Virus record (IMG/VR): IMGVR_UViG_3300036770_001978
Location: 1 to 64,000 of that record
Strand: one strand, 5' to 3'
From: a virus
Length of the DNA stretch: 64,000 nt
Shown: positions 1 to 64,000 of the stretch, piece by piece
How positions within the stretch are numbered: the first letter of the stretch is position 1
Layout of the letters: every line of letters starts with the position of its first letter
Translations under genes and position numbers: made by a program
Notes under the pieces: generated by a model
Databases searched by the model: none
What the model saw: only the letters and a program-made list of their open reading frames with translations
Told to the model about the DNA's origin: nothing

Positions 1-229
1 GGTGACGAGCTGCACGGCGTTGATACACGGAACGGCGTAAGGCCAGGAGGAAAGCCGGGGCCAATGAGCGACGGGTGACACAGAGGCACGCCATTGCCCC
101 AGCGGCTGCATCGGGCCGCATTGGTCGCCAAGCGGCGAGTGGCGAGTAACCACCGCAGTCGCAGCCGTACCTCCCACGGTGATGCGACCGCGCCGGGCGT
201 AACCCGGCAAACACACAAGGACGTGTCAG
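1..229. other. left-end segment without a convincing gene
   Basis: A plus-strand frame is open from base 1 to a TGA at 76-78 and could be the last 25 codons of a gene cut by the window edge, but nothing in it is recognisable. The rest is non-coding as far as I can see. A short hairpin (GCCGGG/CCCGGC, 192-208, 5-base loop) lies just before the first gene and could be a weak terminator or translation control element. Confidence 0.3.
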
Positions 230-490
230 ATGCCACCGAAGATCGCCACACGCAGCAGCGTTGAGCAAATCGCCTACCTCGACCGAATGCTTCGGCTTGG
301 CGCGACCATGGACTCAATGACCGCCAGGATCGGCTGCTGCGAGAAGACCGTGCGTCGCCACCTGGCGTGGATGTGCCGCAAGTTCCAAGTGCGGATCGTG
401 CGAGTCATCACGCCGCACGAGACGGTCTGGCGATACCGGCCTGATTCGCCGCTGATTTTCACAGCCGAAGCAACGAGGGCACTTCAATGA
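230..490 (+). CDS. small helix-turn-helix protein
   Basis: An 86-residue basic protein. Residues about 14-50 read as a helix-turn-helix: an N-terminal helix (IAYLDRMLRLG), then MTARIGCCEKTVRRHLAWM, the usual spacing of a DNA-recognition helix pair. It is probably a transcriptional regulator or DNA-binding accessory protein. It opens a tight run of four genes and overlaps the next start by 4 bases. No enzymatic motif is seen. I recognise the fold type only, not a named family. Confidence 0.7.
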   Translation: MPPKIATRSSVEQIAYLDRMLRLGATMDSMTARIGCCEKTVRRHLAWMCRKFQVRIVRVITPHETVWRYRPDSPLIFTAEATRALQ

Positions 491-807
491 GCGTCTTCCT
501 CGACTCCCAGTGCGATCTTCCGCTGTTCACGCAGCGAGCCCCCAGCGTCAACGGCTCGATCACCTCGGCCAAGGCGGCCGACTCGCTCGGGCCGGCGACG
601 CTGAACGCGATGCAGCGGCGTGTGCTTGAGCTGCTCACGGCAACGCCTGACGGGCTCACCGACGAAGAGATGCAGCGGCTGCTTGGGATGAATCCCAGCA
701 CGCAGCGGCCACGGCGGATCGAACTTGCAAGGCGTGGTCTGGTGGTCGAGGCCGGGACCAGGCGGACGGCGAGCGGAAGGATGGCAACGGTGTGGAGGGT
801 TGCGTGA
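487..807 (+). CDS. winged-helix DNA-binding protein
   Basis: A 106-residue protein. Residues about 40-105 form a typical winged helix: a helix (LNAMQRRVLELLTAT), a turn, a recognition helix (TQRPRRIELARRGLVVEA) and a two-strand wing (GTRRTASGRMATVWRV). Small proteins of this type are common in phage early regions and look like replication or regulatory DNA binders. The start overlaps the stop of the gene before (ATGA), so translation is probably coupled. The exact target is unknown. Confidence 0.75.
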   Translation: MSVFLDSQCDLPLFTQRAPSVNGSITSAKAADSLGPATLNAMQRRVLELLTATPDGLTDEEMQRLLGMNPSTQRPRRIELARRGLVVEAGTRRTASGRMATVWRVA

Positions 808-1001
808 TGGCGAAGCCGCAGTGGCTGCAGGACAAGGAACGCGACGACCTGGCTGAGCGCAAGGCCAAGTACGAGGCGACGCGAGACCTCGACCTCGAGG
901 AGTGCGTGATCGCCTATTGCAACTGGCGAACGGACGGGAACCAAGGCTCGTTCGATTTGTTCAAACGCGATTGGTACGCGCGACGCGGGAAGGCCATATG
1001 A
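807..1001 (+). CDS. hypothetical small charged protein
   Basis: A 64-residue highly charged protein starting MAKPQWLQDKERDDLAER. I chose ATG at 807 because it overlaps the previous TGA as TGATG; an in-frame start 15 bases upstream is possible. It is mainly predicted helix and has no recognised domain. Its stop overlaps the next ATG (ATGA), so it belongs to the same transcription unit. Confidence 0.6.
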   Translation: MAKPQWLQDKERDDLAERKAKYEATRDLDLEECVIAYCNWRTDGNQGSFDLFKRDWYARRGKAI

Positions 1002-2179
1002 CTGCCGAAGATGGCGTGGAGCATGACGTGGCTGACGACGCAACTAACACAATCGAATCGATTGAGAATCTCAAGATTGAGCCTCTGTATGCACCAGAGG
1101 AAAAGTTTGCCAACCCGCGAGACCACATGGGCCGAACGGCGATTGACGTTAAGTCGCTTTGCGACAAAACATCTGAGTGCAAGTGCCCTGTATGTGACCA
1201 CAAACTCATTGTCCGCGCTGGCGAGCAAATTGCGGTTCACTTCGCGCACGCAAAGGGACGCAAAGACACATCGTGCAAAGGCGGATTCGAAACTCCTTGG
1301 CACAGATGCGCAAAACTGGCCGCCGGTATGCGTGAAGGATGGTTGCACGAGTTCACTGACAAGACAGACAGGCATAGCAGGTTTGATGCCTATAACGCAT
1401 TTACACATCAAGCGTTTGAGGCCGTTCACTCTCTGAGCGAAACGTACGTTGACAAGCAGAGGTCACTTGCCGGCCTAGGAATATCTTGTCAGTGGCTTTT
1501 TGACTCAGCAGGAGATTTCGCAAACAGGAATCCTCTACCTCTAAGCATAGACAGCGCAGTTGACGGTTTGCTTGAGTGCCACGATCTGCTTAGCAAAAAG
1601 GCTATTGAGATAATTCAGGAAATTGGCCCACAGCATTGCTTTCTTCACTACTTGGGCCTTGCTTGGAAATGGGTTGGAGTTGACAGGTGGCAGGCTTGCT
1701 CGCCTGTTAGCGACATACAGAAGCTGTGTACAGGCGAGCGAGGTATTAACAGGCTCTTGATTGACCTTCGCGCGCGAGGCGATATGCCGCAGGAAAAACT
1801 GGCGTTTCGCAATGGCGATCTTGTAAGCACAGCCTGGCAGGAAATTACACCGCAAAAGTTGCTTTTCGCTGTCAACGAACGCAAAGAGCAACTGCTTGAG
1901 CACTGGCGTCGAATCAAGCGAAATAGGCAATACAGCCGTCGCAAGAAAGGCACGCAGCAGTATCGACCGAGCACTGAGCAAGACATTGCAACTCGGTCAA
2001 GGCCTGTGTGCGAACTGATCGCAGAGCGTGCCGCTCTTTCGGAGCAACTTAATTCGTACAGCCCAACGCTATCGCAATCGGCAGACGATCAGTCTGGATG
2101 CACTGCCACGGAAGATCCGTTTGCTCGAATCCGCAGGACTTGGGTTGAGTATTGCGAGTCGCGTGGGTGGAGGCAGTAA
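998..2179 (+). CDS. CoiA-like zinc-finger/nuclease-fold protein
   Basis: A 393-residue protein; ATG at 998 overlaps the upstream stop. The N-terminal third resembles competence protein CoiA: a two-cysteine knuckle (CKCPVCDHKLIVRAG), then VHFAHAKG, then a nuclease-like stretch with WHRCAKLA, SRFDAYN and FEAVHSLS followed by WLFD. In CoiA-type PD-(D/E)XK folds the equivalent of FEAV is normally E-x-Q or E-x-K. Here the second acidic/basic position reads Val, so catalysis may be lost. The C-terminal half is unrecognised. Base composition is unlike the neighbours: the 60-base row at 1441 has 29 G/C while the row at 4201 has 42. This suggests recent acquisition. Role unknown. Confidence 0.8.
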   Translation: MTAEDGVEHDVADDATNTIESIENLKIEPLYAPEEKFANPRDHMGRTAIDVKSLCDKTSECKCPVCDHKLIVRAGEQIAVHFAHAKGRKDTSCKGGFETPWHRCAKLAAGMREGWLHEFTDKTDRHSRFDAYNAFTHQAFEAVHSLSETYVDKQRSLAGLGISCQWLFDSAGDFANRNPLPLSIDSAVDGLLECHDLLSKKAIEIIQEIGPQHCFLHYLGLAWKWVGVDRWQACSPVSDIQKLCTGERGINRLLIDLRARGDMPQEKLAFRNGDLVSTAWQEITPQKLLFAVNERKEQLLEHWRRIKRNRQYSRRKKGTQQYRPSTEQDIATRSRPVCELIAERAALSEQLNSYSPTLSQSADDQSGCTATEDPFARIRRTWVEYCESRGWRQ

Positions 2180-2188
2180 GAGGCAAGG

Positions 2189-2413
2189 ATGCAACACAAA
2201 AAGACCTTCACGCAGCTGCTGCTACGTGAGATCCGTGCTTACTTCGAGCACAAGGCCACAGACCCGTCCGTGCCATACCAGCACGCCGACGTGTACTACG
2301 CAGTAGCTAGAGAGATTGGACGCATGACGCCGCAGTTTGTTGCCGAGGCTCGCAGGCAACTCGGATGGCAGGACGCTGTGCAGCAGCACGAGGAGGCTAT
2401 TCGTGGCCGCTGA
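2189..2413 (+). CDS. hypothetical small helical protein
   Basis: A 74-residue protein beginning MQHKKTFTQLLLREIRAYF, probably all helical. No family is recognised. It is preceded by a GAGGCAAGG ribosome-binding site and overlaps the start of the replication gene that follows by 11 bases, so the two are probably co-translated. Confidence 0.65.
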   Translation: MQHKKTFTQLLLREIRAYFEHKATDPSVPYQHADVYYAVAREIGRMTPQFVAEARRQLGWQDAVQQHEEAIRGR

Positions 2414-3299
2414 CACTCGCGTTGACGTTTACCTCCCGCTGTACGTTCGTGACTTCCTCACCAGCACCATCGGCTGGACTGCGGAGGAACGCGGCCATTA
2501 CCTGACCCTGCTGATGATCCAGTGGGACAGAGGCTGTCTGCCGGCTGACCTGGCCGAACTCGAGCGGCTGTCTTCTGGCGTCGGAAAATGCTGGAACGTC
2601 CTGTCTGAGAAGTTCCCGGCCTGCGAAGACGGCACCAGGCGGAACGCCAAGCTTGAGGAGCACCGCTGCCGGTGCGTCGAGATCCGCGAGAAGCGATCAC
2701 AGGCTGCGAAGTCTGCGGCGTCTGGGAGGTGGTGCGGCGATGCGTCACGCATAGCAAACGCACAGCAAACGCATAGCAAACGCATAGCAAACGGATGCCA
2801 TCCAACGTCAACGTCAACGTCAACGTCAAATGCAGGGATTTCTCCTGACGGAGAAATCATTCAACCGGCTGCGCCGGTTGTTGCTACGAGCGATCCGCCG
2901 AAGCGGCGGACACGCTCGCAGCACCACGAGCCGATCCGCTGGACTTTGGATGCGGGCTGGGAGGGAATCACCGAGGCAGACCGCAAGACTTGGGCCGAGG
3001 CGTACCCGGCGTGCCTGGTTGACATTGAGCTCCTGCGTGCGGCCGAGTGGCTGCGTGGGAATCCGACGAAGGCCAAGAAGTCGAACTGGCGTCGGTTCTT
3101 TGTGGCCTGGCTGACACGCTCGCAGGACAAGGGCGGCACGAATCGCAGCGCTGGCAAGACGCCTGAAGACGTTGCCAAGCGTGCGGCCTTGGAACGCAAG
3201 GCAAAGGAGTTTGCCGAGTACCGCCCAGCCACCTATCGACGCCCCAAGGAAGTCGCCGCGCTTGCGGCCGGAATGAAACTTAAGGAGGAGGATCTATGA
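2403..3299 (+). CDS. DUF1376-type phage replication protein
   Basis: A 298-residue protein. The GTG at 2403 is preferred because a GAGGAGG site sits just upstream and the protein then begins at the conserved block VDVYLPLYVRDFLTSTIGWT, typical of DUF1376/YdaU-like phage proteins. Next comes EERGHYLTLLMIQWDRGCLP and a helical region. Residues about 116-143 are a low-complexity linker (ending in Thr-Ser repeats), and the C-terminal domain (about 175-240) has WEGITEADRKTWAEAYPA. Such proteins sit at the initiator position in many phages and probably recruit the replisome. The linker DNA holds tandem repeats and hairpins, listed separately, that look like a replication origin. Confidence 0.85.
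   Translation: MAADTRVDVYLPLYVRDFLTSTIGWTAEERGHYLTLLMIQWDRGCLPADLAELERLSSGVGKCWNVLSEKFPACEDGTRRNAKLEEHRCRCVEIREKRSQAAKSAASGRWCGDASRIANAQQTHSKRIANGCHPTSTSTSTSNAGISPDGEIIQPAAPVVATSDPPKRRTRSQHHEPIRWTLDAGWEGITEADRKTWAEAYPACLVDIELLRAAEWLRGNPTKAKKSNWRRFFVAWLTRSQDKGGTNRSAGKTPEDVAKRAALERKAKEFAEYRPATYRRPKEVAALAAGMKLKEEDL
2749..2829 (+). repeat. iteron-like tandem repeats inside replication gene
   Basis: Four adjacent 11-base units (consensus GCATAGCAAAC; the second has GCACAGCAAAC) fill 2749-2792. After a small dyad GGATGCCATCC come four and a half copies of the hexamer CAACGT (2803-2829). The 11-base period is not a multiple of three, so the first array is kept as DNA rather than as a peptide repeat. 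Position in an initiator linker mirrors the iterons inside the lambda O gene. Confidence 0.75.
2837..2910. other. three consecutive perfect hairpins (origin candidate)
   Basis: Three perfect stems occur in 74 bases directly after the iteron-like repeats: GATTTCTC/GAGAAATC (2837-2858, loop 6), CAACCGGC/GCCGGTTG (2862-2880, loop 3) and TCCGCCG/CGGCGGA (2894-2910, loop 3). They lie inside the coding sequence, so they are unlikely to be terminators. They fit an origin of replication or a single-strand initiation site. Confidence 0.6.
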
Positions 3300-3517
3300 C
3301 CGAGACGATTCAGCCACCAGCAACCGACCGCCAGCGAGAGATCCTCGACTTCGTCCGCGAACGCACCGCGATCTGCGGCCCGACCGTCCGCGAGATATGC
3401 GACCACTTTGGCTTTCGCAGCCCTAACGGTGCCATGTGCCACATCCTGGCCCTGGAGCGGAAGGGGCTGATCCGCCGTCGCGCCGGCCAGACGCGTGGAA
3501 TTGAGGTGGTGTCATGA
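3296..3517 (+). CDS. LexA-type DNA-binding domain protein (no peptidase)
   Basis: A 73-residue protein that matches only the N-terminal winged helix of LexA: TDRQREILDFVRE, then PTVREICDHFGFRSPNGAM, then ALERKGLIRRRAGQTRGIEV. The C-terminal Ser-Lys autopeptidase domain of LexA is absent, so it cannot self-cleave. It could bind SOS-box-like operators of host or phage as a constitutive repressor or competitor. It overlaps the genes on both sides by 4 bases. Confidence 0.85.
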   Translation: MTETIQPPATDRQREILDFVRERTAICGPTVREICDHFGFRSPNGAMCHILALERKGLIRRRAGQTRGIEVVS

Positions 3518-3747
3518 GCCGCCGCAAGCCTTCCCCGCAAGCCGTCGCGGACACATGCCTAGCGTCGGCGTGGCGTGACGAGATTGACGACGAGTCGAGA
3601 CTGCTGCTTGAGCAGGCCCACGACACGATCGTCTCGCTTATGGCTCGCCTGGTGGCCACGAGCAAGGTGCTCGATGTGGTTGAGGCCGAGATGGCGTCGA
3701 TGCGGTTTCCGCTGCTCGGCGATGAAGACCCGGGGATGGCGCTATGA
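3514..3747 (+). CDS. hypothetical small helical protein
   Basis: A 77-residue, mainly helical protein with a heptad-like stretch SRLLLEQAHDTIVSLMARLVATSKVLDVVEAEM that could form a coiled coil. No known family. ATGA overlaps at both ends place it inside one operon with the LexA-like gene and the clamp. Confidence 0.6.
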   Translation: MSRRKPSPQAVADTCLASAWRDEIDDESRLLLEQAHDTIVSLMARLVATSKVLDVVEAEMASMRFPLLGDEDPGMAL

Positions 3748-3995
3748 CGCTCGAACAATTCGCCCTGATTTCATTGGGCCACATAAGTCTCGCCTGCACG
3801 TTCGTGCTTGGCGTTTTGGTCGGTTGTTCTCTTTCGAAGAAAAGGACTTCACATGGCTACGGCAACGAAGGAACGTCGCAAGACTGGTGGCATCACATTG
3901 AGCGCCGCCGAGCTGAAGAGTGCTCTCGCCGCTGTCAGCCCGGCTGTGCCAACAAGGGCACCAAAGCCGGTGCTGACGAACGTGCGTCTGGGTGA
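3744..3995 (+). CDS. possible small membrane protein
   Basis: An 83-codon frame begins with an ATGA overlap and encodes one hydrophobic segment (LGHISLACTFVLGVLVG) before the clamp gene starts. Its last 143 bases overlap the clamp gene in another frame, and that part looks like ordinary shadow coding. Either a real single-span protein with a long overlap, or a non-gene spacer. Confidence 0.4.
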   Translation: MTLEQFALISLGHISLACTFVLGVLVGCSLSKKRTSHGYGNEGTSQDWWHHIERRRAEECSRRCQPGCANKGTKAGADERASG

Positions 3996-4965
3996 CGGGC
4001 TCGTCACCGGCACTGATCTCGAGGTGCGGATCGACGCCGCCATCGACTACCATGGCGATGCCATGCTGCTGCCGCACGGGCGGCTCATGGCGATCCTGAA
4101 CGCCGCCGGTGGCGAGGAGGTGACCCTGGAGCCGAAGGGCACGTCGTGCGTCGTGCGGTGCGGACACGGAACGTGGACGCTGCCCGTCGAGGACGCGGCC
4201 GAGTACCCGATCTGGGAGCCGAAGGACGCGAAGCCCGTGACGCGGCTCCCGGCTGACCAGTTCGCTCGGGCGGTGCGTGGCGTGGTGTTCGCCGCCGACC
4301 AAGAGTCGAGCCGCTACGCCCTCGGGGCGGTGCTCGTGGACGTGAAGGACGGCGTGGTCAACTTCGTGGCCACCGACGGCCGCCGGCTGTGCTCGTCGGA
4401 GATGGAGCACGACCTGGCCGTCGATGACACAACCACACTGGTGCCGAGCCGCGTGATGCAGATCCTGGCCCGCGTCGCGGTGGCGGCCGGCGAGGACTCG
4501 GTGCAGCTAGAGGCCACGGCGAACGAGCTGCTGGCCACCATCGGCGGCACGACCGTCACGGCCCGGCTGACTGAGGGCCGCTTCCCCAGGTGGCGTGACG
4601 TGATCCCGGCAGACGGTGGCGAGCCGACCACGGTGCTGGCCACGGAACTGTTGTCGGCGACCAGGGCGGCAGCCATCGTGACGAGCGAGCAGTCGAAGGG
4701 CGTGCAGTACACCTTCACGGCTGAAGGCATCCACCTGCACGGGCAGTCTGCCGAGTCCGGCGAGTCGAGCGTGACGTGCGAGATCGTGGAGGCCGGCAAG
4801 GCGTGCACGGTGAAGCTCGATCCGGTGTTCGTCCGCAAGTGGCTCTCGGGCCTGCCGGCTGACGGCGAGCCAACGGTCAGCGTCCAGGCCACGGACGCTC
4901 AGTCGGCCGTCGTGCTTCGCACGGACACGTTCACCGGCGTCATCATGCCCCTGGCCACGGAGTGA
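3853..4965 (+). CDS. dnaN: DNA polymerase III beta subunit (sliding clamp)
   Basis: A 370-residue protein of the normal clamp length. It would form a ring around DNA and tether a replicative polymerase. Diagnostic blocks are in the expected order: VLTNVRL in domain 1, RYALGAVLVDV and FVATDGRRLCSSEM in domain 2, LTEGRFPRWRDVIP at the domain 2/3 border and TGVIMPL at the C-terminus. The ATG at 3853 is preferred over an in-frame start 45 bases upstream because AAAGGA precedes it and it begins close to the clamp domain. No polymerase gene is seen in the window, so this clamp may recruit the host enzyme. Confidence 0.95.
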   Translation: MATATKERRKTGGITLSAAELKSALAAVSPAVPTRAPKPVLTNVRLGDGLVTGTDLEVRIDAAIDYHGDAMLLPHGRLMAILNAAGGEEVTLEPKGTSCVVRCGHGTWTLPVEDAAEYPIWEPKDAKPVTRLPADQFARAVRGVVFAADQESSRYALGAVLVDVKDGVVNFVATDGRRLCSSEMEHDLAVDDTTTLVPSRVMQILARVAVAAGEDSVQLEATANELLATIGGTTVTARLTEGRFPRWRDVIPADGGEPTTVLATELLSATRAAAIVTSEQSKGVQYTFTAEGIHLHGQSAESGESSVTCEIVEAGKACTVKLDPVFVRKWLSGLPADGEPTVSVQATDAQSAVVLRTDTFTGVIMPLATE

Positions 4966-4970
4966 GCGTA

Positions 4971-5288
4971 ATGCGTCAAAACGTTGACGTTGCCAGTCTG
5001 TTCAGGCTCTGGAACGACGAGAGCATGACACGGGCTGAAATCGCACGAGAGCTCGGCGTGACGGCTGGTCAGCTGACAAGGTTGGCCAGCCGTCACGGGC
5101 TCGGCGTTCGAGGACGCAAGCACCGGGCGTTTTCAATGACTGACCCGTCGCCAGACGAGATCGAGCGGCTGAAGGCCGTGCTGAAGGAACGGCACATCCA
5201 GGAGCGGATACGTGAGGACGTGACGAACACGAACAGCAAGGTGAGCAAGTGGCGGAACGGCATCTGCAGCCCGAGAGGTGTGGCGTGA
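4971..5288 (+). CDS. helix-turn-helix protein, GcrA-like N-terminus
   Basis: About 105 residues. The first 50 contain LFRLWNDESMTRAEIARELGVTAGQLTRLASRHGLGV, which resembles the N-terminal helix-turn-helix of GcrA-like proteins (LW...IA..LGVT...). The C-terminal half is a separate charged helical region. ATG 4971 has GGAG eight bases upstream; GTG 4962, overlapping the clamp stop, is the alternative. It probably regulates transcription; its target is unknown. Confidence 0.7.
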   Translation: MRQNVDVASLFRLWNDESMTRAEIARELGVTAGQLTRLASRHGLGVRGRKHRAFSMTDPSPDEIERLKAVLKERHIQERIREDVTNTNSKVSKWRNGICSPRGVA

Positions 5289-6064
5289 CAGACCGCGACC
5301 ACTTCGCCGCTGCGGCCCTGACGGGGCTGTTGTCCGACAAGGCCAATCAGTATCCCACTGCATTGCAGTGGGAGCAACTGCTGAAGCACGCCTACCGCTG
5401 TGCCGACGCCATGCTCCGCGCGCGGGAGCGAACCGATCATGACGCCGCGCCGGCGGCGACAGCCCCGACAGACGCCAGCCCTCTCCGCTCGGCGCAGAGC
5501 GTGACGGCTGGTATGGGCACCGGCAATCAGACTGCTCCACCATGCGTGGAGGCAGATGGCCTCTCGTCTGCGATAGCGCAGCCACCGGCCTCCAGCGATG
5601 GAAGCGGCGAGGGGCGGCCCCTAGACGACACGCGGCCCGACACAAAGGGAGAAGCGACGGGTGGGCGGGGGCGCAATACAAGTGTTACCAACGGAGACAC
5701 ATCAGCAAAGCCTGTTGCCGAATCTCAAGATCAGCGACAGGAGCCGGTGGCGTGGGCCGTGTTCTGCGGCGACTCTCGCTTCTGCTATGACCACTACGAC
5801 GACGAGTGCGAGGCGCAGGCCATCGCGGATATGCTGGCGGGCGATGATCGCGGCGACGGTTTGTGGCATATCGTCCCGCTCTACCGCGAGCCGCAGACCT
5901 GCCCCTACGTCGTTGGCCGCACCACGCTGCACTGTTCGCTGACGCCGCTCACGCTCACCGACGCGGAGCGGGAGGCGATCAGGTTCGCCGCCGTGTTCTA
6001 CTCGCAGGGAGGGCGAGCGGCTGACGCCGCCACGCTCCGCAACCTACTGGAGAGGACAAAATGA
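5285..6064 (+). CDS. hypothetical modular protein with C-terminal LTD..ER module
   Basis: About 259 residues; GTG at 5285 overlaps the previous stop. The N-terminal 45 residues (DHFAAAALTGLLSD...AYRCADAML) form a small helical domain seen in many phage accessory proteins. A low-complexity Ala/Thr/Ser linker follows. Then comes a domain with QEPVAWAVFCGD ... WHIVPLYREPQ, a recurrent phage module of unknown function. The last 45 residues (LTDAEREAIRFA ... ADAATLRNLLERTK) match a module repeated in three of the next genes. Confidence 0.65.
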   Translation: MTDRDHFAAAALTGLLSDKANQYPTALQWEQLLKHAYRCADAMLRARERTDHDAAPAATAPTDASPLRSAQSVTAGMGTGNQTAPPCVEADGLSSAIAQPPASSDGSGEGRPLDDTRPDTKGEATGGRGRNTSVTNGDTSAKPVAESQDQRQEPVAWAVFCGDSRFCYDHYDDECEAQAIADMLAGDDRGDGLWHIVPLYREPQTCPYVVGRTTLHCSLTPLTLTDAEREAIRFAAVFYSQGGRAADAATLRNLLERTK

Positions 6065-6339
6065 CCAGCGTCTGGCTCGTCACGAACGGCGGCAGCGGGG
6101 AGGATGGCGACGAATGGCTGCTGGACTCCATCTACGCAACGAAGGAAGGCGCAAAGGCTGGGCGCACCAAGTGGTTCAATGTGGTCGAGGAGTCTGTGCT
6201 GCGTGGCAGCATCCTCACCGACGAGGAGCGAGAGGCGATTGAGAGGGCCATCGGGCGAGAGTTGGACGCCGAGTGGTATGGCGGGCCTGAACCAGACAGG
6301 GTGGTGGCGCTTCGCGGGCTACTTGAACGGCTAGGCTGA
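6061..6339 (+). CDS. hypothetical protein ending in LTDEER module
   Basis: A 92-residue protein. The N-terminal half (VWLVTNGGSGEDGDEWLLDS) looks like a small beta-rich domain; the C-terminal half is the repeated module LTDEEREAIERAIG ... VVALRGLLERLG. The final codons and following bases (GAACGGCTAGGCTGAGAACG) are identical to those ending the gene at 6978-7235, evidence of recent duplication or cassette exchange. Confidence 0.6.
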   Translation: MTSVWLVTNGGSGEDGDEWLLDSIYATKEGAKAGRTKWFNVVEESVLRGSILTDEEREAIERAIGRELDAEWYGGPEPDRVVALRGLLERLG

Positions 6340-6422
6340 GAACGCCAGCGATCTGCGGCCCGCGACCGCTGACTTACCATACCGGCAGGCGGCATCGCGG
6401 GTCCGCTGCATCGCGTGGTTCC
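6339..6422. repeat. attC-like inverted repeat A
   Basis: Left arm 6339-6360 (AGAACGCCAGCGATCTGCGG...) and right arm 6401-6422 (...CCGCTGCATCGCGTGGTTCC) are imperfect inverted complements separated by a 40-base spacer. Outer AAC...GTT and unpaired bases inside the arms resemble integron attC sites. It fills the gap after the gene at 6061-6339. Confidence 0.65.
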
Positions 6423-6442
6423 AAAAAGCAAAGGAGACAGAC

Positions 6443-6691
6443 ATGAGTGATTTGATACCGCCGATGATGCCTGACGATCTGGACGCACTCATTCAGGCGA
6501 TGGAGCGGGTGCAGCAACTAGAGGCAGAGGTGGCAAAGTTGCGACTTACCGACGAGGAGCGGGATGCGGTGATAGCGGCGCGAAAGCACCTCTTGTGGCT
6601 CGCGCCGCCAGACTCCAATGCGCAGGACACCGTTGATGCTCTTGGTTCGCTGCTGGAGCGCTTGGCTCTCAACGTAAAGGAGTTGACATGA
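6443..6691 (+). CDS. hypothetical protein with LTDEER module
   Basis: An 82-residue protein with an AAAGGAG site 8 bases before ATG. A short acidic N-terminus (LIPPMMPDDLDALIQAMERVQQ) leads into a coiled-coil-like VQQLEAEVAKLRL and then the repeated module LTDEERDAVIAARKHL ... DALGSLLERLA. It lies between attC-like elements A and B and overlaps the next gene by 4 bases. Function unknown. Confidence 0.6.
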   Translation: MSDLIPPMMPDDLDALIQAMERVQQLEAEVAKLRLTDEERDAVIAARKHLLWLAPPDSNAQDTVDALGSLLERLALNVKELT

Positions 6692-6981
6692 CGCCGTTTG
6701 GATTTGTCCTGTCGGTTGCCGCGCTAGTGGTGGGACTGCTGCTTGGATACTTCGCATCTTGGGCGACACCAAAGCCTGCGCCAGATGACTACGCCGACTG
6801 CCTGATTCACCCCGAGACAACGCCGCAGGTCAAGTGGGTGAAAATGACTCGGCCGACCAGGGACGCGATCATCGACATCTACGCGGCCAACATGGACGAG
6901 TGCAAGAAGTTCATGGAGGCGAACGACCGCGTTACGACTGGCGAGGCGGCGATACTGTGGCTGATGGAAAAGGCGAAATGA
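6688..6981 (+). CDS. small single-span membrane protein
   Basis: A 97-residue protein with one N-terminal membrane helix (FVLSVAALVVGLLLGYFAS) followed by a soluble charged domain (TRPTRDAIIDIYAANMDEC). Type and role unknown. It starts inside the end of the preceding gene (ATGA) and its stop overlaps the next start, so all three genes between elements A and B act as one unit. Confidence 0.65.
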   Translation: MTPFGFVLSVAALVVGLLLGYFASWATPKPAPDDYADCLIHPETTPQVKWVKMTRPTRDAIIDIYAANMDECKKFMEANDRVTTGEAAILWLMEKAK

Positions 6982-7235
6982 TTCACAACACATGCCCATG
7001 CTGCGAAGTGTCACGCCCGCCGCACCGCGATGACTGCACGTTTGCGGTCGATTGCCCGGAGGCGTGCGCGGACTTTGACTACGTTGCTAACCTGCGGCTC
7101 ACCGACGAGGAGCGGCACGCCATCGCGGTCGTCCGCAACTGCGCCATGACGCGAGCCGAGCGGTTTCTAACGCAGAGCGATGCGGAGAGGGAGGCGACAC
7201 TGGTGCTGTGGAGATTGCGGGAACGGCTAGGCTGA
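6978..7235 (+). CDS. Cys/His-rich small protein with LTDEER module
   Basis: An 85-residue protein. The N-terminal 30 residues have the cysteine/histidine pattern NTCPCCEVSRPPHRDDCTF and CPEAC, a likely small zinc-binding site. The rest is the repeated module LTDEERHAIAVVRN ... ATLVLWRLRERLG. ATG 6978 is chosen for its ATGA overlap. The stop codon is also the first base of attC-like element B. Confidence 0.6.
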   Translation: MIHNTCPCCEVSRPPHRDDCTFAVDCPEACADFDYVANLRLTDEERHAIAVVRNCAMTRAERFLTQSDAEREATLVLWRLRERLG

Positions 7236-7319
7236 GAACGCCAGCGATCAGCGGCATCGAACACAGGAGCAACCATGGGAGACGAGGTAGATGAGATGTC
7301 CGCTGCATCGCGTGGTTCT
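7235..7319. repeat. attC-like inverted repeat B
   Basis: Left arm 7235-7255 (AGAACGCCAGCGATCAGCGG) and right arm 7298-7319 (CCGCTGCATCGCGTGGTTCT) pair at AGAAC/GTTCT, GCGAT/ATCGC and CAGCGG/CCGCTG, leaving unpaired bases between blocks. The 42-base spacer holds the ribosome-binding site and start codon of the next gene. Confidence 0.7.
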
Positions 7320-7754
7320 GTGATCGCACCCCGCGACATCCTTGACGAAGCCCGAGACTTCCTGAAGCCGCACGGGTCGGCAGACGAGGTTGCCCGCTAC
7401 CCGGTCGCTTCCCTTGTGCTGCGGCTGGCGGATGAGTTGCGTCAGACGCGAGCCGCGTTCGGCGATCTGGACGAGCAGGAAAAACTGATCGCGCAACTGG
7501 AATCACAACTGGATGGCTGCTGCAAGAAACTGTGGGTGGAGTGGGTGCCGGTTGCCGAGCAACTGCCGACACGCGATCAGGTTGTTCTCGTCGCGTGGGA
7601 AGGTTGGGAGTTGGTGACGTTGGGGCACTTCATCGACGGCGATTGGTTCGACCCGGTGGTAGCCATTTCCGAGTACGGGCCGCCGACGCACTGGATGCCG
7701 CTGCCGATTGGGCCGCGACCGCCAGTTCCGGCCCCGCCGAGCGACAGTAAGTAG
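7275..7754 (+). CDS. DUF551-domain protein
   Basis: A 159-residue protein. Its C-terminal half matches the phage DUF551 pattern: WVPVAEQLPTRDQVVLVAW, LGHFIDGDWFD and THWMPLPIGPRP. The middle (DLDEQEKLIAQLESQLDG) is a probable coiled coil. The start codon and the first 15 residues lie inside attC-like element B, so the N-terminus MSAASRGS is encoded by the repeat. Function of DUF551 is unknown. Confidence 0.75.
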   Translation: MGDEVDEMSAASRGSVIAPRDILDEARDFLKPHGSADEVARYPVASLVLRLADELRQTRAAFGDLDEQEKLIAQLESQLDGCCKKLWVEWVPVAEQLPTRDQVVLVAWEGWELVTLGHFIDGDWFDPVVAISEYGPPTHWMPLPIGPRPPVPAPPSDSK

Positions 7755-7758
7755 CCAC

Positions 7759-7844
7759 AGAACGACAAGGATAAGGAGCATCGCATGACTGACGAAACAA
7801 CACCACAGGACGGCAAGGCGATGTCTCCTGCATCCGCTGGTTCG
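7759..7844. repeat. attC-like inverted repeat C
   Basis: A diverged copy: left arm 7759-7779 (AGAACGACAAGGATAAGGAG) and right arm 7823-7844 (CTCCTGCATCCGCTGGTTC). Against copy B, GCGAT becomes GGAT with ATCGC becoming ATCC, and AGCGG becomes AGGAG with CCGCT becoming CTCCT. Both arms changed together, so the folded shape is conserved. The spacer (43 bases) again carries the next gene's ATG (7785). Confidence 0.6.
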
Positions 7845-8087
7845 CTGTTCCTGATTACAGTGCCACTTGGAGACGGACTGGTTGGTATCAAGTGCATTGA
7901 GGACGAGGACAAAACGCCCGGCATCCTGATGCGAGCGCTGACCAAGCCATGCGACATCGGGGCCATGTCGCCAAAAGGCAACAGCGAGAACTTTGGCGTT
8001 TTCGTCCGATGCCCGAAACTGGAGTCGGCTCAAGTGCTGCTCAAGGCGGTGCAAGAACTGTGCGACACACTGAAGGCGAAAGAGTAA
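7785..8087 (+). CDS. hypothetical protein
   Basis: A 100-residue protein. The first 20 residues (TDETTPQDGKAMSPASAGS) are encoded by attC-like element C and resemble the start of the gene before. The remainder (SLFLITVPLGDGLVGIKCIED ... AQVLLKAVQELCDTLKAK) is a plausible alpha/beta domain of no known family. Ribosome-binding site AAGGAG lies 8 bases before ATG. Confidence 0.55.
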   Translation: MTDETTPQDGKAMSPASAGSLFLITVPLGDGLVGIKCIEDEDKTPGILMRALTKPCDIGAMSPKGNSENFGVFVRCPKLESAQVLLKAVQELCDTLKAKE

Positions 8088-8130
8088 GCGAACGCCAGCG
8101 ATCAGCGGCCCGTCCGCTGCATCGCGTGAC
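8088..8130. repeat. attC-like inverted repeat D (compact)
   Basis: Left arm 8088-8109 (GCGAACGCCAGCGATCAGCG...) and right arm 8112-8130 (GTCCGCTGCATCGCGTGAC) are separated by only a few bases. The inner blocks CAGCGG/CCGCTG and GCGAT/ATCGC are identical to copy B, but the outer GTT has decayed to GTGAC. Looks like a collapsed or decayed copy. Confidence 0.6.
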
Positions 8131-8150
8131 TGCACACAAACTGTCGAAAA

Positions 8151-8255
8151 GTGACACAAACCACCCACCCAGACGTTCGCCCCTGGTTCCATGAGGACGC
8201 GGAGCCCGGCCCGTACACCGAAGACCCGGAGGACGGTTACCCGTACGACGAATGA
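8151..8255 (+). CDS. very small acidic protein
   Basis: A 34-residue frame starting GTG at 8151: it begins MTQTTHPDVRPWFHEDAEPG and is rich in Asp, Glu, Pro and Tyr. Its TGA overlaps the next ATG (ATGA at 8252), which supports it as a translated, coupled gene. No known family. Confidence 0.5.
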   Translation: MTQTTHPDVRPWFHEDAEPGPYTEDPEDGYPYDE

Positions 8256-8491
8256 GCGGCTGCATGATTGAGCGAGGGAGCGCTGGGGTGCCGTGCGTTG
8301 GAGGGCCGCTGGACGGAGCGCTCCGGCCTTTCTCGTCGCATGACAGGCTGTGCGTCTCCATGATCGGCCCGCTTGGCGTTCGGCACCAGTGGTACGAACT
8401 GAGGACATGGCGGAAGAAGTCTGGCGAGTACAAGGACAGGTGGGTGTATCTGGGCTGGGGCGGCACGCACGGCCCGAAGGGGGAACCATGA
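8252..8491 (+). CDS. hypothetical protein with GGPLDG motif
   Basis: A 79-residue protein. The block CVGGPLDGALRPF followed by HQWYELRTW and DRWVYLGWGG resembles a family of small phage proteins that begin GGPLDG and end with a WVYLG strand. Function unknown. Coupled to both neighbours by 4-base overlaps. Confidence 0.65.
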   Translation: MSGCMIERGSAGVPCVGGPLDGALRPFSSHDRLCVSMIGPLGVRHQWYELRTWRKKSGEYKDRWVYLGWGGTHGPKGEP

Positions 8492-8631
8492 GCGGATGGC
8501 TGATAGCCCTGACTGGCTTGATCTACGCCTACGTCTCCGCCGAGCAGTTCTGGCGTGGCAATCCCGGCATGGGGGTCGCCTACTTGGGGTACGCATTCTC
8601 CAATGTGGGCCTGTACCTGCTGGCGAAGTAG
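8488..8631 (+). CDS. small two-span membrane protein
   Basis: A 47-residue protein that is almost entirely two hydrophobic helices (GWLIALTGLIYAYVSAEQFW and MGVAYLGYAFSNVGLYLLA) with a short polar turn (RGNPG). ATG 8488 overlaps the upstream stop and has a GGGGGA site. It might act in the envelope; holin-like activity cannot be judged because it lies far from the lysis-like genes. Confidence 0.6.
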   Translation: MSGWLIALTGLIYAYVSAEQFWRGNPGMGVAYLGYAFSNVGLYLLAK

Positions 8632-8636
8632 ACGGC

Positions 8637-8657
8637 CATAAATCCCGTGAGGGATTT
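8637..8657 (+). promoter_or_regulatory. CATAAATCC motif with start-proximal hairpin
   Basis: CATAAATCC (8637-8645) runs into a perfect 7-base hairpin AAATCCC/GGGATTT (8640-8657, loop GTGA) that ends 2 bases before the ATG at 8660 and contains the GAGGG ribosome-binding site. The 9-mer recurs at 27698 and, with one change, at 50902, each before a new gene block. It could be a phage promoter element, a translation switch, or both. Confidence 0.45.
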
Positions 8658-8659
8658 CT

Positions 8660-10501
8660 ATGGCAACACCCGCTGCGCTCGCTGCCGCCCGTCTGGGGCG
8701 GGCCTCTAAGGTCGCGGAGTTGGCAAGCGAGGCGAGGGCGTTCACGCCTGCCGGGTATCTTCCTGCGCCACCAGTGCCGCGATTTATTTCCAGGGCAGAG
8801 GAGGCTGCTGCAAGACTTCCGGCCTCCATCAAGGCAGAGTCCGTGCGAAATGCGCTCATCAAGGGAGGGGCAAAGCCTGCCGAACTTGACTACGCGGGCC
8901 TCGACGGGTTCGTTGCTGACCGCGCCGGGACGAAGGTGTCAGCCGCCGATGTCCTGTCGCACTTGCGCAGCGAGGGTCCGCTGGAAAGGATTGTGCGAGT
9001 CGATCAGCGACGGGGAACAAAAGCGGAGATCGCCGCGCGGAAAATGTCGGGGGAACCTCCTGAGACATCTTCGATGCGAGAGCCGTTCAACGAGCAGCAG
9101 GCATATCCTCGCACGATGTATCACAAACACACAGAGCAGGGGGTCGGCGGCGATTATTCCGGATACCGCGAGGTGCTGTTTGGCGACAACCGCAATGACG
9201 CCGGTCGTCCCGGAAGAGTGCTGGACGGGCTTGTTGTTCCACACAGGATGATGCGTGCTGGCCCAATAGACGCTCACAACTCCACGTACTGGATGCGGTA
9301 TCACAGCAACCCAGACGCTATTGCAGTCCAAAACGTACAGAGCGATGCCGGTCAGAATTGGTCGCGCCGCGAAGCCGACCTTCGTCGTGTCGCAAAAAGG
9401 CTGGGCGTTCAGCCATATAGCGACGAAATGCCTGCGGCCATAGAGGCGGAGGCACGGCGACTTTTGTCCGACCTCGCTCGCGCACCAGACGACGAGTACG
9501 ACGCGCTGTACGACCAGTTGGAAGAAACCCAGATGGCGCAACAGCATCTCAGCAGGCTGGAGGCAGGAGACAGAGCGCAGGGAGACAAGGTTCGCCGTCT
9601 GCAAGAAGATTGGCACCGCGTTTATCTCGACAACGAGTCCATGCGCTGGGCAGGTCTGGCGGACATGCGCGACAGCGCGGCAGAAGAGGCCGCAGGCGAG
9701 GCGCACGACGCAGCGGCCCGAATCGCGGCGTTGTCAGGCAATGTTCACGCGCCAGAAAGCCCGCTGGTGCAAGAGGATCGCTGGAAGGATTTTCTGGCTC
9801 GGCAGATCGTCCTACAAGCGGCCGCAGAAGGGAAGCCAATCACACTGCCGACTGGGGCTAACGCCAATCTTGTTGAGGGAATGCCCATTCAAGCGGCGAC
9901 CGTGTTCTACGAAAAAGACTTCCCTAGCCGCATCGAGAAAGTCCTCAAGGAGTTTGACCCACAAGGTGGTGGGGCGTCGTCGCGGTATGTCGGCCAAGCC
10001 GGAGACATGCGACTTTATGGACCCGCGCCGCGAGACGGAGGCTCCGCGAGCGAGGCAAGCGCGCTGAACGTTCCGGCTCTTGGCAGCGTGGCGCGGGTTG
10101 TGCCGTACACGAACGAATTGGACGGGCTCGTGAGGCAGATTGTGGCTGACGCTGGGCCAGACGACGCAAGGCTTCTCTCGCTTGTCCGATTTGAGGGCAA
10201 GTCAGGAGACGGCAGGCGGCTCGCGATTGACAAGATGCTGGACACGTTATCCCGCAGCCCTGAGATTGTGGCCCCAGACCAGCAGCCGCACATTTCGCGG
10301 CTGTATGGAGTGCTTGAGCGAGCGCGATCGCATCCTGTGCCCGTAGTGGGAGGAGAGCGTCCGGGAACCCACATCACCATGACACCAGTGGCGCGCCGAA
10401 ACATCCTGGAGCGCGGAATGCCAATCATGTCGGTGATCCCTGCGGCAGCAATCGGCGCATCGCAGGGCGGCGTCCTCGACGGCTTGAAGGAGACACGGTG
10501 A
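8660..10501 (+). CDS. large polyvalent-type phage protein
   Basis: A 613-residue protein. Blocks match a family common in phage polyvalent proteins: LPASIKAESVRNALIKGG and ELDYAGLDGFV near the N-terminus, then a diverged form of the HWDExNVLAH/EIQSDWGQ region (here YWMRYHSNP and VQNVQSDAGQNW), and a C-terminal THITMTPVARRNILERGMP, the usual final motif. Residues about 270-390 are helical. Such proteins are packaged or expressed early; their activity is unresolved. It is the first gene of the virion block and has the regulatory hairpin before its start. Confidence 0.75.
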   Translation: MATPAALAAARLGRASKVAELASEARAFTPAGYLPAPPVPRFISRAEEAAARLPASIKAESVRNALIKGGAKPAELDYAGLDGFVADRAGTKVSAADVLSHLRSEGPLERIVRVDQRRGTKAEIAARKMSGEPPETSSMREPFNEQQAYPRTMYHKHTEQGVGGDYSGYREVLFGDNRNDAGRPGRVLDGLVVPHRMMRAGPIDAHNSTYWMRYHSNPDAIAVQNVQSDAGQNWSRREADLRRVAKRLGVQPYSDEMPAAIEAEARRLLSDLARAPDDEYDALYDQLEETQMAQQHLSRLEAGDRAQGDKVRRLQEDWHRVYLDNESMRWAGLADMRDSAAEEAAGEAHDAAARIAALSGNVHAPESPLVQEDRWKDFLARQIVLQAAAEGKPITLPTGANANLVEGMPIQAATVFYEKDFPSRIEKVLKEFDPQGGGASSRYVGQAGDMRLYGPAPRDGGSASEASALNVPALGSVARVVPYTNELDGLVRQIVADAGPDDARLLSLVRFEGKSGDGRRLAIDKMLDTLSRSPEIVAPDQQPHISRLYGVLERARSHPVPVVGGERPGTHITMTPVARRNILERGMPIMSVIPAAAIGASQGGVLDGLKETR

Positions 10502-10502
10502 T

Positions 10503-11972
10503 ATGGCTGGACTGAACGAGGCGGGCATCGACGAGATCTTCGCCTCACGCCCCAAGCCCAACCCTGCCGCCCAGCCGGGTGCGTTGGGAATGGAGCGAGC
10601 CGATGCCATTCGCGGGGAGATTTACCGGCGGCACCGCATCGCCCCCGACACGCCGCTTGCGGACGCGATGAAGCAGATCGAGCAACGGTCGCAGATGCGG
10701 TCGGCTCTCGGCGTGGACGGCGGACAGCCATCGGCATGGGCGAACCCGGAGGAGCGGGCGAGGGCCAGGGAGGAGTACGCCCGGCAGGGCAGGACTCCGG
10801 CGGAGGTGAACAAGCGGTGGGAGGAGTCCACGCACCTGCTCGACCCCCGCACCTACCAGTACATGCAGAACTTCGGCCGCGACCTGGACTTCTTGCAGGC
10901 TGAATCGCTCAAGAACGAGAGGGCGGCTCGCCTCCAGGATGCGCAAATCCCGGAGGCTGACCCGACTGGCATGGACATCTGGTCGGCAGCACGCGGAGTG
11001 CAGGCTGGAATGCTGGACGAAGGTGCAAAGCGAGCGATTCAGTATTACGACCAGGGCGGCGGACAGCGTTTGTCTGGTGCTGGTGGAGCAAACCCAGTGC
11101 GTGCGCCAAACGGCTACGCACGGTTTGACACTACGCCCAACGCGATCATGGACAACATGACCAATCCGGACGTGCCGCTTGGGAACTACCTGACATTCTC
11201 GGAGACGGCACCCAACTTTCTTCGCCTGCAAGGAAGCGGGGAGACGGGAACGGCTGGCGAGTCGTGGGATAGGGCCAACGCCCAGCGACTTGCGGAGAAT
11301 CGGTATCGCTTGTCCTCGCCGCACGCGATTCTCGACCTCCCATTTGGATCCACCAACCAAGAAATCTCCCAGCGGATTGCTGCCTTGCAGAACGAAGTCA
11401 GGGCGTCAAGCATCCCGATGGCGGACGAGCGGTGGCAGAGGACGTTGGGCTGGACTCCTCCAGGCGTTCTTAGTGATGCAGGCGACTTTGCCATCAGCAT
11501 GGTCGATCCGACTGTCGTAATGCCTGCGGCCAGGGGCGCTGGTGCGCTCACGAACGCCGCGCGGGCGGCGATGAAGGGCGCCAGAATTGCTGGATCGGGG
11601 TGGATCGCACCTGCCGTCCGCTCTGCGGCCGGGTCAGCAGCCAAAGATTTTGCCGTTGATATGGGCGTCGAGCAGGGCGTTGGGGCTGGTGTGCAAACCT
11701 CTATGGGCGGCGTGTTTGGCAGGTCGGACGGCCAGTATTGGCGTGGCGGCGGGAAGCCGGGCGTGGACTTTGACTACAAGACCGACGAGCAGGTGGCGGA
11801 GGCTCGCCGTGCGGGCGACCAACTCCATGCCCGACTGAAGGACGACGACGGAGTATCGAGAGCGGACAGCGAGGCATACAACCGGCTTGTCGCTACGGGC
11901 CTCCTCCCACAGCCCGGCAGTGACCTCCACCCGCGTCCGCAGTGGAGGATGAACTCGTCCAACAAGCAGTAG
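10503..11972 (+). CDS. putative virion-associated protein
   Basis: A 489-residue protein rich in Ala, Arg and Gly, with no recognised domain. A moderately hydrophobic helical segment (about 320-400, ISMVDPTVVMPAARGAGALT) could insert in or cross a membrane, as in DNA-ejection proteins. It lies one base after the polyvalent-type gene and 7 bases before the scaffold gene, so it is probably a structural or ejected protein. Confidence 0.6.
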   Translation: MAGLNEAGIDEIFASRPKPNPAAQPGALGMERADAIRGEIYRRHRIAPDTPLADAMKQIEQRSQMRSALGVDGGQPSAWANPEERARAREEYARQGRTPAEVNKRWEESTHLLDPRTYQYMQNFGRDLDFLQAESLKNERAARLQDAQIPEADPTGMDIWSAARGVQAGMLDEGAKRAIQYYDQGGGQRLSGAGGANPVRAPNGYARFDTTPNAIMDNMTNPDVPLGNYLTFSETAPNFLRLQGSGETGTAGESWDRANAQRLAENRYRLSSPHAILDLPFGSTNQEISQRIAALQNEVRASSIPMADERWQRTLGWTPPGVLSDAGDFAISMVDPTVVMPAARGAGALTNAARAAMKGARIAGSGWIAPAVRSAAGSAAKDFAVDMGVEQGVGAGVQTSMGGVFGRSDGQYWRGGGKPGVDFDYKTDEQVAEARRAGDQLHARLKDDDGVSRADSEAYNRLVATGLLPQPGSDLHPRPQWRMNSSNKQ

Positions 11973-11979
11973 GGCTCCC

Positions 11980-13080
11980 ATGTCCGACGAAGCATCCGTC
12001 ATCGACGAATCCGTAGACTCCACGCCAGACACCTCGACTGAAAGCACCTCCAGTGCCCCCTCGACGCCGGAAACTGCACCTGCGGCGGCTGCTGCACCGG
12101 CTCCACAACAGTCGGTCTGGGACGCCTTCAAGAATCTCGATGAGTTCCAGGGGCAGGACGACTTGGCGATTGCTCGCCGCCTCTATGCCTCTATGGAGCG
12201 GGAGAAAGCCGCAACTCAAGCCCTCCAGCAGTACCAGCAGTACATCCCATACGCCCAGCAGTACCTCCAGAACCGAGAACCCTTTGAGCGATGGCTCTCC
12301 TCCCAGCGAGAGCAGCCCGCCGCCCAGCAGCCTGTCCAGAAGACCACTGCCGCAGAGGCGGTGAAGAAGTGGTGGAGCCCGCCGGAAGTCCGCGAGTCGT
12401 ACAAGCAGTACCTCGTGAAAGACGAGAACGGACGGGAGGTGATCTCTGCCGACGCCCCGCTCGACGCCAAGCACGCCCTGTACGAGTACCAGAAGTACAA
12501 GGCCGACTTCGCCCAGAAGTTCCTCACCAATCCGGAGGAAGCGCTGGGGCCGATGATCCAAGAGATCGCCCAGCGTCAGGCCCAGCAGATCGTGGAGAGC
12601 CAGTTCCAGGAGGTGCAGCAGCACCAGTACGTCTCCGGACTGGAGAAGGAGAACTCGGACTGGCTGTACGAGGCGGACGGCAAGACGCCAACCGCTGAAG
12701 GTCTGGCGGCGCAGACGTACATCGAAGAAGCCTCTCGCATGGGCATCCAGAGCGCAGAGGCGAGGTGGGAATACGCCACGAAAATGATCGAGCGTGATTT
12801 GCTTGATCGACTGCGTGGCATGCAGTCGCAGAGCGCCCAGCGAAGTGCGTTTGAGTCTGCTTTACCGCAGCAAATGGCACCTGCGATGCCTGCTGCTGCT
12901 GCGCCTGCGCCGACTGCCGATGCCGCAACTCAGGCACAGAAGGACATAGAGTTTCTTAGAAGGGAAGCGTCTCGCAATCCGAGTAGGGCTGCGGGGTCAA
13001 GCGACCCGAGAACACCGCAAGCACCTCTGACCTTTGAACAGCGTCTCGCTCGCCAACTGGCACGAGACGGCATCAACTGA
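11980..13080 (+). CDS. putative capsid scaffolding protein
   Basis: A 366-residue protein directly upstream of the capsid gene, the usual place for scaffold. The N-terminal 45 residues are acidic Ser/Thr/Pro/Ala, followed by a Gln-rich helical core (ALQQYQQYIPYAQQYLQN) and more helices, and a basic C-terminus (LTFEQRLARQLARDGIN) of the kind that contacts the capsid shell. Sequence conservation of scaffolds is low, so the call rests on position and composition. Confidence 0.7.
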   Translation: MSDEASVIDESVDSTPDTSTESTSSAPSTPETAPAAAAAPAPQQSVWDAFKNLDEFQGQDDLAIARRLYASMEREKAATQALQQYQQYIPYAQQYLQNREPFERWLSSQREQPAAQQPVQKTTAAEAVKKWWSPPEVRESYKQYLVKDENGREVISADAPLDAKHALYEYQKYKADFAQKFLTNPEEALGPMIQEIAQRQAQQIVESQFQEVQQHQYVSGLEKENSDWLYEADGKTPTAEGLAAQTYIEEASRMGIQSAEARWEYATKMIERDLLDRLRGMQSQSAQRSAFESALPQQMAPAMPAAAAPAPTADAATQAQKDIEFLRREASRNPSRAAGSSDPRTPQAPLTFEQRLARQLARDGIN

Positions 13081-13094
13081 AAGGGTAACGCGAC

Positions 13095-14213
13095 ATGGCG
13101 TCAAGCGTTGACTGGGCTCGTTCGATTGGCACGACTCTGACCCTTCATCTGAAGGAAGAGGAGCAGACGACCTTCCGCAAGTTCAAGGTCTTCGCGGCCC
13201 TCCAGGCGAACGGCAACGTCGCCATGAATCAGGGTGGTCGCGGTTTCGACTGGCAGGTTCGCTATCGCAACATCCCCGTGTCCACGTACACGGGCGAGTC
13301 GCCGCGAGTCTTCGCACGCCACGCGCTCTGGCAGCGAGCCAACCTCCCGTATCGGGGCTATTCGGTCACCGATCAGATCAGCAAGCGGGAGATGCTGGAG
13401 AATCGCGGTCAGGCCCAACTCATCGACGTGGCCGGGAAGATGACGAACCGGCTCACGGAGTCGATGCAGGAGCATCTCGCGAAGGAGGTGTTCATCGACG
13501 GGTACGCCAGCGGCAACGAGAATCGGTGGCATGGGCTTGAGTCCATGTTCTCCGTGAACGGGACGATCAACGTCGCCACTGGTGCCCAGCGGACGGCGAA
13601 CGCCGCTGACCCCTTCGGCTTCCCGAACGACGAGTACGCCGGTCTGAAGACTGGTCTGGGTCAGTACGCTGGCTCGCAGTTGGCGACCGGCTCGTGGCCC
13701 CGAGTTCCGGCCGATCCGGAGTACGACTTCTGGTCGCCCATCGTGTGTAACTACACGAGCACGGCCTTCGGTGGTGCGACGGCGACCTGGAAGGATCAGT
13801 GCATCGAGGCGATCCGAGAGTCGGTCAACCACGCGAAGCGGAACGACACTCGCGAGAACCAGATCGACATGATCCTCCTGGATCGGTCGATGTACATCCA
13901 GTTCCTCAACCGACTGGACAGCCGCGAGCGGGCCATTGTGTCGAAGACCAACGGCCTGAAGTCTTACGGCTTCGGGGATGTGGTCGAAATCGACGGCATC
14001 GAAACCGCGAGCGACTACGCCGTGCCGCCGGGTGTGGGCTATGCCCTCTCTATCGGCAACATGGAGATGAAGGTGATGACCGGCAACCTGCTGGAAGCGG
14101 AGGGACCGTTCTACAACGAGGAACTTTCCGCGTACCGCTACGCAGTCAGTGTCTTGGCAAACATCAAGATGAAAAGTCCGCGCAACTTTGTGAAGTTCGC
14201 GGCCCTCGCCTGA
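13095..14213 (+). CDS. major capsid protein
   Basis: A 372-residue protein that should build the icosahedral shell. An N-terminal helix-rich arm is followed by an HK97-type pattern: FDWQVRYRNIPVSTYTGE, a spine-helix region (KMTNRLTESMQEHLAKEVF), and late strand/loop elements (FGDVVEIDG, GVGYALSIGNMEMKV). It sits between scaffold and decoration genes and is followed by the strongest terminator in the virion region, as expected for the most abundant product. Confidence 0.88.
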   Translation: MASSVDWARSIGTTLTLHLKEEEQTTFRKFKVFAALQANGNVAMNQGGRGFDWQVRYRNIPVSTYTGESPRVFARHALWQRANLPYRGYSVTDQISKREMLENRGQAQLIDVAGKMTNRLTESMQEHLAKEVFIDGYASGNENRWHGLESMFSVNGTINVATGAQRTANAADPFGFPNDEYAGLKTGLGQYAGSQLATGSWPRVPADPEYDFWSPIVCNYTSTAFGGATATWKDQCIEAIRESVNHAKRNDTRENQIDMILLDRSMYIQFLNRLDSRERAIVSKTNGLKSYGFGDVVEIDGIETASDYAVPPGVGYALSIGNMEMKVMTGNLLEAEGPFYNEELSAYRYAVSVLANIKMKSPRNFVKFAALA

Positions 14214-14247
14214 TCCTCAACAGCCACCAGAAGGAGAGTCCTCGCAG

Positions 14248-14784
14248 ATGAGTACGCTGACTGCTGATCCCGGATTTGCTCGCGGCCAGACGCTTGGCGT
14301 CACCGTGACGCTGTACGAGGCCGAGAACGGCGACGGTTCGACGGTTGTGGGCGTCCGCAAGGTGTTCCGCGATGAAGACCCGAAGACCGGCGCTCTCAAG
14401 AGCAACCGGGAGGTCGAGTGCATCGCCGTGAAGAACACGAGCGGCTCGGCCCTCCTGCCGGGTTCGGTCGCCAAGTTCAAGGACGCTGCCATCCTGTCCG
14501 AAGTGGACGGTCTGGCGACGACCTCGACGGCCCTCATGGGCATCGTGGACGAGTACCTCCCCGCTGCTGGCGTTGCCAACAACGAGGTGTTCTGGCTCGT
14601 GGTTCGTGGCCCCTCGACGGTGACGAAGACCTCGACCAGCGTTTCGGCTGGCGCCTCCTACGGCCTGTCGGCTACGGCTGGCTCGGCGGCGGCTCAGTCC
14701 ACGAACCCGCTGCTCGGCTACGCCATCGAGACGAGTGCCACGACCTCCGGTCGGATCCTGGTTCGCACGAACGCTGGCTTCTGA
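14248..14784 (+). CDS. putative capsid decoration protein
   Basis: A 178-residue protein that is nearly all beta-strand and turn, Gly/Thr/Ser-rich, with EVECIAVKNTSGSALLPGSVAKF, a pattern like DUF2190/cement proteins where small side chains pack on the capsid. It follows the major capsid gene by 34 bases with an AAGGAG site. Decoration is the likeliest role; a head-fibre or minor capsid role is possible. Confidence 0.65.
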   Translation: MSTLTADPGFARGQTLGVTVTLYEAENGDGSTVVGVRKVFRDEDPKTGALKSNREVECIAVKNTSGSALLPGSVAKFKDAAILSEVDGLATTSTALMGIVDEYLPAAGVANNEVFWLVVRGPSTVTKTSTSVSAGASYGLSATAGSAAAQSTNPLLGYAIETSATTSGRILVRTNAGF

Positions 14785-14812
14785 TTCGGTTCATCTCACG
14801 TCGCGACGTTGC

Positions 14813-14859
14813 GGGGCCGCAGGAGGGGAGGGACACCCACCTGCGGCCCCTGCTCTTTG
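14813..14859 (+). terminator. strong hairpin terminator after capsid genes
   Basis: An 11-base perfect stem, GGGGCCGCAGG (14813-14823) and CCTGCGGCCCC (14840-14850), is followed by TGCTCTTTG. The T-run is short, so it may be partly Rho-dependent or act as an RNA stabiliser, but the stem is the longest I found in the structural region and sits exactly after the capsid and decoration genes. Confidence 0.75.
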
Positions 14860-14876
14860 TATAGGGAGTATCGACA

Positions 14877-15086
14877 GTGCCGCTTCCCAATGAACCTAGT
14901 CCGATGAGCCAGTTCGATCAGCCTGACCGGCAGGCGATCATGGCCCAGTTGCACACGGCGGGGCTGCTGGACTTCCCGGAGTTGGAGGACTTCAAGGCCA
15001 AGCGGGAGGTGGGTGCCGGTCGCGTTCCGGCCCCGAAGGACGGCATGGCCCCGATGATCTCGTCGGTTCCGCAGGCTGACAGGTGA
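14877..15086 (+). CDS. hypothetical small protein
   Basis: A 69-residue acidic/Pro-rich protein. GTG 14877 is favoured because AGGGAG lies 8 bases upstream; ATG 14904 is the alternative. It begins MPLPNEPSPMSQFDQPDRQ and has a short helix (DFPELEDFKAKRE). It is the first gene after the capsid terminator, in the packaging block. Confidence 0.6.
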   Translation: MPLPNEPSPMSQFDQPDRQAIMAQLHTAGLLDFPELEDFKAKREVGAGRVPAPKDGMAPMISSVPQADR

Positions 15087-15089
15087 AGC

Positions 15090-15368
15090 ATGGGAAAGAC
15101 AGAGGACAGCATCCGCAGCCTGATCCCCAATCGCCCAGTGCGTGACTCGCAGGGCGGCAAGAAGTTCGTCGTGCGGGCGAAGGTGGGCGACGAGGAGCGG
15201 ATCGTTCGCTTTGGCGACTCCTCGATGGGCCACTATCGGGAAGGCGGCAGCGATGGGGACGGTCACGGCGACGAGGGTCGTCGGGCCAACTTCAAGTCCC
15301 GCCACAACTGCGACGAGAAGAACGACAAACTCACGCCCGGCTGGTGGTCGTGTAACTGGAGTTGGTGA
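15090..15368 (+). CDS. conserved small phage protein (RFG...RHNCD type)
   Basis: A 92-residue basic protein that fits a family seen in many phages: KKFVVRAKVGDEERIVRFGD near residue 24, then FKSRHNCD and a terminal PGWWSCNWSW. The Cys, His and Trp residues suggest a small metal-binding domain. It usually lies close to head or packaging genes, as here; function is unknown. Confidence 0.75.
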   Translation: MGKTEDSIRSLIPNRPVRDSQGGKKFVVRAKVGDEERIVRFGDSSMGHYREGGSDGDGHGDEGRRANFKSRHNCDEKNDKLTPGWWSCNWSW

Positions 15369-15371
15369 CGC

Positions 15372-16049
15372 ATGTCCGACAAGACCTGCACCGACTGCGG
15401 CCAGTCCTTTCCACTTTCCAGAAACCACTTCCGCGTCAAGAAGGACGGGTCGTGGGATCCTCGCTGCGTCATGTGCCGCGCGAAGGTGAATCGCGGCAAG
15501 AAGTTGAAGCAGAAGAAGCGTGACATGGCGGCAATCGAGCATGGTGCCCTCGACGCTTTCGCGAAGGCTGCTGGCAGGGGAGGGGAGAACATCCCGCACT
15601 CCAGCGAACTGCTGGAGCGGCTGATGGAGTATTTCGGCGGGTCCAACGGGTTCGCCGCCATGATGGTCAAGCAGTATTTCGACGCCCCTCCCGGCGGCTC
15701 GCACCGCACCAAGTTGCTGGAGGGCATCGTCCGCCTTGTCACGAAGAACACCGAACTGGGCGGGGCGAAGAAGCCGCTGACTCAGTGGTCTGACGAGGAG
15801 TTGGAGTCCGAGTTGGATCAGCGTCTCAGCCGCATTGCCATGAGTATTGGTGGAGGGTTCCTCAATGTCGAAGTCACGCCGCAAACCCCCTCAGATTTCG
15901 CCGCTGCCGTCCGTCAAGCGATTGGGGTCGTTCCAGCAGAGCGAACTCAAGGAGATGCAGGCGGAGTTGGCGAGCCGCCGGATCGAGGCATTGCGGCTCT
16001 ACCAGCCGACGCCCAAGCAGGAGGAAGTCCACCAGTCCCGGTCGAGTGA
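15372..16049 (+). CDS. zinc-finger protein, candidate terminase small subunit
   Basis: A 225-residue protein. The N-terminus is a treble-clef-like zinc knuckle (CTDCGQSFPLSRNHF ... CVMC), then a Lys-rich segment, a helical core (residues 55-155) and a disordered Ala/Pro tail. It lies immediately before the large terminase, the usual place for the small subunit, and its size fits. The last 185 bases overlap the terminase gene in another frame, which is unusual; the tail may be dispensable. Confidence 0.6.
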   Translation: MSDKTCTDCGQSFPLSRNHFRVKKDGSWDPRCVMCRAKVNRGKKLKQKKRDMAAIEHGALDAFAKAAGRGGENIPHSSELLERLMEYFGGSNGFAAMMVKQYFDAPPGGSHRTKLLEGIVRLVTKNTELGGAKKPLTQWSDEELESELDQRLSRIAMSIGGGFLNVEVTPQTPSDFAAAVRQAIGVVPAERTQGDAGGVGEPPDRGIAALPADAQAGGSPPVPVE

Positions 16050-17571
16050 GATGCTGGTGCTAGGCGGTAACCGCTCCGGCAAGTCGCTCTGCACCTTCGT
16101 GGAGGACGCCCGTGCTGTCTGCGGGAAAGACCCGCACGGGAAGTATCCCGAGAAGGACGGCATCCTCGCCATCGTCGGCAAGGACTGGAAGCACATCGGC
16201 CTTGTGGTCTACCCCATGCTGTTCATGGCTGGGGCGTTCAAGATCATCAAGGACGAGAAGACGGGCGAGTGGCGTGCCTACAACCCGGCGACCGACTCTG
16301 CCCGTGAGCGTGAGGCCAAGCCCGCCCCGCCACTGATCCCGCCTCGCATGGTGGCGAAGAAGTCGTGGATTCTGAAGTCCGCTCGCTACATCCAGTCCTG
16401 CACGCTGACCAACGGCTGGCAAATCTACTTCTTCTCGTCGGAAGGAGAGCCCCCACAGGGCTGGCAGGCAAACAGGGTCCACATCGACGAAGACGTAAAC
16501 AACGGCGATGCGTGGGTTCCGGAAATGCAGGCCCGCCTCTCTGACCGTCGCGGTGTATTTGCGTGGTCGGCTATGCCGCACAGCAAGAACGACTCGCTCC
16601 AGTCGCTTGCGGAGCGGGCCGACAAGTTGGCGGAGGAGGGCGTCGAGAATCCGACCATCGTCAAGTTCCAACTCAGATTCCTGGACAACCCGCACATCCC
16701 GGACGACGAGAAGCGGAAGCGTATCGAAGGCTGGGCGGCGCTGGGCGACGACGTGCTGCGGATGCGCAGTGAGGGCGAGTTCATCAGCGACTCGATCCTC
16801 TGCTACCCGACGTTCGCCATGCACGTTCACGGCTACGACCGGACGGAACTGGAGAACCTGACCGTCCCAAACGATTGGTGCCGGTACGCCGCCATCGACC
16901 CTGGTCACGCCGTCACGTCGGTGCTATTCGCCGCCGTGCCGCCCGACGAGTCGATGATGCTGATCTACGACCAACTCTACATCCGCAACTGCAACGCCAT
17001 CGTCTTTGGCGAGAAGATGCGGGAGAAGTGTCAGGGCCAGAACTTCTACGCCTTCATCATCGACATGCACGGCGGTCGGCTCCGCGAGATCGGCTCCGGT
17101 CGCCTGCCGGTGGAACTGTACACCGAGCAACTCAAGGCGCAGGGGGTGGCCAGCGAGACGACGGGGCACAGTTTTCTGGCGGGGTGCGACGACGTGCAGG
17201 CCCGTATGTCGGCCGTCCGGAACTACCTCCACATCCGCCCTGACGGCAGGCCCATGCTGCGGGTGCTGCGGAACGCCGTCCCCGACCTGGAGCGGGAACT
17301 CAAGCGGTACAAGCACAAGACCCAGTTGGTTGGCGGCACCTACGTCGTGACGGACCAGCCGAACACACGGGGGGAAGTCCACGCCTGCCAGTGCTTGGAG
17401 TACCTCTGTGCCTATCGACCTCGCTGGCACAAGCCTAAAGTCGATGTCGGTCCCGATCCCTGGTACGTCGATTGGGTGCGGAAACGCAAGAAGCGTCTCG
17501 CAGCCGAGTCCGACGAGTTCATCTTCTTAGGCCCACAGTCAGGAGCGAAGTATGGAAGCCGAATCCTTTAG
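15865..17571 (+). CDS. terL: terminase large subunit
   Basis: A 568-residue motor that packages DNA into the prohead. ATPase domain: Walker A GGNRSGKS at residues 67-74, Walker B VHIDED near residue 207. Nuclease domain: first Asp in AAIDPGHA near 345, then FIIDMHGG near 397, typical of the RNase H-like fold. ATG 15865 is preferred, with TGGAGGG upstream, over a TTG 18 bases earlier. Next to the candidate small subunit and portal. Confidence 0.95.
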   Translation: MSKSRRKPPQISPLPSVKRLGSFQQSELKEMQAELASRRIEALRLYQPTPKQEEVHQSRSSEMLVLGGNRSGKSLCTFVEDARAVCGKDPHGKYPEKDGILAIVGKDWKHIGLVVYPMLFMAGAFKIIKDEKTGEWRAYNPATDSAREREAKPAPPLIPPRMVAKKSWILKSARYIQSCTLTNGWQIYFFSSEGEPPQGWQANRVHIDEDVNNGDAWVPEMQARLSDRRGVFAWSAMPHSKNDSLQSLAERADKLAEEGVENPTIVKFQLRFLDNPHIPDDEKRKRIEGWAALGDDVLRMRSEGEFISDSILCYPTFAMHVHGYDRTELENLTVPNDWCRYAAIDPGHAVTSVLFAAVPPDESMMLIYDQLYIRNCNAIVFGEKMREKCQGQNFYAFIIDMHGGRLREIGSGRLPVELYTEQLKAQGVASETTGHSFLAGCDDVQARMSAVRNYLHIRPDGRPMLRVLRNAVPDLERELKRYKHKTQLVGGTYVVTDQPNTRGEVHACQCLEYLCAYRPRWHKPKVDVGPDPWYVDWVRKRKKRLAAESDEFIFLGPQSGAKYGSRIL

Positions 17572-17891
17572 CCCGCCGCAGGTCCGCGTTGGGGACAGCG
17601 TGTACTGGTATCACGACCCGCTGAACTGCAACGAGCCGACGCTCGGCTGGATCGTGGAGCGGCCCGGCGTCATGACGGTCAGCGTCCTCACCTTCTCCCC
17701 GAACACGGGCTTCCTGGAGCGTCCGTCCGTGCGGCACAAGGACGATCCCGGCTTGCAGGAGCACTCCGAGTGGCGGCAGTGGGGCTGCTGGGACTTCACG
17801 CCGCAGTCTGCACAGATGCGAAAGATGGATGGCCTCGTGGCTCAGATCGCCAGCCTGACGGAACAGGTTGCCCTTGCAAGGAAGCAAAACG

Positions 17892-17911
<20 letters not shown>
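17552..17911 (+). CDS. hypothetical protein between terminase and portal
   Basis: A 119-residue protein overlapping the terminase end by 20 bases and the portal start by 20 bases. Middle strands (VRVGDSVYWYHDP ... GWIVERPGVMTVSVLTF) suggest a small beta-barrel, and the C-terminus (MDGLVAQIASLTEQVALARK) a coiled coil. No family recognised. Tight packing suggests a packaging or head-assembly accessory role. Confidence 0.65.
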
Positions 17912-19916
<2,005 letters not shown>

Positions 19917-19939
19917 CAGGACAAGAACTTATAGACGCC

Positions 19940-20494
19940 ATGAAGACCGACATCACACTGCCGCCCGAAATTGCCTCCGCTGGCTGGGAGGTGCAATCGC
20001 ACTACCTCCGTCTCATCGAGGACGGGCAGACGGAGCGGTTTGCTGCCATGTGTGCCCTGCGTCAGCCTCCCGGTACAAGAGGCAGCGACCGGGCGTTCAT
20101 GCAGGGTCGCTATGGTGGCGAGTGGCTCAACAACATTCCCCGCAAGCAGGCGGACTGGCTGATTGGGCAAGCCCGCGACGCCGGGATCAACACCACCGGC
20201 AAGTTCTACATGGGCGGCATCGCTGACAAGCGGGGCCACCTCGACCCGGAGGCGTGGGTGGACTCGACCGGCGACATTCTGCGGGTCGCCAAGAAGCGTG
20301 ACCTGGAAGTTCACGGCATCGTGGACTACGTGCCGCCGGAGAAGGGTCCGCCGAAGGAAGTGGACATCAACCCCCGCATCCTTCGTGAGCATGTCCGCGA
20401 GGAGATGAAGAACAACCCGAAACTCAAGCGTGGCGAGGCCATCGAGAAGGTGAAGGACCGCATCGTGCCTCACTGGAAAAGGAAGAAGAAGTAA
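19940..20494 (+). CDS. conserved phage protein near portal (SDRAFM type)
   Basis: A 184-residue protein. The block GSDRAFMQGRYGGEWLNN ... DAGINTTGKFYMGGIADKRG, followed by DPEAWVDS and DLEVHGIVDY, is a family I recognise from many phages close to portal genes, without a known function. The basic C-terminus (VKDRIVPHWKRKKK) may bind nucleic acid. Its TAA shares a base with the next ATG. Confidence 0.75.
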   Translation: MKTDITLPPEIASAGWEVQSHYLRLIEDGQTERFAAMCALRQPPGTRGSDRAFMQGRYGGEWLNNIPRKQADWLIGQARDAGINTTGKFYMGGIADKRGHLDPEAWVDSTGDILRVAKKRDLEVHGIVDYVPPEKGPPKEVDINPRILREHVREEMKNNPKLKRGEAIEKVKDRIVPHWKRKKK

Positions 20495-20823
20495 TGCCGA
20501 ACAAGATCGAGCGACTCAACTCCGTGACGGGCACGTTCGTCGCCACGAACAGTGCCAGCACCAGCCCCAAGATTCCGTTCGCTGCGGCGGGTGGTGGCGT
20601 GCTCATCGTGGACGCCGTGTCCAGTGCCACGACGATTACGTGGCACGTCGCATTCGGTCCGGAACTGACGCCCGTCCCGCTCAATGCGGACGGCTCGGGT
20701 GTGACCACGACCATTGCGACCAACAACGCCTACACGCTGCCGGATGCCCTGTTTGCGGCTCCGTTCATCGTGGCGGTGACGAACGCTGGCACGGCGACGT
20801 TCCGCGTGAGCGTGAAGGGCTGA
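20494..20823 (+). CDS. putative small beta-rich virion protein
   Basis: A 109-residue protein of mostly beta-strands rich in Thr, Ala and Val (GGGVLIVDAVSSATTITWHV), similar in character to decoration or connector-associated proteins. No catalytic motif. Coupled to the preceding gene by a one-base overlap and followed by the adaptor-like gene. Confidence 0.6.
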   Translation: MPNKIERLNSVTGTFVATNSASTSPKIPFAAAGGGVLIVDAVSSATTITWHVAFGPELTPVPLNADGSGVTTTIATNNAYTLPDALFAAPFIVAVTNAGTATFRVSVKG

Positions 20824-20848
20824 TTATCCGGTCACGCAGGGGGCGTCG

Positions 20849-21733
20849 ATGTACTACTGCGGGCAGGACATTCTAGAATACCTGATGAACTCCGTTGGCG
20901 GCGGGGCTCAGGACAGCGAGCATCGCCTGCTGCGAGCCGCTGCACACCACGCCCACCGCGACGTGACGCACGCCCGCGACTGGAACTGGCACGTCACGAC
21001 GGCCACCCTGACCACGCCCGACGCAGGCGGCGGTCCCGGATTCACCTACACGCTGCCCGCCAACGTGCGGAACGTGGACTCCATCATTCCGCCCGTGACG
21101 AGTCCGTCGTCGGTGAAGTACGTCACGCCGATGGAGTGGGAGCGGCTGAACGTCGTGCTGCCGGAACTCAACTCGCCCATCCTGTGGACTGTCGTCAAGC
21201 ATCCGACGCTCTACGACCGCTGGGCCTTGAAGGTCGTGGGCGACCCGGACATCACGCAAACGCTGACCTACACCTACCGGCGGAAGCCCGCCCCCTTGCG
21301 GTACATGGGATACGAGGCGGCGAGCCGCAATGGGTCGCTGTCCACGACTGGGTTGGTGAAGCGATACGGCACGGCCACCGCCTTTCCGGAGGGGCCAGCG
21401 GGGATCAACCCGTTTACCGCCGAAGAGATCATCGGGGTCGCCGGAAGTCTGGTGGGCACGCCTCCAGCCAGTGCCAAGACCGTCGTGTCGGATTACCTCG
21501 ATGTGAGCGACACCATGTTCACTGCCGTCCTGTCTGGCGCTGAGGTGTGGGTCGCCAAGATGCTGGGCAAGAACGTCGAGGGGTCGCTGACCGTCTACGC
21601 CCGCGACCTGCGGATGGCGTTTGAGGCGGATGTTGTGGCGCCCGTCAGCGGCACTCGTCCAGACGGCATCGTCGTGAGCGGCCCGCGTTCGCTCGGGTAC
21701 TACTCGCCCTCTGGTGCAGACACGGGGGTGTAG
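20849..21733 (+). CDS. head-to-tail adaptor (tail tubular A-like)
   Basis: A 294-residue protein placed between portal and nozzle, where T7-like gp11 lies. Residues 1-60 are helical (ILEYLMNSVGGGAQDSEHRL, AHRDVTHARDWNWH), the usual adaptor helix bundle, followed by beta-rich segments (FTYTLPANVRNVDSI, WALKVVGDPDITQTLTYTYR). The call rests on order and layout rather than a diagnostic motif. Confidence 0.65.
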   Translation: MYYCGQDILEYLMNSVGGGAQDSEHRLLRAAAHHAHRDVTHARDWNWHVTTATLTTPDAGGGPGFTYTLPANVRNVDSIIPPVTSPSSVKYVTPMEWERLNVVLPELNSPILWTVVKHPTLYDRWALKVVGDPDITQTLTYTYRRKPAPLRYMGYEAASRNGSLSTTGLVKRYGTATAFPEGPAGINPFTAEEIIGVAGSLVGTPPASAKTVVSDYLDVSDTMFTAVLSGAEVWVAKMLGKNVEGSLTVYARDLRMAFEADVVAPVSGTRPDGIVVSGPRSLGYYSPSGADTGV

Positions 21734-21735
21734 TC

Positions 21736-22104
21736 ATGGCGGACGCAATGTGGGCAGGGCTGGTCACCAACGCCAGCCCGTATGCCATCCCTGCTGGCGC
21801 TGCCGTCGAGCAGACCAATATCGTCACGTCCACGCCGGGCCAACTCACCAGTCGCGGCGGCATGCGGCCAGTGTCGTTCACGGGCGCGGCCCCAGAGATC
21901 CGGGACTGCTACCCGTACGTGTTTGCGAACATCGCCAAACTGATTGTCCTCGACGCTGCCGGTCAAGTGCAGGCGTTGACCTCGCCCGCGTACGGCACCG
22001 CCCTGTCGAGTCCCATTGACCCCGTGCTGTCGCCGTCCTCTGGGGAGGTGCAGAGCAGTTACACGGGCACGTTCTATGACCACGCAGGGGAGCCGCCCTC
22101 GTGA
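21736..22104 (+). CDS. nozzle-associated N-terminal domain protein
   Basis: A 122-residue protein with SPYAIPAGAAVEQTNIVTST ... GQLTSRGGMRPVSF, a pattern common at the start of tail tubular B/nozzle proteins, but here encoded as its own gene. The next gene overlaps its stop by 4 bases and carries the propeller. An ancestral gene may have been split. Confident as a gene; the role is inferred. Confidence 0.65.
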   Translation: MADAMWAGLVTNASPYAIPAGAAVEQTNIVTSTPGQLTSRGGMRPVSFTGAAPEIRDCYPYVFANIAKLIVLDAAGQVQALTSPAYGTALSSPIDPVLSPSSGEVQSSYTGTFYDHAGEPPS

Positions 22105-25064
22105 CCGTCATCGCTTCTGGCTTCAATTCGGCATACCCGATCTCGTGCGCGCAGGGCCGCTACGGCGAGATGATTATCGCACAGGGCTTCGGCGTCCAGC
22201 CCAAGCGATGGTCTGGTGCGGGCACGGCTACGAACGCTGGCATCGTGGCTCCCGCCAACGCGCCGACGATCACACTGAACACCACGAAGCGGTACTACGT
22301 CGCCCGAGCCGACGTTCACAAGCCCGGTGCCGTGTACAACGCCGCCCCGTCCGTGACGTTCACCGCCCCAACGTCACCTCCGACTGGCTATCGTGCAGCA
22401 AAGGCTCAGTCCTATCTGAACCAGTCGGTCGTGAGCGAACTGGTGGTGACGGACGGCGGCAAGCACTACCCGGCTCCGCCGCCCATTGTCCTCAGTGCCA
22501 CGCACGGGACGGGGGCAGTGCTGACGCCGGTCATGGACGGCACGCCCCCTGCCGCCGATTCGATCACGCACTACGAGATTCTTCAGGGACCGCCGTTCGA
22601 CGACGAGACGGACTACCTGCCCAACCAGCGTACGGTCTACGACACATGGGGCGCCGTAGACATCCCGCTCAACAACGGCTCCGGCACCGTCCCGCGCACG
22701 GTATGGGTGTACCACAATGCCTGCGGTCTGGGGCCGAGCAACCTCGCCAGTTACTACCAGATCACCACTAGCCTGCCGTACACCGTCAGTGGCGCAACTG
22801 GCTCTGGTGCGATTGCTCGGGTCAACTTCTACGGCCAGCGCATCCTGTCCACTGAATGCACGAACAACGTGTCGTTCGTGTTCTACGCCGAGTCGTGTTT
22901 CGTGCGGTCGGTGACGGCCAAGTCGGTCGGGTCCGGGTACGACCCGAATGCGGCGGTCACGATCACCATTCCCGGCGGGGCGACCCTCGACACGACTACT
23001 GGCAACATGACCACGACGGTCCCGGCCAGCAAGTCGATCATCATCGAGGGATACCCGCCGGGCCACGCCAACAACACCTCGACGCCCCGCTTTGCCGTCA
23101 AGTCGATCACGATCACCAATGGCGGCAGCGGCTACGTCGTGGCCCCCGAGATCAAGATCACCTCGTCCTCCGGGTTCGGAGCGTACGCGACCTGCAAGGT
23201 CACCAACGGAGCCATTACGTCGGTGACGCTGGAGTCGGGCGGCGGTGGCTACAAACTCCCGCCAGCGGTCACGGCTGTCTCTGGCGGTGCGGAGGCGTTT
23301 GCCGTTGCCCGTCCGCACCTGCGTGGCAAGTACCAGTGCTACTACCGCTACGTGGACAACACGCCAGCCGCCAGCGGCGGGCCGATCCCCAGCAATCTGT
23401 CTCCTGTCTTGGAGGTGGACGCAGGCGAAGGCGCTCAGTCGATGGCCTGGACAGTGCCCACGCCAAACAACACGGACGGCCGCACGCTCACAGTAGAGTT
23501 GTGGCGGACGACGGGCGACCAAGCCCTCATGCTCTATCGGGTCGGCACCGAAGCCACGCTCACCGATGACCTGACGGATGAGGAGGTTCGGAACCCGGAT
23601 CGCGTCGGGTACGCCGCCATGCCCATCGTGCTGCCGAACGGCGACCTCAATGCGATGCGGTTCACGCCGCCTCCGAACGACAAGGCGACCGTCGTGCGAT
23701 ACCAGGACCGCTTCTGGTACGGCGTGGACACCAGCGGGTCCGAGCCGAACTCGATCTACTTCTCGGAGGTTGACGAGCCTGAGAGCGTTCCGGACATCAA
23801 CGAACTCGTGCTCCAGCAGAACGCTCGGGACAGTGACGCCATTACGGCCCTGATCCCATTCGGCGGCTCCATGCTCATCATGCAGTCGCGGCACGCCTAC
23901 TCGCTTTCGTACAGCAAGCAACCGCTGCGGGACGCCGACGTGTCACCGATTGCCAACAGGGGATGCTCCGGCCAGCGGTGCTGGGACATTCATGCGGGCG
24001 TCTGCTATGTGCTGGATCAGTACGGCGTCTACTCGATCTCCCCGCAGGGAGAGTTCAAGGACTTGTCCGCTCCCATCGACGACATCTTCCGGACGCAGGT
24101 GGATTGGGCGCAGGGACGAAAGGCATGGAACTTCGTCCTGGTGGATGCGGTCCGCAAGGTCGTACGGGTGTTCGTGGCATTCAAGGCCGACGTATCGGCG
24201 GGGTATCCGACCCGTGCCCTGTGCTACTCCATCGACACTAATACGTGGTGGATGGAGCGGTATCCGCAGCGGATCTCGGCTGGCACGACAGTCCCGATGT
24301 CGAATGGCGAGTATCGCTGCGTGTACGGCGCATCGAGCGGTGCCTACATGCTCGACGAAGGTCGCCTCGACGCAGCGGTCGGGGCCATCTCCACCGTGAC
24401 CATCACGAACAAGGGCGCTGGCTATCGCACGCCTCCGACCGTGACCGTCTCTGGTGGCGTGGGAGCAGAACTCCAGGCTGCGATCAACGCCGAAGGGCAG
24501 GTCAGCGGCATCTGGATTCTGCATCAGGGTCACGGGTACTCCAGCGGAACGGTGACTATCTCGGCCCCCGATGATCCGAACTGCGCCGCCCCCGTCCAGG
24601 CGACGGCCACGTTCACCGCCGTCACTGGCTCCATGTTCCCGGTGTACCGCTACAAGACTGGCAACCGGGCGTTCCCAACAGACATGACGGCAAAGGGTGG
24701 CGGCTCCGTGCAGCCGCGCGATGTCAGCCTGACCTACAAGCCGCAGTCCGCGAAGTGCGACATCGCTGCCCGCCTCTACTACAACAACTCGCCGCACGCT
24801 CGCCCCAACGTCGCCAACCGCAATCGCGGCGTCGGCTTCACGGCCAGCACCGTCGATGGGGCATGCCGCCTGGACATGGCGGCTCAGACGACGCGGACGG
24901 GGTACGACAGCGGCGTGGCGAAGGCGGCGTTTGCCAGCCGCAGCATGGACGACATCCAGTCCTCTGATCGCCATGTGGCCGTCGAACTGATCGGTGCCCG
25001 CAAGAACGCCGATCCCGTCATTGTCTACGCCCTCGACGTGTACGGCACAGGCTCCGGAGGGTAG
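22101..25064 (+). CDS. tail nozzle protein (tail tubular B-like)
   Basis: A 987-residue protein starting with GTG overlapping the previous stop. Residues about 530-750 have the layout of a T7 gp12-type nozzle: RFWYGVDTSG, SIYFSEVDEPESVPD, GGSMLIMQSRHAYSLSYS and WNFVLVDAVRKVVRVF. Several copies of a Gly-Tyr motif (GGSGYVVAPEIKI, GGGGYKLPPAVTA, GAGYRTPPTVTVSGG, GHGYSSGTVTISA) form inserted beta-rich repeats that may bind carbohydrate or decorate the tail. Confidence 0.75.
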   Translation: MTVIASGFNSAYPISCAQGRYGEMIIAQGFGVQPKRWSGAGTATNAGIVAPANAPTITLNTTKRYYVARADVHKPGAVYNAAPSVTFTAPTSPPTGYRAAKAQSYLNQSVVSELVVTDGGKHYPAPPPIVLSATHGTGAVLTPVMDGTPPAADSITHYEILQGPPFDDETDYLPNQRTVYDTWGAVDIPLNNGSGTVPRTVWVYHNACGLGPSNLASYYQITTSLPYTVSGATGSGAIARVNFYGQRILSTECTNNVSFVFYAESCFVRSVTAKSVGSGYDPNAAVTITIPGGATLDTTTGNMTTTVPASKSIIIEGYPPGHANNTSTPRFAVKSITITNGGSGYVVAPEIKITSSSGFGAYATCKVTNGAITSVTLESGGGGYKLPPAVTAVSGGAEAFAVARPHLRGKYQCYYRYVDNTPAASGGPIPSNLSPVLEVDAGEGAQSMAWTVPTPNNTDGRTLTVELWRTTGDQALMLYRVGTEATLTDDLTDEEVRNPDRVGYAAMPIVLPNGDLNAMRFTPPPNDKATVVRYQDRFWYGVDTSGSEPNSIYFSEVDEPESVPDINELVLQQNARDSDAITALIPFGGSMLIMQSRHAYSLSYSKQPLRDADVSPIANRGCSGQRCWDIHAGVCYVLDQYGVYSISPQGEFKDLSAPIDDIFRTQVDWAQGRKAWNFVLVDAVRKVVRVFVAFKADVSAGYPTRALCYSIDTNTWWMERYPQRISAGTTVPMSNGEYRCVYGASSGAYMLDEGRLDAAVGAISTVTITNKGAGYRTPPTVTVSGGVGAELQAAINAEGQVSGIWILHQGHGYSSGTVTISAPDDPNCAAPVQATATFTAVTGSMFPVYRYKTGNRAFPTDMTAKGGGSVQPRDVSLTYKPQSAKCDIAARLYYNNSPHARPNVANRNRGVGFTASTVDGACRLDMAAQTTRTGYDSGVAKAAFASRSMDDIQSSDRHVAVELIGARKNADPVIVYALDVYGTGSGG

Positions 25065-25068
25065 CCGC

Positions 25069-26499
25069 ATGGCCGGATTCAGCGAACAGCGGCAGCAGTT
25101 GCGGAAGGCGCTCGTGTCGGCCGGGCTGTCGCCTGACGCCGCCACGCAGATTGCCAGCATCTTGGGCAACAGCGCTCAGGAGATGCGGCACGCCGGTCCG
25201 GTGGAGATCGACAGCACGCCCGCCGACCTGCGGATGGTGACGCCCGAGAAGCGGCGTTTGCGATTCCCGAATCTCGACTTTCGCCCTGCCGACCCCGACC
25301 ACCGGCAGCAGCGGACGGCCTCGTCCGAGCAGCGTCCAGAGAAAGAGCCCGAGCCGAACGTGGTTCCGATTGTGGTCCCGCAGCAGACGAACGCCCAGTT
25401 TCGGGTCGCTCCCGGCTCGATGACGGACGTGGCTGGCAATGGTCAGGCCGCACAAGTCAACGTCCGCAACGTCGTTGCCGCCCAACCGGCCAACGGCCTG
25501 CCGCTGGCGATGCTCGATCAGCAGGCCAACCAATTCGTCGGCAAGGCTCCCCGAGCGCAGGTCGGGAACAACGACGGCACGGCTCGCCTCGACATCCAGG
25601 AGACGGGACGGGAGGTGCTGTGGAACCTCCAGATGCTCAACCGCTCCGAGTACGACGTGGTGACGAAGGTCGAGTTCATCGACGGCAAGGGGCTGGAGAT
25701 CACCTACGAGCGGATCAAGGCGTGGGACCAGCAGAAAGAGCGGGTCGATACGATTCCCGTCATGCCGCAGACCGTCGTGACCGAGATCGTTGAAGACAAG
25801 AAGGGGCTGCGTGGCCGGAGGCGGATCATTCCGGTCTTCTCCTCTCGGGGCGACAGCAACACCTACTTCAACACCTACCGCATAGGCACCTTCACTGGGG
25901 GCTGGCAGAGTGGCACTACCAAGTCCATCACGCAGGTGTGGCCGACATCGGAACTGGCCGTCGATGTAATGAATCTGACGCAGGAGATTGCGGACACGGA
26001 CGGCGAGAAGTACGTCCTGTTCGCGCCCCGCACGAAGGATGAGGTCACGCCCCCGCCAGCCAACCCACAAGACCCTACCGCACAGGACACACTGCGAGAC
26101 GACCCGCATCCGATTGTCTCGCAGCCCCCTGCCTACAACGTCAACGGCGAATTGATCGAGGGCGACCCGGACGGCGTTCGCGAACCGGAGGTGACGTACT
26201 ACGCCATCGAGATTCAGCCTGCCACTGAATGCACGGCGTTCACGTCGCTCAACGGCCAGACCGTAGATGAACTCACGGGATACGACGCCACTGCCCCATC
26301 CGCGCTGTCGTACTCCACGTCCGCAGAATCCGGGACGCCGTGCCTCAAGTGGCGGTCGTATCTGGTCACCGTGCTGACAGACGTGGCACTGACGGCCTAC
26401 GGCCTGGAGTTCTCGCGCAAGAACCTGTACGTGCTGGCGGAGGGCGATCCGGCCGAGAATCTCATCATTCCGATTGCCGACTGCCCGACTGGGAGTTGA
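25069..26499 (+). CDS. putative tail-associated virion protein
   Basis: A 476-residue protein; ATG 25069 directly follows the nozzle stop. An N-terminal helical region (EQRQQLRKALVSAGLSPDAA) leads into a disordered linker, then a beta-rich core (YDVVTKVEFIDGKGLEITYE, RRRIIPVFSSRGD). No family recognised. Its place after the nozzle suggests a tail or fibre-base component. Confidence 0.6.
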   Translation: MAGFSEQRQQLRKALVSAGLSPDAATQIASILGNSAQEMRHAGPVEIDSTPADLRMVTPEKRRLRFPNLDFRPADPDHRQQRTASSEQRPEKEPEPNVVPIVVPQQTNAQFRVAPGSMTDVAGNGQAAQVNVRNVVAAQPANGLPLAMLDQQANQFVGKAPRAQVGNNDGTARLDIQETGREVLWNLQMLNRSEYDVVTKVEFIDGKGLEITYERIKAWDQQKERVDTIPVMPQTVVTEIVEDKKGLRGRRRIIPVFSSRGDSNTYFNTYRIGTFTGGWQSGTTKSITQVWPTSELAVDVMNLTQEIADTDGEKYVLFAPRTKDEVTPPPANPQDPTAQDTLRDDPHPIVSQPPAYNVNGELIEGDPDGVREPEVTYYAIEIQPATECTAFTSLNGQTVDELTGYDATAPSALSYSTSAESGTPCLKWRSYLVTVLTDVALTAYGLEFSRKNLYVLAEGDPAENLIIPIADCPTGS

Positions 26500-26501
26500 C
26501 G

Positions 26502-27281
26502 GTGCCGCTCTATCTCAACAACGGGGTGCTGCTCGTGAGGGGCGGCGGACTGGCGGCCGATGCCGCCTGCTGCTGCGAGCCTCCTTGCGAATATCGCTAC
26601 ATCTGTGCCGAAACCGTGTACTCGACATATCAGGGCTCGATCAACTCCGAGACTGGCCCAAACGGAGAGGACAACAGCCTGCGAGACACCATTCCCGCCC
26701 AGCCTGCTGGCGTGATTCGCGTGACCGGCCGAAAGAAAGTGGGCGGCGAGTGGTTTGGCTGGTCGGGGTGCCCAAACGCCGCCGACGGCGTGGAGCAGGA
26801 GCGTGGCAGTTTGCCGCCAGCCGCATGCTGCCCGCAGCCCGACGAAAACTGGGACGAAACCACAATGTGGACGATTCGTCAGCAGTACCATCGACTGCGT
26901 GTGGTGGACAGTTGCGACGAGTGCGTGTCTTCGCTGTCATACACATGCGACGGCAACTGCCTAGTGGGCGTGCAGGCGACGGGGTGCGTCAACTTCTCTG
27001 CGTACACGCCACCGCAGTCCACGCAAATGCAGGCGTGCGCTGACGCTCTTGGGGTTGACCTTTGCGCCCCGCCGCCGCCAGCGTGCGAATCCTCTTGCTA
27101 CTGGGTCAACTACCAGACGTATCCCTCGCAACTCCCGGCTGAGGGCGGTTGGTATCTGTACGCCAGTTATTGCACGGGCGACTGCGGGTGCTCCGACCCG
27201 TCCGCTGCGTGCGGCGCGGCACCGCCCGAATCTGAATACGGAGAGTGTGTATCCCCGTGCAACCAAAACCCCTTCCCATGA
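26502..27281 (+). CDS. cysteine-rich putative virion protein
   Basis: A 259-residue protein starting GTG at 26502. It is exceptionally Cys-rich: CCCEPPCEYRYICAE near the N-terminus, then pairs such as ACCP, DSCDECV, TCDGNCL, ESSCYW and CTGDCGCSD. Such spacing suggests many disulphides or zinc sites, so probably an exposed tail or adhesion protein. It shares no motif with known phage proteins that I can name. Confidence 0.65.
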   Translation: MPLYLNNGVLLVRGGGLAADAACCCEPPCEYRYICAETVYSTYQGSINSETGPNGEDNSLRDTIPAQPAGVIRVTGRKKVGGEWFGWSGCPNAADGVEQERGSLPPAACCPQPDENWDETTMWTIRQQYHRLRVVDSCDECVSSLSYTCDGNCLVGVQATGCVNFSAYTPPQSTQMQACADALGVDLCAPPPPACESSCYWVNYQTYPSQLPAEGGWYLYASYCTGDCGCSDPSAACGAAPPESEYGECVSPCNQNPFP

Positions 27282-27685
27282 TTACTGGGCCACGATCTCT
27301 TTTTGAGGCCAGATGCCGCGAGCGTGGCTACACGCTGGAGCAGGTGCGGGAGTGCATTGTCAGCGAGGATCGCGACACCATCTTGGTAGACGAACTCCAC
27401 CCTGCATACCCGAGAGCCGCCCTCCCGCCTCCGGGCGGTCCCGGCACCGAACTCAAGAAACTCCTCCGGCTGGTCGGCATCACCGCCACCCCGACCTGCC
27501 CGTGCAACGCCCACGCCGTCCAGATGGACATCTGGGGGGCGGACGAGTGCCAGCAGCGGTTGGACGAGATCGTGGGCTGGCTGCGGGAGGAGGCGGGCCG
27601 CAGGCACCTGCCGTTCTCGGAAACCATCGCCCGACAGGTGGTACTCCTAGCCATCCGCCGGGCCAGAAAGACCGCCGCTCACTAG
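27278..27685 (+). CDS. conserved phage domain protein (GTELKKLL...CxC type)
   Basis: A 135-residue protein overlapping the previous stop. The block GTELKKLLRLVGI followed by CPCNAHAVQMDIWGADECQQ and EIVGWLREEA is a recurrent phage domain with a conserved Cys-x-Cys and later Cys, perhaps metal-binding. Function unknown. A C-terminal basic helix (ARQVVLLAIRRARK) follows. Confidence 0.7.
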   Translation: MITGPRSLFEARCRERGYTLEQVRECIVSEDRDTILVDELHPAYPRAALPPPGGPGTELKKLLRLVGITATPTCPCNAHAVQMDIWGADECQQRLDEIVGWLREEAGRRHLPFSETIARQVVLLAIRRARKTAAH

Positions 27686-27697
27686 CCAATCTGCGGA

Positions 27698-27720
27698 CAT
27701 AAATCCGTAGAGAGGCTACG
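27698..27720 (+). promoter_or_regulatory. CATAAATCC motif with start-proximal hairpin
   Basis: CATAAATCC at 27698-27706 is followed by hairpin CGTAG/CTACG (27706-27720) whose loop AGAGG is the ribosome-binding site for ATG 27722. Same arrangement as at 8637, pointing to a shared control element at the start of a gene block. Confidence 0.45.
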
Positions 27721-27721
27721 C

Positions 27722-28354
27722 ATGGCGGCATTACGGCTCCCGGATTTGCTCACGCGCTACAGCGCCCCCAGCACGTCCTCGCAGTCCAGTTCCAGCGAGT
27801 CCTACGACTACAGCGGGCTGGACGACCTGACCAAGAAGCAGGACGCCATCGGGGCACTGCGGGACGCCAAGTTTGAGGCCAACTTCAGGGGCGACCCCAG
27901 TGCCGTCACGGCGGGCAACAAGGTCCGCGAACTCGTCAAGGCGGTTCGCTCCCACCTGCCGACCGCGACGGAGCGGGATCCAGGCCCGTCGCTGGCGCCA
28001 CTCGTGCGGGTGAACTCCCGCAACAGCAGCAGCAGCAGCAGTTTTGGTGGCGGTGGCTGGGAGGGCCAGCCTGAGCCGCAGGGCCGCAACGCGGGCGGGC
28101 AGCAAGGTCCGCCGCAACTCGCCCCGCTGCCGGGCGATCAAAAGCCCCCAGCCGCAAGGCCCGCAGGCCCGCGACCACCTGCCGTCAAGCCGCCCATGAA
28201 AGACGCTCGCCTTCCTGGCTGGGCCGAAGCGGCGATGCAACGGAGGCTTGAAGAACTGAACGCTGGCATCCACAGCGAGGCCGAGTTTGATGTCAGCGAT
28301 GCCCCGCTTGTTCCGGACGGGGCTGATCGTCGTTTTCGCTTCCCAATGGCGTAA
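27722..28354 (+). CDS. low-complexity virion-region protein
   Basis: A 210-residue protein. Ser-rich N-terminus, one helical segment (DDLTKKQDAIGALRDAKFE), then Ser, Gly, Pro and Gln low-complexity stretches, and a C-terminal segment with WAEAAMQRRLEELNAG. No family recognised. It opens a run of small Gln/Ala-rich proteins leading to the giant genes. Confidence 0.6.
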   Translation: MAALRLPDLLTRYSAPSTSSQSSSSESYDYSGLDDLTKKQDAIGALRDAKFEANFRGDPSAVTAGNKVRELVKAVRSHLPTATERDPGPSLAPLVRVNSRNSSSSSSFGGGGWEGQPEPQGRNAGGQQGPPQLAPLPGDQKPPAARPAGPRPPAVKPPMKDARLPGWAEAAMQRRLEELNAGIHSEAEFDVSDAPLVPDGADRRFRFPMA

Positions 28355-28362
28355 GGAGTCTC

Positions 28363-28695
28363 GTGATGTACGCAGGGTCGGCTTACGGATTCAACTCGGG
28401 CGGATCCTCGCGTCAAGAGGCGTACAACTACAACCCCGTGACCGAGCAGTTGGCTCGGAACCAGCAGATGCAGGCGTACCAGCAGTCGCCTGACTATCAG
28501 CGTGAGATGTACGAGCGCGGCCTCCAGCAGCAGGAGCAGCAGCGCCGCATGTACGACTCGCAGACGGCCCGGCAGTCGCAAGAGCGCAAGTACGGCGTCC
28601 TCGACGGCCTGATGAAGAAGATGGGGCAGGGCGACGGGGCTGGCATGCCGTCGTGGGGCTTCAGCGTCGGCAAGGGCGGCACCACGAGGTACTAA
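28363..28695 (+). CDS. Gln-rich small virion-region protein
   Basis: About 110 residues; GTG 28363 and ATG 28366 are both possible starts. The core (LARNQQMQAYQQSPDYQREM ... QQQEQQRRMYDSQ) is a charged Gln-rich helix, ending in a Gly-rich tail. Composition resembles internal core or ejection accessory proteins. No homologue recognised. Confidence 0.55.
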   Translation: MMYAGSAYGFNSGGSSRQEAYNYNPVTEQLARNQQMQAYQQSPDYQREMYERGLQQQEQQRRMYDSQTARQSQERKYGVLDGLMKKMGQGDGAGMPSWGFSVGKGGTTRY

Positions 28696-28698
28696 GCC

Positions 28699-29061
28699 GT
28701 GAACGCCATCGGATTCAATCCCGGCTCCAGGCTGCTGTCTGGTCTGTCTCGCAAGGCGAGTCCGCTTGCGAAAGGACAGGCCATGCAGGCGGCGTCCGCC
28801 CTGAACATGGATCGGGAGCAGAAGAACCAGGACTTCGCCCTCAAACAGATGCAGGACGAGAGCCAGCAGCGTCAGGCAGCGGCCCGCAATTCCGCCCAGC
28901 AGGCCGCGAACGCCTCGCAGGAGCGGATGGCTGCTGGGTCCGCCCAAAACCGCTCCGTCGTGTTCGACATGGGCATGGGCTTTGACTACGCCGCCATGCA
29001 AAAGCGGCGGAATCTAAATCTCCAGCAGGCACTCCTCAATGGCATGGCGAGGGACTTCTGA
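28699..29061 (+). CDS. Ala/Gln-rich small virion-region protein
   Basis: A 120-residue GTG-started protein, mostly helix (LNMDREQKNQDFALKQMQDE, RQAAARNSAQQAANASQ). It resembles its neighbours in composition and may have arisen with them by duplication or form a common internal core. Its stop shares a base with the next ATG. Confidence 0.55.
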   Translation: MNAIGFNPGSRLLSGLSRKASPLAKGQAMQAASALNMDREQKNQDFALKQMQDESQQRQAAARNSAQQAANASQERMAAGSAQNRSVVFDMGMGFDYAAMQKRRNLNLQQALLNGMARDF

Positions 29062-29594
29062 TGGCCGTTGGCCTCGATCCATCTCTGCCCAAGAGCAGCC
29101 CGCCTGCGTTGCGGCAGAAGCCGCAGGCGCCCATGCGGGCGAACGCTCCGCAGTACCCCATGCGGCCTCCGGCGATTGCTGACTCGGCCGTGCAGGCTGC
29201 GGTCAACAACCAGATGGCCGCAGGCTACGGCGCTCGCGAGTCCGCGCTGGCGGGCCAAGACCGTCGCGGCGTCTCTCGCGGCAAGGGTCAGCAGTACGCC
29301 GCCCAGATGGCACAGGACGCGGCGGATGCCCAAGCCAGTGCGGGTGCCGTGCAGACGGAGATGGCGGCAGCGAACGCCAATGCCGTCGCTCGCCAGACCG
29401 CCGACAGCATGCAGGCCAACGAGCGACTCGCCAATGCGGGGCTGCTTGAGGGTCTTCGCAACACGAAAGCGATGGAGCAACAGCAACGACGCGGATGGCA
29501 ACAGGACTTGTACGAGGCTATCCGCAGGGGGCAGTTCGGTTTAGACCAGCAGCAACTCGACTACACGCCGCTACTTGGAAGGCTTTTTGAATGA
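29061..29594 (+). CDS. Ala/Gln-rich virion-region protein
   Basis: A 177-residue protein with a Pro-rich N-terminus (SSPPALRQKPQAPMRANAPQ), then a long amphipathic Ala/Gln helix (ADAQASAGAVQTEMAAANAN) and a C-terminal segment DLYEAIRRGQFGLDQQQLDY. Probable internal virion component by position; no recognised domain. Confidence 0.55.
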   Translation: MAVGLDPSLPKSSPPALRQKPQAPMRANAPQYPMRPPAIADSAVQAAVNNQMAAGYGARESALAGQDRRGVSRGKGQQYAAQMAQDAADAQASAGAVQTEMAAANANAVARQTADSMQANERLANAGLLEGLRNTKAMEQQQRRGWQQDLYEAIRRGQFGLDQQQLDYTPLLGRLFE

Positions 29595-29881
29595 AGGAGC
29601 AAGGCATGGACGCCGCTGAACTCGATCTGGAAGACCTGCCGCCGAAGGCACTTCGCAAACTCATCAAGAGCATGCTGGCGAAGGCCGGGAAGAATCCGGA
29701 AGGCAAGGACGCCGAGAAGTCGGACGAGGAGCGTGAGGCACTCACTGATCTTCACGAGCAGACCAATGGCAAGCCCGCACCGATCCCGGTGACGAAGGAC
29801 GACCTGCCTCCGGAACTCTTGCAGGACGACGAGGACGAGGAGTCGGACGACGAGAAGCCCTCCAAGAAGAAGGGCAAGTAA
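29591..29881 (+). CDS. small acidic protein
   Basis: A 96-residue acidic protein ending in a Lys-rich tail (DDEDEESDDEKPSKKKGK). It overlaps the preceding stop by 4 bases and its own stop overlaps the start of the giant gene. Possibly a chaperone or assembly partner for the next protein; no known family. Confidence 0.6.
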   Translation: MKEQGMDAAELDLEDLPPKALRKLIKSMLAKAGKNPEGKDAEKSDEEREALTDLHEQTNGKPAPIPVTKDDLPPELLQDDEDEESDDEKPSKKKGK

Positions 29882-32800
29882 TGGCGTCTCCATCGGCACT
29901 GCGGCTGCGTCAACTCCAGCAGGCGGCGAAGGATGCCGCTGCCCGTGCTGCCATGCAGGAGGCTGCGCTGGTCGGTCGTCGGCAGCGGAGTCTCCCGAAG
30001 CCCCGCGCCGTGCCGGTGGAAGGCGCTCCGATGTACCTGGAGCCGTCTGCTGGCGAGGTGCCGCGTGGCCCGGTGGGCGTTGGCACGACTGACACCCCGC
30101 CACTGCCTGCCGATGACGTGCTGCGGTTCAGCGAGATCGACCCGGAAGACGTGCCGGGCATGTACGAACTGCTGCGAAAGTTGGGCAACGAAGGCCCGAA
30201 CGCCCTGCTGCCGGAGGAAGTGCTGGCCCTGACGCGAGCCGGTGCCGACCTCGACCTCGTAATGGCTGGGCCGATCCCGCAGTCACAGGTGCAGGCGATT
30301 CTCCGCAAGGTCGCCAATCAAGGCATCGACTCGCTGACTCCGGAGGAGATCGCTGGCCTGCGCCGGACTACGGGTACTCCGGAGTTCACTGGCCCATCCA
30401 CCGCCCCGTCTCAGGAGGTCGCTCCGGCGGTGTCGGGTCGCCGCCCGTTTGCGCAGCAGGGCGCTGGCGGGCCGCTCGTGGGCGAAGACGGCAGCGTTGT
30501 GGTGCCACTGGAAGAAAACACCGACCTGTTCAAGTATCCAGACGGCACCGTCGTAGACGTTGAAGGCAACGTCATCGGGTCTGCTCCTGGCGACCTGACG
30601 GACGTTTCTTCGATGGCGGACGACCTGGAGAACTCTGCCACGCCAATCGACACCGACGCCACCGATCCGTCTAACAACCTCACGCCGAACTTCGTCCGCC
30701 AAGACAAGGTGGACAGTCTTGCCGAGCGCATTCGTCAGGCGACCGCTCGTGCGAACGACGAGCCGATTGCTGGCCTTGCTCGACTCCAGAAGGAAGTGAC
30801 CTCCCTCAGCCCGGCCGAACTGGAGGCTTTGCGTTCGCACCCGATGCTGGCGGAGGGCATTGAGTCCGTTGCCGCCAAGCGGAACCCAGAGGCCCGACAG
30901 GCCGCGATTGCCAACGCGCAGGCTCGCCTCGACTCGCTTGCTCAGATGGCTGAAGTGCGTGCTTCCGACCGGGCTGCTGGGCAGTTGCGTGCCGCTGCCG
31001 CCGCTCGCGACACGGCGGCTGCACCGCGACCGGCAGCGGAAAGCGTCATTCCGGAAGGCGACTGGAACGCACTGACATCTGCCTTCAATGCCCTGCCTGC
31101 CGAACGCAAGGCTGCTGTGCTGTCGCGCATGCCGCAGGCACGCTCGCTGGACGGCCTGCTGGACACAAGCACCGGCGAGCCGACGTTCACGCCAAACGCA
31201 CAGGCACAGTTGTCGCGTGGCATCAACGAGATGGACGATGCCCTGATTCGCCTCGACGCCGCTATGCGCTCCGGCGACGAGGCGGCGATCACGGCGGCTC
31301 GCGACACCGTGATGGACATTCAGACGCGGCCCATGCCGGAAGATGAGCGCACGGCGATGCTGGATGCCGCCAAGCAGGCGTTCTTGCAGCGACAGCAAAC
31401 CGCTGCCGCGCTTCGCAACGCCATCATCGGGACCGACCCCTTGTCTCTCATGCCTGCCCCGCGACCGGGCATCGCTCCTGGATCACGCACGCCTGTCGTG
31501 GCTACCGGCGAGGTCGAGCGGGCCGACATGCCGTCAGCGCTGGACGAAGCGGTGGCGGTCGCCAGAGATCGCGAGGAGATGCTCGGCAAGCGCGTTGCGG
31601 GCGGTGGGCTGACGGAGGCACAGCGGAAACTGATCTTTGAGGGCAAGACTACGCCGCTGGCATTCAAGGGCGACGACACTGCGAATCCTCTTGAGGTGCG
31701 GCCGGTCCGCGAGCGACTGCCCGACACCGATGACGAGAATGCGATTCGGGCCGCACAGGAGGCGGATGCGAATCTCAAGGCCGCTCTTGATGAAATGCAG
31801 AAGGCCGAAGGCGCTCCAGCACTCGCCCGCGCCCAAAAGAAGGTGGAGGAGGCGCAGCGTGCAATCGACAAGGCATACCCGCCGCGACTCGTGCATCAAG
31901 CCACTGGCCGCGTGAGGAGCGTGCCACGCGGCATGACTTCTGCCGACGTGCCGAAGGGGTGGGTGATGGAGCGTGGGCGTGCTGCACGTCCCGACAGCAG
32001 CCTCGCCCGAGAGAGCATTCAGTCGGTGCGTGATAATTTCATCCTCACGGTCGTCGGTGGACGCCCGAAGGTTGAGTCGAACATCGACCGGGCCAGCGTC
32101 GATCTGTCGCCCAGTGAGCGCGCAGTCATGAACGACGACATGCGCCGCAGTCTCGGGGAGTCCTTCGCAACCGATGATGTTATCCCGGAGTCTCCGGATG
32201 ACGACATCGTGCCGCTTGGCAAGCAGGGCAAGCGTGGCCGCATGGGAAGCACGCAGCAGCAGAGCCGCGTGCAGGGCGCATTGCGTGGCCTGTACGGCAC
32301 CCACAATCCTCTGGGACTTGCCACGCCCGGCGAAGGCCCGGAGTTGGGTCCGTTCCCGGTGTTCCGCACTGCCGAAGAAGCCGCCGACGATTTGCTGGCT
32401 GGGCAGACTGTCTTCAAGCCCGGCACGGCGTCGTACGACTACGCCCGCGAGAAACTCGCCAACGCTATCAACGACTACTACGGACCCAACAGCCTGAACA
32501 CCTCCAGTCGCTCCGCCACCGGCCAGCAACTTGCGCAGGAGCAGAATGTTGATATGCCCTCTAAGTTCAAGGGCGACCGTAAAGGCACCCGCCAGGAACC
32601 GTCTCAGGTACCTGTCGTGCAGAACACATGGCCGGAAGGGAGCATGCGGCAGTTGGCAGCGAGCGGCCCTGGACCCGCCAGAACCAACACGGCGGGTGCC
32701 GCACCGACACCAGAGCGCGACCCGTACGTGTCGGCCGCAGACTCCCCCGACCTTTCCAAGTTTCCGTCGCGCAAACGCAGCCCGTCCGTGACCTCCGCCG

Positions 32801-33771
32801 ACCTGGAGGCCGAGCGTTTCCCTGACGAAGATGGCAAGCCGATTCGCGGCAACAAGCCGTCTGGTCGCCGCAAGCCCGCCACCGCCGAAGACGCCAAACT
32901 GGACGCCTCCGACACGGAAATCGCGGACGTGCAGGGCGACCCCTCGCCTGCCTCTCTGGGTAATCGCGACGAAATCCTGAAGGCGATTGAACAAGAAGGG
33001 CAAGAGGTCTTCGACCAGACCTACCGGGACTTGATCGACAGTGGCGATGGCGAAGACGAGGCTAGAGCCCGCGCCACCAAAGCCAGCAACACGTACATGG
33101 AGGAGCAAAGGCAGGTCCGCATCAAGCCCGTGACGGGCGATCCGGCCCCCGCCGATGCGGCACCGGCAAAGCCTGCCGGGCGTGGTCGTGGCGGGCGGTC
33201 GAAGCCCAAGCCGCAGCCTGCTGCCGCCGACAGCACCGCTACAGCGCAGCCTGCCGACGCCAGCAAGCCGACGCCCCAGCCTGCGTCTGCCAGTGACCCA
33301 ATCGACCCCGTGCGAGGCGACGGCTCCCGGCCCGTCACGCTGGCCGACGAAGACCAGATGGATCTCCCGGCGGCAGCGGACGATGGCCCGAAGACCGAGC
33401 CGTCCGCAGACGGTACGTCTCAGCAGCCTGCTGCACCGGCCAAGAAACAGGGGTGGAGCCGAACGGCCAAGATCGCAGCCGGAACGACGGCGGTCGTCGG
33501 CGGTGGTCTTGGCATTTTGGCTCGGATCAACAGCGGTGGCGGCAGCGGCACCATCGACATCCCCATTCCTCCGGGTGGTGGTGGCGGAGGTGGCGGTCCT
33601 GGCAGCGGAGACTTCTACCCGATTCCTGTGAATACCGATGGTGCGTCCCTAATGGACGGCACGCTTTCCCAAGAAGCGGCCATCCAGCGGGCGCTCGACC
33701 GGATTCGGGGCGCTCGGGCCAGTGGGCCGCAGACCTACCAGACCTTGCAGAACTACACGATTGGAAGGTGA
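29881..33771 (+). CDS. giant internal virion protein
   Basis: A 1296-residue protein, Ala/Pro/Asp-rich, with alternating helical blocks (residues 90-170 have paired EELLRKLG/EEVLALTRAG-type helices) and long disordered segments (1030-1180). Near residue 1200 a basic stretch is followed by a hydrophobic helix (IAAGTTAVVGGGLGILARI) and then a poly-Gly/Pro segment, which could be a membrane-inserting element used on DNA entry. No enzyme motif recognised. Size and place after the tail genes fit an ejectosome component. Confidence 0.65.
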   Translation: MASPSALRLRQLQQAAKDAAARAAMQEAALVGRRQRSLPKPRAVPVEGAPMYLEPSAGEVPRGPVGVGTTDTPPLPADDVLRFSEIDPEDVPGMYELLRKLGNEGPNALLPEEVLALTRAGADLDLVMAGPIPQSQVQAILRKVANQGIDSLTPEEIAGLRRTTGTPEFTGPSTAPSQEVAPAVSGRRPFAQQGAGGPLVGEDGSVVVPLEENTDLFKYPDGTVVDVEGNVIGSAPGDLTDVSSMADDLENSATPIDTDATDPSNNLTPNFVRQDKVDSLAERIRQATARANDEPIAGLARLQKEVTSLSPAELEALRSHPMLAEGIESVAAKRNPEARQAAIANAQARLDSLAQMAEVRASDRAAGQLRAAAAARDTAAAPRPAAESVIPEGDWNALTSAFNALPAERKAAVLSRMPQARSLDGLLDTSTGEPTFTPNAQAQLSRGINEMDDALIRLDAAMRSGDEAAITAARDTVMDIQTRPMPEDERTAMLDAAKQAFLQRQQTAAALRNAIIGTDPLSLMPAPRPGIAPGSRTPVVATGEVERADMPSALDEAVAVARDREEMLGKRVAGGGLTEAQRKLIFEGKTTPLAFKGDDTANPLEVRPVRERLPDTDDENAIRAAQEADANLKAALDEMQKAEGAPALARAQKKVEEAQRAIDKAYPPRLVHQATGRVRSVPRGMTSADVPKGWVMERGRAARPDSSLARESIQSVRDNFILTVVGGRPKVESNIDRASVDLSPSERAVMNDDMRRSLGESFATDDVIPESPDDDIVPLGKQGKRGRMGSTQQQSRVQGALRGLYGTHNPLGLATPGEGPELGPFPVFRTAEEAADDLLAGQTVFKPGTASYDYAREKLANAINDYYGPNSLNTSSRSATGQQLAQEQNVDMPSKFKGDRKGTRQEPSQVPVVQNTWPEGSMRQLAASGPGPARTNTAGAAPTPERDPYVSAADSPDLSKFPSRKRSPSVTSADLEAERFPDEDGKPIRGNKPSGRRKPATAEDAKLDASDTEIADVQGDPSPASLGNRDEILKAIEQEGQEVFDQTYRDLIDSGDGEDEARARATKASNTYMEEQRQVRIKPVTGDPAPADAAPAKPAGRGRGGRSKPKPQPAAADSTATAQPADASKPTPQPASASDPIDPVRGDGSRPVTLADEDQMDLPAAADDGPKTEPSADGTSQQPAAPAKKQGWSRTAKIAAGTTAVVGGGLGILARINSGGGSGTIDIPIPPGGGGGGGGPGSGDFYPIPVNTDGASLMDGTLSQEAAIQRALDRIRGARASGPQTYQTLQNYTIGR

Positions 33772-33774
33772 GTG

Positions 33775-35832
33775 ATGGCGAACGAGACGCCCCAGATTGA
33801 CGAAGCCCAGTTCGCTGACATGTTCAAGCGGCAGTATCTTGCGCGTGAGGCTCGCCGCACGGAGGAGCGTGCGTCTCGGGTGCGTGAACTGCAAGCGGCC
33901 CAGCGCCAGTTGGCGGCAGAGCGTGCCGCGCGAAAGCGGCAGGCCGACGACCCGTTGCTGATGCCGGAAGATGGCAGTGCGCCGCCGCAGGAGACGCTCG
34001 TTCTCCCGAACCCGACGCCCTATTCCAAGCCGTCGTCGAGGCCGTCTCCTGCCGCACGGGCTGCTCGTGTGGAGACGAGCCCTGTGGCGAGCGACAACTG
34101 GGGGCACTCCGCCGCAGCATCCGACGCCCGCGCTGCTGTTGCCGCCACGACCGATCCGACGAACCCACTGGGCCTGCCGCCTGCGGATGTCTTGAGCATG
34201 GACATTCCTGCGCCCACGCCCAAGACCGGGCTGGACGCCATGCCGACGCCGCCTGCCTACAGCAAGGCTCCGGTTCACAGTGGCCGCAGTCCCGTTCCTG
34301 GCTGGAATCTGCCTCCCGAGTCCGGAACGCTTCCTGGCGAAGAACAGGTCACGTCTATGGACGTGTTCAGGCGTCTCTCTGCGAGAGAGCAGGGGGCCAT
34401 CCGCCAGCAGTACGAGCGAGGATCGCACGCTGACGCAGAGAGTTTTGAGGACTATCTGGGATTCAAGTACGGCGACCTTCCGCCCACCAAGCGGGAGGCT
34501 GCGATGCGGGCGGAGTATGGTTCGCCGTCCGACCTCAGCCCGCTTGCCCAGCAGCGTCGGGCAGCAGGCAAGCCCTTGCCGGAGGGACTCAAGCCCGGCG
34601 TGTACACGCCTGAGCAGATGCGCGGCATGTCTCGCGACATTTACGCTCCGGAGGTGCCGCAGACGTATCACGGCGGCACGTTCACGTACAACGTGGACGG
34701 CTCGATGTCGTCTCGTGCGGCTGAAGACTTCCGCCTCAAGGACGCCGAGAAGGCAGCGGCCTACGCTGGCGAGGGGAGTTTTGCACACAACCGTGCGCTC
34801 GGCAAGGCGTACGGCATCGACGTGTCGCAGTACGACGGCACCAAGCCGGAAGATCAGGCGTTGCTCGCCGCTGACGTGGCCCGCGAGAAGGAGCGGCACG
34901 ACCGGCTGGCGAACAAGTACGACACGGTTCGCACGCCGATGGGCGGCACTCGCTATGCCGCCAATCCCGAGAAGATGGCAAAGGCCCGCCTCGACAATGA
35001 GGCGCAGATGAGCCCGCAGCGCAAGCAGGAGTTCGCCCGCACGATCTTGCAGCGGTACGGCCGCATGCTGTCCGATCAGGACCGTGCCAACATCTCCACC
35101 TACATCCAGACTCCGGATGGCTTCACCCGCCTCCGCGAACTGAACGAGATGAAGCGGATGGAGTTGGCGGACAAGGGTGCGCAGTCCTGGCGTGACCGGC
35201 AGGCCAACTTCCGCATGACGACAGACCTGCGGAACCCCAACCTCGCTCCCGGCATGGCCGTCCGGTCGCTGATCGAGGCGGTGCGGGCGGGCGATCCCGT
35301 CATGCTCGCCACTATCAATGACATCGCCGGGAACCCGCGTGGTGCCCAGCGGGCGATGGACTTGGCGATGGGCGAACGTGCCGGTGCGGCTGCGTTGGCA
35401 CAGGCCGAGATGGCTGCACGCAATGGCGGGGCGCAGGCGGATCCGACTCTTGGCGCTCAGTGGGATAGGGAAATGCAGGACGCGCTTGGCGGCGATCCCG
35501 CCGGGCGACACGACCGGGTTCGCAATCTCGTCGCCCGCAACCCTGCAAACGCTGGCATGGAACCCGCCATGATCGAGGCACAGACGCAGGAGATCATCGC
35601 CGCGCACGAGTATCGGACCGTTGGCCCTACTAGCCCAGTCCTGCAAGGTCATCTGCAACGCTTGCGTTCCAACAAGGCTGCGTTCATTCGCTTTGTCGTG
35701 GATCGCATGCTGCTTTCTCCGGAACAGGCCGAGAAGATGTACATGGGCGGGCGGGTAGACGTTGCGACAGCGCTCGGGGAACTGGGGCCGCAGGCGTGGA
35801 CTGGGGCGCCATCACCAACTCCGGCACGGTGA
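33775..35832 (+). CDS. large internal virion protein
   Basis: About 685 residues; ATG 33775, or GTG one codon earlier. An N-terminal charged helix (MFKRQYLAREARRTEERASR) is followed by disorder and a mainly helical C-terminal half (FARTILQRYGRMLSDQDRAN, TRLRELNEMKRMELADKG). I see no lysozyme or transglycosylase motif. Inferred from position to be packaged with the two other giant proteins. Confidence 0.6.
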   Translation: MANETPQIDEAQFADMFKRQYLAREARRTEERASRVRELQAAQRQLAAERAARKRQADDPLLMPEDGSAPPQETLVLPNPTPYSKPSSRPSPAARAARVETSPVASDNWGHSAAASDARAAVAATTDPTNPLGLPPADVLSMDIPAPTPKTGLDAMPTPPAYSKAPVHSGRSPVPGWNLPPESGTLPGEEQVTSMDVFRRLSAREQGAIRQQYERGSHADAESFEDYLGFKYGDLPPTKREAAMRAEYGSPSDLSPLAQQRRAAGKPLPEGLKPGVYTPEQMRGMSRDIYAPEVPQTYHGGTFTYNVDGSMSSRAAEDFRLKDAEKAAAYAGEGSFAHNRALGKAYGIDVSQYDGTKPEDQALLAADVAREKERHDRLANKYDTVRTPMGGTRYAANPEKMAKARLDNEAQMSPQRKQEFARTILQRYGRMLSDQDRANISTYIQTPDGFTRLRELNEMKRMELADKGAQSWRDRQANFRMTTDLRNPNLAPGMAVRSLIEAVRAGDPVMLATINDIAGNPRGAQRAMDLAMGERAGAAALAQAEMAARNGGAQADPTLGAQWDREMQDALGGDPAGRHDRVRNLVARNPANAGMEPAMIEAQTQEIIAAHEYRTVGPTSPVLQGHLQRLRSNKAAFIRFVVDRMLLSPEQAEKMYMGGRVDVATALGELGPQAWTGAPSPTPAR

Positions 35833-35838
35833 CGCACA

Positions 35839-38800
35839 ATGGCCTCCATGTTCCCGGACGGGCTGTTTCCGCAGGAGCGCAAGCGTTCTCGCGGATACAT
35901 CCCGCTGCTTGACGACGCCTTGCTGGCTGACGAGCCGGTCGAGGAAGATGCCGTCACGCCGCAGGAGCGAGCCTCCGTTCTGTCAGAGATTGGTGCCGTA
36001 ACCGGCGGCACACTGTCCCGAGTCGGTGATGCACTCGCGGCGCCCGGCGACTACCTGCGTGGTGCCCTTGCTGGCAAGACGGGCGAGCGGGTCACGGGCC
36101 GGGAACTGAACCGGATGGCCGGGCTGGCTGGGCCAGAGGACAACTGGTTCAACTTCGCGGGCGGGCTGGCAACCGAACTCGTCACCGATCCGTTGTCCAT
36201 GCTCAGTGGTGCGTCCAGAGCCCTGACCCCAGCCGGTAAGGCTGCGGCGAAGTTGGCTGGGCCTGTTGGAAGCCTGCTCGATACGGCCCCGACTGCCCTG
36301 ACCCGGAAGGCGATCTCCACCGGGATGGCCGACGATCTCCTGCCAGCCGTCGCCAGACGCACCAAGAAGCAACTGGAGGCCACTGGACGGACGCTCAGTA
36401 CCTTTGACCCGGCAACCATCGGTCGGCCGCTGTACGGCACCAGGACGGCTCGCAGGGCAGGGACGCTGGACGACCTCATCAAGTACGCCGACGACCCGAA
36501 GGCGGCGGAGGAGTCTGCCCGCCAGTTGCTTGGGGACGCCCAACTTGCCCAGATTCGCAACCAGCCGCTCGCCAAGTCCTTTGGCTTGGGCCTGCCGCTG
36601 GGCGATCCGCTGGTGGTGGGCGACTGGCTTGGGAAGGGCTTTGGCGACACATACGCCGACGTGCTGGACTCCGTTGGTCAGGCGTACCGCTGGAGTCCTC
36701 TTGGTCGCGGGATGGCTGCGGGCTTTGACGCCCGCGTCGGCGGCAAGATCGACGCAGAGGAGCAGATCACAAACATCGCCAACTTCCAGGCCCGCAAGGT
36801 TGGCGGTGGTGCGGCGACGGCCGAACACACCCTGCAACTGGCCCGCCTACAGCAAGCCCACCCAGAGGTGTTTGGCGACGAGACTGGGAACCGCGCACTG
36901 GGCCGATACGTCGAGGGGCCGAACGCCAGGACTCCTGCCGATGTGGCCTATGTGGAGAGCCGTCCGCAACTCAAGGCATACGCCGACTGGTGGATGACAA
37001 ACCGCGAACGCATGCTCAGTGAGTCGCGGCAGATGGGACTCAACGCTGCCCCGCTGACCGATGCGTACGGCATCGAGTACCTGCCACGCCGAGCCGAAGC
37101 GTCCCTGGAGATGGAGGCTCGCAGCAACCGGAAGGTCGGTGACGCCCTGTCCGCGTTCACCACCGACGCCCTGCGGCGGACCGATGCCATGCAGGTTCCA
37201 GGAGGCCGGGACACGATCATCGACCTGTCTCGTGACACGCAGGTGTCAGGCGGCAAGCGGCTGCTCACCAACGACGAGGATGCCGCCGCGTACATTCGCG
37301 ACAAACTGAACGCGATGGTCAGTCCCGGCCAGCCGCAGGTCGGCATTTCGCAGGCTCGCCACATTGCTCGCATCCTCAACAAACTCCCAGACAACGTGGT
37401 GCAGAAGGCACCGCTGTTCGGCCAGCATCCGACCGAGATGATCGGTTCGTACATGCGAAACAAGGGCGAGTCGCTGGGAACGGCGCGGACGCTCTACGAT
37501 TCGCTCGCCACGTTCGCCGTGAACGAGCCGTACAACACGGTGTCTGGCGGAAGGCACATCTCCCTTCAGACGGCCCTCCAGCGACTCGGACTCAAGACGT
37601 ACGACGACGCACTGGACGACATCTTTGAGGTGCTGCCGGATGGCACGTCTCGCACGATCCCGCAGCAGCAGGGAGCCGCCGCCCAGATGCGGGAGCGGCT
37701 CGCCAATTTGTTGGGCAAGGACGCCGACGAGATCAACCTCAATCAGTTCTCCATCCCGGAAGAACACATCAACCGGCTGACTCGTGCCAAAGACCTGTAC
37801 AGCACTGGCGAGGCGTCTGGCGCGTTTCTGAAGTACCTCGACTCCTACACGCAGGCATGGCGTGGCTCGATCTTGGCGTGGCCCTCACGAGCAGTGCGCG
37901 ATCTGTATTCGGGAGCGCTTAGCAACTGGCTGGAAGGGGCGCTCGACCTGGATTCCGTCCGTGCCGCAAAGGCGCTGGTCATGGAAGGCCCAGACAGCGA
38001 GAAGTTCCGCCGCACGCTCGCCTCCATTCCCCGCTACGCCAACGACGACGGGCTGGCCCAGTTCTACGCCGACCTATCCAGCACCGGCCTTGTCAGTAGC
38101 GGCTCGGTCAGCGACCTGAGTGCCAGCGTCACCGGCCAGCGGGCACTGGACAACATCATCGGATCCGACCCGATCAGCATGTCGTCCATCGGCCGCGAAC
38201 TGGGCAAGGGATGGAATCGGCAGGACTTCTTCAACTGGCGATCCAAACTCAACCCGCTGGCCGAGCAGACCAATCCACTGCTGCGTGCAGGCGAGCGGTT
38301 GAACTCCCTGAGCGATGGCGTCAACCGCCTCACCGGATACCTGTCGCTGCTCAAGCAGGGATACGATCCGATGGCTGCGGCGGCAGCGATGAAACGCGCC
38401 CACGTCGATTACTCATCCCTATCCGGGATGGAGAAATCGCTGCTGAAGGCGGTTTTTCCCTGGTACTCGTACCAGAGCAGGATTTTCCGCGAAGTGCTGC
38501 GGCAACTCGCAGAGCGGCCGGGCGGGCGGTACGGACAACTCATCCGCGCCACCGAAGCGGTGCAGGACGAGGGCGAGGACACCTACATCCCGTCTGGCCT
38601 GCGGTCGCAGTTCGCCTTCCCGATCCCGGAGGTGTTCGGCGGCGTTCCTGCGCCGGGCACGCAGACCTACTTGACCGACATCGACGCACCGGGCTTCGAC
38701 CAGATCAACATGATCGAGACTCCGGGAACGATTGGCGGCATGGCGTCTGGGACGGCACGGCAGATCGCCATGCAGACGCATCCCGGCATCCGCATGATCG

Positions 38801-39318
38801 CGGAGGCGGCGTTTGGCAAAGACCTGTTCACCAACCGCCCGCTCTCCGAAGCGACCTCCTCGCTCGACGCCATCGCTCGTGCCGTGAGCGGCAACCCGTA
38901 CGCTGACGTGCCAACCGTCATCGAGAAGCCCGTCGAGTCCCTGCCGTTCGTTGGCCGTCCGCTGTACGTCGCCCGCTCGCTGCTCGATGATCGCGGAGGT
39001 CAGTCGCTCTCGCATCGCGTCGGCAAGACCACCTTGAATGCCCTGTCCGGAATCAAGATCCGTGACGTGGCCCAGCAAGACGCTCTCGCGGATGCCGTGC
39101 GGCAGATCGAGGAGTCCATCGACCCGTACACCCGTGAGTTCAAACAGACCTACATCCCCGAGCATCTCCAGCCGGGCGTGCCGCAGTGGGCGTTGCAGCG
39201 GATGGCCGTCTCCCGAGCGCTTGGTCGCGAACGTCGCGAGGCTCGGAAGAAGGTCGGCGAGAAGAAGAAGCCCAAGAAGCGGAAGTCGGACACCAGTGGC
39301 ATCTCCCTATTTGAGTAG
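35839..39318 (+). CDS. giant internal virion / polyvalent-type protein
   Basis: A 1159-residue protein. The central and late parts resemble large phage polyvalent proteins: AFLKYLDSYTQAWRGSILAW near residue 660 and MEKSLLKAVFPWYSYQSRIF near 865, the latter like the FPF/FxxF region of LPD38-type domains, with IPSGLRSQFAFPIPEVFGG after it. The C-terminus is strongly basic (RREARKKVGEKKKPKKRKS). It probably enters the cell with the DNA. It converges with the integrase gene, overlapping by 12 bases. Confidence 0.7.
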   Translation: MASMFPDGLFPQERKRSRGYIPLLDDALLADEPVEEDAVTPQERASVLSEIGAVTGGTLSRVGDALAAPGDYLRGALAGKTGERVTGRELNRMAGLAGPEDNWFNFAGGLATELVTDPLSMLSGASRALTPAGKAAAKLAGPVGSLLDTAPTALTRKAISTGMADDLLPAVARRTKKQLEATGRTLSTFDPATIGRPLYGTRTARRAGTLDDLIKYADDPKAAEESARQLLGDAQLAQIRNQPLAKSFGLGLPLGDPLVVGDWLGKGFGDTYADVLDSVGQAYRWSPLGRGMAAGFDARVGGKIDAEEQITNIANFQARKVGGGAATAEHTLQLARLQQAHPEVFGDETGNRALGRYVEGPNARTPADVAYVESRPQLKAYADWWMTNRERMLSESRQMGLNAAPLTDAYGIEYLPRRAEASLEMEARSNRKVGDALSAFTTDALRRTDAMQVPGGRDTIIDLSRDTQVSGGKRLLTNDEDAAAYIRDKLNAMVSPGQPQVGISQARHIARILNKLPDNVVQKAPLFGQHPTEMIGSYMRNKGESLGTARTLYDSLATFAVNEPYNTVSGGRHISLQTALQRLGLKTYDDALDDIFEVLPDGTSRTIPQQQGAAAQMRERLANLLGKDADEINLNQFSIPEEHINRLTRAKDLYSTGEASGAFLKYLDSYTQAWRGSILAWPSRAVRDLYSGALSNWLEGALDLDSVRAAKALVMEGPDSEKFRRTLASIPRYANDDGLAQFYADLSSTGLVSSGSVSDLSASVTGQRALDNIIGSDPISMSSIGRELGKGWNRQDFFNWRSKLNPLAEQTNPLLRAGERLNSLSDGVNRLTGYLSLLKQGYDPMAAAAAMKRAHVDYSSLSGMEKSLLKAVFPWYSYQSRIFREVLRQLAERPGGRYGQLIRATEAVQDEGEDTYIPSGLRSQFAFPIPEVFGGVPAPGTQTYLTDIDAPGFDQINMIETPGTIGGMASGTARQIAMQTHPGIRMIAEAAFGKDLFTNRPLSEATSSLDAIARAVSGNPYADVPTVIEKPVESLPFVGRPLYVARSLLDDRGGQSLSHRVGKTTLNALSGIKIRDVAQQDALADAVRQIEESIDPYTREFKQTYIPEHLQPGVPQWALQRMAVSRALGRERREARKKVGEKKKPKKRKSDTSGISLFE

Positions 39319-40131
39319 CGCCGGCACGCACGGGATGTCCCTTCGCACCTGCGACCAGTCGATGTAGCACCGCTCGGCAAGTCCAGGCGTCTTGTGACCG
39401 AGATGCAGCCGACCCTTGCCGGGATTCTCCATCTCGATGTGGGTGGCCCCGCTGCGGCGTAGCCACTTCGATGAGCCCGAGAACTTGATGGAGCGCAGGT
39501 ACTTCCGCATCCGCCGCCGACCTGAGTTCCTCGACATCACCCACCCCAGCACGCGGCCATCGGGTGACCGCGCCAGCATCTCCTGGACGGCCAGCAGGCA
39601 GGGCTGGCTCATGATCTTGACGTGCGGCTCGCCGGTCTTGTGCTGCGACCAGCGGACGGTTCCGGCGTCAAGGTCGAAGTCATCTTGCCGCATCTCCCAC
39701 AAGTCCCCCTGCCTCGCACCCGTTTCGTACCCCAGCAGCATCCAGCACCGCAGGAACAGGCCGACCGTCACCCGCTTCCGCCGCACCTCTTTGGTGAAGC
39801 CGAACGTCCCCTTGACAGCCGTACAGCACTGTTCTATAGTCCACGCCCGAGTCGGACGCCGGGCGACTTTGATCTTGACGATTCCGCGTGGCGGTCGATC
39901 AACTGCTTCGGTTTCGTAGGCCCATTTCCAGATGCCCACGAGAATCGCTCGCTCGGTCGCTGCGGTAATCGAAGCCACCTCGACGATTCGCTTTTGCAGA
40001 TACGTGTTGATGGCATCGACTGACATGGTGCGACAGGCCGAGCAGACAGCACGGACATTTCGGGCGTAGTCAGGACTGACGGATCGGGAGCGTAGGTATC
40101 GCTCCACCAAAACATGGAGGTTCTTGCACAT
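39307..40131 (-). CDS. int: tyrosine recombinase (integrase)
   Basis: A 274-residue tyrosine recombinase that would integrate or excise the phage genome. Catalytic residues visible: Arg140 in YETGARQGDLW, Lys165 in SQHKTGEPH, box KWLR at 222-225 (Lys replaces the usual His, Arg225 kept), His246 in HLGHKTPG and nucleophile Tyr256 in CYID. The start MCKNLHVLVE at 40131 is preferred; an extension of 28 residues is possible but looks disordered. An SAM-like N-terminal domain fits. A plus-strand promoter lies inside it. Confidence 0.93.
   Translation of the reverse strand: MCKNLHVLVERYLRSRSVSPDYARNVRAVCSACRTMSVDAINTYLQKRIVEVASITAATERAILVGIWKWAYETEAVDRPPRGIVKIKVARRPTRAWTIEQCCTAVKGTFGFTKEVRRKRVTVGLFLRCWMLLGYETGARQGDLWEMRQDDFDLDAGTVRWSQHKTGEPHVKIMSQPCLLAVQEMLARSPDGRVLGWVMSRNSGRRRMRKYLRSIKFSGSSKWLRRSGATHIEMENPGKGRLHLGHKTPGLAERCYIDWSQVRRDIPCVPALLK
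39812..39840 (+). promoter_or_regulatory. near-consensus sigma-70 promoter antisense inside integrase
   Basis: TTGACA (39812-39817), a 17-base spacer and TATAGT (39835-39840) on the plus strand, inside and antisense to the integrase gene. It points to the recombination operon that begins about 450 bases downstream. A match this good is uncommon in G+C-rich DNA. Confidence 0.65.
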
Positions 40132-40227
40132 GGTTGCCCCACTTGATGTGAGGGGTGGATTTTCTGGATGCGAAACCGACTTGCAACTCGGCGGCGCATC
40201 CGGAAAGTCTGGCACCCCTCAGATGGA

Positions 40228-40299
40228 GCCCCTACAAGCAGCATGTACGGCCCGTGATTCCGGGTCGCACGAGGAGCATGTAGGGGCCGTGATTCGGCG
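40228..40299 (+). repeat. direct and inverted repeats in the int/recE divergent gap
   Basis: A 35-base-period direct repeat: AGCATGTACGGCCCGTGATTC from 40240 and AGCATGTAGGGGCCGTGATTC from 40275. GCCCCTACA (40228-40236) is inverted relative to TGTAGGGGC (40279-40287). The gap separates integrase from the RecE-like gene, so these may be operators or integrase arm sites (attP candidate). The second copy covers the proposed GTG start at 40289. Confidence 0.6.
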
Positions 40300-41110
40300 T
40301 GGAGAAGCGAACGCCGAGTATCACGCCAATGAAACCCACAGGTCGTGCAGCCGAGTCCGTACGCTCCTTGACTCGCCTGTCCTGTACTACCAGCGGTACA
40401 TCGCCAAGACCCTGCCACCGTTCTCCAGCAGCGCCACCGATCACGGCACGCTGCTGCACTCGTGGCTGGAACTTGGCGACGACTTCCTTGAGTCGCTGGT
40501 CGTTCCTCCACCTTCCACCCTAACGGCCACCGGGCTCGTAGGCAAAGAAGCGGAGAAGTGGGCCAAAAACGAGGCTCCGGAAGGGGCCATTGTCGTGTCT
40601 CCGAAGGAGCGAGCCCAGATCGTCGCGGAAGTGGCGGCGATCAAGAACAACCCCGCCGCCTCTGAACTGCTGTCCAGGCCAGCCGAGCATGAACTCGGCG
40701 TGTACTGGGAGTCGTCGGACGGCCACCGGCTCAAGTGCCGGATCGACCTGCTGACTCAGGACGGCATCGTCGTTGACCTCAAGACCACCCGCGAGGCAGA
40801 CATCCTCGCGGACTTCTGGAAGTCGGTGATGTCGTTCCGCTACCACCTCCAGGATGCGTGGTATCGGTGCGGGATGGAGGCGATGGGGCTGGAGCCGCAG
40901 CCGCTCCGCTTCATCGTCATCTCCACTTCTCTTCCTCACGACTGTCAGGTCGTGACTCTGCCTGCGGCTGTGGTCGCAGAAGGTCGGCGTCTCATGGATG
41001 CCGCTCTGGCTGAACTTCGTCTTCGTGAAGACCTTGACTGGTGGTTGCCGGAAACACACGGCGAGGTCGTTGAACTCCAATTTCCGGCTCATGTTCTGGG
41101 GAGAATCTGA
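40289..41110 (+). CDS. RecE/exonuclease VIII-like PD-(D/E)XK nuclease
   Basis: About 273 residues. The N-terminus NAEYHANETHRSCSRVRTLL followed by LDSPVLYYQRY, then HGTLLHSWLE, LKCRIDLL, VVDLKTTREAD and YHLQDAWYRCGM are the ordered motifs of RecE-like (PF12684-type) nucleases; Asp, Asp and Lys of the active site are present. It would resect DNA ends to give 3' tails for the annealing protein next door. GTG 40289 fits the family's start, but its ribosome-binding site is poor; ATG 40223 is an alternative. Confidence 0.85.
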   Translation: MIRRGEANAEYHANETHRSCSRVRTLLDSPVLYYQRYIAKTLPPFSSSATDHGTLLHSWLELGDDFLESLVVPPPSTLTATGLVGKEAEKWAKNEAPEGAIVVSPKERAQIVAEVAAIKNNPAASELLSRPAEHELGVYWESSDGHRLKCRIDLLTQDGIVVDLKTTREADILADFWKSVMSFRYHLQDAWYRCGMEAMGLEPQPLRFIVISTSLPHDCQVVTLPAAVVAEGRRLMDAALAELRLREDLDWWLPETHGEVVELQFPAHVLGRI

Positions 41111-41111
41111 A

Positions 41112-41765
41112 ATGACTTCGGTAATCGCAGAGTGGCCCGCAAGCAGCGGGCATCTCGACAAACTGTTTGAGGCCAAGAGCAAGGCGCTGGGCGCGATGAA
41201 GAACGCACCTCGCACCAGCAAGAGCCACTTCGGCAAGTACGCCGACTTGGCGACGGTCATCGACACGATCCGGAAGCCGCTGGCCGACAACGGCCTCGAC
41301 GTGATTCAGTGCTTCGTGCCGTACGACGAGAACTACGTCATGCTGGTCACGACGCTGGGTCACTCGTCAGGGCAGTTCATCCGGTCGTTCCTGCCCATCA
41401 AGGCATCGCTCCAGCCGCAGCAACTTGCGGCGACGGCGACCTACCTCAAGCGGGTCGAACTCGCTGCCATCGTGGGGTGTGCGGCGGAGGACGAGGACGA
41501 CGGTGACACGGCACAGCGGGCCGCTATCGCATCGGCCATCACCGACGAGCCCAAGATCGAGAAGGCGCTGATCGCCAACATTCGGGCCGCGAAGGACGAG
41601 GTGGCAGTGCAGAGCGTTCTCGGCCGCGTCGAGCGGGGCGTCGAGGGTGGGCAGTTGTCGGCCGCTGCGGCGGAGCGGGTGCGGCTCGTGGCCGCTGACT
41701 GCGTGGCGAAGTTCGCCAAGCCGTCCGCCAAGAAGGAACAGCGGGAGCCGGTGGCGGCTTCTTGA
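41112..41765 (+). CDS. ERF-type single-strand annealing protein
   Basis: A 217-residue protein. GAMKNAPRTSKSHFGKYADLATVIDTIRKPLADNGL and the QLAATATYLKRVELAAIVGC...EDEDDG block are typical of the ERF family. It would anneal complementary strands made by the nuclease directly upstream, giving RecA-independent recombination. ATG 41112 is two bases after the nuclease stop, with a GGGGAG site. Confidence 0.9.
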   Translation: MTSVIAEWPASSGHLDKLFEAKSKALGAMKNAPRTSKSHFGKYADLATVIDTIRKPLADNGLDVIQCFVPYDENYVMLVTTLGHSSGQFIRSFLPIKASLQPQQLAATATYLKRVELAAIVGCAAEDEDDGDTAQRAAIASAITDEPKIEKALIANIRAAKDEVAVQSVLGRVERGVEGGQLSAAAAERVRLVAADCVAKFAKPSAKKEQREPVAAS

Positions 41766-41839
41766 TCGGAACTGGCAGGGAAGGGCCACCTCCTCAGCGG
41801 CACGCCGGATGCCGTCCTCCCATCCGGCACTTTCAAACC

Positions 41840-42178
41840 ATGACTCCAGACATTCAACGCTACATCACGCTGGCTCAGGGCGTTTCAGCGCATGCCCAAG
41901 CGGAGACGCTGAATCCCGAGACGGCCGTGCAGTTTTGCAAGGTCATCCTCCCGGCATTGCTGGTGGAGATCGAACTGGCCCAGCGGGTAGACGCTCGTCT
42001 CTCGCAGATGTTCCCGGCTCCGCAGGCCCAGCCGCAGGAGTGTGCGGCGACCGTGTGCAGCAGCCGGTGGTCGGCCACGCCCTCCGACAAGTCGCGGAAG
42101 GCCAAGAAGAAGTCGGCCAAGCGTGCCACCAAGAAGTCCAAGAAGAAGGAGGGCAAGGATGTCCACGCTGCTTCGTGA
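41840..42178 (+). CDS. hypothetical protein with Lys-rich tail
   Basis: A 112-residue protein. The N-terminal 60 residues are helical (DIQRYITLAQGVSAHAQAET ... CKVILPALLVEIEL); the last 35 are Lys/Ser/Ala-rich (RKAKKKSAKRATKKSKKKEG), suggesting nucleic-acid binding. Its 3' end overlaps the helicase start by 20 bases, so it could be a helicase or annealing partner. Confidence 0.65.
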   Translation: MTPDIQRYITLAQGVSAHAQAETLNPETAVQFCKVILPALLVEIELAQRVDARLSQMFPAPQAQPQECAATVCSSRWSATPSDKSRKAKKKSAKRATKKSKKKEGKDVHAAS

Positions 42179-43682
42179 CTACCAGCGGTCTGCCGTAGCC
42201 GCCGTGTGCCGTGCCGCCAAGAGCGGTCAGAAGCGGATCGTCGTGTGCCAGCCGGTCGGCTCCGGCAAGACGGAGGTTATGGCGGAACTGTGCCGCATCG
42301 CACGCTATCCGCTGATGGTGGTGCCGCTCATCGACCTCATGCGTCAGGGCCGGGATCGCCTGGAACTGCGGCTTGGCGAGCGGTGCGACATCGAGCAGGG
42401 CGGCAACTTCGCGGAGAGCATCGAGGGTCTGCGGCGTCGGGTGATCGTCGGATCCCGAGACAGCCTGCTCTCTAGCGGCCGGTACAAGGCGACGGCCTAT
42501 GAGCGGGTGTCGCTGGTGCTGGTGGACGAGTGCCATGTCGGCATGACGCCACGCATGGAGGAGATGCTCCGCTGGTTTGAAGATCGCGGGGCGACCATCG
42601 TGGGCTTCTCCGCCACCCCGTACAAGGGCAAGGGCAAGGCGTTGCGGTACTGGCCCCGCCCGCAGGTCGTGTACTCGCTGATGGACGGCATCAACGACGG
42701 CTACCTCATCGGCCCCAAGTGCTTTCTCAGCGAGGCCAAGTCGTTTGACCTGACGCTGGTGGACGACGAGGCCGGATGCTGGAACAAGTCGCAACTGGCG
42801 GCGGTACTCACGGCCGAACACTTCGCCCAAGAGGTCACGAGCCTTGTGCTTTCGACCTACCGGAACCAGCCGTCCGTCATCTACGCCTGCAACCGCAGGC
42901 AGGCGGAACTGTTCTGCGACGTGTTCGCCCGCTACCAAGCGCGGGTCAGCCTCGTCCACTGCCGACAGAATCCGGAGGAGCGGAAGGCCCACATGGACGC
43001 CTTCCTGGCTGGCGACACGAAGATCATCGTGAACGTCGGCATCTTGGGGTACGGCTGGGATTTTCCAGCGCTCCGAAACATCTATATGGCCGCTCCGACG
43101 CGCTCGCTTTCACGCTACGAGCAACGTCTCGGGCGCGGAACACGTCCGCTTCCAGGCATCATCCGCCCAGAGATGAGCCGTGACGAGCGTCTGGTGGCGA
43201 TTGCTGCCAGCGAGAAGCCCCACTTCAACATCTACGACATCACCGACAGCAGCCGGTCGCACCAACTGCTCAATGCCCTGCAAGTGCTGGACGCCAAGAG
43301 CAGGCTCAAGGTGAAGCGAAGAGAGCGGATGGCCGCATCGCTGTCGATGGAGGGCACCAGTGCCGTCGATGCGATCCGTGAGGCCGATGCCGTCGATCTC
43401 GCTGAACTGGAAGCCCAAGCGCAGGAGATCATCGAGAAGCGGAAGCGTCTCATCGTCGGCGTGAACTTCGACCACTCGACACGCGACCTGTTCTCCGAGC
43501 CGGAGGGCAAGAAGAAGCGTGGCTGGCGGATGATGTACGGCAAATACAAGGGCGTCACTCTCGACTCCATCCCGGAGGGCTACCTCTCGTGGGTGCTGGA
43601 TGCACAGAAGAAGGAGACGCCGTTCAAGTCTGCGGTTCGGAGGGAACTGAGCCGCCGCAAGGAGAGCCCTGCGTCCCGGTAG
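42159..43682 (+). CDS. SF2 helicase with C-terminal DUF3820-like domain
   Basis: A 507-residue protein. Walker A PVGSGKT (32-38), DECH (123-126), FSATPYKG (150-156) and motif VI QRLGRGTRP near residue 330 define an SF2 DNA-dependent ATPase. The last 40 residues (MMYGKYKGVTLDSIPEGYLS ... VRRELSRR) resemble DUF3820, normally a separate small protein. ATG 42159 has an excellent GGAGGGCAAGG site. Probably works with the RecE/ERF pair or in replication restart. Confidence 0.88.
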   Translation: MSTLLRDYQRSAVAAVCRAAKSGQKRIVVCQPVGSGKTEVMAELCRIARYPLMVVPLIDLMRQGRDRLELRLGERCDIEQGGNFAESIEGLRRRVIVGSRDSLLSSGRYKATAYERVSLVLVDECHVGMTPRMEEMLRWFEDRGATIVGFSATPYKGKGKALRYWPRPQVVYSLMDGINDGYLIGPKCFLSEAKSFDLTLVDDEAGCWNKSQLAAVLTAEHFAQEVTSLVLSTYRNQPSVIYACNRRQAELFCDVFARYQARVSLVHCRQNPEERKAHMDAFLAGDTKIIVNVGILGYGWDFPALRNIYMAAPTRSLSRYEQRLGRGTRPLPGIIRPEMSRDERLVAIAASEKPHFNIYDITDSSRSHQLLNALQVLDAKSRLKVKRRERMAASLSMEGTSAVDAIREADAVDLAELEAQAQEIIEKRKRLIVGVNFDHSTRDLFSEPEGKKKRGWRMMYGKYKGVTLDSIPEGYLSWVLDAQKKETPFKSAVRRELSRRKESPASR

Positions 43683-43690
43683 GAGGCCGC

Positions 43691-44092
43691 ATGAGCGAAG
43701 GATCGCCCGATGAGCGTTTCGTATCACAAATCGGCGTGGCAATGGCTGTGGAGCGGCTGCTTCGGGCAGGCTTCCACGTTGCCGTGCCCATTGTGGACGA
43801 CGGCTACGACCTGCTGGCCTTCGATGTCCGCCGCTGCTGGCGCATCCAGGTCAAGGCGTCGTCGTCTCGCGGCGTCAATCGCTCCCGGATCCGCATCGGC
43901 AGGGGTCACGCGAAGCGGTCTGTCTACGACCCTCGCCACGTTGATGCGTTCGTCCTCGTCAACACACGGACGAGCGCCGTCATGTGCGTTCCCGTGTCGG
44001 AAACACACGGCAGGAAGTGGTTTTCATGGCTGGCTGCTGACAAGTGGTCAGACATGGGCGTCCTGCGGCAAATCAAAACACAGCGCTGTTGA
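43691..44092 (+). CDS. PD-(D/E)XK endonuclease-like protein
   Basis: A 133-residue protein; ATG 43691 with GGAGG upstream. The pattern ERLLRAGFHVAVPIVDDGYD ... WRIQVKASSSRG gives a catalytic-like Asp and Gln-Val-Lys (IQVK) as in small PD-(D/E)XK and intron-associated nucleases. A DNA cleavage or resolvase role is likely; target unknown. Confidence 0.75.
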   Translation: MSEGSPDERFVSQIGVAMAVERLLRAGFHVAVPIVDDGYDLLAFDVRRCWRIQVKASSSRGVNRSRIRIGRGHAKRSVYDPRHVDAFVLVNTRTSAVMCVPVSETHGRKWFSWLAADKWSDMGVLRQIKTQRC

Positions 44093-44357
44093 TTTTCTCG
44101 TATCGGTCAGCGCTCAAGAAATGAAAACGGTCGAGCCTAAACAAACCGCCCTGGACCGAATCGGGCGGCTGAGTGGTGACGGCACGAAATCCGGGCAACG
44201 GGCAGGTATTCGATCCTGCAACAACGCTACGTCCCGGTGGTTTGCTGAGGACAGGGCCAAATAAGGCCGTTCACCGCTACCCGCACAGGGTTGCTGACGC
44301 AGGGCTCCCGGCCCTTCTCAGCACGGAAGCGGTACGGACATAGGGAGCGGTGGAAAG
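44093..44357. other. 265-base intergenic region
   Basis: No gene I can support. It contains one hairpin CCGCCC/GGGCGG (44146-44168, loop 11) and a second small dyad GGCC/GGCC near 44246. It separates the recombination genes from small accessory genes and may contain a promoter or terminator; no clear -35/-10 pair is visible. Confidence 0.5.
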
Positions 44358-44627
44358 ATGGCGAAAGACTTGGTGCTTCTCCGGTACACGGACAGCAGCG
44401 GCGAGAAACTCGCGGCCATGTGCCGCCCGAGCGAGGGCGTGGATGTGCTGCGGGAGGTGATCGGGGAGGAGACGGACGAGGATCGTCAGTGGTTCTCGCA
44501 GGAGCATAAGTCGGCGGTGGTGATCGACACGAGCGGCACGGTGGTGGTGACCTCTGCGGAGGACTTGACGCTGCTGTCGTTCTGGTTCTCCGTCGCCGCC
44601 CAGTGGCTCAAGACGCACGGAGGTTGA
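44358..44627 (+). CDS. hypothetical small protein
   Basis: An 89-residue alpha/beta protein (DLVLLRYTDSSGEKLAAMCR ... TVVVTSAEDLTLLSFW). No known family. Good ribosome-binding site GGAAAG before ATG. First gene after the intergenic gap and probably the head of a new operon. Confidence 0.55.
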   Translation: MAKDLVLLRYTDSSGEKLAAMCRPSEGVDVLREVIGEETDEDRQWFSQEHKSAVVIDTSGTVVVTSAEDLTLLSFWFSVAAQWLKTHGG

Positions 44628-44628
44628 T

Positions 44629-44907
44629 GTGTCCGATTTCACGAAAGGAGTGGTGGTCATGGCTGGATTCATGTCGCAGGCATTGAGTGTGTTGCTGAAG
44701 GAGAACAAGGAACTGGTGGATGCCGCAAAAAGGCTGGGCGGGCTGGCCGCTTGTCGTCAGGAGACGTTTGAGCACAGCGTGGACTTGAACACGAAAGAGG
44801 AGTCGCATCGGTACGTCATCGCGTTCGCCACTGAGGAGGACGCAGAGAACTTTGCCCATGCCGTGTGGGACATCGTGGATTTGACAGCGGAGGAGGGCGA
44901 TGAGTGA
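44629..44907 (+). CDS. hypothetical small protein
   Basis: A 92-residue GTG-started protein with an amphipathic N-terminal helix (GVVVMAGFMSQALSVLLKEN) and an alpha/beta C-terminal half (SHRYVIAFATEEDAENF). It overlaps the next gene by 8 bases. No recognised family. Confidence 0.55.
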   Translation: MSDFTKGVVVMAGFMSQALSVLLKENKELVDAAKRLGGLAACRQETFEHSVDLNTKEESHRYVIAFATEEDAENFAHAVWDIVDLTAEEGDE

Positions 44908-45601
44908 TGGGCGTAAGGAACTATCGGCCTTCGCGGAGGCTTACGGCTTTTGCGCGGTGTGCTGGGGGCGAGAGTCTCTGCACATCCACCACTTGCAGCA
45001 GGGGGCTGGTCGCTCGCACGACCGCCGGAACCTCCTGCGGCTCTGCATGTGGTGCCACGAAGGCTTGCACTTCGGGGGGAAGCACGACCTCAAGAAAGGC
45101 ATGCTCCTCACCGCCAAGCGAGAGGTTGACGACGCCCACTACGACCCAGCGTTCCTGGCTTCGCTGCGTCTCAAGCGTCATCTGGGCTATGAGCCGGAGC
45201 GGTATCCGGTGCGTGTGTTCGTGTTTCGCAGGAAGAACGGAATCCCGCAGGAGTTGAAGCACATGGCGATCAACAGCAGGCAGAAGGGCAAGCGTGGCGA
45301 ACTGGAGGCTGCGGCCGAGTGGAACCGGCTGCTGCCGAATGCCCACTCGCGGCGGTCGCAGCAGCACAGCGGCACGGAGTCGGCCAGCGACCTCATCTCT
45401 CCCGGCACGCCGCACCTGTGGCTGGAGGTGAAGCGGGTCGAGCGTGGGCTGAACCTGCACGCCGTCATGGACAAGTCCCGTGAGCAGTGCGGGGAACTCT
45501 GCCCGGTGGTGCTGCACAGGCAGAACGAGAAGGAGTGGCTTGTGACGTTCCCGCTGGAGCAGATCAAGCGGTTCGTGCAGCAGGTACAGGGAGCGATGTG
45601 A
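44900..45601 (+). CDS. HNH nuclease fused to Hjc-type Holliday junction resolvase
   Basis: A 233-residue two-domain nuclease. Residues 15-60 are an HNH finger: CAVC (18-21), HIHHLQQGAG, RRNLLRLCMWCHEGLH with the second CxxC. Residues 122-225 match Hjc/phage Holliday junction resolvases: NSRQKGKRGELEAAAEW, SASDLISPG, LWLEVKRVERGLNLH, giving Glu134, Asp164 and Glu176-x-Lys178. Met122 begins exactly at the resolvase and has AGGAG nine bases upstream (ATG 45263), so a short resolvase-only form may also be made. It would resolve branched DNA before packaging. Confidence 0.85.
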   Translation: MSDGRKELSAFAEAYGFCAVCWGRESLHIHHLQQGAGRSHDRRNLLRLCMWCHEGLHFGGKHDLKKGMLLTAKREVDDAHYDPAFLASLRLKRHLGYEPERYPVRVFVFRRKNGIPQELKHMAINSRQKGKRGELEAAAEWNRLLPNAHSRRSQQHSGTESASDLISPGTPHLWLEVKRVERGLNLHAVMDKSREQCGELCPVVLHRQNEKEWLVTFPLEQIKRFVQQVQGAM

Positions 45602-45858
45602 TGAACGCCCGAGTCATCGACTGGGACGGAGACGACAGCGAGGAGGAGGAAGTCCACAGCCCGATTCCGGACAAGGACGGCTGGGTCACTCTCAAGGAAG
45701 GAAAGAACGATGCGGGTAACGCTGGAGTGGTTCGAGGTCAGCCGAGCGGCGCTCGTGGGCGTAAGCCGAAACGTGGAGGCTCTGCGAAAGGGTCTGCAAA
45801 ACGCCCGGCCCACAAACGAAAACGAGTGGCACGTCCACATTCTCGGCGCACTCGGTGA
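45601..45858 (+). CDS. small acidic/basic protein overlapping next gene
   Basis: An 85-residue frame: an acidic start (WDGDDSEEEEVHSPIPDKDG) and a strongly basic C-terminus (RKPKRGGSAKGSAKRPAHKR). ATG overlaps the upstream stop. The last 149 bases overlap the next gene in another frame, so the C-terminal part may be fortuitous. Confidence 0.45.
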   Translation: MNARVIDWDGDDSEEEEVHSPIPDKDGWVTLKEGKNDAGNAGVVRGQPSGARGRKPKRGGSAKGSAKRPAHKRKRVARPHSRRTR

Positions 45859-46183
45859 GTGTGCGTTCGCGAAGGCGACCAACCGCTACTGGAACGGCAG
45901 TGTCAACACCTTCAAGTCGGGTGGGGATGTCGGTGACAACATCCAGATCCGCACGCGATCCAAGCATTCCTATGACCTCATCGTCCGATCAGGCGACAGG
46001 GACAGTGACGTGTTTGTGCTGGTCACGGGTGGCCCGCACGAGTTCACCATTCACGGCTGGATGCCCGCTGCGGAGGCGAAGCAGCCGAAGTTCAAGGCCA
46101 ACTACGGCGGATACGGGGAAGCGTATTTCGTCCCGCAGTCGGCGTTGCGTCCGATAGATCCATTGGTGTGCAAGGAGTGCTGA
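45710..46183 (+). CDS. putative PD-(D/E)XK-like nuclease
   Basis: A 157-residue protein. HILGALGECAFAKAT, then DVGDNIQIRTRSKHSYDLIV and DVFVLVTGG follow the order of small PD-(D/E)XK folds: conserved GE in the first helix, Asp, then I-Q-I-R-T in place of E-x-K. It is one of several nuclease-fold genes in this region. Catalysis is likely but not certain, as Lys is replaced by Arg. Confidence 0.6.
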   Translation: MRVTLEWFEVSRAALVGVSRNVEALRKGLQNARPTNENEWHVHILGALGECAFAKATNRYWNGSVNTFKSGGDVGDNIQIRTRSKHSYDLIVRSGDRDSDVFVLVTGGPHEFTIHGWMPAAEAKQPKFKANYGGYGEAYFVPQSALRPIDPLVCKEC

Positions 46184-46185
46184 CC

Positions 46186-46704
46186 ATGAACGCCACGACG
46201 ATGCAGACATACACCGGCAGGCTGATCGACCTCGCCCACTTCAGTGAGGAGGACGTTCGACTGCCCGACATCTCACATGCCCTGTCCCTCATCAACCGTT
46301 TCACGGGCCACTCCAAGTGCCCGTATTCGGTGGCCCAGCACAGCGTCATGGTGAGCCGCATCACGCAGCCCGAGAACGCCCTGTGGGGGCTGCTGCATGA
46401 TGCCAGCGAGGCGTACTTGGGGGACGTAGCCACGCCGCTGAAGAACCTACTGCCCGGCTACCGGGAACTGGAGGAGCGGGTGCAGCGAACCATCGCCCGC
46501 GTGTTCCGGCTGTCGTGGCCGATGCCGCCCGACGTGAAGCAGGCCGACCTGCGGGCGTTGATGGCGGAGAAACGAGACTTGATCTCCTGCTCGCATGACT
46601 GGGGGATCGACGTGGAGCCTGAGTGCGGGCCGGTGAATCCGTATTGCTGGACGCAGGCGAAGGAGTTGTTTGAGTCGCGCTACAAGGAGTTGGTGAAGTG
46701 GTAA
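46186..46704 (+). CDS. HD-domain nucleotide phosphohydrolase
   Basis: A 172-residue protein; ATG 46186. HD-type metal site: PYSVAQHSVMVSRI supplies the first His, then WGLLHDASEAYLGD the HD pair and Asp, followed by ATPLKNLLP, as in YfbR/DatZ-like deoxynucleotide phosphohydrolases. It probably hydrolyses dNMP or dNTP. It overlaps by 7 bases the first of two MazZ/DUF5664-like genes, so the three may tune the nucleotide pool. Confidence 0.85.
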   Translation: MNATTMQTYTGRLIDLAHFSEEDVRLPDISHALSLINRFTGHSKCPYSVAQHSVMVSRITQPENALWGLLHDASEAYLGDVATPLKNLLPGYRELEERVQRTIARVFRLSWPMPPDVKQADLRALMAEKRDLISCSHDWGIDVEPECGPVNPYCWTQAKELFESRYKELVKW

Positions 46705-47012
46705 AGGTAACTGAGGACAGGTCGGTCAAGTACGACAGCGGTGCCGTTCGGTCGAGCGATGCGGAGGCGACGAGGTACGACCTCATCACGCCCATCGGAT
46801 TGGCCGCAGTGGCCGCTGCCTGTGCGGAGGGAGCAGCCAAGTATGGGGGGCGACTGAGCGTGCCTGAATGTCTCAACGAGTGCCTCCGAGAGACATACAT
46901 CTTTCTGGCGGGAGATAGGAATGCCGACCATCTGGCAAACGCTGCGGTTGCAGTCCTGCACGCCATTCAGGAGAACAGCCGTGTCGAGAAAGAAATGCAC
47001 GAAGTGCGGTGA
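46698..47012 (+). CDS. diverged dATP/dGTP diphosphohydrolase-like protein (DUF5664)
   Basis: A 104-residue protein matching the MazG-related family annotated as dATP/dGTP diphosphohydrolase N-terminal: KYDSGAVRSSDAEATRYDLI, VAAACAEGAAKYG. Compared with the second copy at 47481-47771, conserved His/Trp residues are replaced (NW-like region to GRLS, LNHAIRH to LNECLRE, HAAWN to NAAVA). It may be inactive or have another substrate. Confidence 0.75.
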   Translation: MVKVTEDRSVKYDSGAVRSSDAEATRYDLITPIGLAAVAAACAEGAAKYGGRLSVPECLNECLRETYIFLAGDRNADHLANAAVAVLHAIQENSRVEKEMHEVR

Positions 47013-47499
47013 GTTGAAGTCGCTGGAGGATTACCACAATTCGGTAAACACGAAGGACGGGCGCTATGCCATGTGCAAGCCGTGCGTCAATGCGAAAAAC
47101 AATGAGTGGCGCAAGGCCAACAAGGGCAAAGTGGCAGAAGGCAAAAGGCGCTACGCCATGAGGAATTGGGAGGCGATTCGGAAGCACCAGCGTGAGTACA
47201 TGGAGGCGCACAAAGTCGAGGCGGCGGAGTACAGGCGGCGATGGAATCTTGCCAAGCGATACGGCATCACGCTTGAACAGTACGCGGACATGTGGGACCG
47301 GCAGGGAGGGCTATGCGGTGTGTGTCGGCTGAATCGCAAGAAGATGGTGGTTGACCATGACCATGACACAGGCAAGGTGCGTGGCATTTTGTGCCAGAGA
47401 TGCAATGTGAGCATTGGCGGTCTTGGCGACAACGTGGACGGAGTGATGAGGGCAGTTCGTTATTTATCTGGGAGCAACAAATGTTTCGTTATGACCTGA
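46981..47499 (+). CDS. recombination endonuclease VII-like HNH protein
   Basis: A 172-residue protein; GTG 46981. An N-terminal Cys knuckle (KKCTKCGELKSLEDYHNS ... CKPC) and a C-terminal endonuclease VII core: GGLCGVCRL, MVVDHDHDTGKVRGILCQRC and NVSIGGLGDN. Such genes in phages act as junction resolvases or homing nucleases. It sits between, and overlaps, two copies of the same diphosphohydrolase family, suggesting insertion or duplication. Confidence 0.88.
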   Translation: MSRKKCTKCGELKSLEDYHNSVNTKDGRYAMCKPCVNAKNNEWRKANKGKVAEGKRRYAMRNWEAIRKHQREYMEAHKVEAAEYRRRWNLAKRYGITLEQYADMWDRQGGLCGVCRLNRKKMVVDHDHDTGKVRGILCQRCNVSIGGLGDNVDGVMRAVRYLSGSNKCFVMT

Positions 47500-47771
47500 T
47501 TCCACCGAAGGGCATTGAGGCAGTGGCAAGCGCCTGTGCAGAAGGTGCCGCCAAGTACAGTCCCTATAACTGGGAAGCCGGGATGGGTGCAGCCGACATA
47601 CTGAATCATGCCATTCGCCACGTATTCAAGTTCCTGGACGGCGACAGGAGCGAAGACCATCTGGGCCATGCGGCGTGGAACTTCATGGCAGCGATTCATT
47701 CGTTGGAGTTGTGGCCGGAACTCAACGAAGGTTCATTTCGTACCGGCTATTGTGAGGCACCGACAAAATAA
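47481..47771 (+). CDS. dATP/dGTP diphosphohydrolase-like protein (MazZ/DUF5664)
   Basis: A 96-residue protein with the canonical family pattern RYDLIPPKGIEAVASACAEG, AAKYSPYNWEAGM, DILNHAIRHVFKFLDGDRSE and DHLGHAAWNFMAAIHSL. The acidic and His residues expected for metal-dependent dNTP hydrolysis are present. ATG 47481 overlaps the endonuclease VII gene by 19 bases. Likely dATP/dGTP to dNMP conversion. Confidence 0.8.
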   Translation: MFRYDLIPPKGIEAVASACAEGAAKYSPYNWEAGMGAADILNHAIRHVFKFLDGDRSEDHLGHAAWNFMAAIHSLELWPELNEGSFRTGYCEAPTK

Positions 47772-48319
47772 TGATCGCCGTCGCCGTAACGGAATACGAC
47801 GACGAGAACATCGTTGAGGAGTGCGAGACTGGCTGGAGGAGGTTTTGTGCAGAAGTTCTCGTTCGGACCCACTACCACGTTCGGGAGTTGTGCCGTCGCC
47901 ACAGGCGTCTGGGGTACAGGCAGATGCTCCCAACAAGCCGAAAGGAGTGGGAGATCCTGCGCCGTCAGGTAGCCGCCTACAGGTGGGCCTTCGACGGCAC
48001 GGGAGGGGAGTTCACGTTTGACCAGACGTGCCGGGATTTGAGCCTCGATCCCGAGATCGTGCGGCGAAAACTCCTGTCCCTGTGCAAGCCTGAGCGGGAC
48101 ATAAATCTTCTGGTGAAGTGGGTGGCCCGCCAGAAGGAGAAGCCGCATGGCAACCGTAGCCGAGAAGGTCAAGATGCTGGTGGAATGGGCACCGGCCTTG
48201 TCGATGCTGTCCGAGATTTCCGCCGCAGACACGGCGAAAGAACGGGCAGAAGGGGCGCTCAAACTCATGCGGTTTGTCGCTACCAAGACGGCCACGCCCA
48301 TCGACGACGATCTTTGTGA
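47771..48319 (+). CDS. hypothetical phage protein with long 3' overlap
   Basis: A 182-residue frame. Residues 55-115 (SRKEWEILRRQVAAYRWAFD ... FTFDQTCRDLSLDPEIVRRKLL) resemble a phage family with the pattern FxxxCxxLGLDPxxVRRGL, perhaps a helix-turn-helix. The last 173 bases overlap the next gene and look basic and unstructured, so the functional protein may be about 120 residues. Confidence 0.6.
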   Translation: MIAVAVTEYDDENIVEECETGWRRFCAEVLVRTHYHVRELCRRHRRLGYRQMLPTSRKEWEILRRQVAAYRWAFDGTGGEFTFDQTCRDLSLDPEIVRRKLLSLCKPERDINLLVKWVARQKEKPHGNRSREGQDAGGMGTGLVDAVRDFRRRHGERTGRRGAQTHAVCRYQDGHAHRRRSL

Positions 48320-48416
48320 GCGGGTGGAGGCGTGCCTCCTGAGTCCACAGGGGGAGGAGTTGTTCCGGTACATCGTGGCTCTGGTCACGGCTGTATCGCA
48401 GGCGGAGGTGGACTGA
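48147..48416 (+). CDS. hypothetical small helical protein
   Basis: An 89-residue all-helical protein (VAEKVKMLVEWAPALSMLSE, KERAEGALKLMRFVATK). A GGAG-like site precedes ATG. Its stop shares a base with the next start. It lies at the front of the lysis-like membrane-protein cluster. No known family. Confidence 0.55.
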   Translation: MATVAEKVKMLVEWAPALSMLSEISAADTAKERAEGALKLMRFVATKTATPIDDDLCERVEACLLSPQGEELFRYIVALVTAVSQAEVD

Positions 48417-48658
48417 TGCTGCTGTATCTGCTCGCCGCCGCCGCCTTTGCTGTGGCTGCGGGGGCGTCTGCCCTGCCGTACCTGACTGCGGCCCGGTCGC
48501 CGGGAGTCTCACCGGCTGACCGGGCCGGGTGGGTGAATCGCCTCTTCGTCCTGGCTGGGCAGGCGGAGGAGGCTGGGGAGGCGTCAGTGGCGGCTGCTGC
48601 CCGTTCGCTGATCGCCGCTCTGGTGGCGGAAAAGGAACTTCCGAAGAAAGCACGGTAG
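48416..48658 (+). CDS. small membrane-anchored protein
   Basis: An 80-residue protein starting with a hydrophobic segment (MLLYLLAAAAFAVAAGASAL) that could be a signal anchor, followed by a helical soluble domain (RAGWVNRLFVLAGQAEEAGE). Could be a spanin-like or holin-accessory protein, given the small membrane proteins and peptidase nearby; not proven. Confidence 0.6.
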   Translation: MLLYLLAAAAFAVAAGASALPYLTAARSPGVSPADRAGWVNRLFVLAGQAEEAGEASVAAAARSLIAALVAEKELPKKAR

Positions 48659-48661
48659 TTC

Positions 48662-49078
48662 ATGGCACGGACGGTCGCAATCTGGGCGGGCCTGCTGATT
48701 GGCATTGGGGCCATGACGGCCACCGTCCTGCCCCGCAAGCCCGTCGTGGCTCCGGTGGTGCCGCAGCCCGCTGGCGTCCTGGCTGGCGTCAGTGCGGCCG
48801 ACGCCGCGATCCTGCGAGAGTTCCATGCGGCGATGGCGGACATCGTGGTGCGGGACGGTGCGGCCAAGCAGCCGGTCTGCAAGACGCTGTTCGACCTGCG
48901 GGCACGGTACAGGAACGCCCTGTCGCTGGCCTTTGAGAACACGGGGATGGTGGGCCGGTACGCCGGTCTGGGGCAGCGGCTCGACGAATACCTGCTCCTG
49001 GCTGTGGGCGACAAGGACTTGCCGCTCACGCCTGAACTCAGGCAGTCCGCATCTCGGGCGTTCGCAGCGATCAAATAG
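48662..49078 (+). CDS. membrane-anchored hypothetical protein
   Basis: A 138-residue protein with N-terminal membrane helix (VAIWAGLLIGIGAMTATVL) and a Pro-rich linker (PRKPVVAPVVPQPAG), then a periplasm-facing helical domain (LFDLRARYRNALSLAFENTG). Layout suggests an exported anchor protein upstream of the peptidase. Confidence 0.6.
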   Translation: MARTVAIWAGLLIGIGAMTATVLPRKPVVAPVVPQPAGVLAGVSAADAAILREFHAAMADIVVRDGAAKQPVCKTLFDLRARYRNALSLAFENTGMVGRYAGLGQRLDEYLLLAVGDKDLPLTPELRQSASRAFAAIK

Positions 49079-49085
49079 GTGGGGC

Positions 49086-50027
49086 ATGACGGAGTTCTTC
49101 GCCTCACCAGAGGACATCGTTCGGGCGTACAACGACGGGCTCATGGGCTCGTACTGCGACCCCGATGCCACCGCCCGCCTGCTGCGGTCGCTGCCCATGC
49201 CGTTGTTCGGAGGCACGCTGGCGGGTAGCGGTGCGGGCAAACTGTCCCTCGCCTTCAAGGCAGTCGTCCACTGGGAGACAACGACCGGCCGCAAGCCCTA
49301 CGACGAGACGCAAACGACGGGCGATTGTGTCAGCCATGCCGTGCGGGGCGGGTCTGATGTGGCTCGGGCCAACGACCCTGACCTGCACTCGACGGAGGAC
49401 TGGGTAGACCGCACGGCGACGGAGCCGCTGTACGGCGCTCGGGGTCATGGCGGTCAGGGGGCGACCTGCTCCCGCATCGTGGAGTGGGCGCACAAGACCG
49501 GCGGGCTGATGCTCCGCAAGAAGTACGACTCGCTCGGGATTGACCTCACGGAATACAACGCATCGGTGGGCATGCGGTGGGGCTCGCGTGGTGTGCCGTC
49601 TGAGGTGACCAGCGAAGCGAAGAAGCACCACATCGGGACGATCAGTCTGGTGACGACGTGGCAGCAGGCACGGGACGCCATCGCCAATGGGTACGGGCTG
49701 GTGTGCTGCTCGGACGTTGGGTTCGCCGGGATGAAGCGGAACTCGGAGGGCATGATCCGCCCGTCCGGGACATGGCACCACGCGATGCAGTGGCACGCGG
49801 CCGACGCCACCCGCCCCAATGACTGCCGCTTCTGCGTGCAGAACTCGTGGGGCTGGAACGCTCACACCGGCCCGAAGGTGCATGACCAGCCGGAAGGGTC
49901 GTTCTGGATCGACCAGCAGACGGCCCAGCGGATGATCGCACAAGGGGGAACGTATGCAGTATCGAACGTGGTGGGCTTTCCTAAGCGGACGCTCAAAGAC
50001 TGGGGCGCACGGGAGATTCTCGGATGA
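49086..50027 (+). CDS. papain-like (C1-type) cysteine peptidase
   Basis: A 313-residue enzyme; ATG 49086. The catalytic set reads Gln76/Cys81 in QTTGDCVSHA, His231-232 in SGTWHHAMQW and Asn253 in CVQNSWGWN, the papain order. FWIDQQ and YAVSNVVGFP close the fold. No signal peptide is visible. Homologous-looking phage proteins sit beside holin-like genes. It may cut host surface protein or peptidoglycan cross-links, or process virion proteins. Here small membrane proteins flank it on both sides, favouring lysis or envelope penetration. Confidence 0.85.
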   Translation: MTEFFASPEDIVRAYNDGLMGSYCDPDATARLLRSLPMPLFGGTLAGSGAGKLSLAFKAVVHWETTTGRKPYDETQTTGDCVSHAVRGGSDVARANDPDLHSTEDWVDRTATEPLYGARGHGGQGATCSRIVEWAHKTGGLMLRKKYDSLGIDLTEYNASVGMRWGSRGVPSEVTSEAKKHHIGTISLVTTWQQARDAIANGYGLVCCSDVGFAGMKRNSEGMIRPSGTWHHAMQWHAADATRPNDCRFCVQNSWGWNAHTGPKVHDQPEGSFWIDQQTAQRMIAQGGTYAVSNVVGFPKRTLKDWGAREILG

Positions 50028-50254
50028 AGATTTCCACCGTTTCTGTCGCCGTATGGCTCGCGTTTGCCCCAGACGTGCTGCCTCCGCAGCCCAGTCCGCA
50101 GCCGGTGAAGTGCTGCGGCAAGTGCGGGGGAACGGGGATGGTGCCGACAGGCGACGGGATCACGCGGGTGTGGTGTGAGTGCCCGGCAACGTGCTCGTGT
50201 GCGAAGAACCGGCCGAAGCCCCAGCAGTGCCTCAGCGGAACGTGCAGGAAGTGA
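50024..50254 (+). CDS. exported Cys-rich small protein
   Basis: A 76-residue protein with a short N-terminal hydrophobic segment (ISTVSVAVWLAFAPDVL) and a DnaJ-like knuckle CCGKCGGTGMV plus CECPATCSC, probably zinc-binding or disulphide-rich. It overlaps the peptidase stop by 4 bases. Role unknown; an exported partner of the peptidase is plausible. Confidence 0.55.
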   Translation: MKISTVSVAVWLAFAPDVLPPQPSPQPVKCCGKCGGTGMVPTGDGITRVWCECPATCSCAKNRPKPQQCLSGTCRK

Positions 50255-50256
50255 CC

Positions 50257-50622
50257 ATGCAAGCCGACGAACTGTGCGCGTACGTCCGTCGCCGCCTGCC
50301 AGTCAGAGCCCGGCTGGTGGGGAAGGAACGGCTCAACGATCTGGTGCTGATCGCCGTGACGGAGTGGCCGATTGAGCCGCTGATGGCGGCGGGAAGAGGG
50401 TCGGTCGAGGAGGAGAAGATCCTGGACGCGACCACCAAGAGGGTGACCGCCACCTACGAGGCGCTGCGTGGCAGCGAGCAGACCTACGGATTCTTCTGGA
50501 CGCTGATCCTGTCGGCGGCGATCTCCGCCATCGTGCAGCATGTCCTGGAGTGGTGGCTATCGAGATCGGCCAATCGCGTGAAACTGGCCGGGTGGCAGTG
50601 CGCAGCAAGAGGTGAGGCGTGA
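50257..50622 (+). CDS. membrane protein, holin-like candidate
   Basis: A 121-residue protein; ATG 50257. The soluble N-terminal part (ELCAYVRRRLPVRARLVGKE) is followed by one membrane helix (FFWTLILSAAISAIVQHVLEWWL) and a short tail. It lies between the peptidase and another membrane protein, the place for holin or holin regulator genes. Confidence 0.6.
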   Translation: MQADELCAYVRRRLPVRARLVGKERLNDLVLIAVTEWPIEPLMAAGRGSVEEEKILDATTKRVTATYEALRGSEQTYGFFWTLILSAAISAIVQHVLEWWLSRSANRVKLAGWQCAARGEA

Positions 50623-50879
50623 GCAGCGTGGAAGTGTACGAGACAGCCCTGCGAATGCTGGAGCGGTACGGGTTCGGCCTCGTCCTGGCGAGCCTCGTGC
50701 TGTGGTTCGTGCGTGTGGACATCGTGCTGCCGATGGTGGAGGCACACCAAGCGTTCCTGCGGGAGATGTCGCTGACACAGCGAGACATAGCCGAAGCCGT
50801 CCACGAACAGACGCGGCTGCTGTACGCCTTGCAGCCGAAGGTGGCTGCGGCGAGCGGGGTGGACGAGGGAAGGAACTGA
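50619..50879 (+). CDS. holin-like small membrane protein
   Basis: An 86-residue GTG-started protein overlapping the previous stop. One membrane helix (YGFGLVLASLVLWFVRVDIV) and a helical tail (QRDIAEAVHEQTRLLYALQ). Topology fits a one-span holin or a pore accessory. Location after the peptidase supports, but does not prove, a lysis role. Confidence 0.6.
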   Translation: MSSVEVYETALRMLERYGFGLVLASLVLWFVRVDIVLPMVEAHQAFLREMSLTQRDIAEAVHEQTRLLYALQPKVAAASGVDEGRN

Positions 50880-50901
50880 CGCATTCGTCGTGCGTCGCGG
50901 A

Positions 50902-50914
50902 CATGAATCCAGTA
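50902..50914 (+). promoter_or_regulatory. CATGAATCC motif (third copy)
   Basis: CATGAATCC (50902-50910) followed by AGTAG, within GCGGACATGAATCC, closely matches GCGGACATAAATCC at 27694. It stands in the gap before the fibre gene at 50940, the same placement as the other two copies. Confidence 0.35.
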
Positions 50915-50939
50915 GCCGCCGGGCACCAGAGAGGGCGCG

Positions 50940-51434
50940 ATGAACGATAAAGACTTCAAGGCAGACATCTTTTCCAAAACCTCTGCCGAGTGGGCGGCGC
51001 AAGATCCGCACCTCGCGCGCAACGATCTTGGCATCGAGTCCGACACCGGCCGTCAGAAAATAGGTGACGGCAGCAAATGGTCTGCTACTTCGTACCTGAA
51101 GTCCGTAGGCGATTCCGTCGTCGTGCCCCTGTCCTACGCCGCCACCGTCACCACCGACGCATCGGCTGGCGACATCTTCGACCTCACGCTCACCGGCAAC
51201 GTGACGCTCGCCAACCCGACGAACCCCGTCGACGGCAAGACGCTCCGCTGGCGGATTCGCCAGGACGCGACCGGCAGTCGGACGGTGACGCTGGGCAACA
51301 AGTTCGTCATCCCGTCCACCGCCACCGACCCGCTGCCGTTCTCAACGACGGCGAACAAGATGGACATCTTGGCTGCGACTTATCACGCTGGCCGGGATAA
51401 GTGGGACATCGTCGCTATGGTTCCAGGGTACTAA
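50940..51434 (+). CDS. putative tail fibre / head fibre protein
   Basis: A 164-residue protein. LARNDLGIESDTGRQKIGDG is the recurrent phage fibre sequence (xLaxGExGxEsDTgkxKIGDG) that forms a trimeric stalk. The rest is beta-rich (GDIFDLTLTGNVTLANPTNP). It probably attaches to or forms a receptor-binding fibre. Preceded by a regulatory motif copy. Confidence 0.75.
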   Translation: MNDKDFKADIFSKTSAEWAAQDPHLARNDLGIESDTGRQKIGDGSKWSATSYLKSVGDSVVVPLSYAATVTTDASAGDIFDLTLTGNVTLANPTNPVDGKTLRWRIRQDATGSRTVTLGNKFVIPSTATDPLPFSTTANKMDILAATYHAGRDKWDIVAMVPGY

Positions 51435-51444
51435 GGGGTGACGC

Positions 51445-52293
51445 ATGGCAACGCTGTATTTCAATGGGGCGGTCGATGACGATTGGAACGAACTGGGCAA
51501 CTGGTGGACAGACGCCTCATGCGCGTCCCCATACGAGGCCGCATCGCTGCCCGGCCCGGCCGATGACGTTTATTTTACTAATGCCTCCAACGTCACCAAC
51601 AGCGGCGATTCGATAACGGTCGCGAATCTGTTTGTAGCGACAGGCGGCTATACAGATTTTTCCGCTGAAGTGACAGTGAATGGCGTCGCCACCTTTAGCG
51701 ACTCCGCAAGCCTTTCCGGCACTGTCTACGGGGATTGCGTTTTTGACCAGTCTGCTGCGTTGGCCGGAACGGTCTACGGTAACGCGACGTTCCTTGACTA
51801 CGCGGCGTGTAATGGTTCTGTCTACGGCGCGGCACTGGTTTTCAACGATTACTCAAACATTGGGGCGTCTTTCAATGCCAACCCTAGCGCGACTGCGGTG
51901 ACGTTCAACGATTACTCGGCGGCCCATTCATTCTATGCCGCTTCTGACGTTGAGTCCGTTGAGTTCAACGACTTCTCGGCCGCATCGTCATCCGACTTCG
52001 CTGTACAGTACCCAATCGTCTGCACGTTCAGCGACATGTCTGTTCTGGGGAACTATTACTACGGGAGAGGCGAGGCCGGGAGCGGGATGTCTAACCTGAA
52101 CGTCGGGGATGAATCAGTGATTATTTTCAGGGGAAACGCCCTTCTCTTTGCCAGTGGGCTTTTTAGCGGCCCAAGGTTTGAGTTCCATGACAACGCCTAC
52201 AACGCCACCGGGACGCCACCGTACCCAGACACCAACATCCTCCGACGGCCCTCTCGCGGCATCAACGGTTCATCAATCCTAGGAGTCATCTAG
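51445..52293 (+). CDS. putative receptor-binding fibre, beta-helix repeat type
   Basis: A 282-residue protein that begins LYFNGAVDDDWNELGNWW and continues with imperfect repeats (ASLSGTVYGDCVFDQSA, AALAGTVYGNATFLDYA, and three FNDYS/FNDFS turns) typical of a right-handed beta-helix. G+C is lower than nearby genes (31 of 60 in the row at 51841). It is the likely host-recognition tip; horizontal exchange is plausible. Confidence 0.65.
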   Translation: MATLYFNGAVDDDWNELGNWWTDASCASPYEAASLPGPADDVYFTNASNVTNSGDSITVANLFVATGGYTDFSAEVTVNGVATFSDSASLSGTVYGDCVFDQSAALAGTVYGNATFLDYAACNGSVYGAALVFNDYSNIGASFNANPSATAVTFNDYSAAHSFYAASDVESVEFNDFSAASSSDFAVQYPIVCTFSDMSVLGNYYYGRGEAGSGMSNLNVGDESVIIFRGNALLFASGLFSGPRFEFHDNAYNATGTPPYPDTNILRRPSRGINGSSILGVI

Positions 52294-52295
52294 CC

Positions 52296-52604
52296 ATGCG
52301 TCTTTCGCAGCCAGTCACTGTCCAGCCGCCGTCTTACACCCGCAGCACCGGCGAAGTGCGGACGCTCAGGCCGATCACTCTCGCGGAACTGGACATCACC
52401 ATCGTTGACAACTCCCGGCAGAGACTATGCAGGGCGAGCATTCGGCCCTGCCCGCAGCCCGTCACGCTCTGGAGCGGCGATGCCTACGACGCGGCTGGCG
52501 ACTACACGCAGGCGCAGGTTGAGGCCCGCGTGCTGGAGGTGCTGGGGAGCGATGTGAAGGCGGGGCTGGAGGCTCTGTTCGTCAGGCCGCAGCCGGTGCG
52601 GTGA
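52296..52604 (+). CDS. small virion-associated protein
   Basis: A 102-residue protein with two beta-rich parts (TLAELDITIVDNSRQRLCRA, PQPVTLWSGDAYDAAGDYTQ) and a C-terminal helix (EARVLEVLGSDVKAGLEAL). Follows the fibre gene by 2 bases; likely a fibre-associated or base component. No known family. Confidence 0.55.
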   Translation: MRLSQPVTVQPPSYTRSTGEVRTLRPITLAELDITIVDNSRQRLCRASIRPCPQPVTLWSGDAYDAAGDYTQAQVEARVLEVLGSDVKAGLEALFVRPQPVR

Positions 52605-52666
52605 CGCTGCCGGTGGAGGGGGAGTAGCGGCCTATCCACTTGGGCCGCATGCGTCAGAGTGCTGGG

Positions 52667-53191
52667 ATGCACCTGACAGCAGAGCAGCAGCGGCTTGCCG
52701 AGCAGGCGATGGAGATCGTGCCGAAGGCGATTGTGGCCTTCCGGTGCCGGTATCCGTCGCTCCGGCGGCAGGTGGCTGCGATAGATGCCACGAGCGTTGC
52801 CTACCTTGCCATCTGCAAGGCGGCGGTCACGTATGACCCGGCGCAGTCGAAGGTCACGACCTACTTCTCGATGGCGATTCGCAACGCACTGCTCAAGGAG
52901 ATCGACAAGAACCGCCGCATGCGGTACGACTCGCCGGATCGGGTGCCGATGGAGTTGGCGGAGGCACTGTCGGCCAGCAAGCAGCACGGGTTCTCGACCC
53001 GCATCCAGACGGCCATCGCACGGCTCCCCGCCAAGTCCCGCAGACTGATCCACTTGCGGTTCTTTCGTGGACTCAGCCTGCGGGAGATTGGCGAGCAGTC
53101 CGGGTGCGACCCGCGAACTATCCAGCGGCGACTCGCCGTCGCTTTGGACTGTCTGGGAACGCTTTTGCAAAGCGAGCCGCTTGGGCCTTGA
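52667..53191 (+). CDS. phage-encoded sigma factor
   Basis: About 174 residues (ATG 52667; upstream ATG 52649 also possible). Region 2: AVTYDPAQSKVTTYFSMAIR followed by NALLKEIDKNRR, the -10 recognition/core-binding helix. Region 4: LPAKSRRLIHLRFFRGLSLREIGEQSGCDPRTIQRRL, a helix-turn-helix for -35 binding. It would redirect host RNA polymerase to phage promoters. The gene ends convergently inside the serine recombinase gene (74-base overlap). Confidence 0.85.
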   Translation: MHLTAEQQRLAEQAMEIVPKAIVAFRCRYPSLRRQVAAIDATSVAYLAICKAAVTYDPAQSKVTTYFSMAIRNALLKEIDKNRRMRYDSPDRVPMELAEALSASKQHGFSTRIQTAIARLPAKSRRLIHLRFFRGLSLREIGEQSGCDPRTIQRRLAVALDCLGTLLQSEPLGP

Positions 53192-53858
53192 GTGCCCGGC
53201 TGATGGAGTTGATGTTCCACTTGTAGCCGTTCGGCCTGCGGACGTTGTAGTACGCCAGCGTCAGCCGCTCCAGCGACCAGCCCGCCTTCCGGCAGCGGGC
53301 CATCTCCTCCACCACCGCCCGCTCCTCGTGGTCGGGCAGGTAGTAGGAGTCCTTGCCCGTGCCGCACTTCTTCCAGCCGATGGGGGCGTGCCTGCCGTGT
53401 GGCTTGCCCGCCTTCCGCTTCTCCCGCAGGCTGTCTCGGGTGCGCTGGCGGATGAACTCCACCTCCAGTTCCGCGAACGCCGTGAGGATCGTGAACACGC
53501 AGCGGCCGATGGGACTGCCGGTGTCCAGCCCAAGATCGAGGGAGTTGAAGGACACCTCTTTCCGGTTGAGCAACTGCATCGTCTGGGCGGCGTCGATGAC
53601 GGAGCGGAAGGCCCGGTCGAGTTTGGCCCACACGATCTTGTCTCCCGGCTGGACGAGAGCCCACACCTTGCGGCCCTCGTCCCGCTCAAACATCGGCTTG
53701 GTGCCGCTGGTGGCGGAGTCGTAGAGCCAGCCGCCGTAGGTGTAGCCCTCTGGGACGAGTGCCCGCTTGATGTACTCCTCGCACACGGAGCGCTGGGCGT
53801 CCTCCGTGATGGTCTGTCGGCCGGTGGATGCCCGGCCATACGCATAGACGATGGGCAT
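53118..53858 (-). CDS. serine recombinase (resolvase/invertase family)
   Basis: A 246-residue protein; ATG 53858. Catalytic Ser11 in YGRASTGRQ, then the resolvase core: GDKIVWAKLDRAFRSVIDA and SPIGRCVFTILTAFAELEVE ... IRQRTRDSLREKRKAGK, with a helix-turn-helix-like C-terminus (SLERLTLAYYNVRRPNGYKW). Short linker and DNA-binding domain suggest a resolvase or small serine integrase. Second recombinase besides the tyrosine integrase. Confidence 0.9.
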   Translation of the reverse strand: MPIVYAYGRASTGRQTITEDAQRSVCEEYIKRALVPEGYTYGGWLYDSATSGTKPMFERDEGRKVWALVQPGDKIVWAKLDRAFRSVIDAAQTMQLLNRKEVSFNSLDLGLDTGSPIGRCVFTILTAFAELEVEFIRQRTRDSLREKRKAGKPHGRHAPIGWKKCGTGKDSYYLPDHEERAVVEEMARCRKAGWSLERLTLAYYNVRRPNGYKWNINSISRALKAQAARFAKAFPDSPKRRRVAAG

Positions 53859-53869
53859 GTGCGTGCCTC

Positions 53870-54082
53870 CTAGAGCAAGTAGAAGAAGACGAAGACCACG
53901 ACGCAGAGCCAGCCGAACGGTCCCATGTAGATGGGCTCGGTCGGATCGAGGCTGGTGCGAACCATCAACGCCAGGATCGCAAGCCGGAACACCCACTCGA
54001 TAGGCCCGGCGTCGAGGCCGAGCATGTTGCGGAACCGTTCGCGGACGGTGCTGTGGCTGTACTTGTAGTCCAAGAAATCCAT
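53870..54082 (-). CDS. small two-span membrane protein
   Basis: A 70-residue protein beginning MDFLDYKYSHSTVRERFRN with two hydrophobic segments (EWVFRLAILALMVR and GWLCVVVFVFFYLL). Minus-strand start follows a ribosome-binding site AAAGGAAA. It lies just upstream of the serine recombinase in the same operon. Role unknown. Confidence 0.65.
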   Translation of the reverse strand: MDFLDYKYSHSTVRERFRNMLGLDAGPIEWVFRLAILALMVRTSLDPTEPIYMGPFGWLCVVVFVFFYLL

Positions 54083-54095
54083 GTCGGGTTTCCTT

Positions 54096-54986
54096 TCAGA
54101 ATGAGTCGGGTCCGGGAATGTAGAGGTCACCGAGAATCCACTCCGTGATGCCAGCGATGGCGTCCTTGCTGCACTTCCACCGCATGCCGCCGTCTCGCCA
54201 GGACTTCCCTTCCGGGACGGCAAAGAACTGGCTGTGCTTGCGGGCGTAGTCACCGTCAACGTGGTGATGCGTCCGTCCTGTGTCGTCGTACGGGCCGACC
54301 TTGATGAGCAGCCGCTTGCCGTCCTGCCCCGCTGTGGGTGCGGTGCAGACGTGCAGGGTGGCACCCACGAAGGGGATGTGGGCACGGTATCCAGGCAGTT
54401 CGTCAAAGACCTGCACCACGCAGGGCGGGCCATCGGCCAGTGCCCGCTTCAGACGGGTGGCAAACAGCCTGCACCTGCGGGCCAGCGTCTTGTACTTGCG
54501 GTGTTCAAACGGCTTGGCCCAGTTCTTCGGCGCTGGCAGCAGCCCGCGTGGGACGTGCTGCCACACTCCAGGCAGTCGGGGGACAAGCGTGGCAACGCCG
54601 TCGCGAACGATGTAGTGCATGCGGATGTCGTCCGCGAACACCCGCCGCTCGTCGTACGGGGTGAACGCCCGCACGTAGCGTTTCCATGTCTCCCGAATCT
54701 TCTCGTGCCGCTGGCGGTTCTGCCTGCGGTAGTACGTGTCGGGGCTGACGACGGAGTATGCCGTGTCGCCATTCGCCGCACGGTAGACGTACGCCAGCGG
54801 CACGACGAGACGGTCTGTCTCGTACGCAATCGCAATGGCGCACGGCGGACGCTGGCTTTGGGCCGCAACAACGCTGCCGTACAGGGACGTTGACCGTCTG
54901 GCTCCCGTCTTGTGCTCACGCAGGATCACCTCCAACTGTTCGTAGGTGTAGACCTTCTTCCTGAGTTTCTTCTGTGTCATGCTCAT
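54096..54986 (-). CDS. hypothetical protein of the MoxR/VWA operon
   Basis: A 296-residue protein overlapping the VWA gene's stop (ATGA). An N-terminal helix (KLRKKVYTYEQLEVILREHK) precedes a mixed alpha/beta domain (CAIAIAYETDRLVVPLAYVY, AYSVVSPDTYYRRQNRQR). Rich in Arg and aromatic residues. No family recognised. The overlap links it to the VWA metallopeptidase, so it may be a substrate, adaptor or regulator of that pair. Confidence 0.65.
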   Translation of the reverse strand: MSMTQKKLRKKVYTYEQLEVILREHKTGARRSTSLYGSVVAAQSQRPPCAIAIAYETDRLVVPLAYVYRAANGDTAYSVVSPDTYYRRQNRQRHEKIRETWKRYVRAFTPYDERRVFADDIRMHYIVRDGVATLVPRLPGVWQHVPRGLLPAPKNWAKPFEHRKYKTLARRCRLFATRLKRALADGPPCVVQVFDELPGYRAHIPFVGATLHVCTAPTAGQDGKRLLIKVGPYDDTGRTHHHVDGDYARKHSQFFAVPEGKSWRDGGMRWKCSKDAIAGITEWILGDLYIPGPDSF

Positions 54987-56485
54987 GCCTCTTGTTTGAG
55001 TGGCACAACGCGAGCCCACTTGGGGATGGAGTTGTGCCAGTGCGAGTCCTTGTGACCCGTGTACGCCACAACGATGCGGGCACGTGGCTTCTTGCCATGC
55101 CAGTCCGTCGCGGCGTCCGTGATGAGAACGATGGAGTCAGGCTTGTCGGCCTGCTCAACCTGCTCGATGGCGGTGGACATGTCCGTGCCGCCGCCCCCGT
55201 GCCACTCAAACAACTTGGTCGTGGCGACCATCTTGTGCGACTGCACTTGCGTATCGGCACAGTAGACTTTGACCCGCCCCAGTTTCCGCAGCCCTTGAGC
55301 GATGACGGACAGGGCTTTGGCCTGCACCTCCGTCATCATCATGGAGGCAGACGTGTCCACGATCACGACGGCATGCGGCTGCACGGTGATGCGGCCGTGC
55401 AGGAGTGGGGCATCGTCGCCCGGCGGCTGCTTGCGTGACCGGCGGCGGTGAGAGTAGTCCCGTCCGCCAACCGGAGATGCCACGCTGGTGCAGACCGCCG
55501 ACCGCAACTGATCGAACGGGTTGGGCGTGGGACGCAACTTCTGCTTGAGTGCCTGCTTGATGGAGCCGGGCACCTTGCCGGGATTGCTGGACTCGTACTG
55601 GGCTATGGCTTCTTCCGCTTGGGCTGCTGCCATGTCCTCGCCGTACGCTTCCCACGAGCCGTCACTTTCGATCTCGTAGGGGCGAGGGCACCCGTCCGCA
55701 CACGAGCCGCCGGTGCCCGGCGAACCGGGCGGGGGCGGTGCCGAGCCCTGCCCAGACGGAGGCGATCCCGCTCCGCTGCCAGACGGACTCTTGCTGCCAT
55801 CCGCGTCAGCACCGTCTTCGCCGGCGTCTCCCCCAGCACCCGGACTGCCAGCGCCACCGTCGCTGCCCTCGCCGCCCATGTCGTCGTCGCCTTGCCCGTC
55901 TCCATCGGGATCATCGCCGCCGGATGTGGACGAATCCCCCTTCTCGCCACCACTTCCGGAAGACCCATCGGAATCAGACTCCCCATCGCTGCCTCCTTGC
56001 TGTTGGTTGTTGTCGCCGCTCCGCTTCAACTTCTCCATGATGAGGCGGTAATACTCCTGCATCGACTTGTTCTCTGGGAAGTCGAGCGTGATGCCCCATG
56101 CCGGGACTTCCACTCCCAGATGCACGGCACCCTCCGGTCGCAGGTGCCGCATCATGTCGAGCGTCTGCTCGATGACCAGATCACCGGCCACGTTGCAGAC
56201 GAACCGCTCCAACTCACTCGGGTTCTTGCCAAGTATCTCCTGCGACCGGGAGTGGTGGTCGAAGATCAGATGCAACACCTCGTGGGCCACGAGGTAGGCG
56301 GTCTGATCCCGGCCGATCTTGGATACGAACTCGGCATCCCAGTACAGGTTGCCAGCCGCGTCCACTGCTGCCGTGCCGATGCCCGGCGTCTCCTGCTCAC
56401 GCAGGGAGTAGATGTACGAGGCGAGGTACGGGACATACTCAAAGGTATGCACCCGTGCCTGCCCCAGTAGTTGTCGTGGGGTCAT
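54983..56485 (-). CDS. DUF2201-type metallopeptidase with VWA-like domain
   Basis: A 500-residue protein; ATG 56485. N-terminal metallopeptidase-like motif H68-E-V-L-H72 (VAHEVLHLIFDHHSR) with following His, a Gly/Ser/Asp-rich linker of about 110 residues, a basic segment, then a VWA-like domain with MIDAS DTSAS, a Gly/Thr GGGGTDMS and DSIVLITDAA. It matches the DUF2201 family that teams with MoxR-type AAA+ ATPases. Together they may remodel a protein complex using ATP. Confidence 0.85.
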   Translation of the reverse strand: MTPRQLLGQARVHTFEYVPYLASYIYSLREQETPGIGTAAVDAAGNLYWDAEFVSKIGRDQTAYLVAHEVLHLIFDHHSRSQEILGKNPSELERFVCNVAGDLVIEQTLDMMRHLRPEGAVHLGVEVPAWGITLDFPENKSMQEYYRLIMEKLKRSGDNNQQQGGSDGESDSDGSSGSGGEKGDSSTSGGDDPDGDGQGDDDMGGEGSDGGAGSPGAGGDAGEDGADADGSKSPSGSGAGSPPSGQGSAPPPPGSPGTGGSCADGCPRPYEIESDGSWEAYGEDMAAAQAEEAIAQYESSNPGKVPGSIKQALKQKLRPTPNPFDQLRSAVCTSVASPVGGRDYSHRRRSRKQPPGDDAPLLHGRITVQPHAVVIVDTSASMMMTEVQAKALSVIAQGLRKLGRVKVYCADTQVQSHKMVATTKLFEWHGGGGTDMSTAIEQVEQADKPDSIVLITDAATDWHGKKPRARIVVAYTGHKDSHWHNSIPKWARVVPLKQEA

Positions 56486-56736
56486 GGGAGGTTCTCCGTA
56501 GGGGTTTCCGGGAGGTCGCACCAGTACCGCACTCGCGGCACCATTCTGGGCGGCAGCGTGCCGGGCTTGGCCGACCCGTACACGACTGACGGCCAGTCGA
56601 AGTCAAAGACCGTGCCGTCCCAGTACGCCATCTCGATGTAGCCATCGTCCTGTGCGACAAGCACACGACGCTGGCTGTCGGGCAGGCACTTCCGTTCGCC
56701 CTGCTCGACTTCATGCCACACAATTCCGATGCACAT
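56482..56736 (-). CDS. hypothetical small protein
   Basis: An 84-residue beta-rich protein (RRVLVAQDDGYIEMAYWDGT, WPSVVYGSAKPGTLPPRMVP). Overlaps the VWA gene start by 4 bases, so part of the MoxR/VWA operon. No known family. Confidence 0.55.
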   Translation of the reverse strand: MCIGIVWHEVEQGERKCLPDSQRRVLVAQDDGYIEMAYWDGTVFDFDWPSVVYGSAKPGTLPPRMVPRVRYWCDLPETPTENLP

Positions 56737-57056
56737 TACTCGCTCCTTTCTTCTGCTTTGGCAATCGCCGCATCCGCCATGAGGCAGGCGTTGTGCTGAT
56801 CGTCCGTGCCGTCTGAGGTGAACGCATCACGCATGGCACGCAGCGCCTCAAGCAACGCAGGCGCAGCAGCGAACAGGCGACCAGTCTCGCCTGTCATCTC
56901 GTATGCCACTGACCAGTTGTCGTCTTCCCCGACGACGCGAGCGTGACCGTTGTATTGCAGTAGATAGAGCATGCTTTCTGCCCCCTCAGAAGGCTCGCTC
57001 ATCTCTTGCGCGTCGCCGTCCACCTCCATCTCCACCGTCACGCGAATCGTGCCCAT
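56736..57056 (-). CDS. hypothetical protein with AAPxLLEAL...AIAKAE module
   Basis: A 106-residue protein. Beta-rich start (TIRVTVEMEVDGDAQEMSEP), then the module LFAAAPALLEALRAMRDA ... MADAAIAKAEER. The module is also at the end of the next gene upstream, so the two are probably related by duplication. ATGA overlaps on both sides. Confidence 0.6.
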   Translation of the reverse strand: MGTIRVTVEMEVDGDAQEMSEPSEGAESMLYLLQYNGHARVVGEDDNWSVAYEMTGETGRLFAAAPALLEALRAMRDAFTSDGTDDQHNACLMADAAIAKAEERSE

Positions 57057-57349
57057 CACGCGTCCCTCCCTTCTGCTTTGGCGATGGCGGCCTTGCATCG
57101 GCCCAGAACGTCGTATCCGTAAGAACCCTGCTCACTGCTGCCCTCGTCGTAGTGGACGATTTCCCGCAGGGCTGAAAGCAACTCCGGTGCTGCGGCGATG
57201 AGGCGGGCGTTAGCCGCCGCCTCTGGGTCAGAGAGGTCGCGAGGGTCGCACGCGACAGTGGCTATCTCGCGCCACTGCGGATACGGCCGGTCGGATACAA
57301 TCGCGAAACCTCCAGAAGTCCATGGGCCAGGTGTGTGTGTCATTGTCAT
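57056..57349 (-). CDS. HTPGPW-family phage protein
   Basis: A 97-residue protein. HTPGPWTSGGFAIVSD near the start and ANARLIAAAPELLSALREIV ... RCKAAIAKAEG at the end are characteristic of a widespread small phage family of unknown function. Coupled to the downstream gene by ATGA overlap. Confidence 0.75.
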   Translation of the reverse strand: MTMTHTPGPWTSGGFAIVSDRPYPQWREIATVACDPRDLSDPEAAANARLIAAAPELLSALREIVHYDEGSSEQGSYGYDVLGRCKAAIAKAEGRDA

Positions 57350-57367
57350 GTCTCCTTTGTGTGTGAA

Positions 57368-58471
57368 TCACGACTGAACCAACGCCATCAACTTCGCCAG
57401 CACGTCCTTCGGCGGGTTCCAGCCGTCCGGTCGCACGCCACCCTTGCTAACGGGGTTCCAGAACGAACGGAACTGCATGAGGAACGACTCGATCTCCTGT
57501 TCACCGATGGTGATGAACGCCTCCGCCGCACGAGTCCACCGCTCCTTGCTGGTGTTGTCACGCAGGGACTTCACCAGACCAGTGAGGAAGCAGATGTTGG
57601 CGTCGGGCCGACGCTCGTACTTGTAGTCCTCCGCACCGGACAGGTACGCCTCCGGGTTGAGCAGGTCGAGCCGGTGCCAGTACCGGAGGAACTCGCCGCC
57701 CACCTCCGCACCGACGCAGCCAACGGCGAGCGGCCGGTAGATGGGGTCTTTCTGCTCGTACCCGCAGGCACCCGCCGCAGCGAAGCACTTGGCGAGGAAC
57801 GTCCACGTCCGCAGGTTGGGGAACGCCATCGTCTCGTCGTCCTGCGGCAACTTCTCCCGAGCGTCGGGAGCCGAGCGGAGGAACGCCTCGACCAGCGAGC
57901 CAAACTGCGGAAGGAAGTCGGTCCAGTGTTCAGGCACGATGGGGAACTGCGGGGCAGTCCACTGGCACCCAGCCCGCAGGCCGGTGAACCAGTGCTCGTA
58001 GTCCACCTCCCAAGGGAAGTGAACGAACCGTGCCCGCATGGCTGGTGCGAGAGGCACCGCATTGGGACACAGTTCCGGTGGGTTGCAGGCACCGACGATG
58101 ATGGTCGATGCAGGCATCACGTAGTCACCGACCCGTCGCTCCGACAGGACGGAGAGCAGGCCACCCTGCGTGGCAGACGGCACGTTGGTCACCTCGTCCA
58201 CGAGGACGAGAGCCTTGCCGTCTTTGGTCTTGTCCCACAACGATGTCGGCATCATGCGAACGACGCCAGCCGCGTTATCGGGGATGGGATAGCCAGAGAA
58301 ATCTTCGGGCAGGTGGGTGGCACCGAGCAGCGGGACGAACGTCCGCTCCAGTGCCGCAGCCAGCGCCTCCCACGTTGAGGACTTGCCGACGCCAGTGCCA
58401 CCCGTGACCAGCACGGGAGCGACCTGACAGGCGAGGAACGCAGGGGTGTTGCCGAGTGTGGTGCGAGACAT
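57368..58471 (-). CDS. MoxR-like AAA+ ATPase
   Basis: A 367-residue AAA+ protein. Walker A GGTGVGKS (24-31), Walker B ALVLVDEV (87-94), sensor 1 Asn130 in GACNPPELC and Arg-finger candidates in APAMRARFVHF (146, 148). MoxR-like ATPases act with VWA partners to mature or disassemble protein complexes. The VWA metallopeptidase (about 1 kb downstream in the same operon) is the obvious partner. A 13-base-loop hairpin and a repeated element lie upstream of its start. Confidence 0.88.
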   Translation of the reverse strand: MSRTTLGNTPAFLACQVAPVLVTGGTGVGKSSTWEALAAALERTFVPLLGATHLPEDFSGYPIPDNAAGVVRMMPTSLWDKTKDGKALVLVDEVTNVPSATQGGLLSVLSERRVGDYVMPASTIIVGACNPPELCPNAVPLAPAMRARFVHFPWEVDYEHWFTGLRAGCQWTAPQFPIVPEHWTDFLPQFGSLVEAFLRSAPDAREKLPQDDETMAFPNLRTWTFLAKCFAAAGACGYEQKDPIYRPLAVGCVGAEVGGEFLRYWHRLDLLNPEAYLSGAEDYKYERRPDANICFLTGLVKSLRDNTSKERWTRAAEAFITIGEQEIESFLMQFRSFWNPVSKGGVRPDGWNPPKDVLAKLMALVQS

Positions 58472-58506
58472 GACAGGAATGCTCCTGAGTAGGGGACCAA
58501 TGGGAC

Positions 58507-58541
58507 GGGGGACGGGGCGGCACGATGCTACCCCGTCCCCC
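58507..58541 (-). terminator. 11-base-stem hairpin upstream of the MoxR gene
   Basis: GGGGGACGGGG (58507-58517) and CCCCGTCCCCC (58531-58541) form a perfect 11-base stem with a 13-base loop. No clear T-run follows on the minus strand, so it could be a Rho-independent terminator of weak form, an attenuator or a processing signal. It comes just after a copy of the AGACTCCGCAGCGG repeat. Confidence 0.55.
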
Positions 58542-58544
58542 TAC

Positions 58545-58585
58545 AAACCAGACTCCGCAGCGGGAAAACTGCGGGGAAAACGTCA
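58545..58585 (-). repeat. AGACTCCGCAGCGG intergenic repeat, copy 1
   Basis: A 36-base block (58550-58585, plus strand AGACTCCGCAGCGG... to the stop codon TCA) is identical to copy 2 at 60561-60596. It holds dyad CCGCAG/CTGCGG (58555-58574, 8-base loop). Each copy ends exactly at the stop codon of the minus-strand gene before it. Confidence 0.75.
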
Positions 58586-58912
58586 GCCGCCGACGCAGAT
58601 GACGAACGTCGGGGAGGCGGCTGGTGCGGCAGCGGGTTCGCTGCGGCGAGCGGTCGGCTGGGCAGAGGTCCGGGTGATCTTGGCCCTCCGCTTGACCTTC
58701 CGCTTGGCGGGTACGATCCCGCTTGGCCTGTTCCGCATGCCCTTCAACTTGGGCAGGACGAGCCCGCGCTGGGCCAGCGTCTTGAGCCGGTCGTTGAGCA
58801 TGTATGGACTGATGCCAGTGAGTTCCAAGAACTCCTTGAAGTGCAGGTCGCAGGTCAGGGCGTCCTTGTACTCGCTGATGAACTTGCTGTAGTCGAGGCG
58901 AAGCGTACGCAT
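58583..58912 (-). CDS. small basic putative DNA-binding protein
   Basis: A 109-residue protein. Residues 1-60 (LTCDLHFKEFLELTGISPYMLNDRLKTLAQRGLV) look like a helix-turn-helix, followed by a Lys/Arg-rich low-complexity tail (PAKRKVKRRAKITRTSAQ). Strong AAGGAG site. Could regulate the minus-strand operon. Confidence 0.6.
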   Translation of the reverse strand: MRTLRLDYSKFISEYKDALTCDLHFKEFLELTGISPYMLNDRLKTLAQRGLVLPKLKGMRNRPSGIVPAKRKVKRRAKITRTSAQPTARRSEPAAAPAASPTFVICVGG

Positions 58913-58939
58913 AACACTCTCCTTAGTGGATGGGATGGG

Positions 58940-59818
58940 TCAGACAGCCGCAGCCAGCAGCCGATTGACGGCGACTGCCTGCTTCACTTGGTCGATGGCC
59001 GCAGTCAGTTCGGGCAACGGTCGCCCGAGAACCTGCTCGTACAACCGCACCTTCTCCAGAAACCTGTCGGCCCTGTTGATTCGCACGTTGATGGAGCGGT
59101 CGGCCATGCCGCCGGTCGCCTCCATCACGTCGGTCATGATCTCCGCCAGACCTGCCTGCACTTCCGAGCCGAGCCGGTCGAGGACGTGCATCACCGTGTC
59201 GGGATCGGATGCGATCTCGACTTGGTGAACGGTGAATCGCGGGCCGTCTGCGTGCGGTCCGAGCAGCAGGCTTGCGAACGTGCGGAAGTCCTCAAGCGTC
59301 TGGCCCAGCATGAACCACACGCCGCCGTCGTCCTTCAGTGGCGTGGCCTTCCAGTGGCGGAGCATCTTGACCACCACCTGACCGACCACGCTGGACGGCA
59401 GGTAGTCCCGCTGCTGCACGACCGCAGGGTCGAGCGAGGCGAGAACCTGTGAGCCGCGTGGCCCGGCGGAGTCGTACTCCAGGATGCCCACGCCCCAGTT
59501 GGTGTCGATGAGGGCAGAGAACAGGAAGCGGTACTCGTTCTGCGACTGGCCCGGCACCACACGCACCACCTCAAACGAGGCTGGGTCGTCCAGTTGCCGC
59601 ACCACGTTGGGTTGCCTGCGGATGCGGCCGTACAGGCTGTCGGCTACGTCCTTCATGCAGTCCCGCAGCACGGTCGTGCGAGCGGGCTGGGCAGGGACGA
59701 ACTGCCCGCAGCGTACGGCATCCGCCGCGTAGTAGAGGCGGTCGCGGTTGACCGTCTTGGTGTTGAGGATGGCGATGCCGCCGAGCCCCGACCCGATGGT
59801 GAGAGTTGTCGGTGTCAT
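58940..59818 (-). CDS. hypothetical conserved operon protein
   Basis: A 292-residue protein with mixed alpha/beta sequence (YRFLFSALIDTNWGVGILEY, GGVWFMLGQTLEDFRTFASL) and a helical C-terminus (ADRFLEKVRLYEQVLGRPLP). It resembles unknown genes found beside MoxR/VWA pairs but I cannot name the family. A functional link to the ATPase pair downstream is an inference from order. Confidence 0.65.
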   Translation of the reverse strand: MTPTTLTIGSGLGGIAILNTKTVNRDRLYYAADAVRCGQFVPAQPARTTVLRDCMKDVADSLYGRIRRQPNVVRQLDDPASFEVVRVVPGQSQNEYRFLFSALIDTNWGVGILEYDSAGPRGSQVLASLDPAVVQQRDYLPSSVVGQVVVKMLRHWKATPLKDDGGVWFMLGQTLEDFRTFASLLLGPHADGPRFTVHQVEIASDPDTVMHVLDRLGSEVQAGLAEIMTDVMEATGGMADRSINVRINRADRFLEKVRLYEQVLGRPLPELTAAIDQVKQAVAVNRLLAAAV

Positions 59819-59829
59819 GGTGGATCCTT

Positions 59830-60006
59830 TCAGTGGGTGATGACTTGGTGCTGTGCCTTGACGAACCGTCGTTGCAGGACAGCGAACGCCGCTGCCTGCT
59901 CGGGTTCATCGAACTGCTCGCGGTCCTCCGCGCTCTCGTGCAGGGCCGTGATGATGAGGTCGATCTCGCTGGGCGTGAGGGTCACGGTAGTAGTCGGGTA
60001 TGGCAT
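59830..60006 (-). CDS. small helical protein
   Basis: A 58-residue frame beginning MPYPTTTVTLTPSEIDLIIT and continuing with ALHESAEDREQFDEPEQA, a compact helical domain. It ends 12 bases before the next gene's start and has a GGAGG site. Small helical proteins of this shape are common phage early products; no function known. Confidence 0.6.
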   Translation of the reverse strand: MPYPTTTVTLTPSEIDLIITALHESAEDREQFDEPEQAAAFAVLQRRFVKAQHQVITH

Positions 60007-60036
60007 ACCCCGCCTCCTGTGTGAGTGTACATCTAT

Positions 60037-60201
60037 TCAGTTCTCCGTCAACGGTTCGACGGGCCGGGAGCCGGTGTTCCAGTTGTCATCCGGATGCCTG
60101 AGCATCCCGGTGTAGATGACGACCTCACGCTCGTCGCTCTCGTCGAACATGGCGTCGGGGAACACGGCGAGTACGCGATCCATCAGTTCTTGCAGCGTCA
60201 T
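60037..60201 (-). CDS. small acidic protein (VVIYTGM type)
   Basis: A 54-residue protein: MTLQELMDRVLAVFPDAMFD followed by SDEREVVIYTGMLR, a pattern seen in small phage proteins of unknown function. It overlaps the LexA-like gene at its 3' side by 77 bases in another frame. Confidence 0.55.
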   Translation of the reverse strand: MTLQELMDRVLAVFPDAMFDESDEREVVIYTGMLRHPDDNWNTGSRPVEPLTEN

Positions 60202-60430
60202 GCTTCTGCTCCTTGAGGTAAGACTTCCAGTCGAACGACCACGCACGGGCACCGATCACTTGGGCGTGGCCCTTACGTGCGATGCGGCGGGCGAGGTACT
60301 GCAACCAGCCGAGCCCGGTCCACCCGAAGTGGGCGGCGATCTCCCGGTACGACGGCTGGTATCCATTGGCGTCAATCGAGCGGGCGATGAGGGTGAGAAT
60401 CTCTCGCTCGCGTTGGGTCAGGTCAGTCAT
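60125..60430 (-). CDS. LexA-type DNA-binding domain protein (no peptidase)
   Basis: A 101-residue frame. TQREREILTLIARSIDANGY, QPSYREIAAHFGWTGLGWLQ and ARRIARKGHAQVIGARAWSF match the LexA N-terminal winged helix. No Ser-Lys peptidase domain. The last 30 residues are basic and overlap the next gene, so the true C-terminus may be shorter. Second such protein in the window (the other is at 3296). Confidence 0.75.
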   Translation of the reverse strand: MTDLTQREREILTLIARSIDANGYQPSYREIAAHFGWTGLGWLQYLARRIARKGHAQVIGARAWSFDWKSYLKEQKHDAARTDGSRTRRVPRRHVRRERRA

Positions 60431-60439
60431 TGCTTCCTT

Positions 60440-60532
60440 TCAGTCGAGTTCCGCCCACCGTGCCAGTGCCTTCATGGCGACGTAGCACATGGCGAGGAAG
60501 ATTTCGATCTCCGCATGGGTCCAGTGGTGCAT
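60440..60532 (-). CDS. 30-residue peptide gene
   Basis: A short frame MHHWTHAEIEIFLAMCYVAM ending ALARWAELD. Its AAGGAGG site is 6-8 bases before the ATG, unusually good for so small a frame, and the frame fills the space between two genes. An amphipathic helix is likely. Probably translated. Confidence 0.55.
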   Translation of the reverse strand: MHHWTHAEIEIFLAMCYVAMKALARWAELD

Positions 60533-60560
60533 GGCTTGCCTCCTTGCTTGCCGTATAGAC

Positions 60561-60596
60561 AGACTCCGCAGCGGGAAAACTGCGGGGAAAACGTCA
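60561..60596 (-). repeat. AGACTCCGCAGCGG intergenic repeat, copy 2
   Basis: 36 bases identical to copy 1, ending at the stop codon (60594-60596) of the clamp-like gene. Includes dyad CCGCAG/CTGCGG. Confidence 0.75.
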
Positions 60597-61331
60597 ACAG
60601 ATGGGCGGCAGGCACACCGACCAGTCGTCGGGCTCCGCCACTGCCACTGCCACCTGCTCGTCGTCCATCAGTTCCGGGACGGGTGCAGGCTGCGTTGCCT
60701 TCTTGCGTGGGCGAGTGACCGGCTCGGCCTTCGCAGCCTGCACTGCGCCCGGTCTGGGTGGAAACGTAGGCACGGCCTCGTCGTCCGCAGCCAGCGGCAT
60801 GATGGCGAAGCGGGCAACGTGTCCGTCCTCGCCCAGCGTGGTAGCGAACACGCAGGACTGCGAGTCCTTGACGAACAGCGTGATTCCCTTGTGCTTGTAG
60901 CGGTCGTCGTTCATGGCGTGCGACAAGGCACACAACTTGCCGAGCAGGGCTGCGTCCAGGTTGACGGACACATACCCCTTCGGGCTGTCGTGAATCGTCA
61001 TCACCTTCTCGCAGTCAGGGAAACGGCCGCTCGTGTTGAGCGTGACGCTGCCACTGACGCCGCCACGAAACTCGTCGCCGTCAAACCGCACCCCGAGCGG
61101 GTGCGAGAACGCCTTGACTGGCGGCGACGACAACTCCTTTGCGTCCGCAAGGGAGTCCAGTGCGATGCCGTCGTCATCCTTCCAGTGGACGCTGGCAAGG
61201 ATGCGGCCGTCGGTTGCCGTCATGCTGGCCGTCTGGCCGTCGCTCACGCACTTGATGCAGCCCAGTGCGTACCGTGCCTGCTCCGGGTCGCAGCACTTTG
61301 CGAGTTGCTTGATGAACGCTGGTATCTTCAT
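60594..61331 (-). CDS. second sliding-clamp-like protein
   Basis: A 245-residue protein. ARYALGCIKCVSDGQTASMT followed by ATDGRILASVHW, SGRFPDCEKVM and a later HVARFAIMPL follow the order of beta-clamp signatures (ATDGRRL, GRFPxY, xxIMP). Only about two clamp domains fit before a disordered Pro/Lys/Ala tail, so it looks like a shortened clamp or clamp-fold regulator. It could form a ring alone or with the full clamp at 3853-4965. ATG 61331. Confidence 0.7.
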   Translation of the reverse strand: MKIPAFIKQLAKCCDPEQARYALGCIKCVSDGQTASMTATDGRILASVHWKDDDGIALDSLADAKELSSPPVKAFSHPLGVRFDGDEFRGGVSGSVTLNTSGRFPDCEKVMTIHDSPKGYVSVNLDAALLGKLCALSHAMNDDRYKHKGITLFVKDSQSCVFATTLGEDGHVARFAIMPLAADDEAVPTFPPRPGAVQAAKAEPVTRPRKKATQPAPVPELMDDEQVAVAVAEPDDWSVCLPPIC

Positions 61332-61340
61332 GGGAACCTC

Positions 61341-61407
61341 GTGTGGAAAGAAAGCGGGGCCAGTGACCCAGTGCCACCGGCCCCGCAGAAACCAGACTCC
61401 GCAGCGG
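61341..61407 (-). terminator. terminator hairpin plus intergenic repeat, copy 3
   Basis: GCGGGGCC/GGCCCCGC stem (61354-61386, 17-base loop) is followed on the minus strand by TTTCTTTCC, an intrinsic-terminator form. Beside it is the conserved AGACTCCGCAGCGG (61394-61407) just after the amidotransferase stop. Confidence 0.7.
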
Positions 61408-61412
61408 CGAAA

Positions 61413-62261
61413 TCAGATGGCGTCGTGCAGCAACTCGATGCCGTCGTGGCCGAGCATGTCTTGCACTTCCGCCAAGCACTTGCGACTGAACCCGTAGGCG
61501 AGCAAGTCATCCACACGCATGTTGGTGTAGAACGAATCCTCGCGGTCCTCCTCCTCCTGCTCGTCGGCCATGCGGTCGTACGCTGTTCGGCAGGCGGACG
61601 CGGAGTTGTCCTCGTCCACGTACTTCCACTTGCCGTCCTCGACCTCGACCCACGAACGCTCGGTCTTGGGGGCCGTCGTGGTGCGAGAGGTCAGGCCGTA
61701 GCCGATGCTGCGGTAGTACGAACCCTCGTGCGAGTCATTGCTGTACCAGTGACCGTCACGCGACCAGTCGCCATCGTCCTCGTTCCAGATGCAGTAGTCG
61801 CCGTCCGCCCGCAGGAACACGAACTTGCTGCCGGAGTGGGCGAGTTGCTGCGTGTACACCACCTCGCTGCGGCGGTAGAAGTCCTCGTCCCGAGCGTGCA
61901 GCGGCTTGAGCACCAACTCGTTGAAGTGCCAAGTGTCACTGCGATCCTTGTCCACGTCGCACTGAATGGAGATCACGCCGTTGTGGATCACAGCGAGCGA
62001 GTCGCTGACCATGAACGGGTGGCAGTTGCCCGTGTCCTTCTTGCCGTGCGTGGCCCATCGGAAGTGGATGATGGCCTGGCGGTCGGCATACGGACTGAAG
62101 GCTTCGCGGAACTCCTCAAAGTTGCCGATGCCGCAGCGGGTGACGAGCGTGCCGTCAACGACGACGGCGAACCCCCACGAATCGTCGTTCACGGCGAAGC
62201 CGTTGCGGTAGGCGGACCAGTCGGGCGTGGTGGTGGCGGGCTTGTAGATGGCGAGGCACAT
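61413..62261 (-). CDS. class II glutamine amidotransferase
   Basis: A 282-residue Ntn-type enzyme: N-terminal MCLAIYKP exposes Cys2 after Met removal, HFRWATHG (66-73), CHPF (80-83) and IHNGVI (92-97) form the glutaminase pocket. It would release ammonia from glutamine. The C-terminal 120 residues are acidic and unrecognised. It directly follows the amidoligase gene, so ammonia or an amide group may be passed to a peptide-modifying reaction. Confidence 0.85.
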   Translation of the reverse strand: MCLAIYKPATTTPDWSAYRNGFAVNDDSWGFAVVVDGTLVTRCGIGNFEEFREAFSPYADRQAIIHFRWATHGKKDTGNCHPFMVSDSLAVIHNGVISIQCDVDKDRSDTWHFNELVLKPLHARDEDFYRRSEVVYTQQLAHSGSKFVFLRADGDYCIWNEDDGDWSRDGHWYSNDSHEGSYYRSIGYGLTSRTTTAPKTERSWVEVEDGKWKYVDEDNSASACRTAYDRMADEQEEEDREDSFYTNMRVDDLLAYGFSRKCLAEVQDMLGHDGIELLHDAI

Positions 62262-62298
62262 GCAGGAATCTCCTTGTGAGTGTGAGTGAAACTAGGAA

Positions 62299-63543
62299 TC
62301 AGGCACCGACGACGGACGACGTACGGATCATGTTGAACACGGGCGACCGCTCCTTCGGATTGGCGATGCTCGCCGGGAGCGGACTGTTGCTGCGGTAGCC
62401 GCCGCTGATGAGCGGATGCGACAGCAGGAACTCATGCAGGTAGCGGTACGCACTGCGGTTGACCGCCACGAAGTTGCGGAAGTTGACGAAGTGCAGCGGG
62501 TCGAGGGACGACTCGACCGCACCGAACCCGTGTGCCGCCTGCTCGCAGAACTTGACAGCCGCAACGGCGAACTCGTGGTTCTTGAGGATCGCCCGGCTGT
62601 ACAGGTTGCTCTTGAACAGGCGGAACTCGACGGTGGTGTTCGTCACGTTCAGCACTTCGTAGCGGTCGCTGTTCTCCGTCTGGGTCAGTCGCTTGGTGCG
62701 GAACTTGTTGAACCCCGCAGGGCGACAGGCGATGGCTTCCAGGAACGCACGGTTGGGCTCGGCGTTCATGAACACCAGCAACTTGCCCAGCGTGAGCGGA
62801 CCGATGGCCGCTTTGGACAGGTGGATGTGGTGACCAACGTCCTCGCCCATGTTCCACGCCGAGCAGCGTCCGTTGCCGAGCGTCTTGAACGCTCCGAAGA
62901 TGCCGTAGACCTGCTCGGTCGTGAGCGGAACCGTGACCAACTCAAAGCCGCCTGGACCGTACTCGTCGAGCGAGCCGTCGCGTTTGGCGATGGCGCACTT
63001 GCGGTTGCGCGTGAGCGGATTGAGTTTCCGATACAGGTCGTTGACTTGGGCGAGCGTGTGTTCCACGTCGTCGAAGTCCTCGTCGTCGGAGTACATCTCG
63101 ATCTCGTGCCCGGCGTACATATACGCGGGTCCGCGAGCCGGGTCAGCCGCCCAGCCATGCTCGCGGTGAGCCCGCGTGCCGTAGTCCATGAGGCTGTTGT
63201 CGAAGTCCGTGTGGTGGCAGTCGCAGTCGTCGTCGCAGCACTCGCCGTTGACGCAGCGGGTGTTGCCGTTGGAGTCCTCCCCGTTGCAGTCGTACCCGTC
63301 CGAGTCGTACCCATCCCGGTCGTACCCGTCCTCGTTGTAGCCCTCGTAGGTGTAGCCCTCCGAGTCGTAGTATTCGCCGTCGCGTGTGCGGCGGGTGATG
63401 GGGCTGAACTCCGTCTCGGTGGTTTCGTGGATGCCCTCCATGTCGAACCCGCTGGGGTCGTACAGCGTGCCCGTCTCGTTGTGGATGCCGGTGGACTCAT
63501 CGAACCCGTACTCGTCGTGCAGGACTTCGTTCTCGTCGCTCAT
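62299..63543 (-). CDS. putative amidoligase (COOH-NH2 ligase) with YxxxG repeat domain
   Basis: A 414-residue protein; ATG 63543. Amidoligase blocks from residue 140: YAGHEIEMY (Glu147, Glu149), KRDGSLDEYGPGGFELVTVP, GEDVGHHIHLSK (His238-241), RPAGFNKFR and RYEVLNVTNTTVEFRLFKSN (Glu306, Arg308). These match the ATP-dependent carboxylate-amine ligases often found in phages. Residues 58-93 hold seven 5-residue repeats (YDSEG, YTYEG, YNEDG, YDRDG, YDSDG, YDCNG, EDSNG), then a Cys cluster ECCDDDCDCHH. The repeat might be a substrate or binding domain. Confidence 0.82.
   Translation of the reverse strand: MSDENEVLHDEYGFDESTGIHNETGTLYDPSGFDMEGIHETTETEFSPITRRTRDGEYYDSEGYTYEGYNEDGYDRDGYDSDGYDCNGEDSNGNTRCVNGECCDDDCDCHHTDFDNSLMDYGTRAHREHGWAADPARGPAYMYAGHEIEMYSDDEDFDDVEHTLAQVNDLYRKLNPLTRNRKCAIAKRDGSLDEYGPGGFELVTVPLTTEQVYGIFGAFKTLGNGRCSAWNMGEDVGHHIHLSKAAIGPLTLGKLLVFMNAEPNRAFLEAIACRPAGFNKFRTKRLTQTENSDRYEVLNVTNTTVEFRLFKSNLYSRAILKNHEFAVAAVKFCEQAAHGFGAVESSLDPLHFVNFRNFVAVNRSAYRYLHEFLLSHPLISGGYRSNSPLPASIANPKERSPVFNMIRTSSVVGA
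63265..63369 (-). repeat. 15-base coding repeats (YxxxG)
   Basis: Seven tandem 15-base units encode the acidic five-residue repeats of the amidoligase N-terminal domain. The unit length keeps the reading frame; identity among units is highest at the GTCGTA and CCGTC parts. Confidence 0.7.
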
Positions 63544-63563
63544 GTCTCGCTCCTCAGCGAAGG

Positions 63564-63625
63564 TGAAAAAGAAAGGGCCGCCCCACGACGGGACGGCCCA
63601 TGCCGAAAACCAGACTCCGCAGCGG
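63564..63625 (-). terminator. terminator hairpin plus intergenic repeat, copy 4
   Basis: GGGCCG.CC / GG.CGGCCC stem (63575-63599) is followed on the minus strand by TTTCTTTTTC, a strong T-run. AGACTCCGCAGCGG (63612-63625) precedes it, next to the stop of the small gene at 63630. Position just before the amidoligase start implies attenuation or separate transcription. Confidence 0.75.
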
Positions 63626-63629
63626 CGGA

Positions 63630-63758
63630 TCACCGCTGCTTTTGCTTGCGGCGAGTGGCTCGCTTGGCGTGCTTGCGTGCCACTCGCAGTCGCTCCTCCT
63701 CCTTGACGCGTTCAGCCTTGACCAGTGACCACCACTGGTCGTTCCACTTGTTGCCCAT
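63630..63758 (-). CDS. small basic protein
   Basis: A 42-residue basic helix-forming frame: MGNKWNDQWWSLVKAERVKE then EERLRVARKHAKRATRRK. Its ATG overlaps the preceding stop (TGATG) and GGAGG lies in front. Likely DNA- or RNA-binding peptide. Confidence 0.6.
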   Translation of the reverse strand: MGNKWNDQWWSLVKAERVKEEERLRVARKHAKRATRRKQKQR

Positions 63759-63973
63759 CAGTCCTCCTGCCAGGAGGGGAACGCGATGGGGCCGGGATAG
63801 CCGCCGCCCACGCAGTCCCGCAGGAAACTGGCGTAGCGTTCCAGTTCATGCGAGAGGCGCATGGCCTGCTCCTGCCAGGGGATACCCTCGCCAACGTCCT
63901 CGCCGCACAGGATGCGATGGCTGGCAAGGATGGAATCGCGGTACGAAACCGCCACCTTGTAGGCGTCAGCCAT
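63758..63973 (-). CDS. hypothetical small protein
   Basis: A 71-residue helical protein (YKVAVSYRDSILASHRILCG, WQEQAMRLSHELERYASFLR). AAGGAGGG site before the ATG. Part of the minus-strand operon that continues past the window edge. No known family. Confidence 0.6.
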   Translation of the reverse strand: MADAYKVAVSYRDSILASHRILCGEDVGEGIPWQEQAMRLSHELERYASFLRDCVGGGYPGPIAFPSWQED

Positions 63974-63975
63974 GT

Positions 63976-64000
63976 TCAGCCCTCCTTCTTCACGAGGTCG
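63976..64000 (-). CDS. 3' end of a gene cut by the window edge
   Basis: The last seven codons (DLVKKEG) and stop of a minus-strand frame are visible before the window ends. They contain the ribosome-binding site of the next gene. Identity cannot be judged. Confidence 0.3.

Follow-up and report, generated by a model that had tools for sequence, protein, structure and literature searches.

Integron attC sites classically end in boxes of the form RYYYAAC..GTTRRRY. In the usual cassette layout the attC lies at the 3' end of the gene, and inverted cassettes are known exceptions. An attC has two or three extrahelical bases on its R''-L'' arm, including a conserved G and T spaced 6–8 nt apart, and the bottom strand is cut within R', after A and before C (PMC2727003). 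Clusters of attC sites without an integrase (CALINs) occur in 21 named phage genomes, and IntI1 recombined five of the six phage sites tested (Qi et al. 2023, PMC9892861). The locus analyzed here, within a 64,000-nt stretch (the window) of a phage record of 67,752 bases, resembles those CALINs in that an attC array stands in a phage without an integrase. It differs from that report (PMC9892861) in its start-codon sites and in reassortment on a population scale, neither of which is described there; its text contains neither "Planctomycet" nor "start codon".

Analysis of the window indicated that it very probably carries an integron-type array of three cassettes that lacks an integrase, in an uncultured tailed phage, with the attC inverted to the 5' side of the genes, a host IntI presumably acting in trans, and a translation start presumably derived from the attC loop. 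The source record has a recognizable major head protein, a sliding clamp, and a distant terminase. Integron sites in phages were known before, while the inverted layout and the start-codon attC appear to be new; no report of start-codon attC sites was found in the open-licence papers searched.

Identification and fold of four attC elements

The first-pass annotation of this DNA had described four inverted repeats, and all four (elements A–D, Table 1) were recovered by a covariance model (80, 69, 62, and 35 bits after rounding). The seed of the model consisted of 62 host and viral copies, including A, B, and C but not D. Across the 64 kb, the model yielded no convincing copy beyond these four; a weak match at 28459–28504 on the minus strand (12.8 bits, E 0.03) is probably due to chance. 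A tRNA search returned nothing.

Table 1. Positions of the attC elements, putative cassettes, and neighboring genes in the window
Feature	Position	Strand	Basis or remark
attC element A, long non-coding loop class	6341–6420	+	Covariance model, 79.8 bits, 2e-30
Element A boxes	R' AAC 6341–6343; R'' GTT 6418–6420	+	Alignment and pair counts
Element A extrahelical bases	T6402, C6409	+	They mark this strand as the bottom (recombinogenic) one of the attC
attC element B, start-codon class	7237–7317	+	Covariance model, 68.7 bits; frame test
Element B loop signals	RBS AGGAG 7265–7269; ATG 7275–7277	+	
attC element C, second start-codon class, compensatory arm changes	7761–7842	+	Covariance model, 62.4 bits; frame test
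Element C signals	RBS AGGAG 7774–7778; ATG 7785–7787	+	Class C comprises 50 copies
attC element D, short class	8091–8131	+	Covariance model, 34.9 bits, 2e-11
Element D boxes	R' AAC 8091–8093, intact; R'' degraded, ACT for GTT	+	Sequence
Putative cassette 1 (AA^C to AA^C): element A and ORFs 6443–6691, 6688–6981, and 6978–7235	6343–7238	+	Linkage test, ORFs
Putative cassette 2: element B and ORF 7275–7754 (159 aa, DUF551; attC-derived leader MGDEVDEMSAASRGS)	7239–7762	+	
Putative cassette 3: element C and ORF 7785–8087 (100 aa; attC-derived leader MTDETTPQDGKAMSPASAGS)	7763–8092	+	
92-aa ORF upstream of A	6061–6339	+	3' part 93% identical in nucleotides to a Cyanobium integron cassette gene (L318)
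DNA polymerase sliding clamp (PHROG 947)	3808–4965	+	Conserved anchor in relatives, with the variable cassette region downstream of it
302-aa phage-type tyrosine recombinase (PHROG 1)	39307–40215	-	Far from the array, not IntI, not assigned to the system

In the common fold revealed by aligning 41 bacterial with 21 viral long elements, the AAC/GTT ends are followed inwards by an unpaired spacer, by three paired blocks of five, six, and six pairs, and by a variable loop; an extrahelical C separates the first two blocks and an extrahelical T the last two, and 95.3% of the alignment cells are paired. Twelve of the 20 pairs have changed on both sides, and double-change cells number 112, compared with 21 in shuffles (0/500) and 12–26 in slid controls. 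Comparison of sequences thus shows an attC fold with covariation, as the earlier argument for a selected folded strand had anticipated, and the compensatory changes which that argument had noted between B and C are one instance of this general pattern. Folding of single copies, the check it had proposed, gave modest z-scores (-0.6 to -2.8), so that the evidence is carried by the alignment and not by the energies.

The AAC/GTT ends are essentially invariant in the alignment, and to this extent the AGAAC...GTTC outer pair of the first-pass annotation is conserved; its further G-C reflects base composition, with no covariation (0.674 observed vs 0.681 shuffled). The two bases next to AAC/GTT on the outside show no covariation, in line with their belonging to different cassettes. 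Nor is the outer pair common to all four copies, since D retains its left AAC but reads GTGACTG in place of GTGGTTC on the right. The RRRY part of the classical box is absent from the viral set, where the R boxes read GTTCT or GTTAT, which agrees with the mismatch to GTTRRRY noticed earlier.

Further comparison with attC showed paired L and R boxes, an unpaired central spacer, and a variable terminal structure. Alignment columns 67 (mostly T) and 74 (C) are unpaired, lie six bases apart, and are located on the right arm; the first extrahelical base is C, not G as in described attC. Because the extrahelical bases are on the right arm, the plus strand of the window corresponds to the bottom strand and the left AAC to R', and a cassette is therefore an element together with what follows it. 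This is the reverse of the polarity drawn at first: the site belongs to the downstream gene, and the exchange point is the left AAC. These sequence features support the assignment of the four elements as integron-type attC sites of gene cassettes.

Related sites in viruses and bacterial integrons

Exact whole-element searches of viral contigs returned none because the loops vary, while patterns of the arms succeeded, matching at least 119 IMG/VR stretches each. The arm-pattern matches listed and the relatives found through the sliding clamp, after removal of duplicates, comprise 253 distinct viral elements: 110 of the short class, long non-coding elements of class A (35), class M (12), and 2 more, and start-codon elements of classes B (44) and C (50). 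The non-coding classes, which make up more than half of the copies, carry neither an RBS nor a start codon within the element. Nothing useful was found in the named phages and plasmids searched, and a search with the 613-aa ORF led to one related contig, which ends before the array.

A scan of 84,980 genomes revealed the same sites as arrays mainly in Planctomycetota metagenome-assembled genomes (MAGs). IntI above the curated cut-off was present in 13 of the 18 such genomes examined and adjoins the array in several. The viral sites share arms, boxes, spacers, extrahelical bases, and length with these chromosomal integron attC, which adjoin IntI, and one covariance model describes both; they differ in lying 5' of the gene, in loops that are shortened or carry an RBS and ATG, and in their GTTCT/GTTAT boxes. 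The earlier proposal that the elements are attC sites bounding gene cassettes is supported by these arrays, and the novel recombinase which it had considered possible is unneeded, since the same sites adjoin bona fide IntI genes. IntI (TIGR02249) was absent above the cut-off from the 50 longest viral contigs and absent from the window, where the only integrase is of the phage type and no intI lies in cis; the window array is therefore CALIN-like. The recombinase at 39307–40215 (-) is possibly a lysogeny integrase. As a probe for the host, the capsid protein gave one 25% match in 392 Planctomycetota genomes and none in 386 genomes of the phylum of Cyanobium.

Phage cassettes in bacterial integrons

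In a chromosomal integron of Cyanobium sp. FGCU52, on a contig (L318) with lipA and an IntI gene (302 bits to PDB 2A3V), there are three phage-type elements with phage-type genes, including a stretch 93% identical over 149 bases to window positions 6214–6362. Next to that stretch, two copies of a mazEF-like cassette lie in tandem, one after a phage attC and the other after its own attC, and both junctions read G followed by TTAGAGAG (cut G^TTAGAGAG). On a second Cyanobium contig, a phage cassette 93% identical to viral contigs ends exactly at the AAC of an unrelated attC. A Planctomycetaceae MAG carries two such elements on its IntI contig, one with 92% identity to a viral contig. Assembly error is an unlikely source of the Cyanobium cassettes because several junctions fall at the same dinucleotide. 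Since an IntI-bearing Cyanobium array holds phage cassettes joined at G^TT, a host IntI working in trans is the likely engine of exchange. The tandem mazEF-like cassette (L318:14197-15720) is identical at 500 of 500 sampled bases, suggesting a recent duplication.

These junctions also bear on the nature of the repeat. Imperfect palindromes between genes, in a genome with a non-IntI tyrosine recombinase, would be in keeping with REP-like or terminator-like hairpins, or with a mobile repeat served by an unknown recombinase of its own. Terminator and promoter scans at the elements remained at chance level, with no terminator signal, and an Rfam search gave no match, which speaks against the terminator or REP family that had been named among the grounds for refuting an attC assignment; moreover, the same sites stand beside bacterial IntI and join integron cassettes at G^TT. 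We regard such a hairpin or self-mobilized repeat as very unlikely.

Exchange point and reassortment of cassettes

For a linkage test independent of the fold, the viral flanks were sorted into downstream and upstream gene families. Different partners were found in 41 of 42 downstream and in all 25 upstream families, as for a cassette that is the exchanged unit and reassorts freely. Element class agreed within downstream families at 0.774, compared with 0.277 after shuffling (0/2000), and showed no linkage within upstream families (0.179 vs 0.272 shuffled). The three nucleotides before AAC behaved in the opposite way, agreeing within upstream families at 0.871 vs 0.275 (0/2000) and not within downstream families. 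Per-base profiles revealed that upstream identity stops at AAC. This break in linkage at the left AAC is the cut position predicted by the structure, between A and C of R' on the bottom strand, and the G^TT junctions in Cyanobium mark the same point. In relatives with a 94–96% identical sliding clamp, the cassette content behind the clamp varies, and relatives with 94–99% identical flanks carry different cassettes; the proposed test for gain or loss of genes at GTT thus had a positive outcome, with exchange at GTT/AAC.

Some observations do not fit one cut site. About one-quarter of same-gene pairs have differing element classes, and in two viral contigs with nearly identical flanks (L245 and L151) a gene swap has taken place at the right end of a site that has a mutated left AAC. 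A second route of exchange, perhaps homologous recombination through the arms, therefore probably contributes. When only the start-codon classes are considered, the left spacer shows linkage to neither side, and selection could partly explain why element class and gene go together. The short element concerned (L151:7661-7702, L245:11840-11881) has ACA for the left AAC and is fixed behind the same upstream gene, with the right gene swapped at GTTCT; ACA-for-AAC short elements are also present in L238, L248, L262, L139, and L173, where a dead R' box at one end of the site goes with exchange at the other. The two contigs share an array end (near 12437 in L245 and 8248 in L151) reading GAACAAGTATTCGCCGGCA, which may be another site class or the end of the array.

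Could homologous or annealing recombination, with a phage annealing protein or RecA shuffling genes through shared linkers of about 20 bp and no integrase, account for the whole pattern? The lack of IntI in the 50 longest viral contigs, the conservation of the arms over about 20 bp, the same-gene pairs with different loop classes, and the L245/L151 swap would all suit it. Against this, linkage to the upstream gene stops at AAC, with no decay through the left arm; phage cassettes are joined to unrelated cyanobacterial attC that have little sequence in common with them beyond the box; and annealing has no need of covarying arms or conserved extrahelical bases. As the sole explanation, shuffling by annealing is improbable, and we retain site-specific exchange of integron-type cassettes as the main process.

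Inverted layout and start codons within the sites

Codon-bias scoring, used in place of longest-ORF orientation counts (47/25), which were too crude, placed the attC at the 5' end of a gene in 120 of 122 viral inter-element intervals; the 3' position of the usual layout is thus not the rule in the viral set. Host arrays scored in the same way had the usual direction in 22 of 28 cases and the inverted one in 6. As inverted cassettes are otherwise exceptions, the viral layout marks a variant.

Analysis of classes B and C revealed, in the loop, an RBS and an ATG that shares its reading frame with the right arm; this arm encodes S-(A/P)-A-S-(R/A)-G-S, so that the attC supplies the next gene with an N-terminal leader (for example MTDEVDEMSAASRGS). 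Among start-class elements, an in-frame ATG is present in 88 of the 89 with enough downstream sequence and an RBS in 91 of 94. The reading frame stays open for at least 50 codons in 80 of 89 elements, compared with 35 of 178 in the other frames, and every leader has a length divisible by 3. Third-position changes are in small excess, and codon positions give weak evidence that the leader peptide is under selection. In the window, the genes at 7275–7754 and 7785–8087 begin at the attC-borne ATG. The first-pass annotation had seen the elements as separators of small genes, which they are; it had missed that B and C also hold the start codon of the next gene.

Start-associated sequences of Cluster K mycobacteriophages (SAS/ESAS) are likewise repeated elements near gene starts and in part inverted repeats; to our knowledge they have no integron boxes and no exchange point. 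A signal of this kind, serving expression without site-specific recombination, would agree with repeats between small genes and with the RBS and ATG of classes B and C. More than half of the phage attC copies, namely the short and long non-coding classes, lack an RBS and start codon, and elements stand at exchange junctions, so the repeat is not tied only to translation starts; an expression signal would also leave the exchange point and the IntI-adjacent bacterial arrays unexplained. That the elements are start-associated repeats of this type is extremely unlikely, and the start signals are better read as an addition to attC sites.

Proposed mechanism and implications

We propose that each cassette comprises an attC and the downstream gene or genes, with the phage coding strand as the attC bottom strand. 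Because IntI is absent from the window and from the 50 longest viral contigs, we infer that it would act in trans: a host IntI may recognize the single strand in its folded form, for example while the phage replicates, and would cut the left box between A and C, and cassettes could thereby move between phages and host integrons. The loop, as the variable terminal structure of the attC, would be free to change and may have been turned into a translation start. A captured gene would then be read as a fusion with the attC-encoded leader peptide and would not need start signals of its own.

We lean towards a dual purpose for these sites, in which the loops of classes B and C provide RBS, start, and leader, a host IntI in trans serves as the engine of swapping with immediate translation of the incoming gene, and cassettes are fed to bacterial integrons across phyla. 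Integrons normally rely on a promoter located upstream, and each cassette has to bring its own start signals. A recombination site that supplies the start would solve the expression of a captured gene and would make the phage accessory region a source of modular protein fusions. The data preserve traces of natural cassette traffic between phages and the integrons of bacteria among freshwater microbes, through which the origin of integron cassettes becomes directly testable.

The cargo is made up largely of small proteins with no assigned function, DUF551, and a few proteins that act in DNA modification. Cassettes for modification proteins resembling DNA methyltransferases and Mom include L157:586-1341 and other members of the protein alignment; the L157 protein is fused to the attC leader and has a DNA-methylase-like motif by eye. 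A C-terminal segment resembling LTDEERxAI..LLERLG is common to many cassette proteins and appears as a DNA repeat at 6208–6238, 6539–6569, and 7092–7122 of the window, which looks like the reuse of a module within cassette genes.
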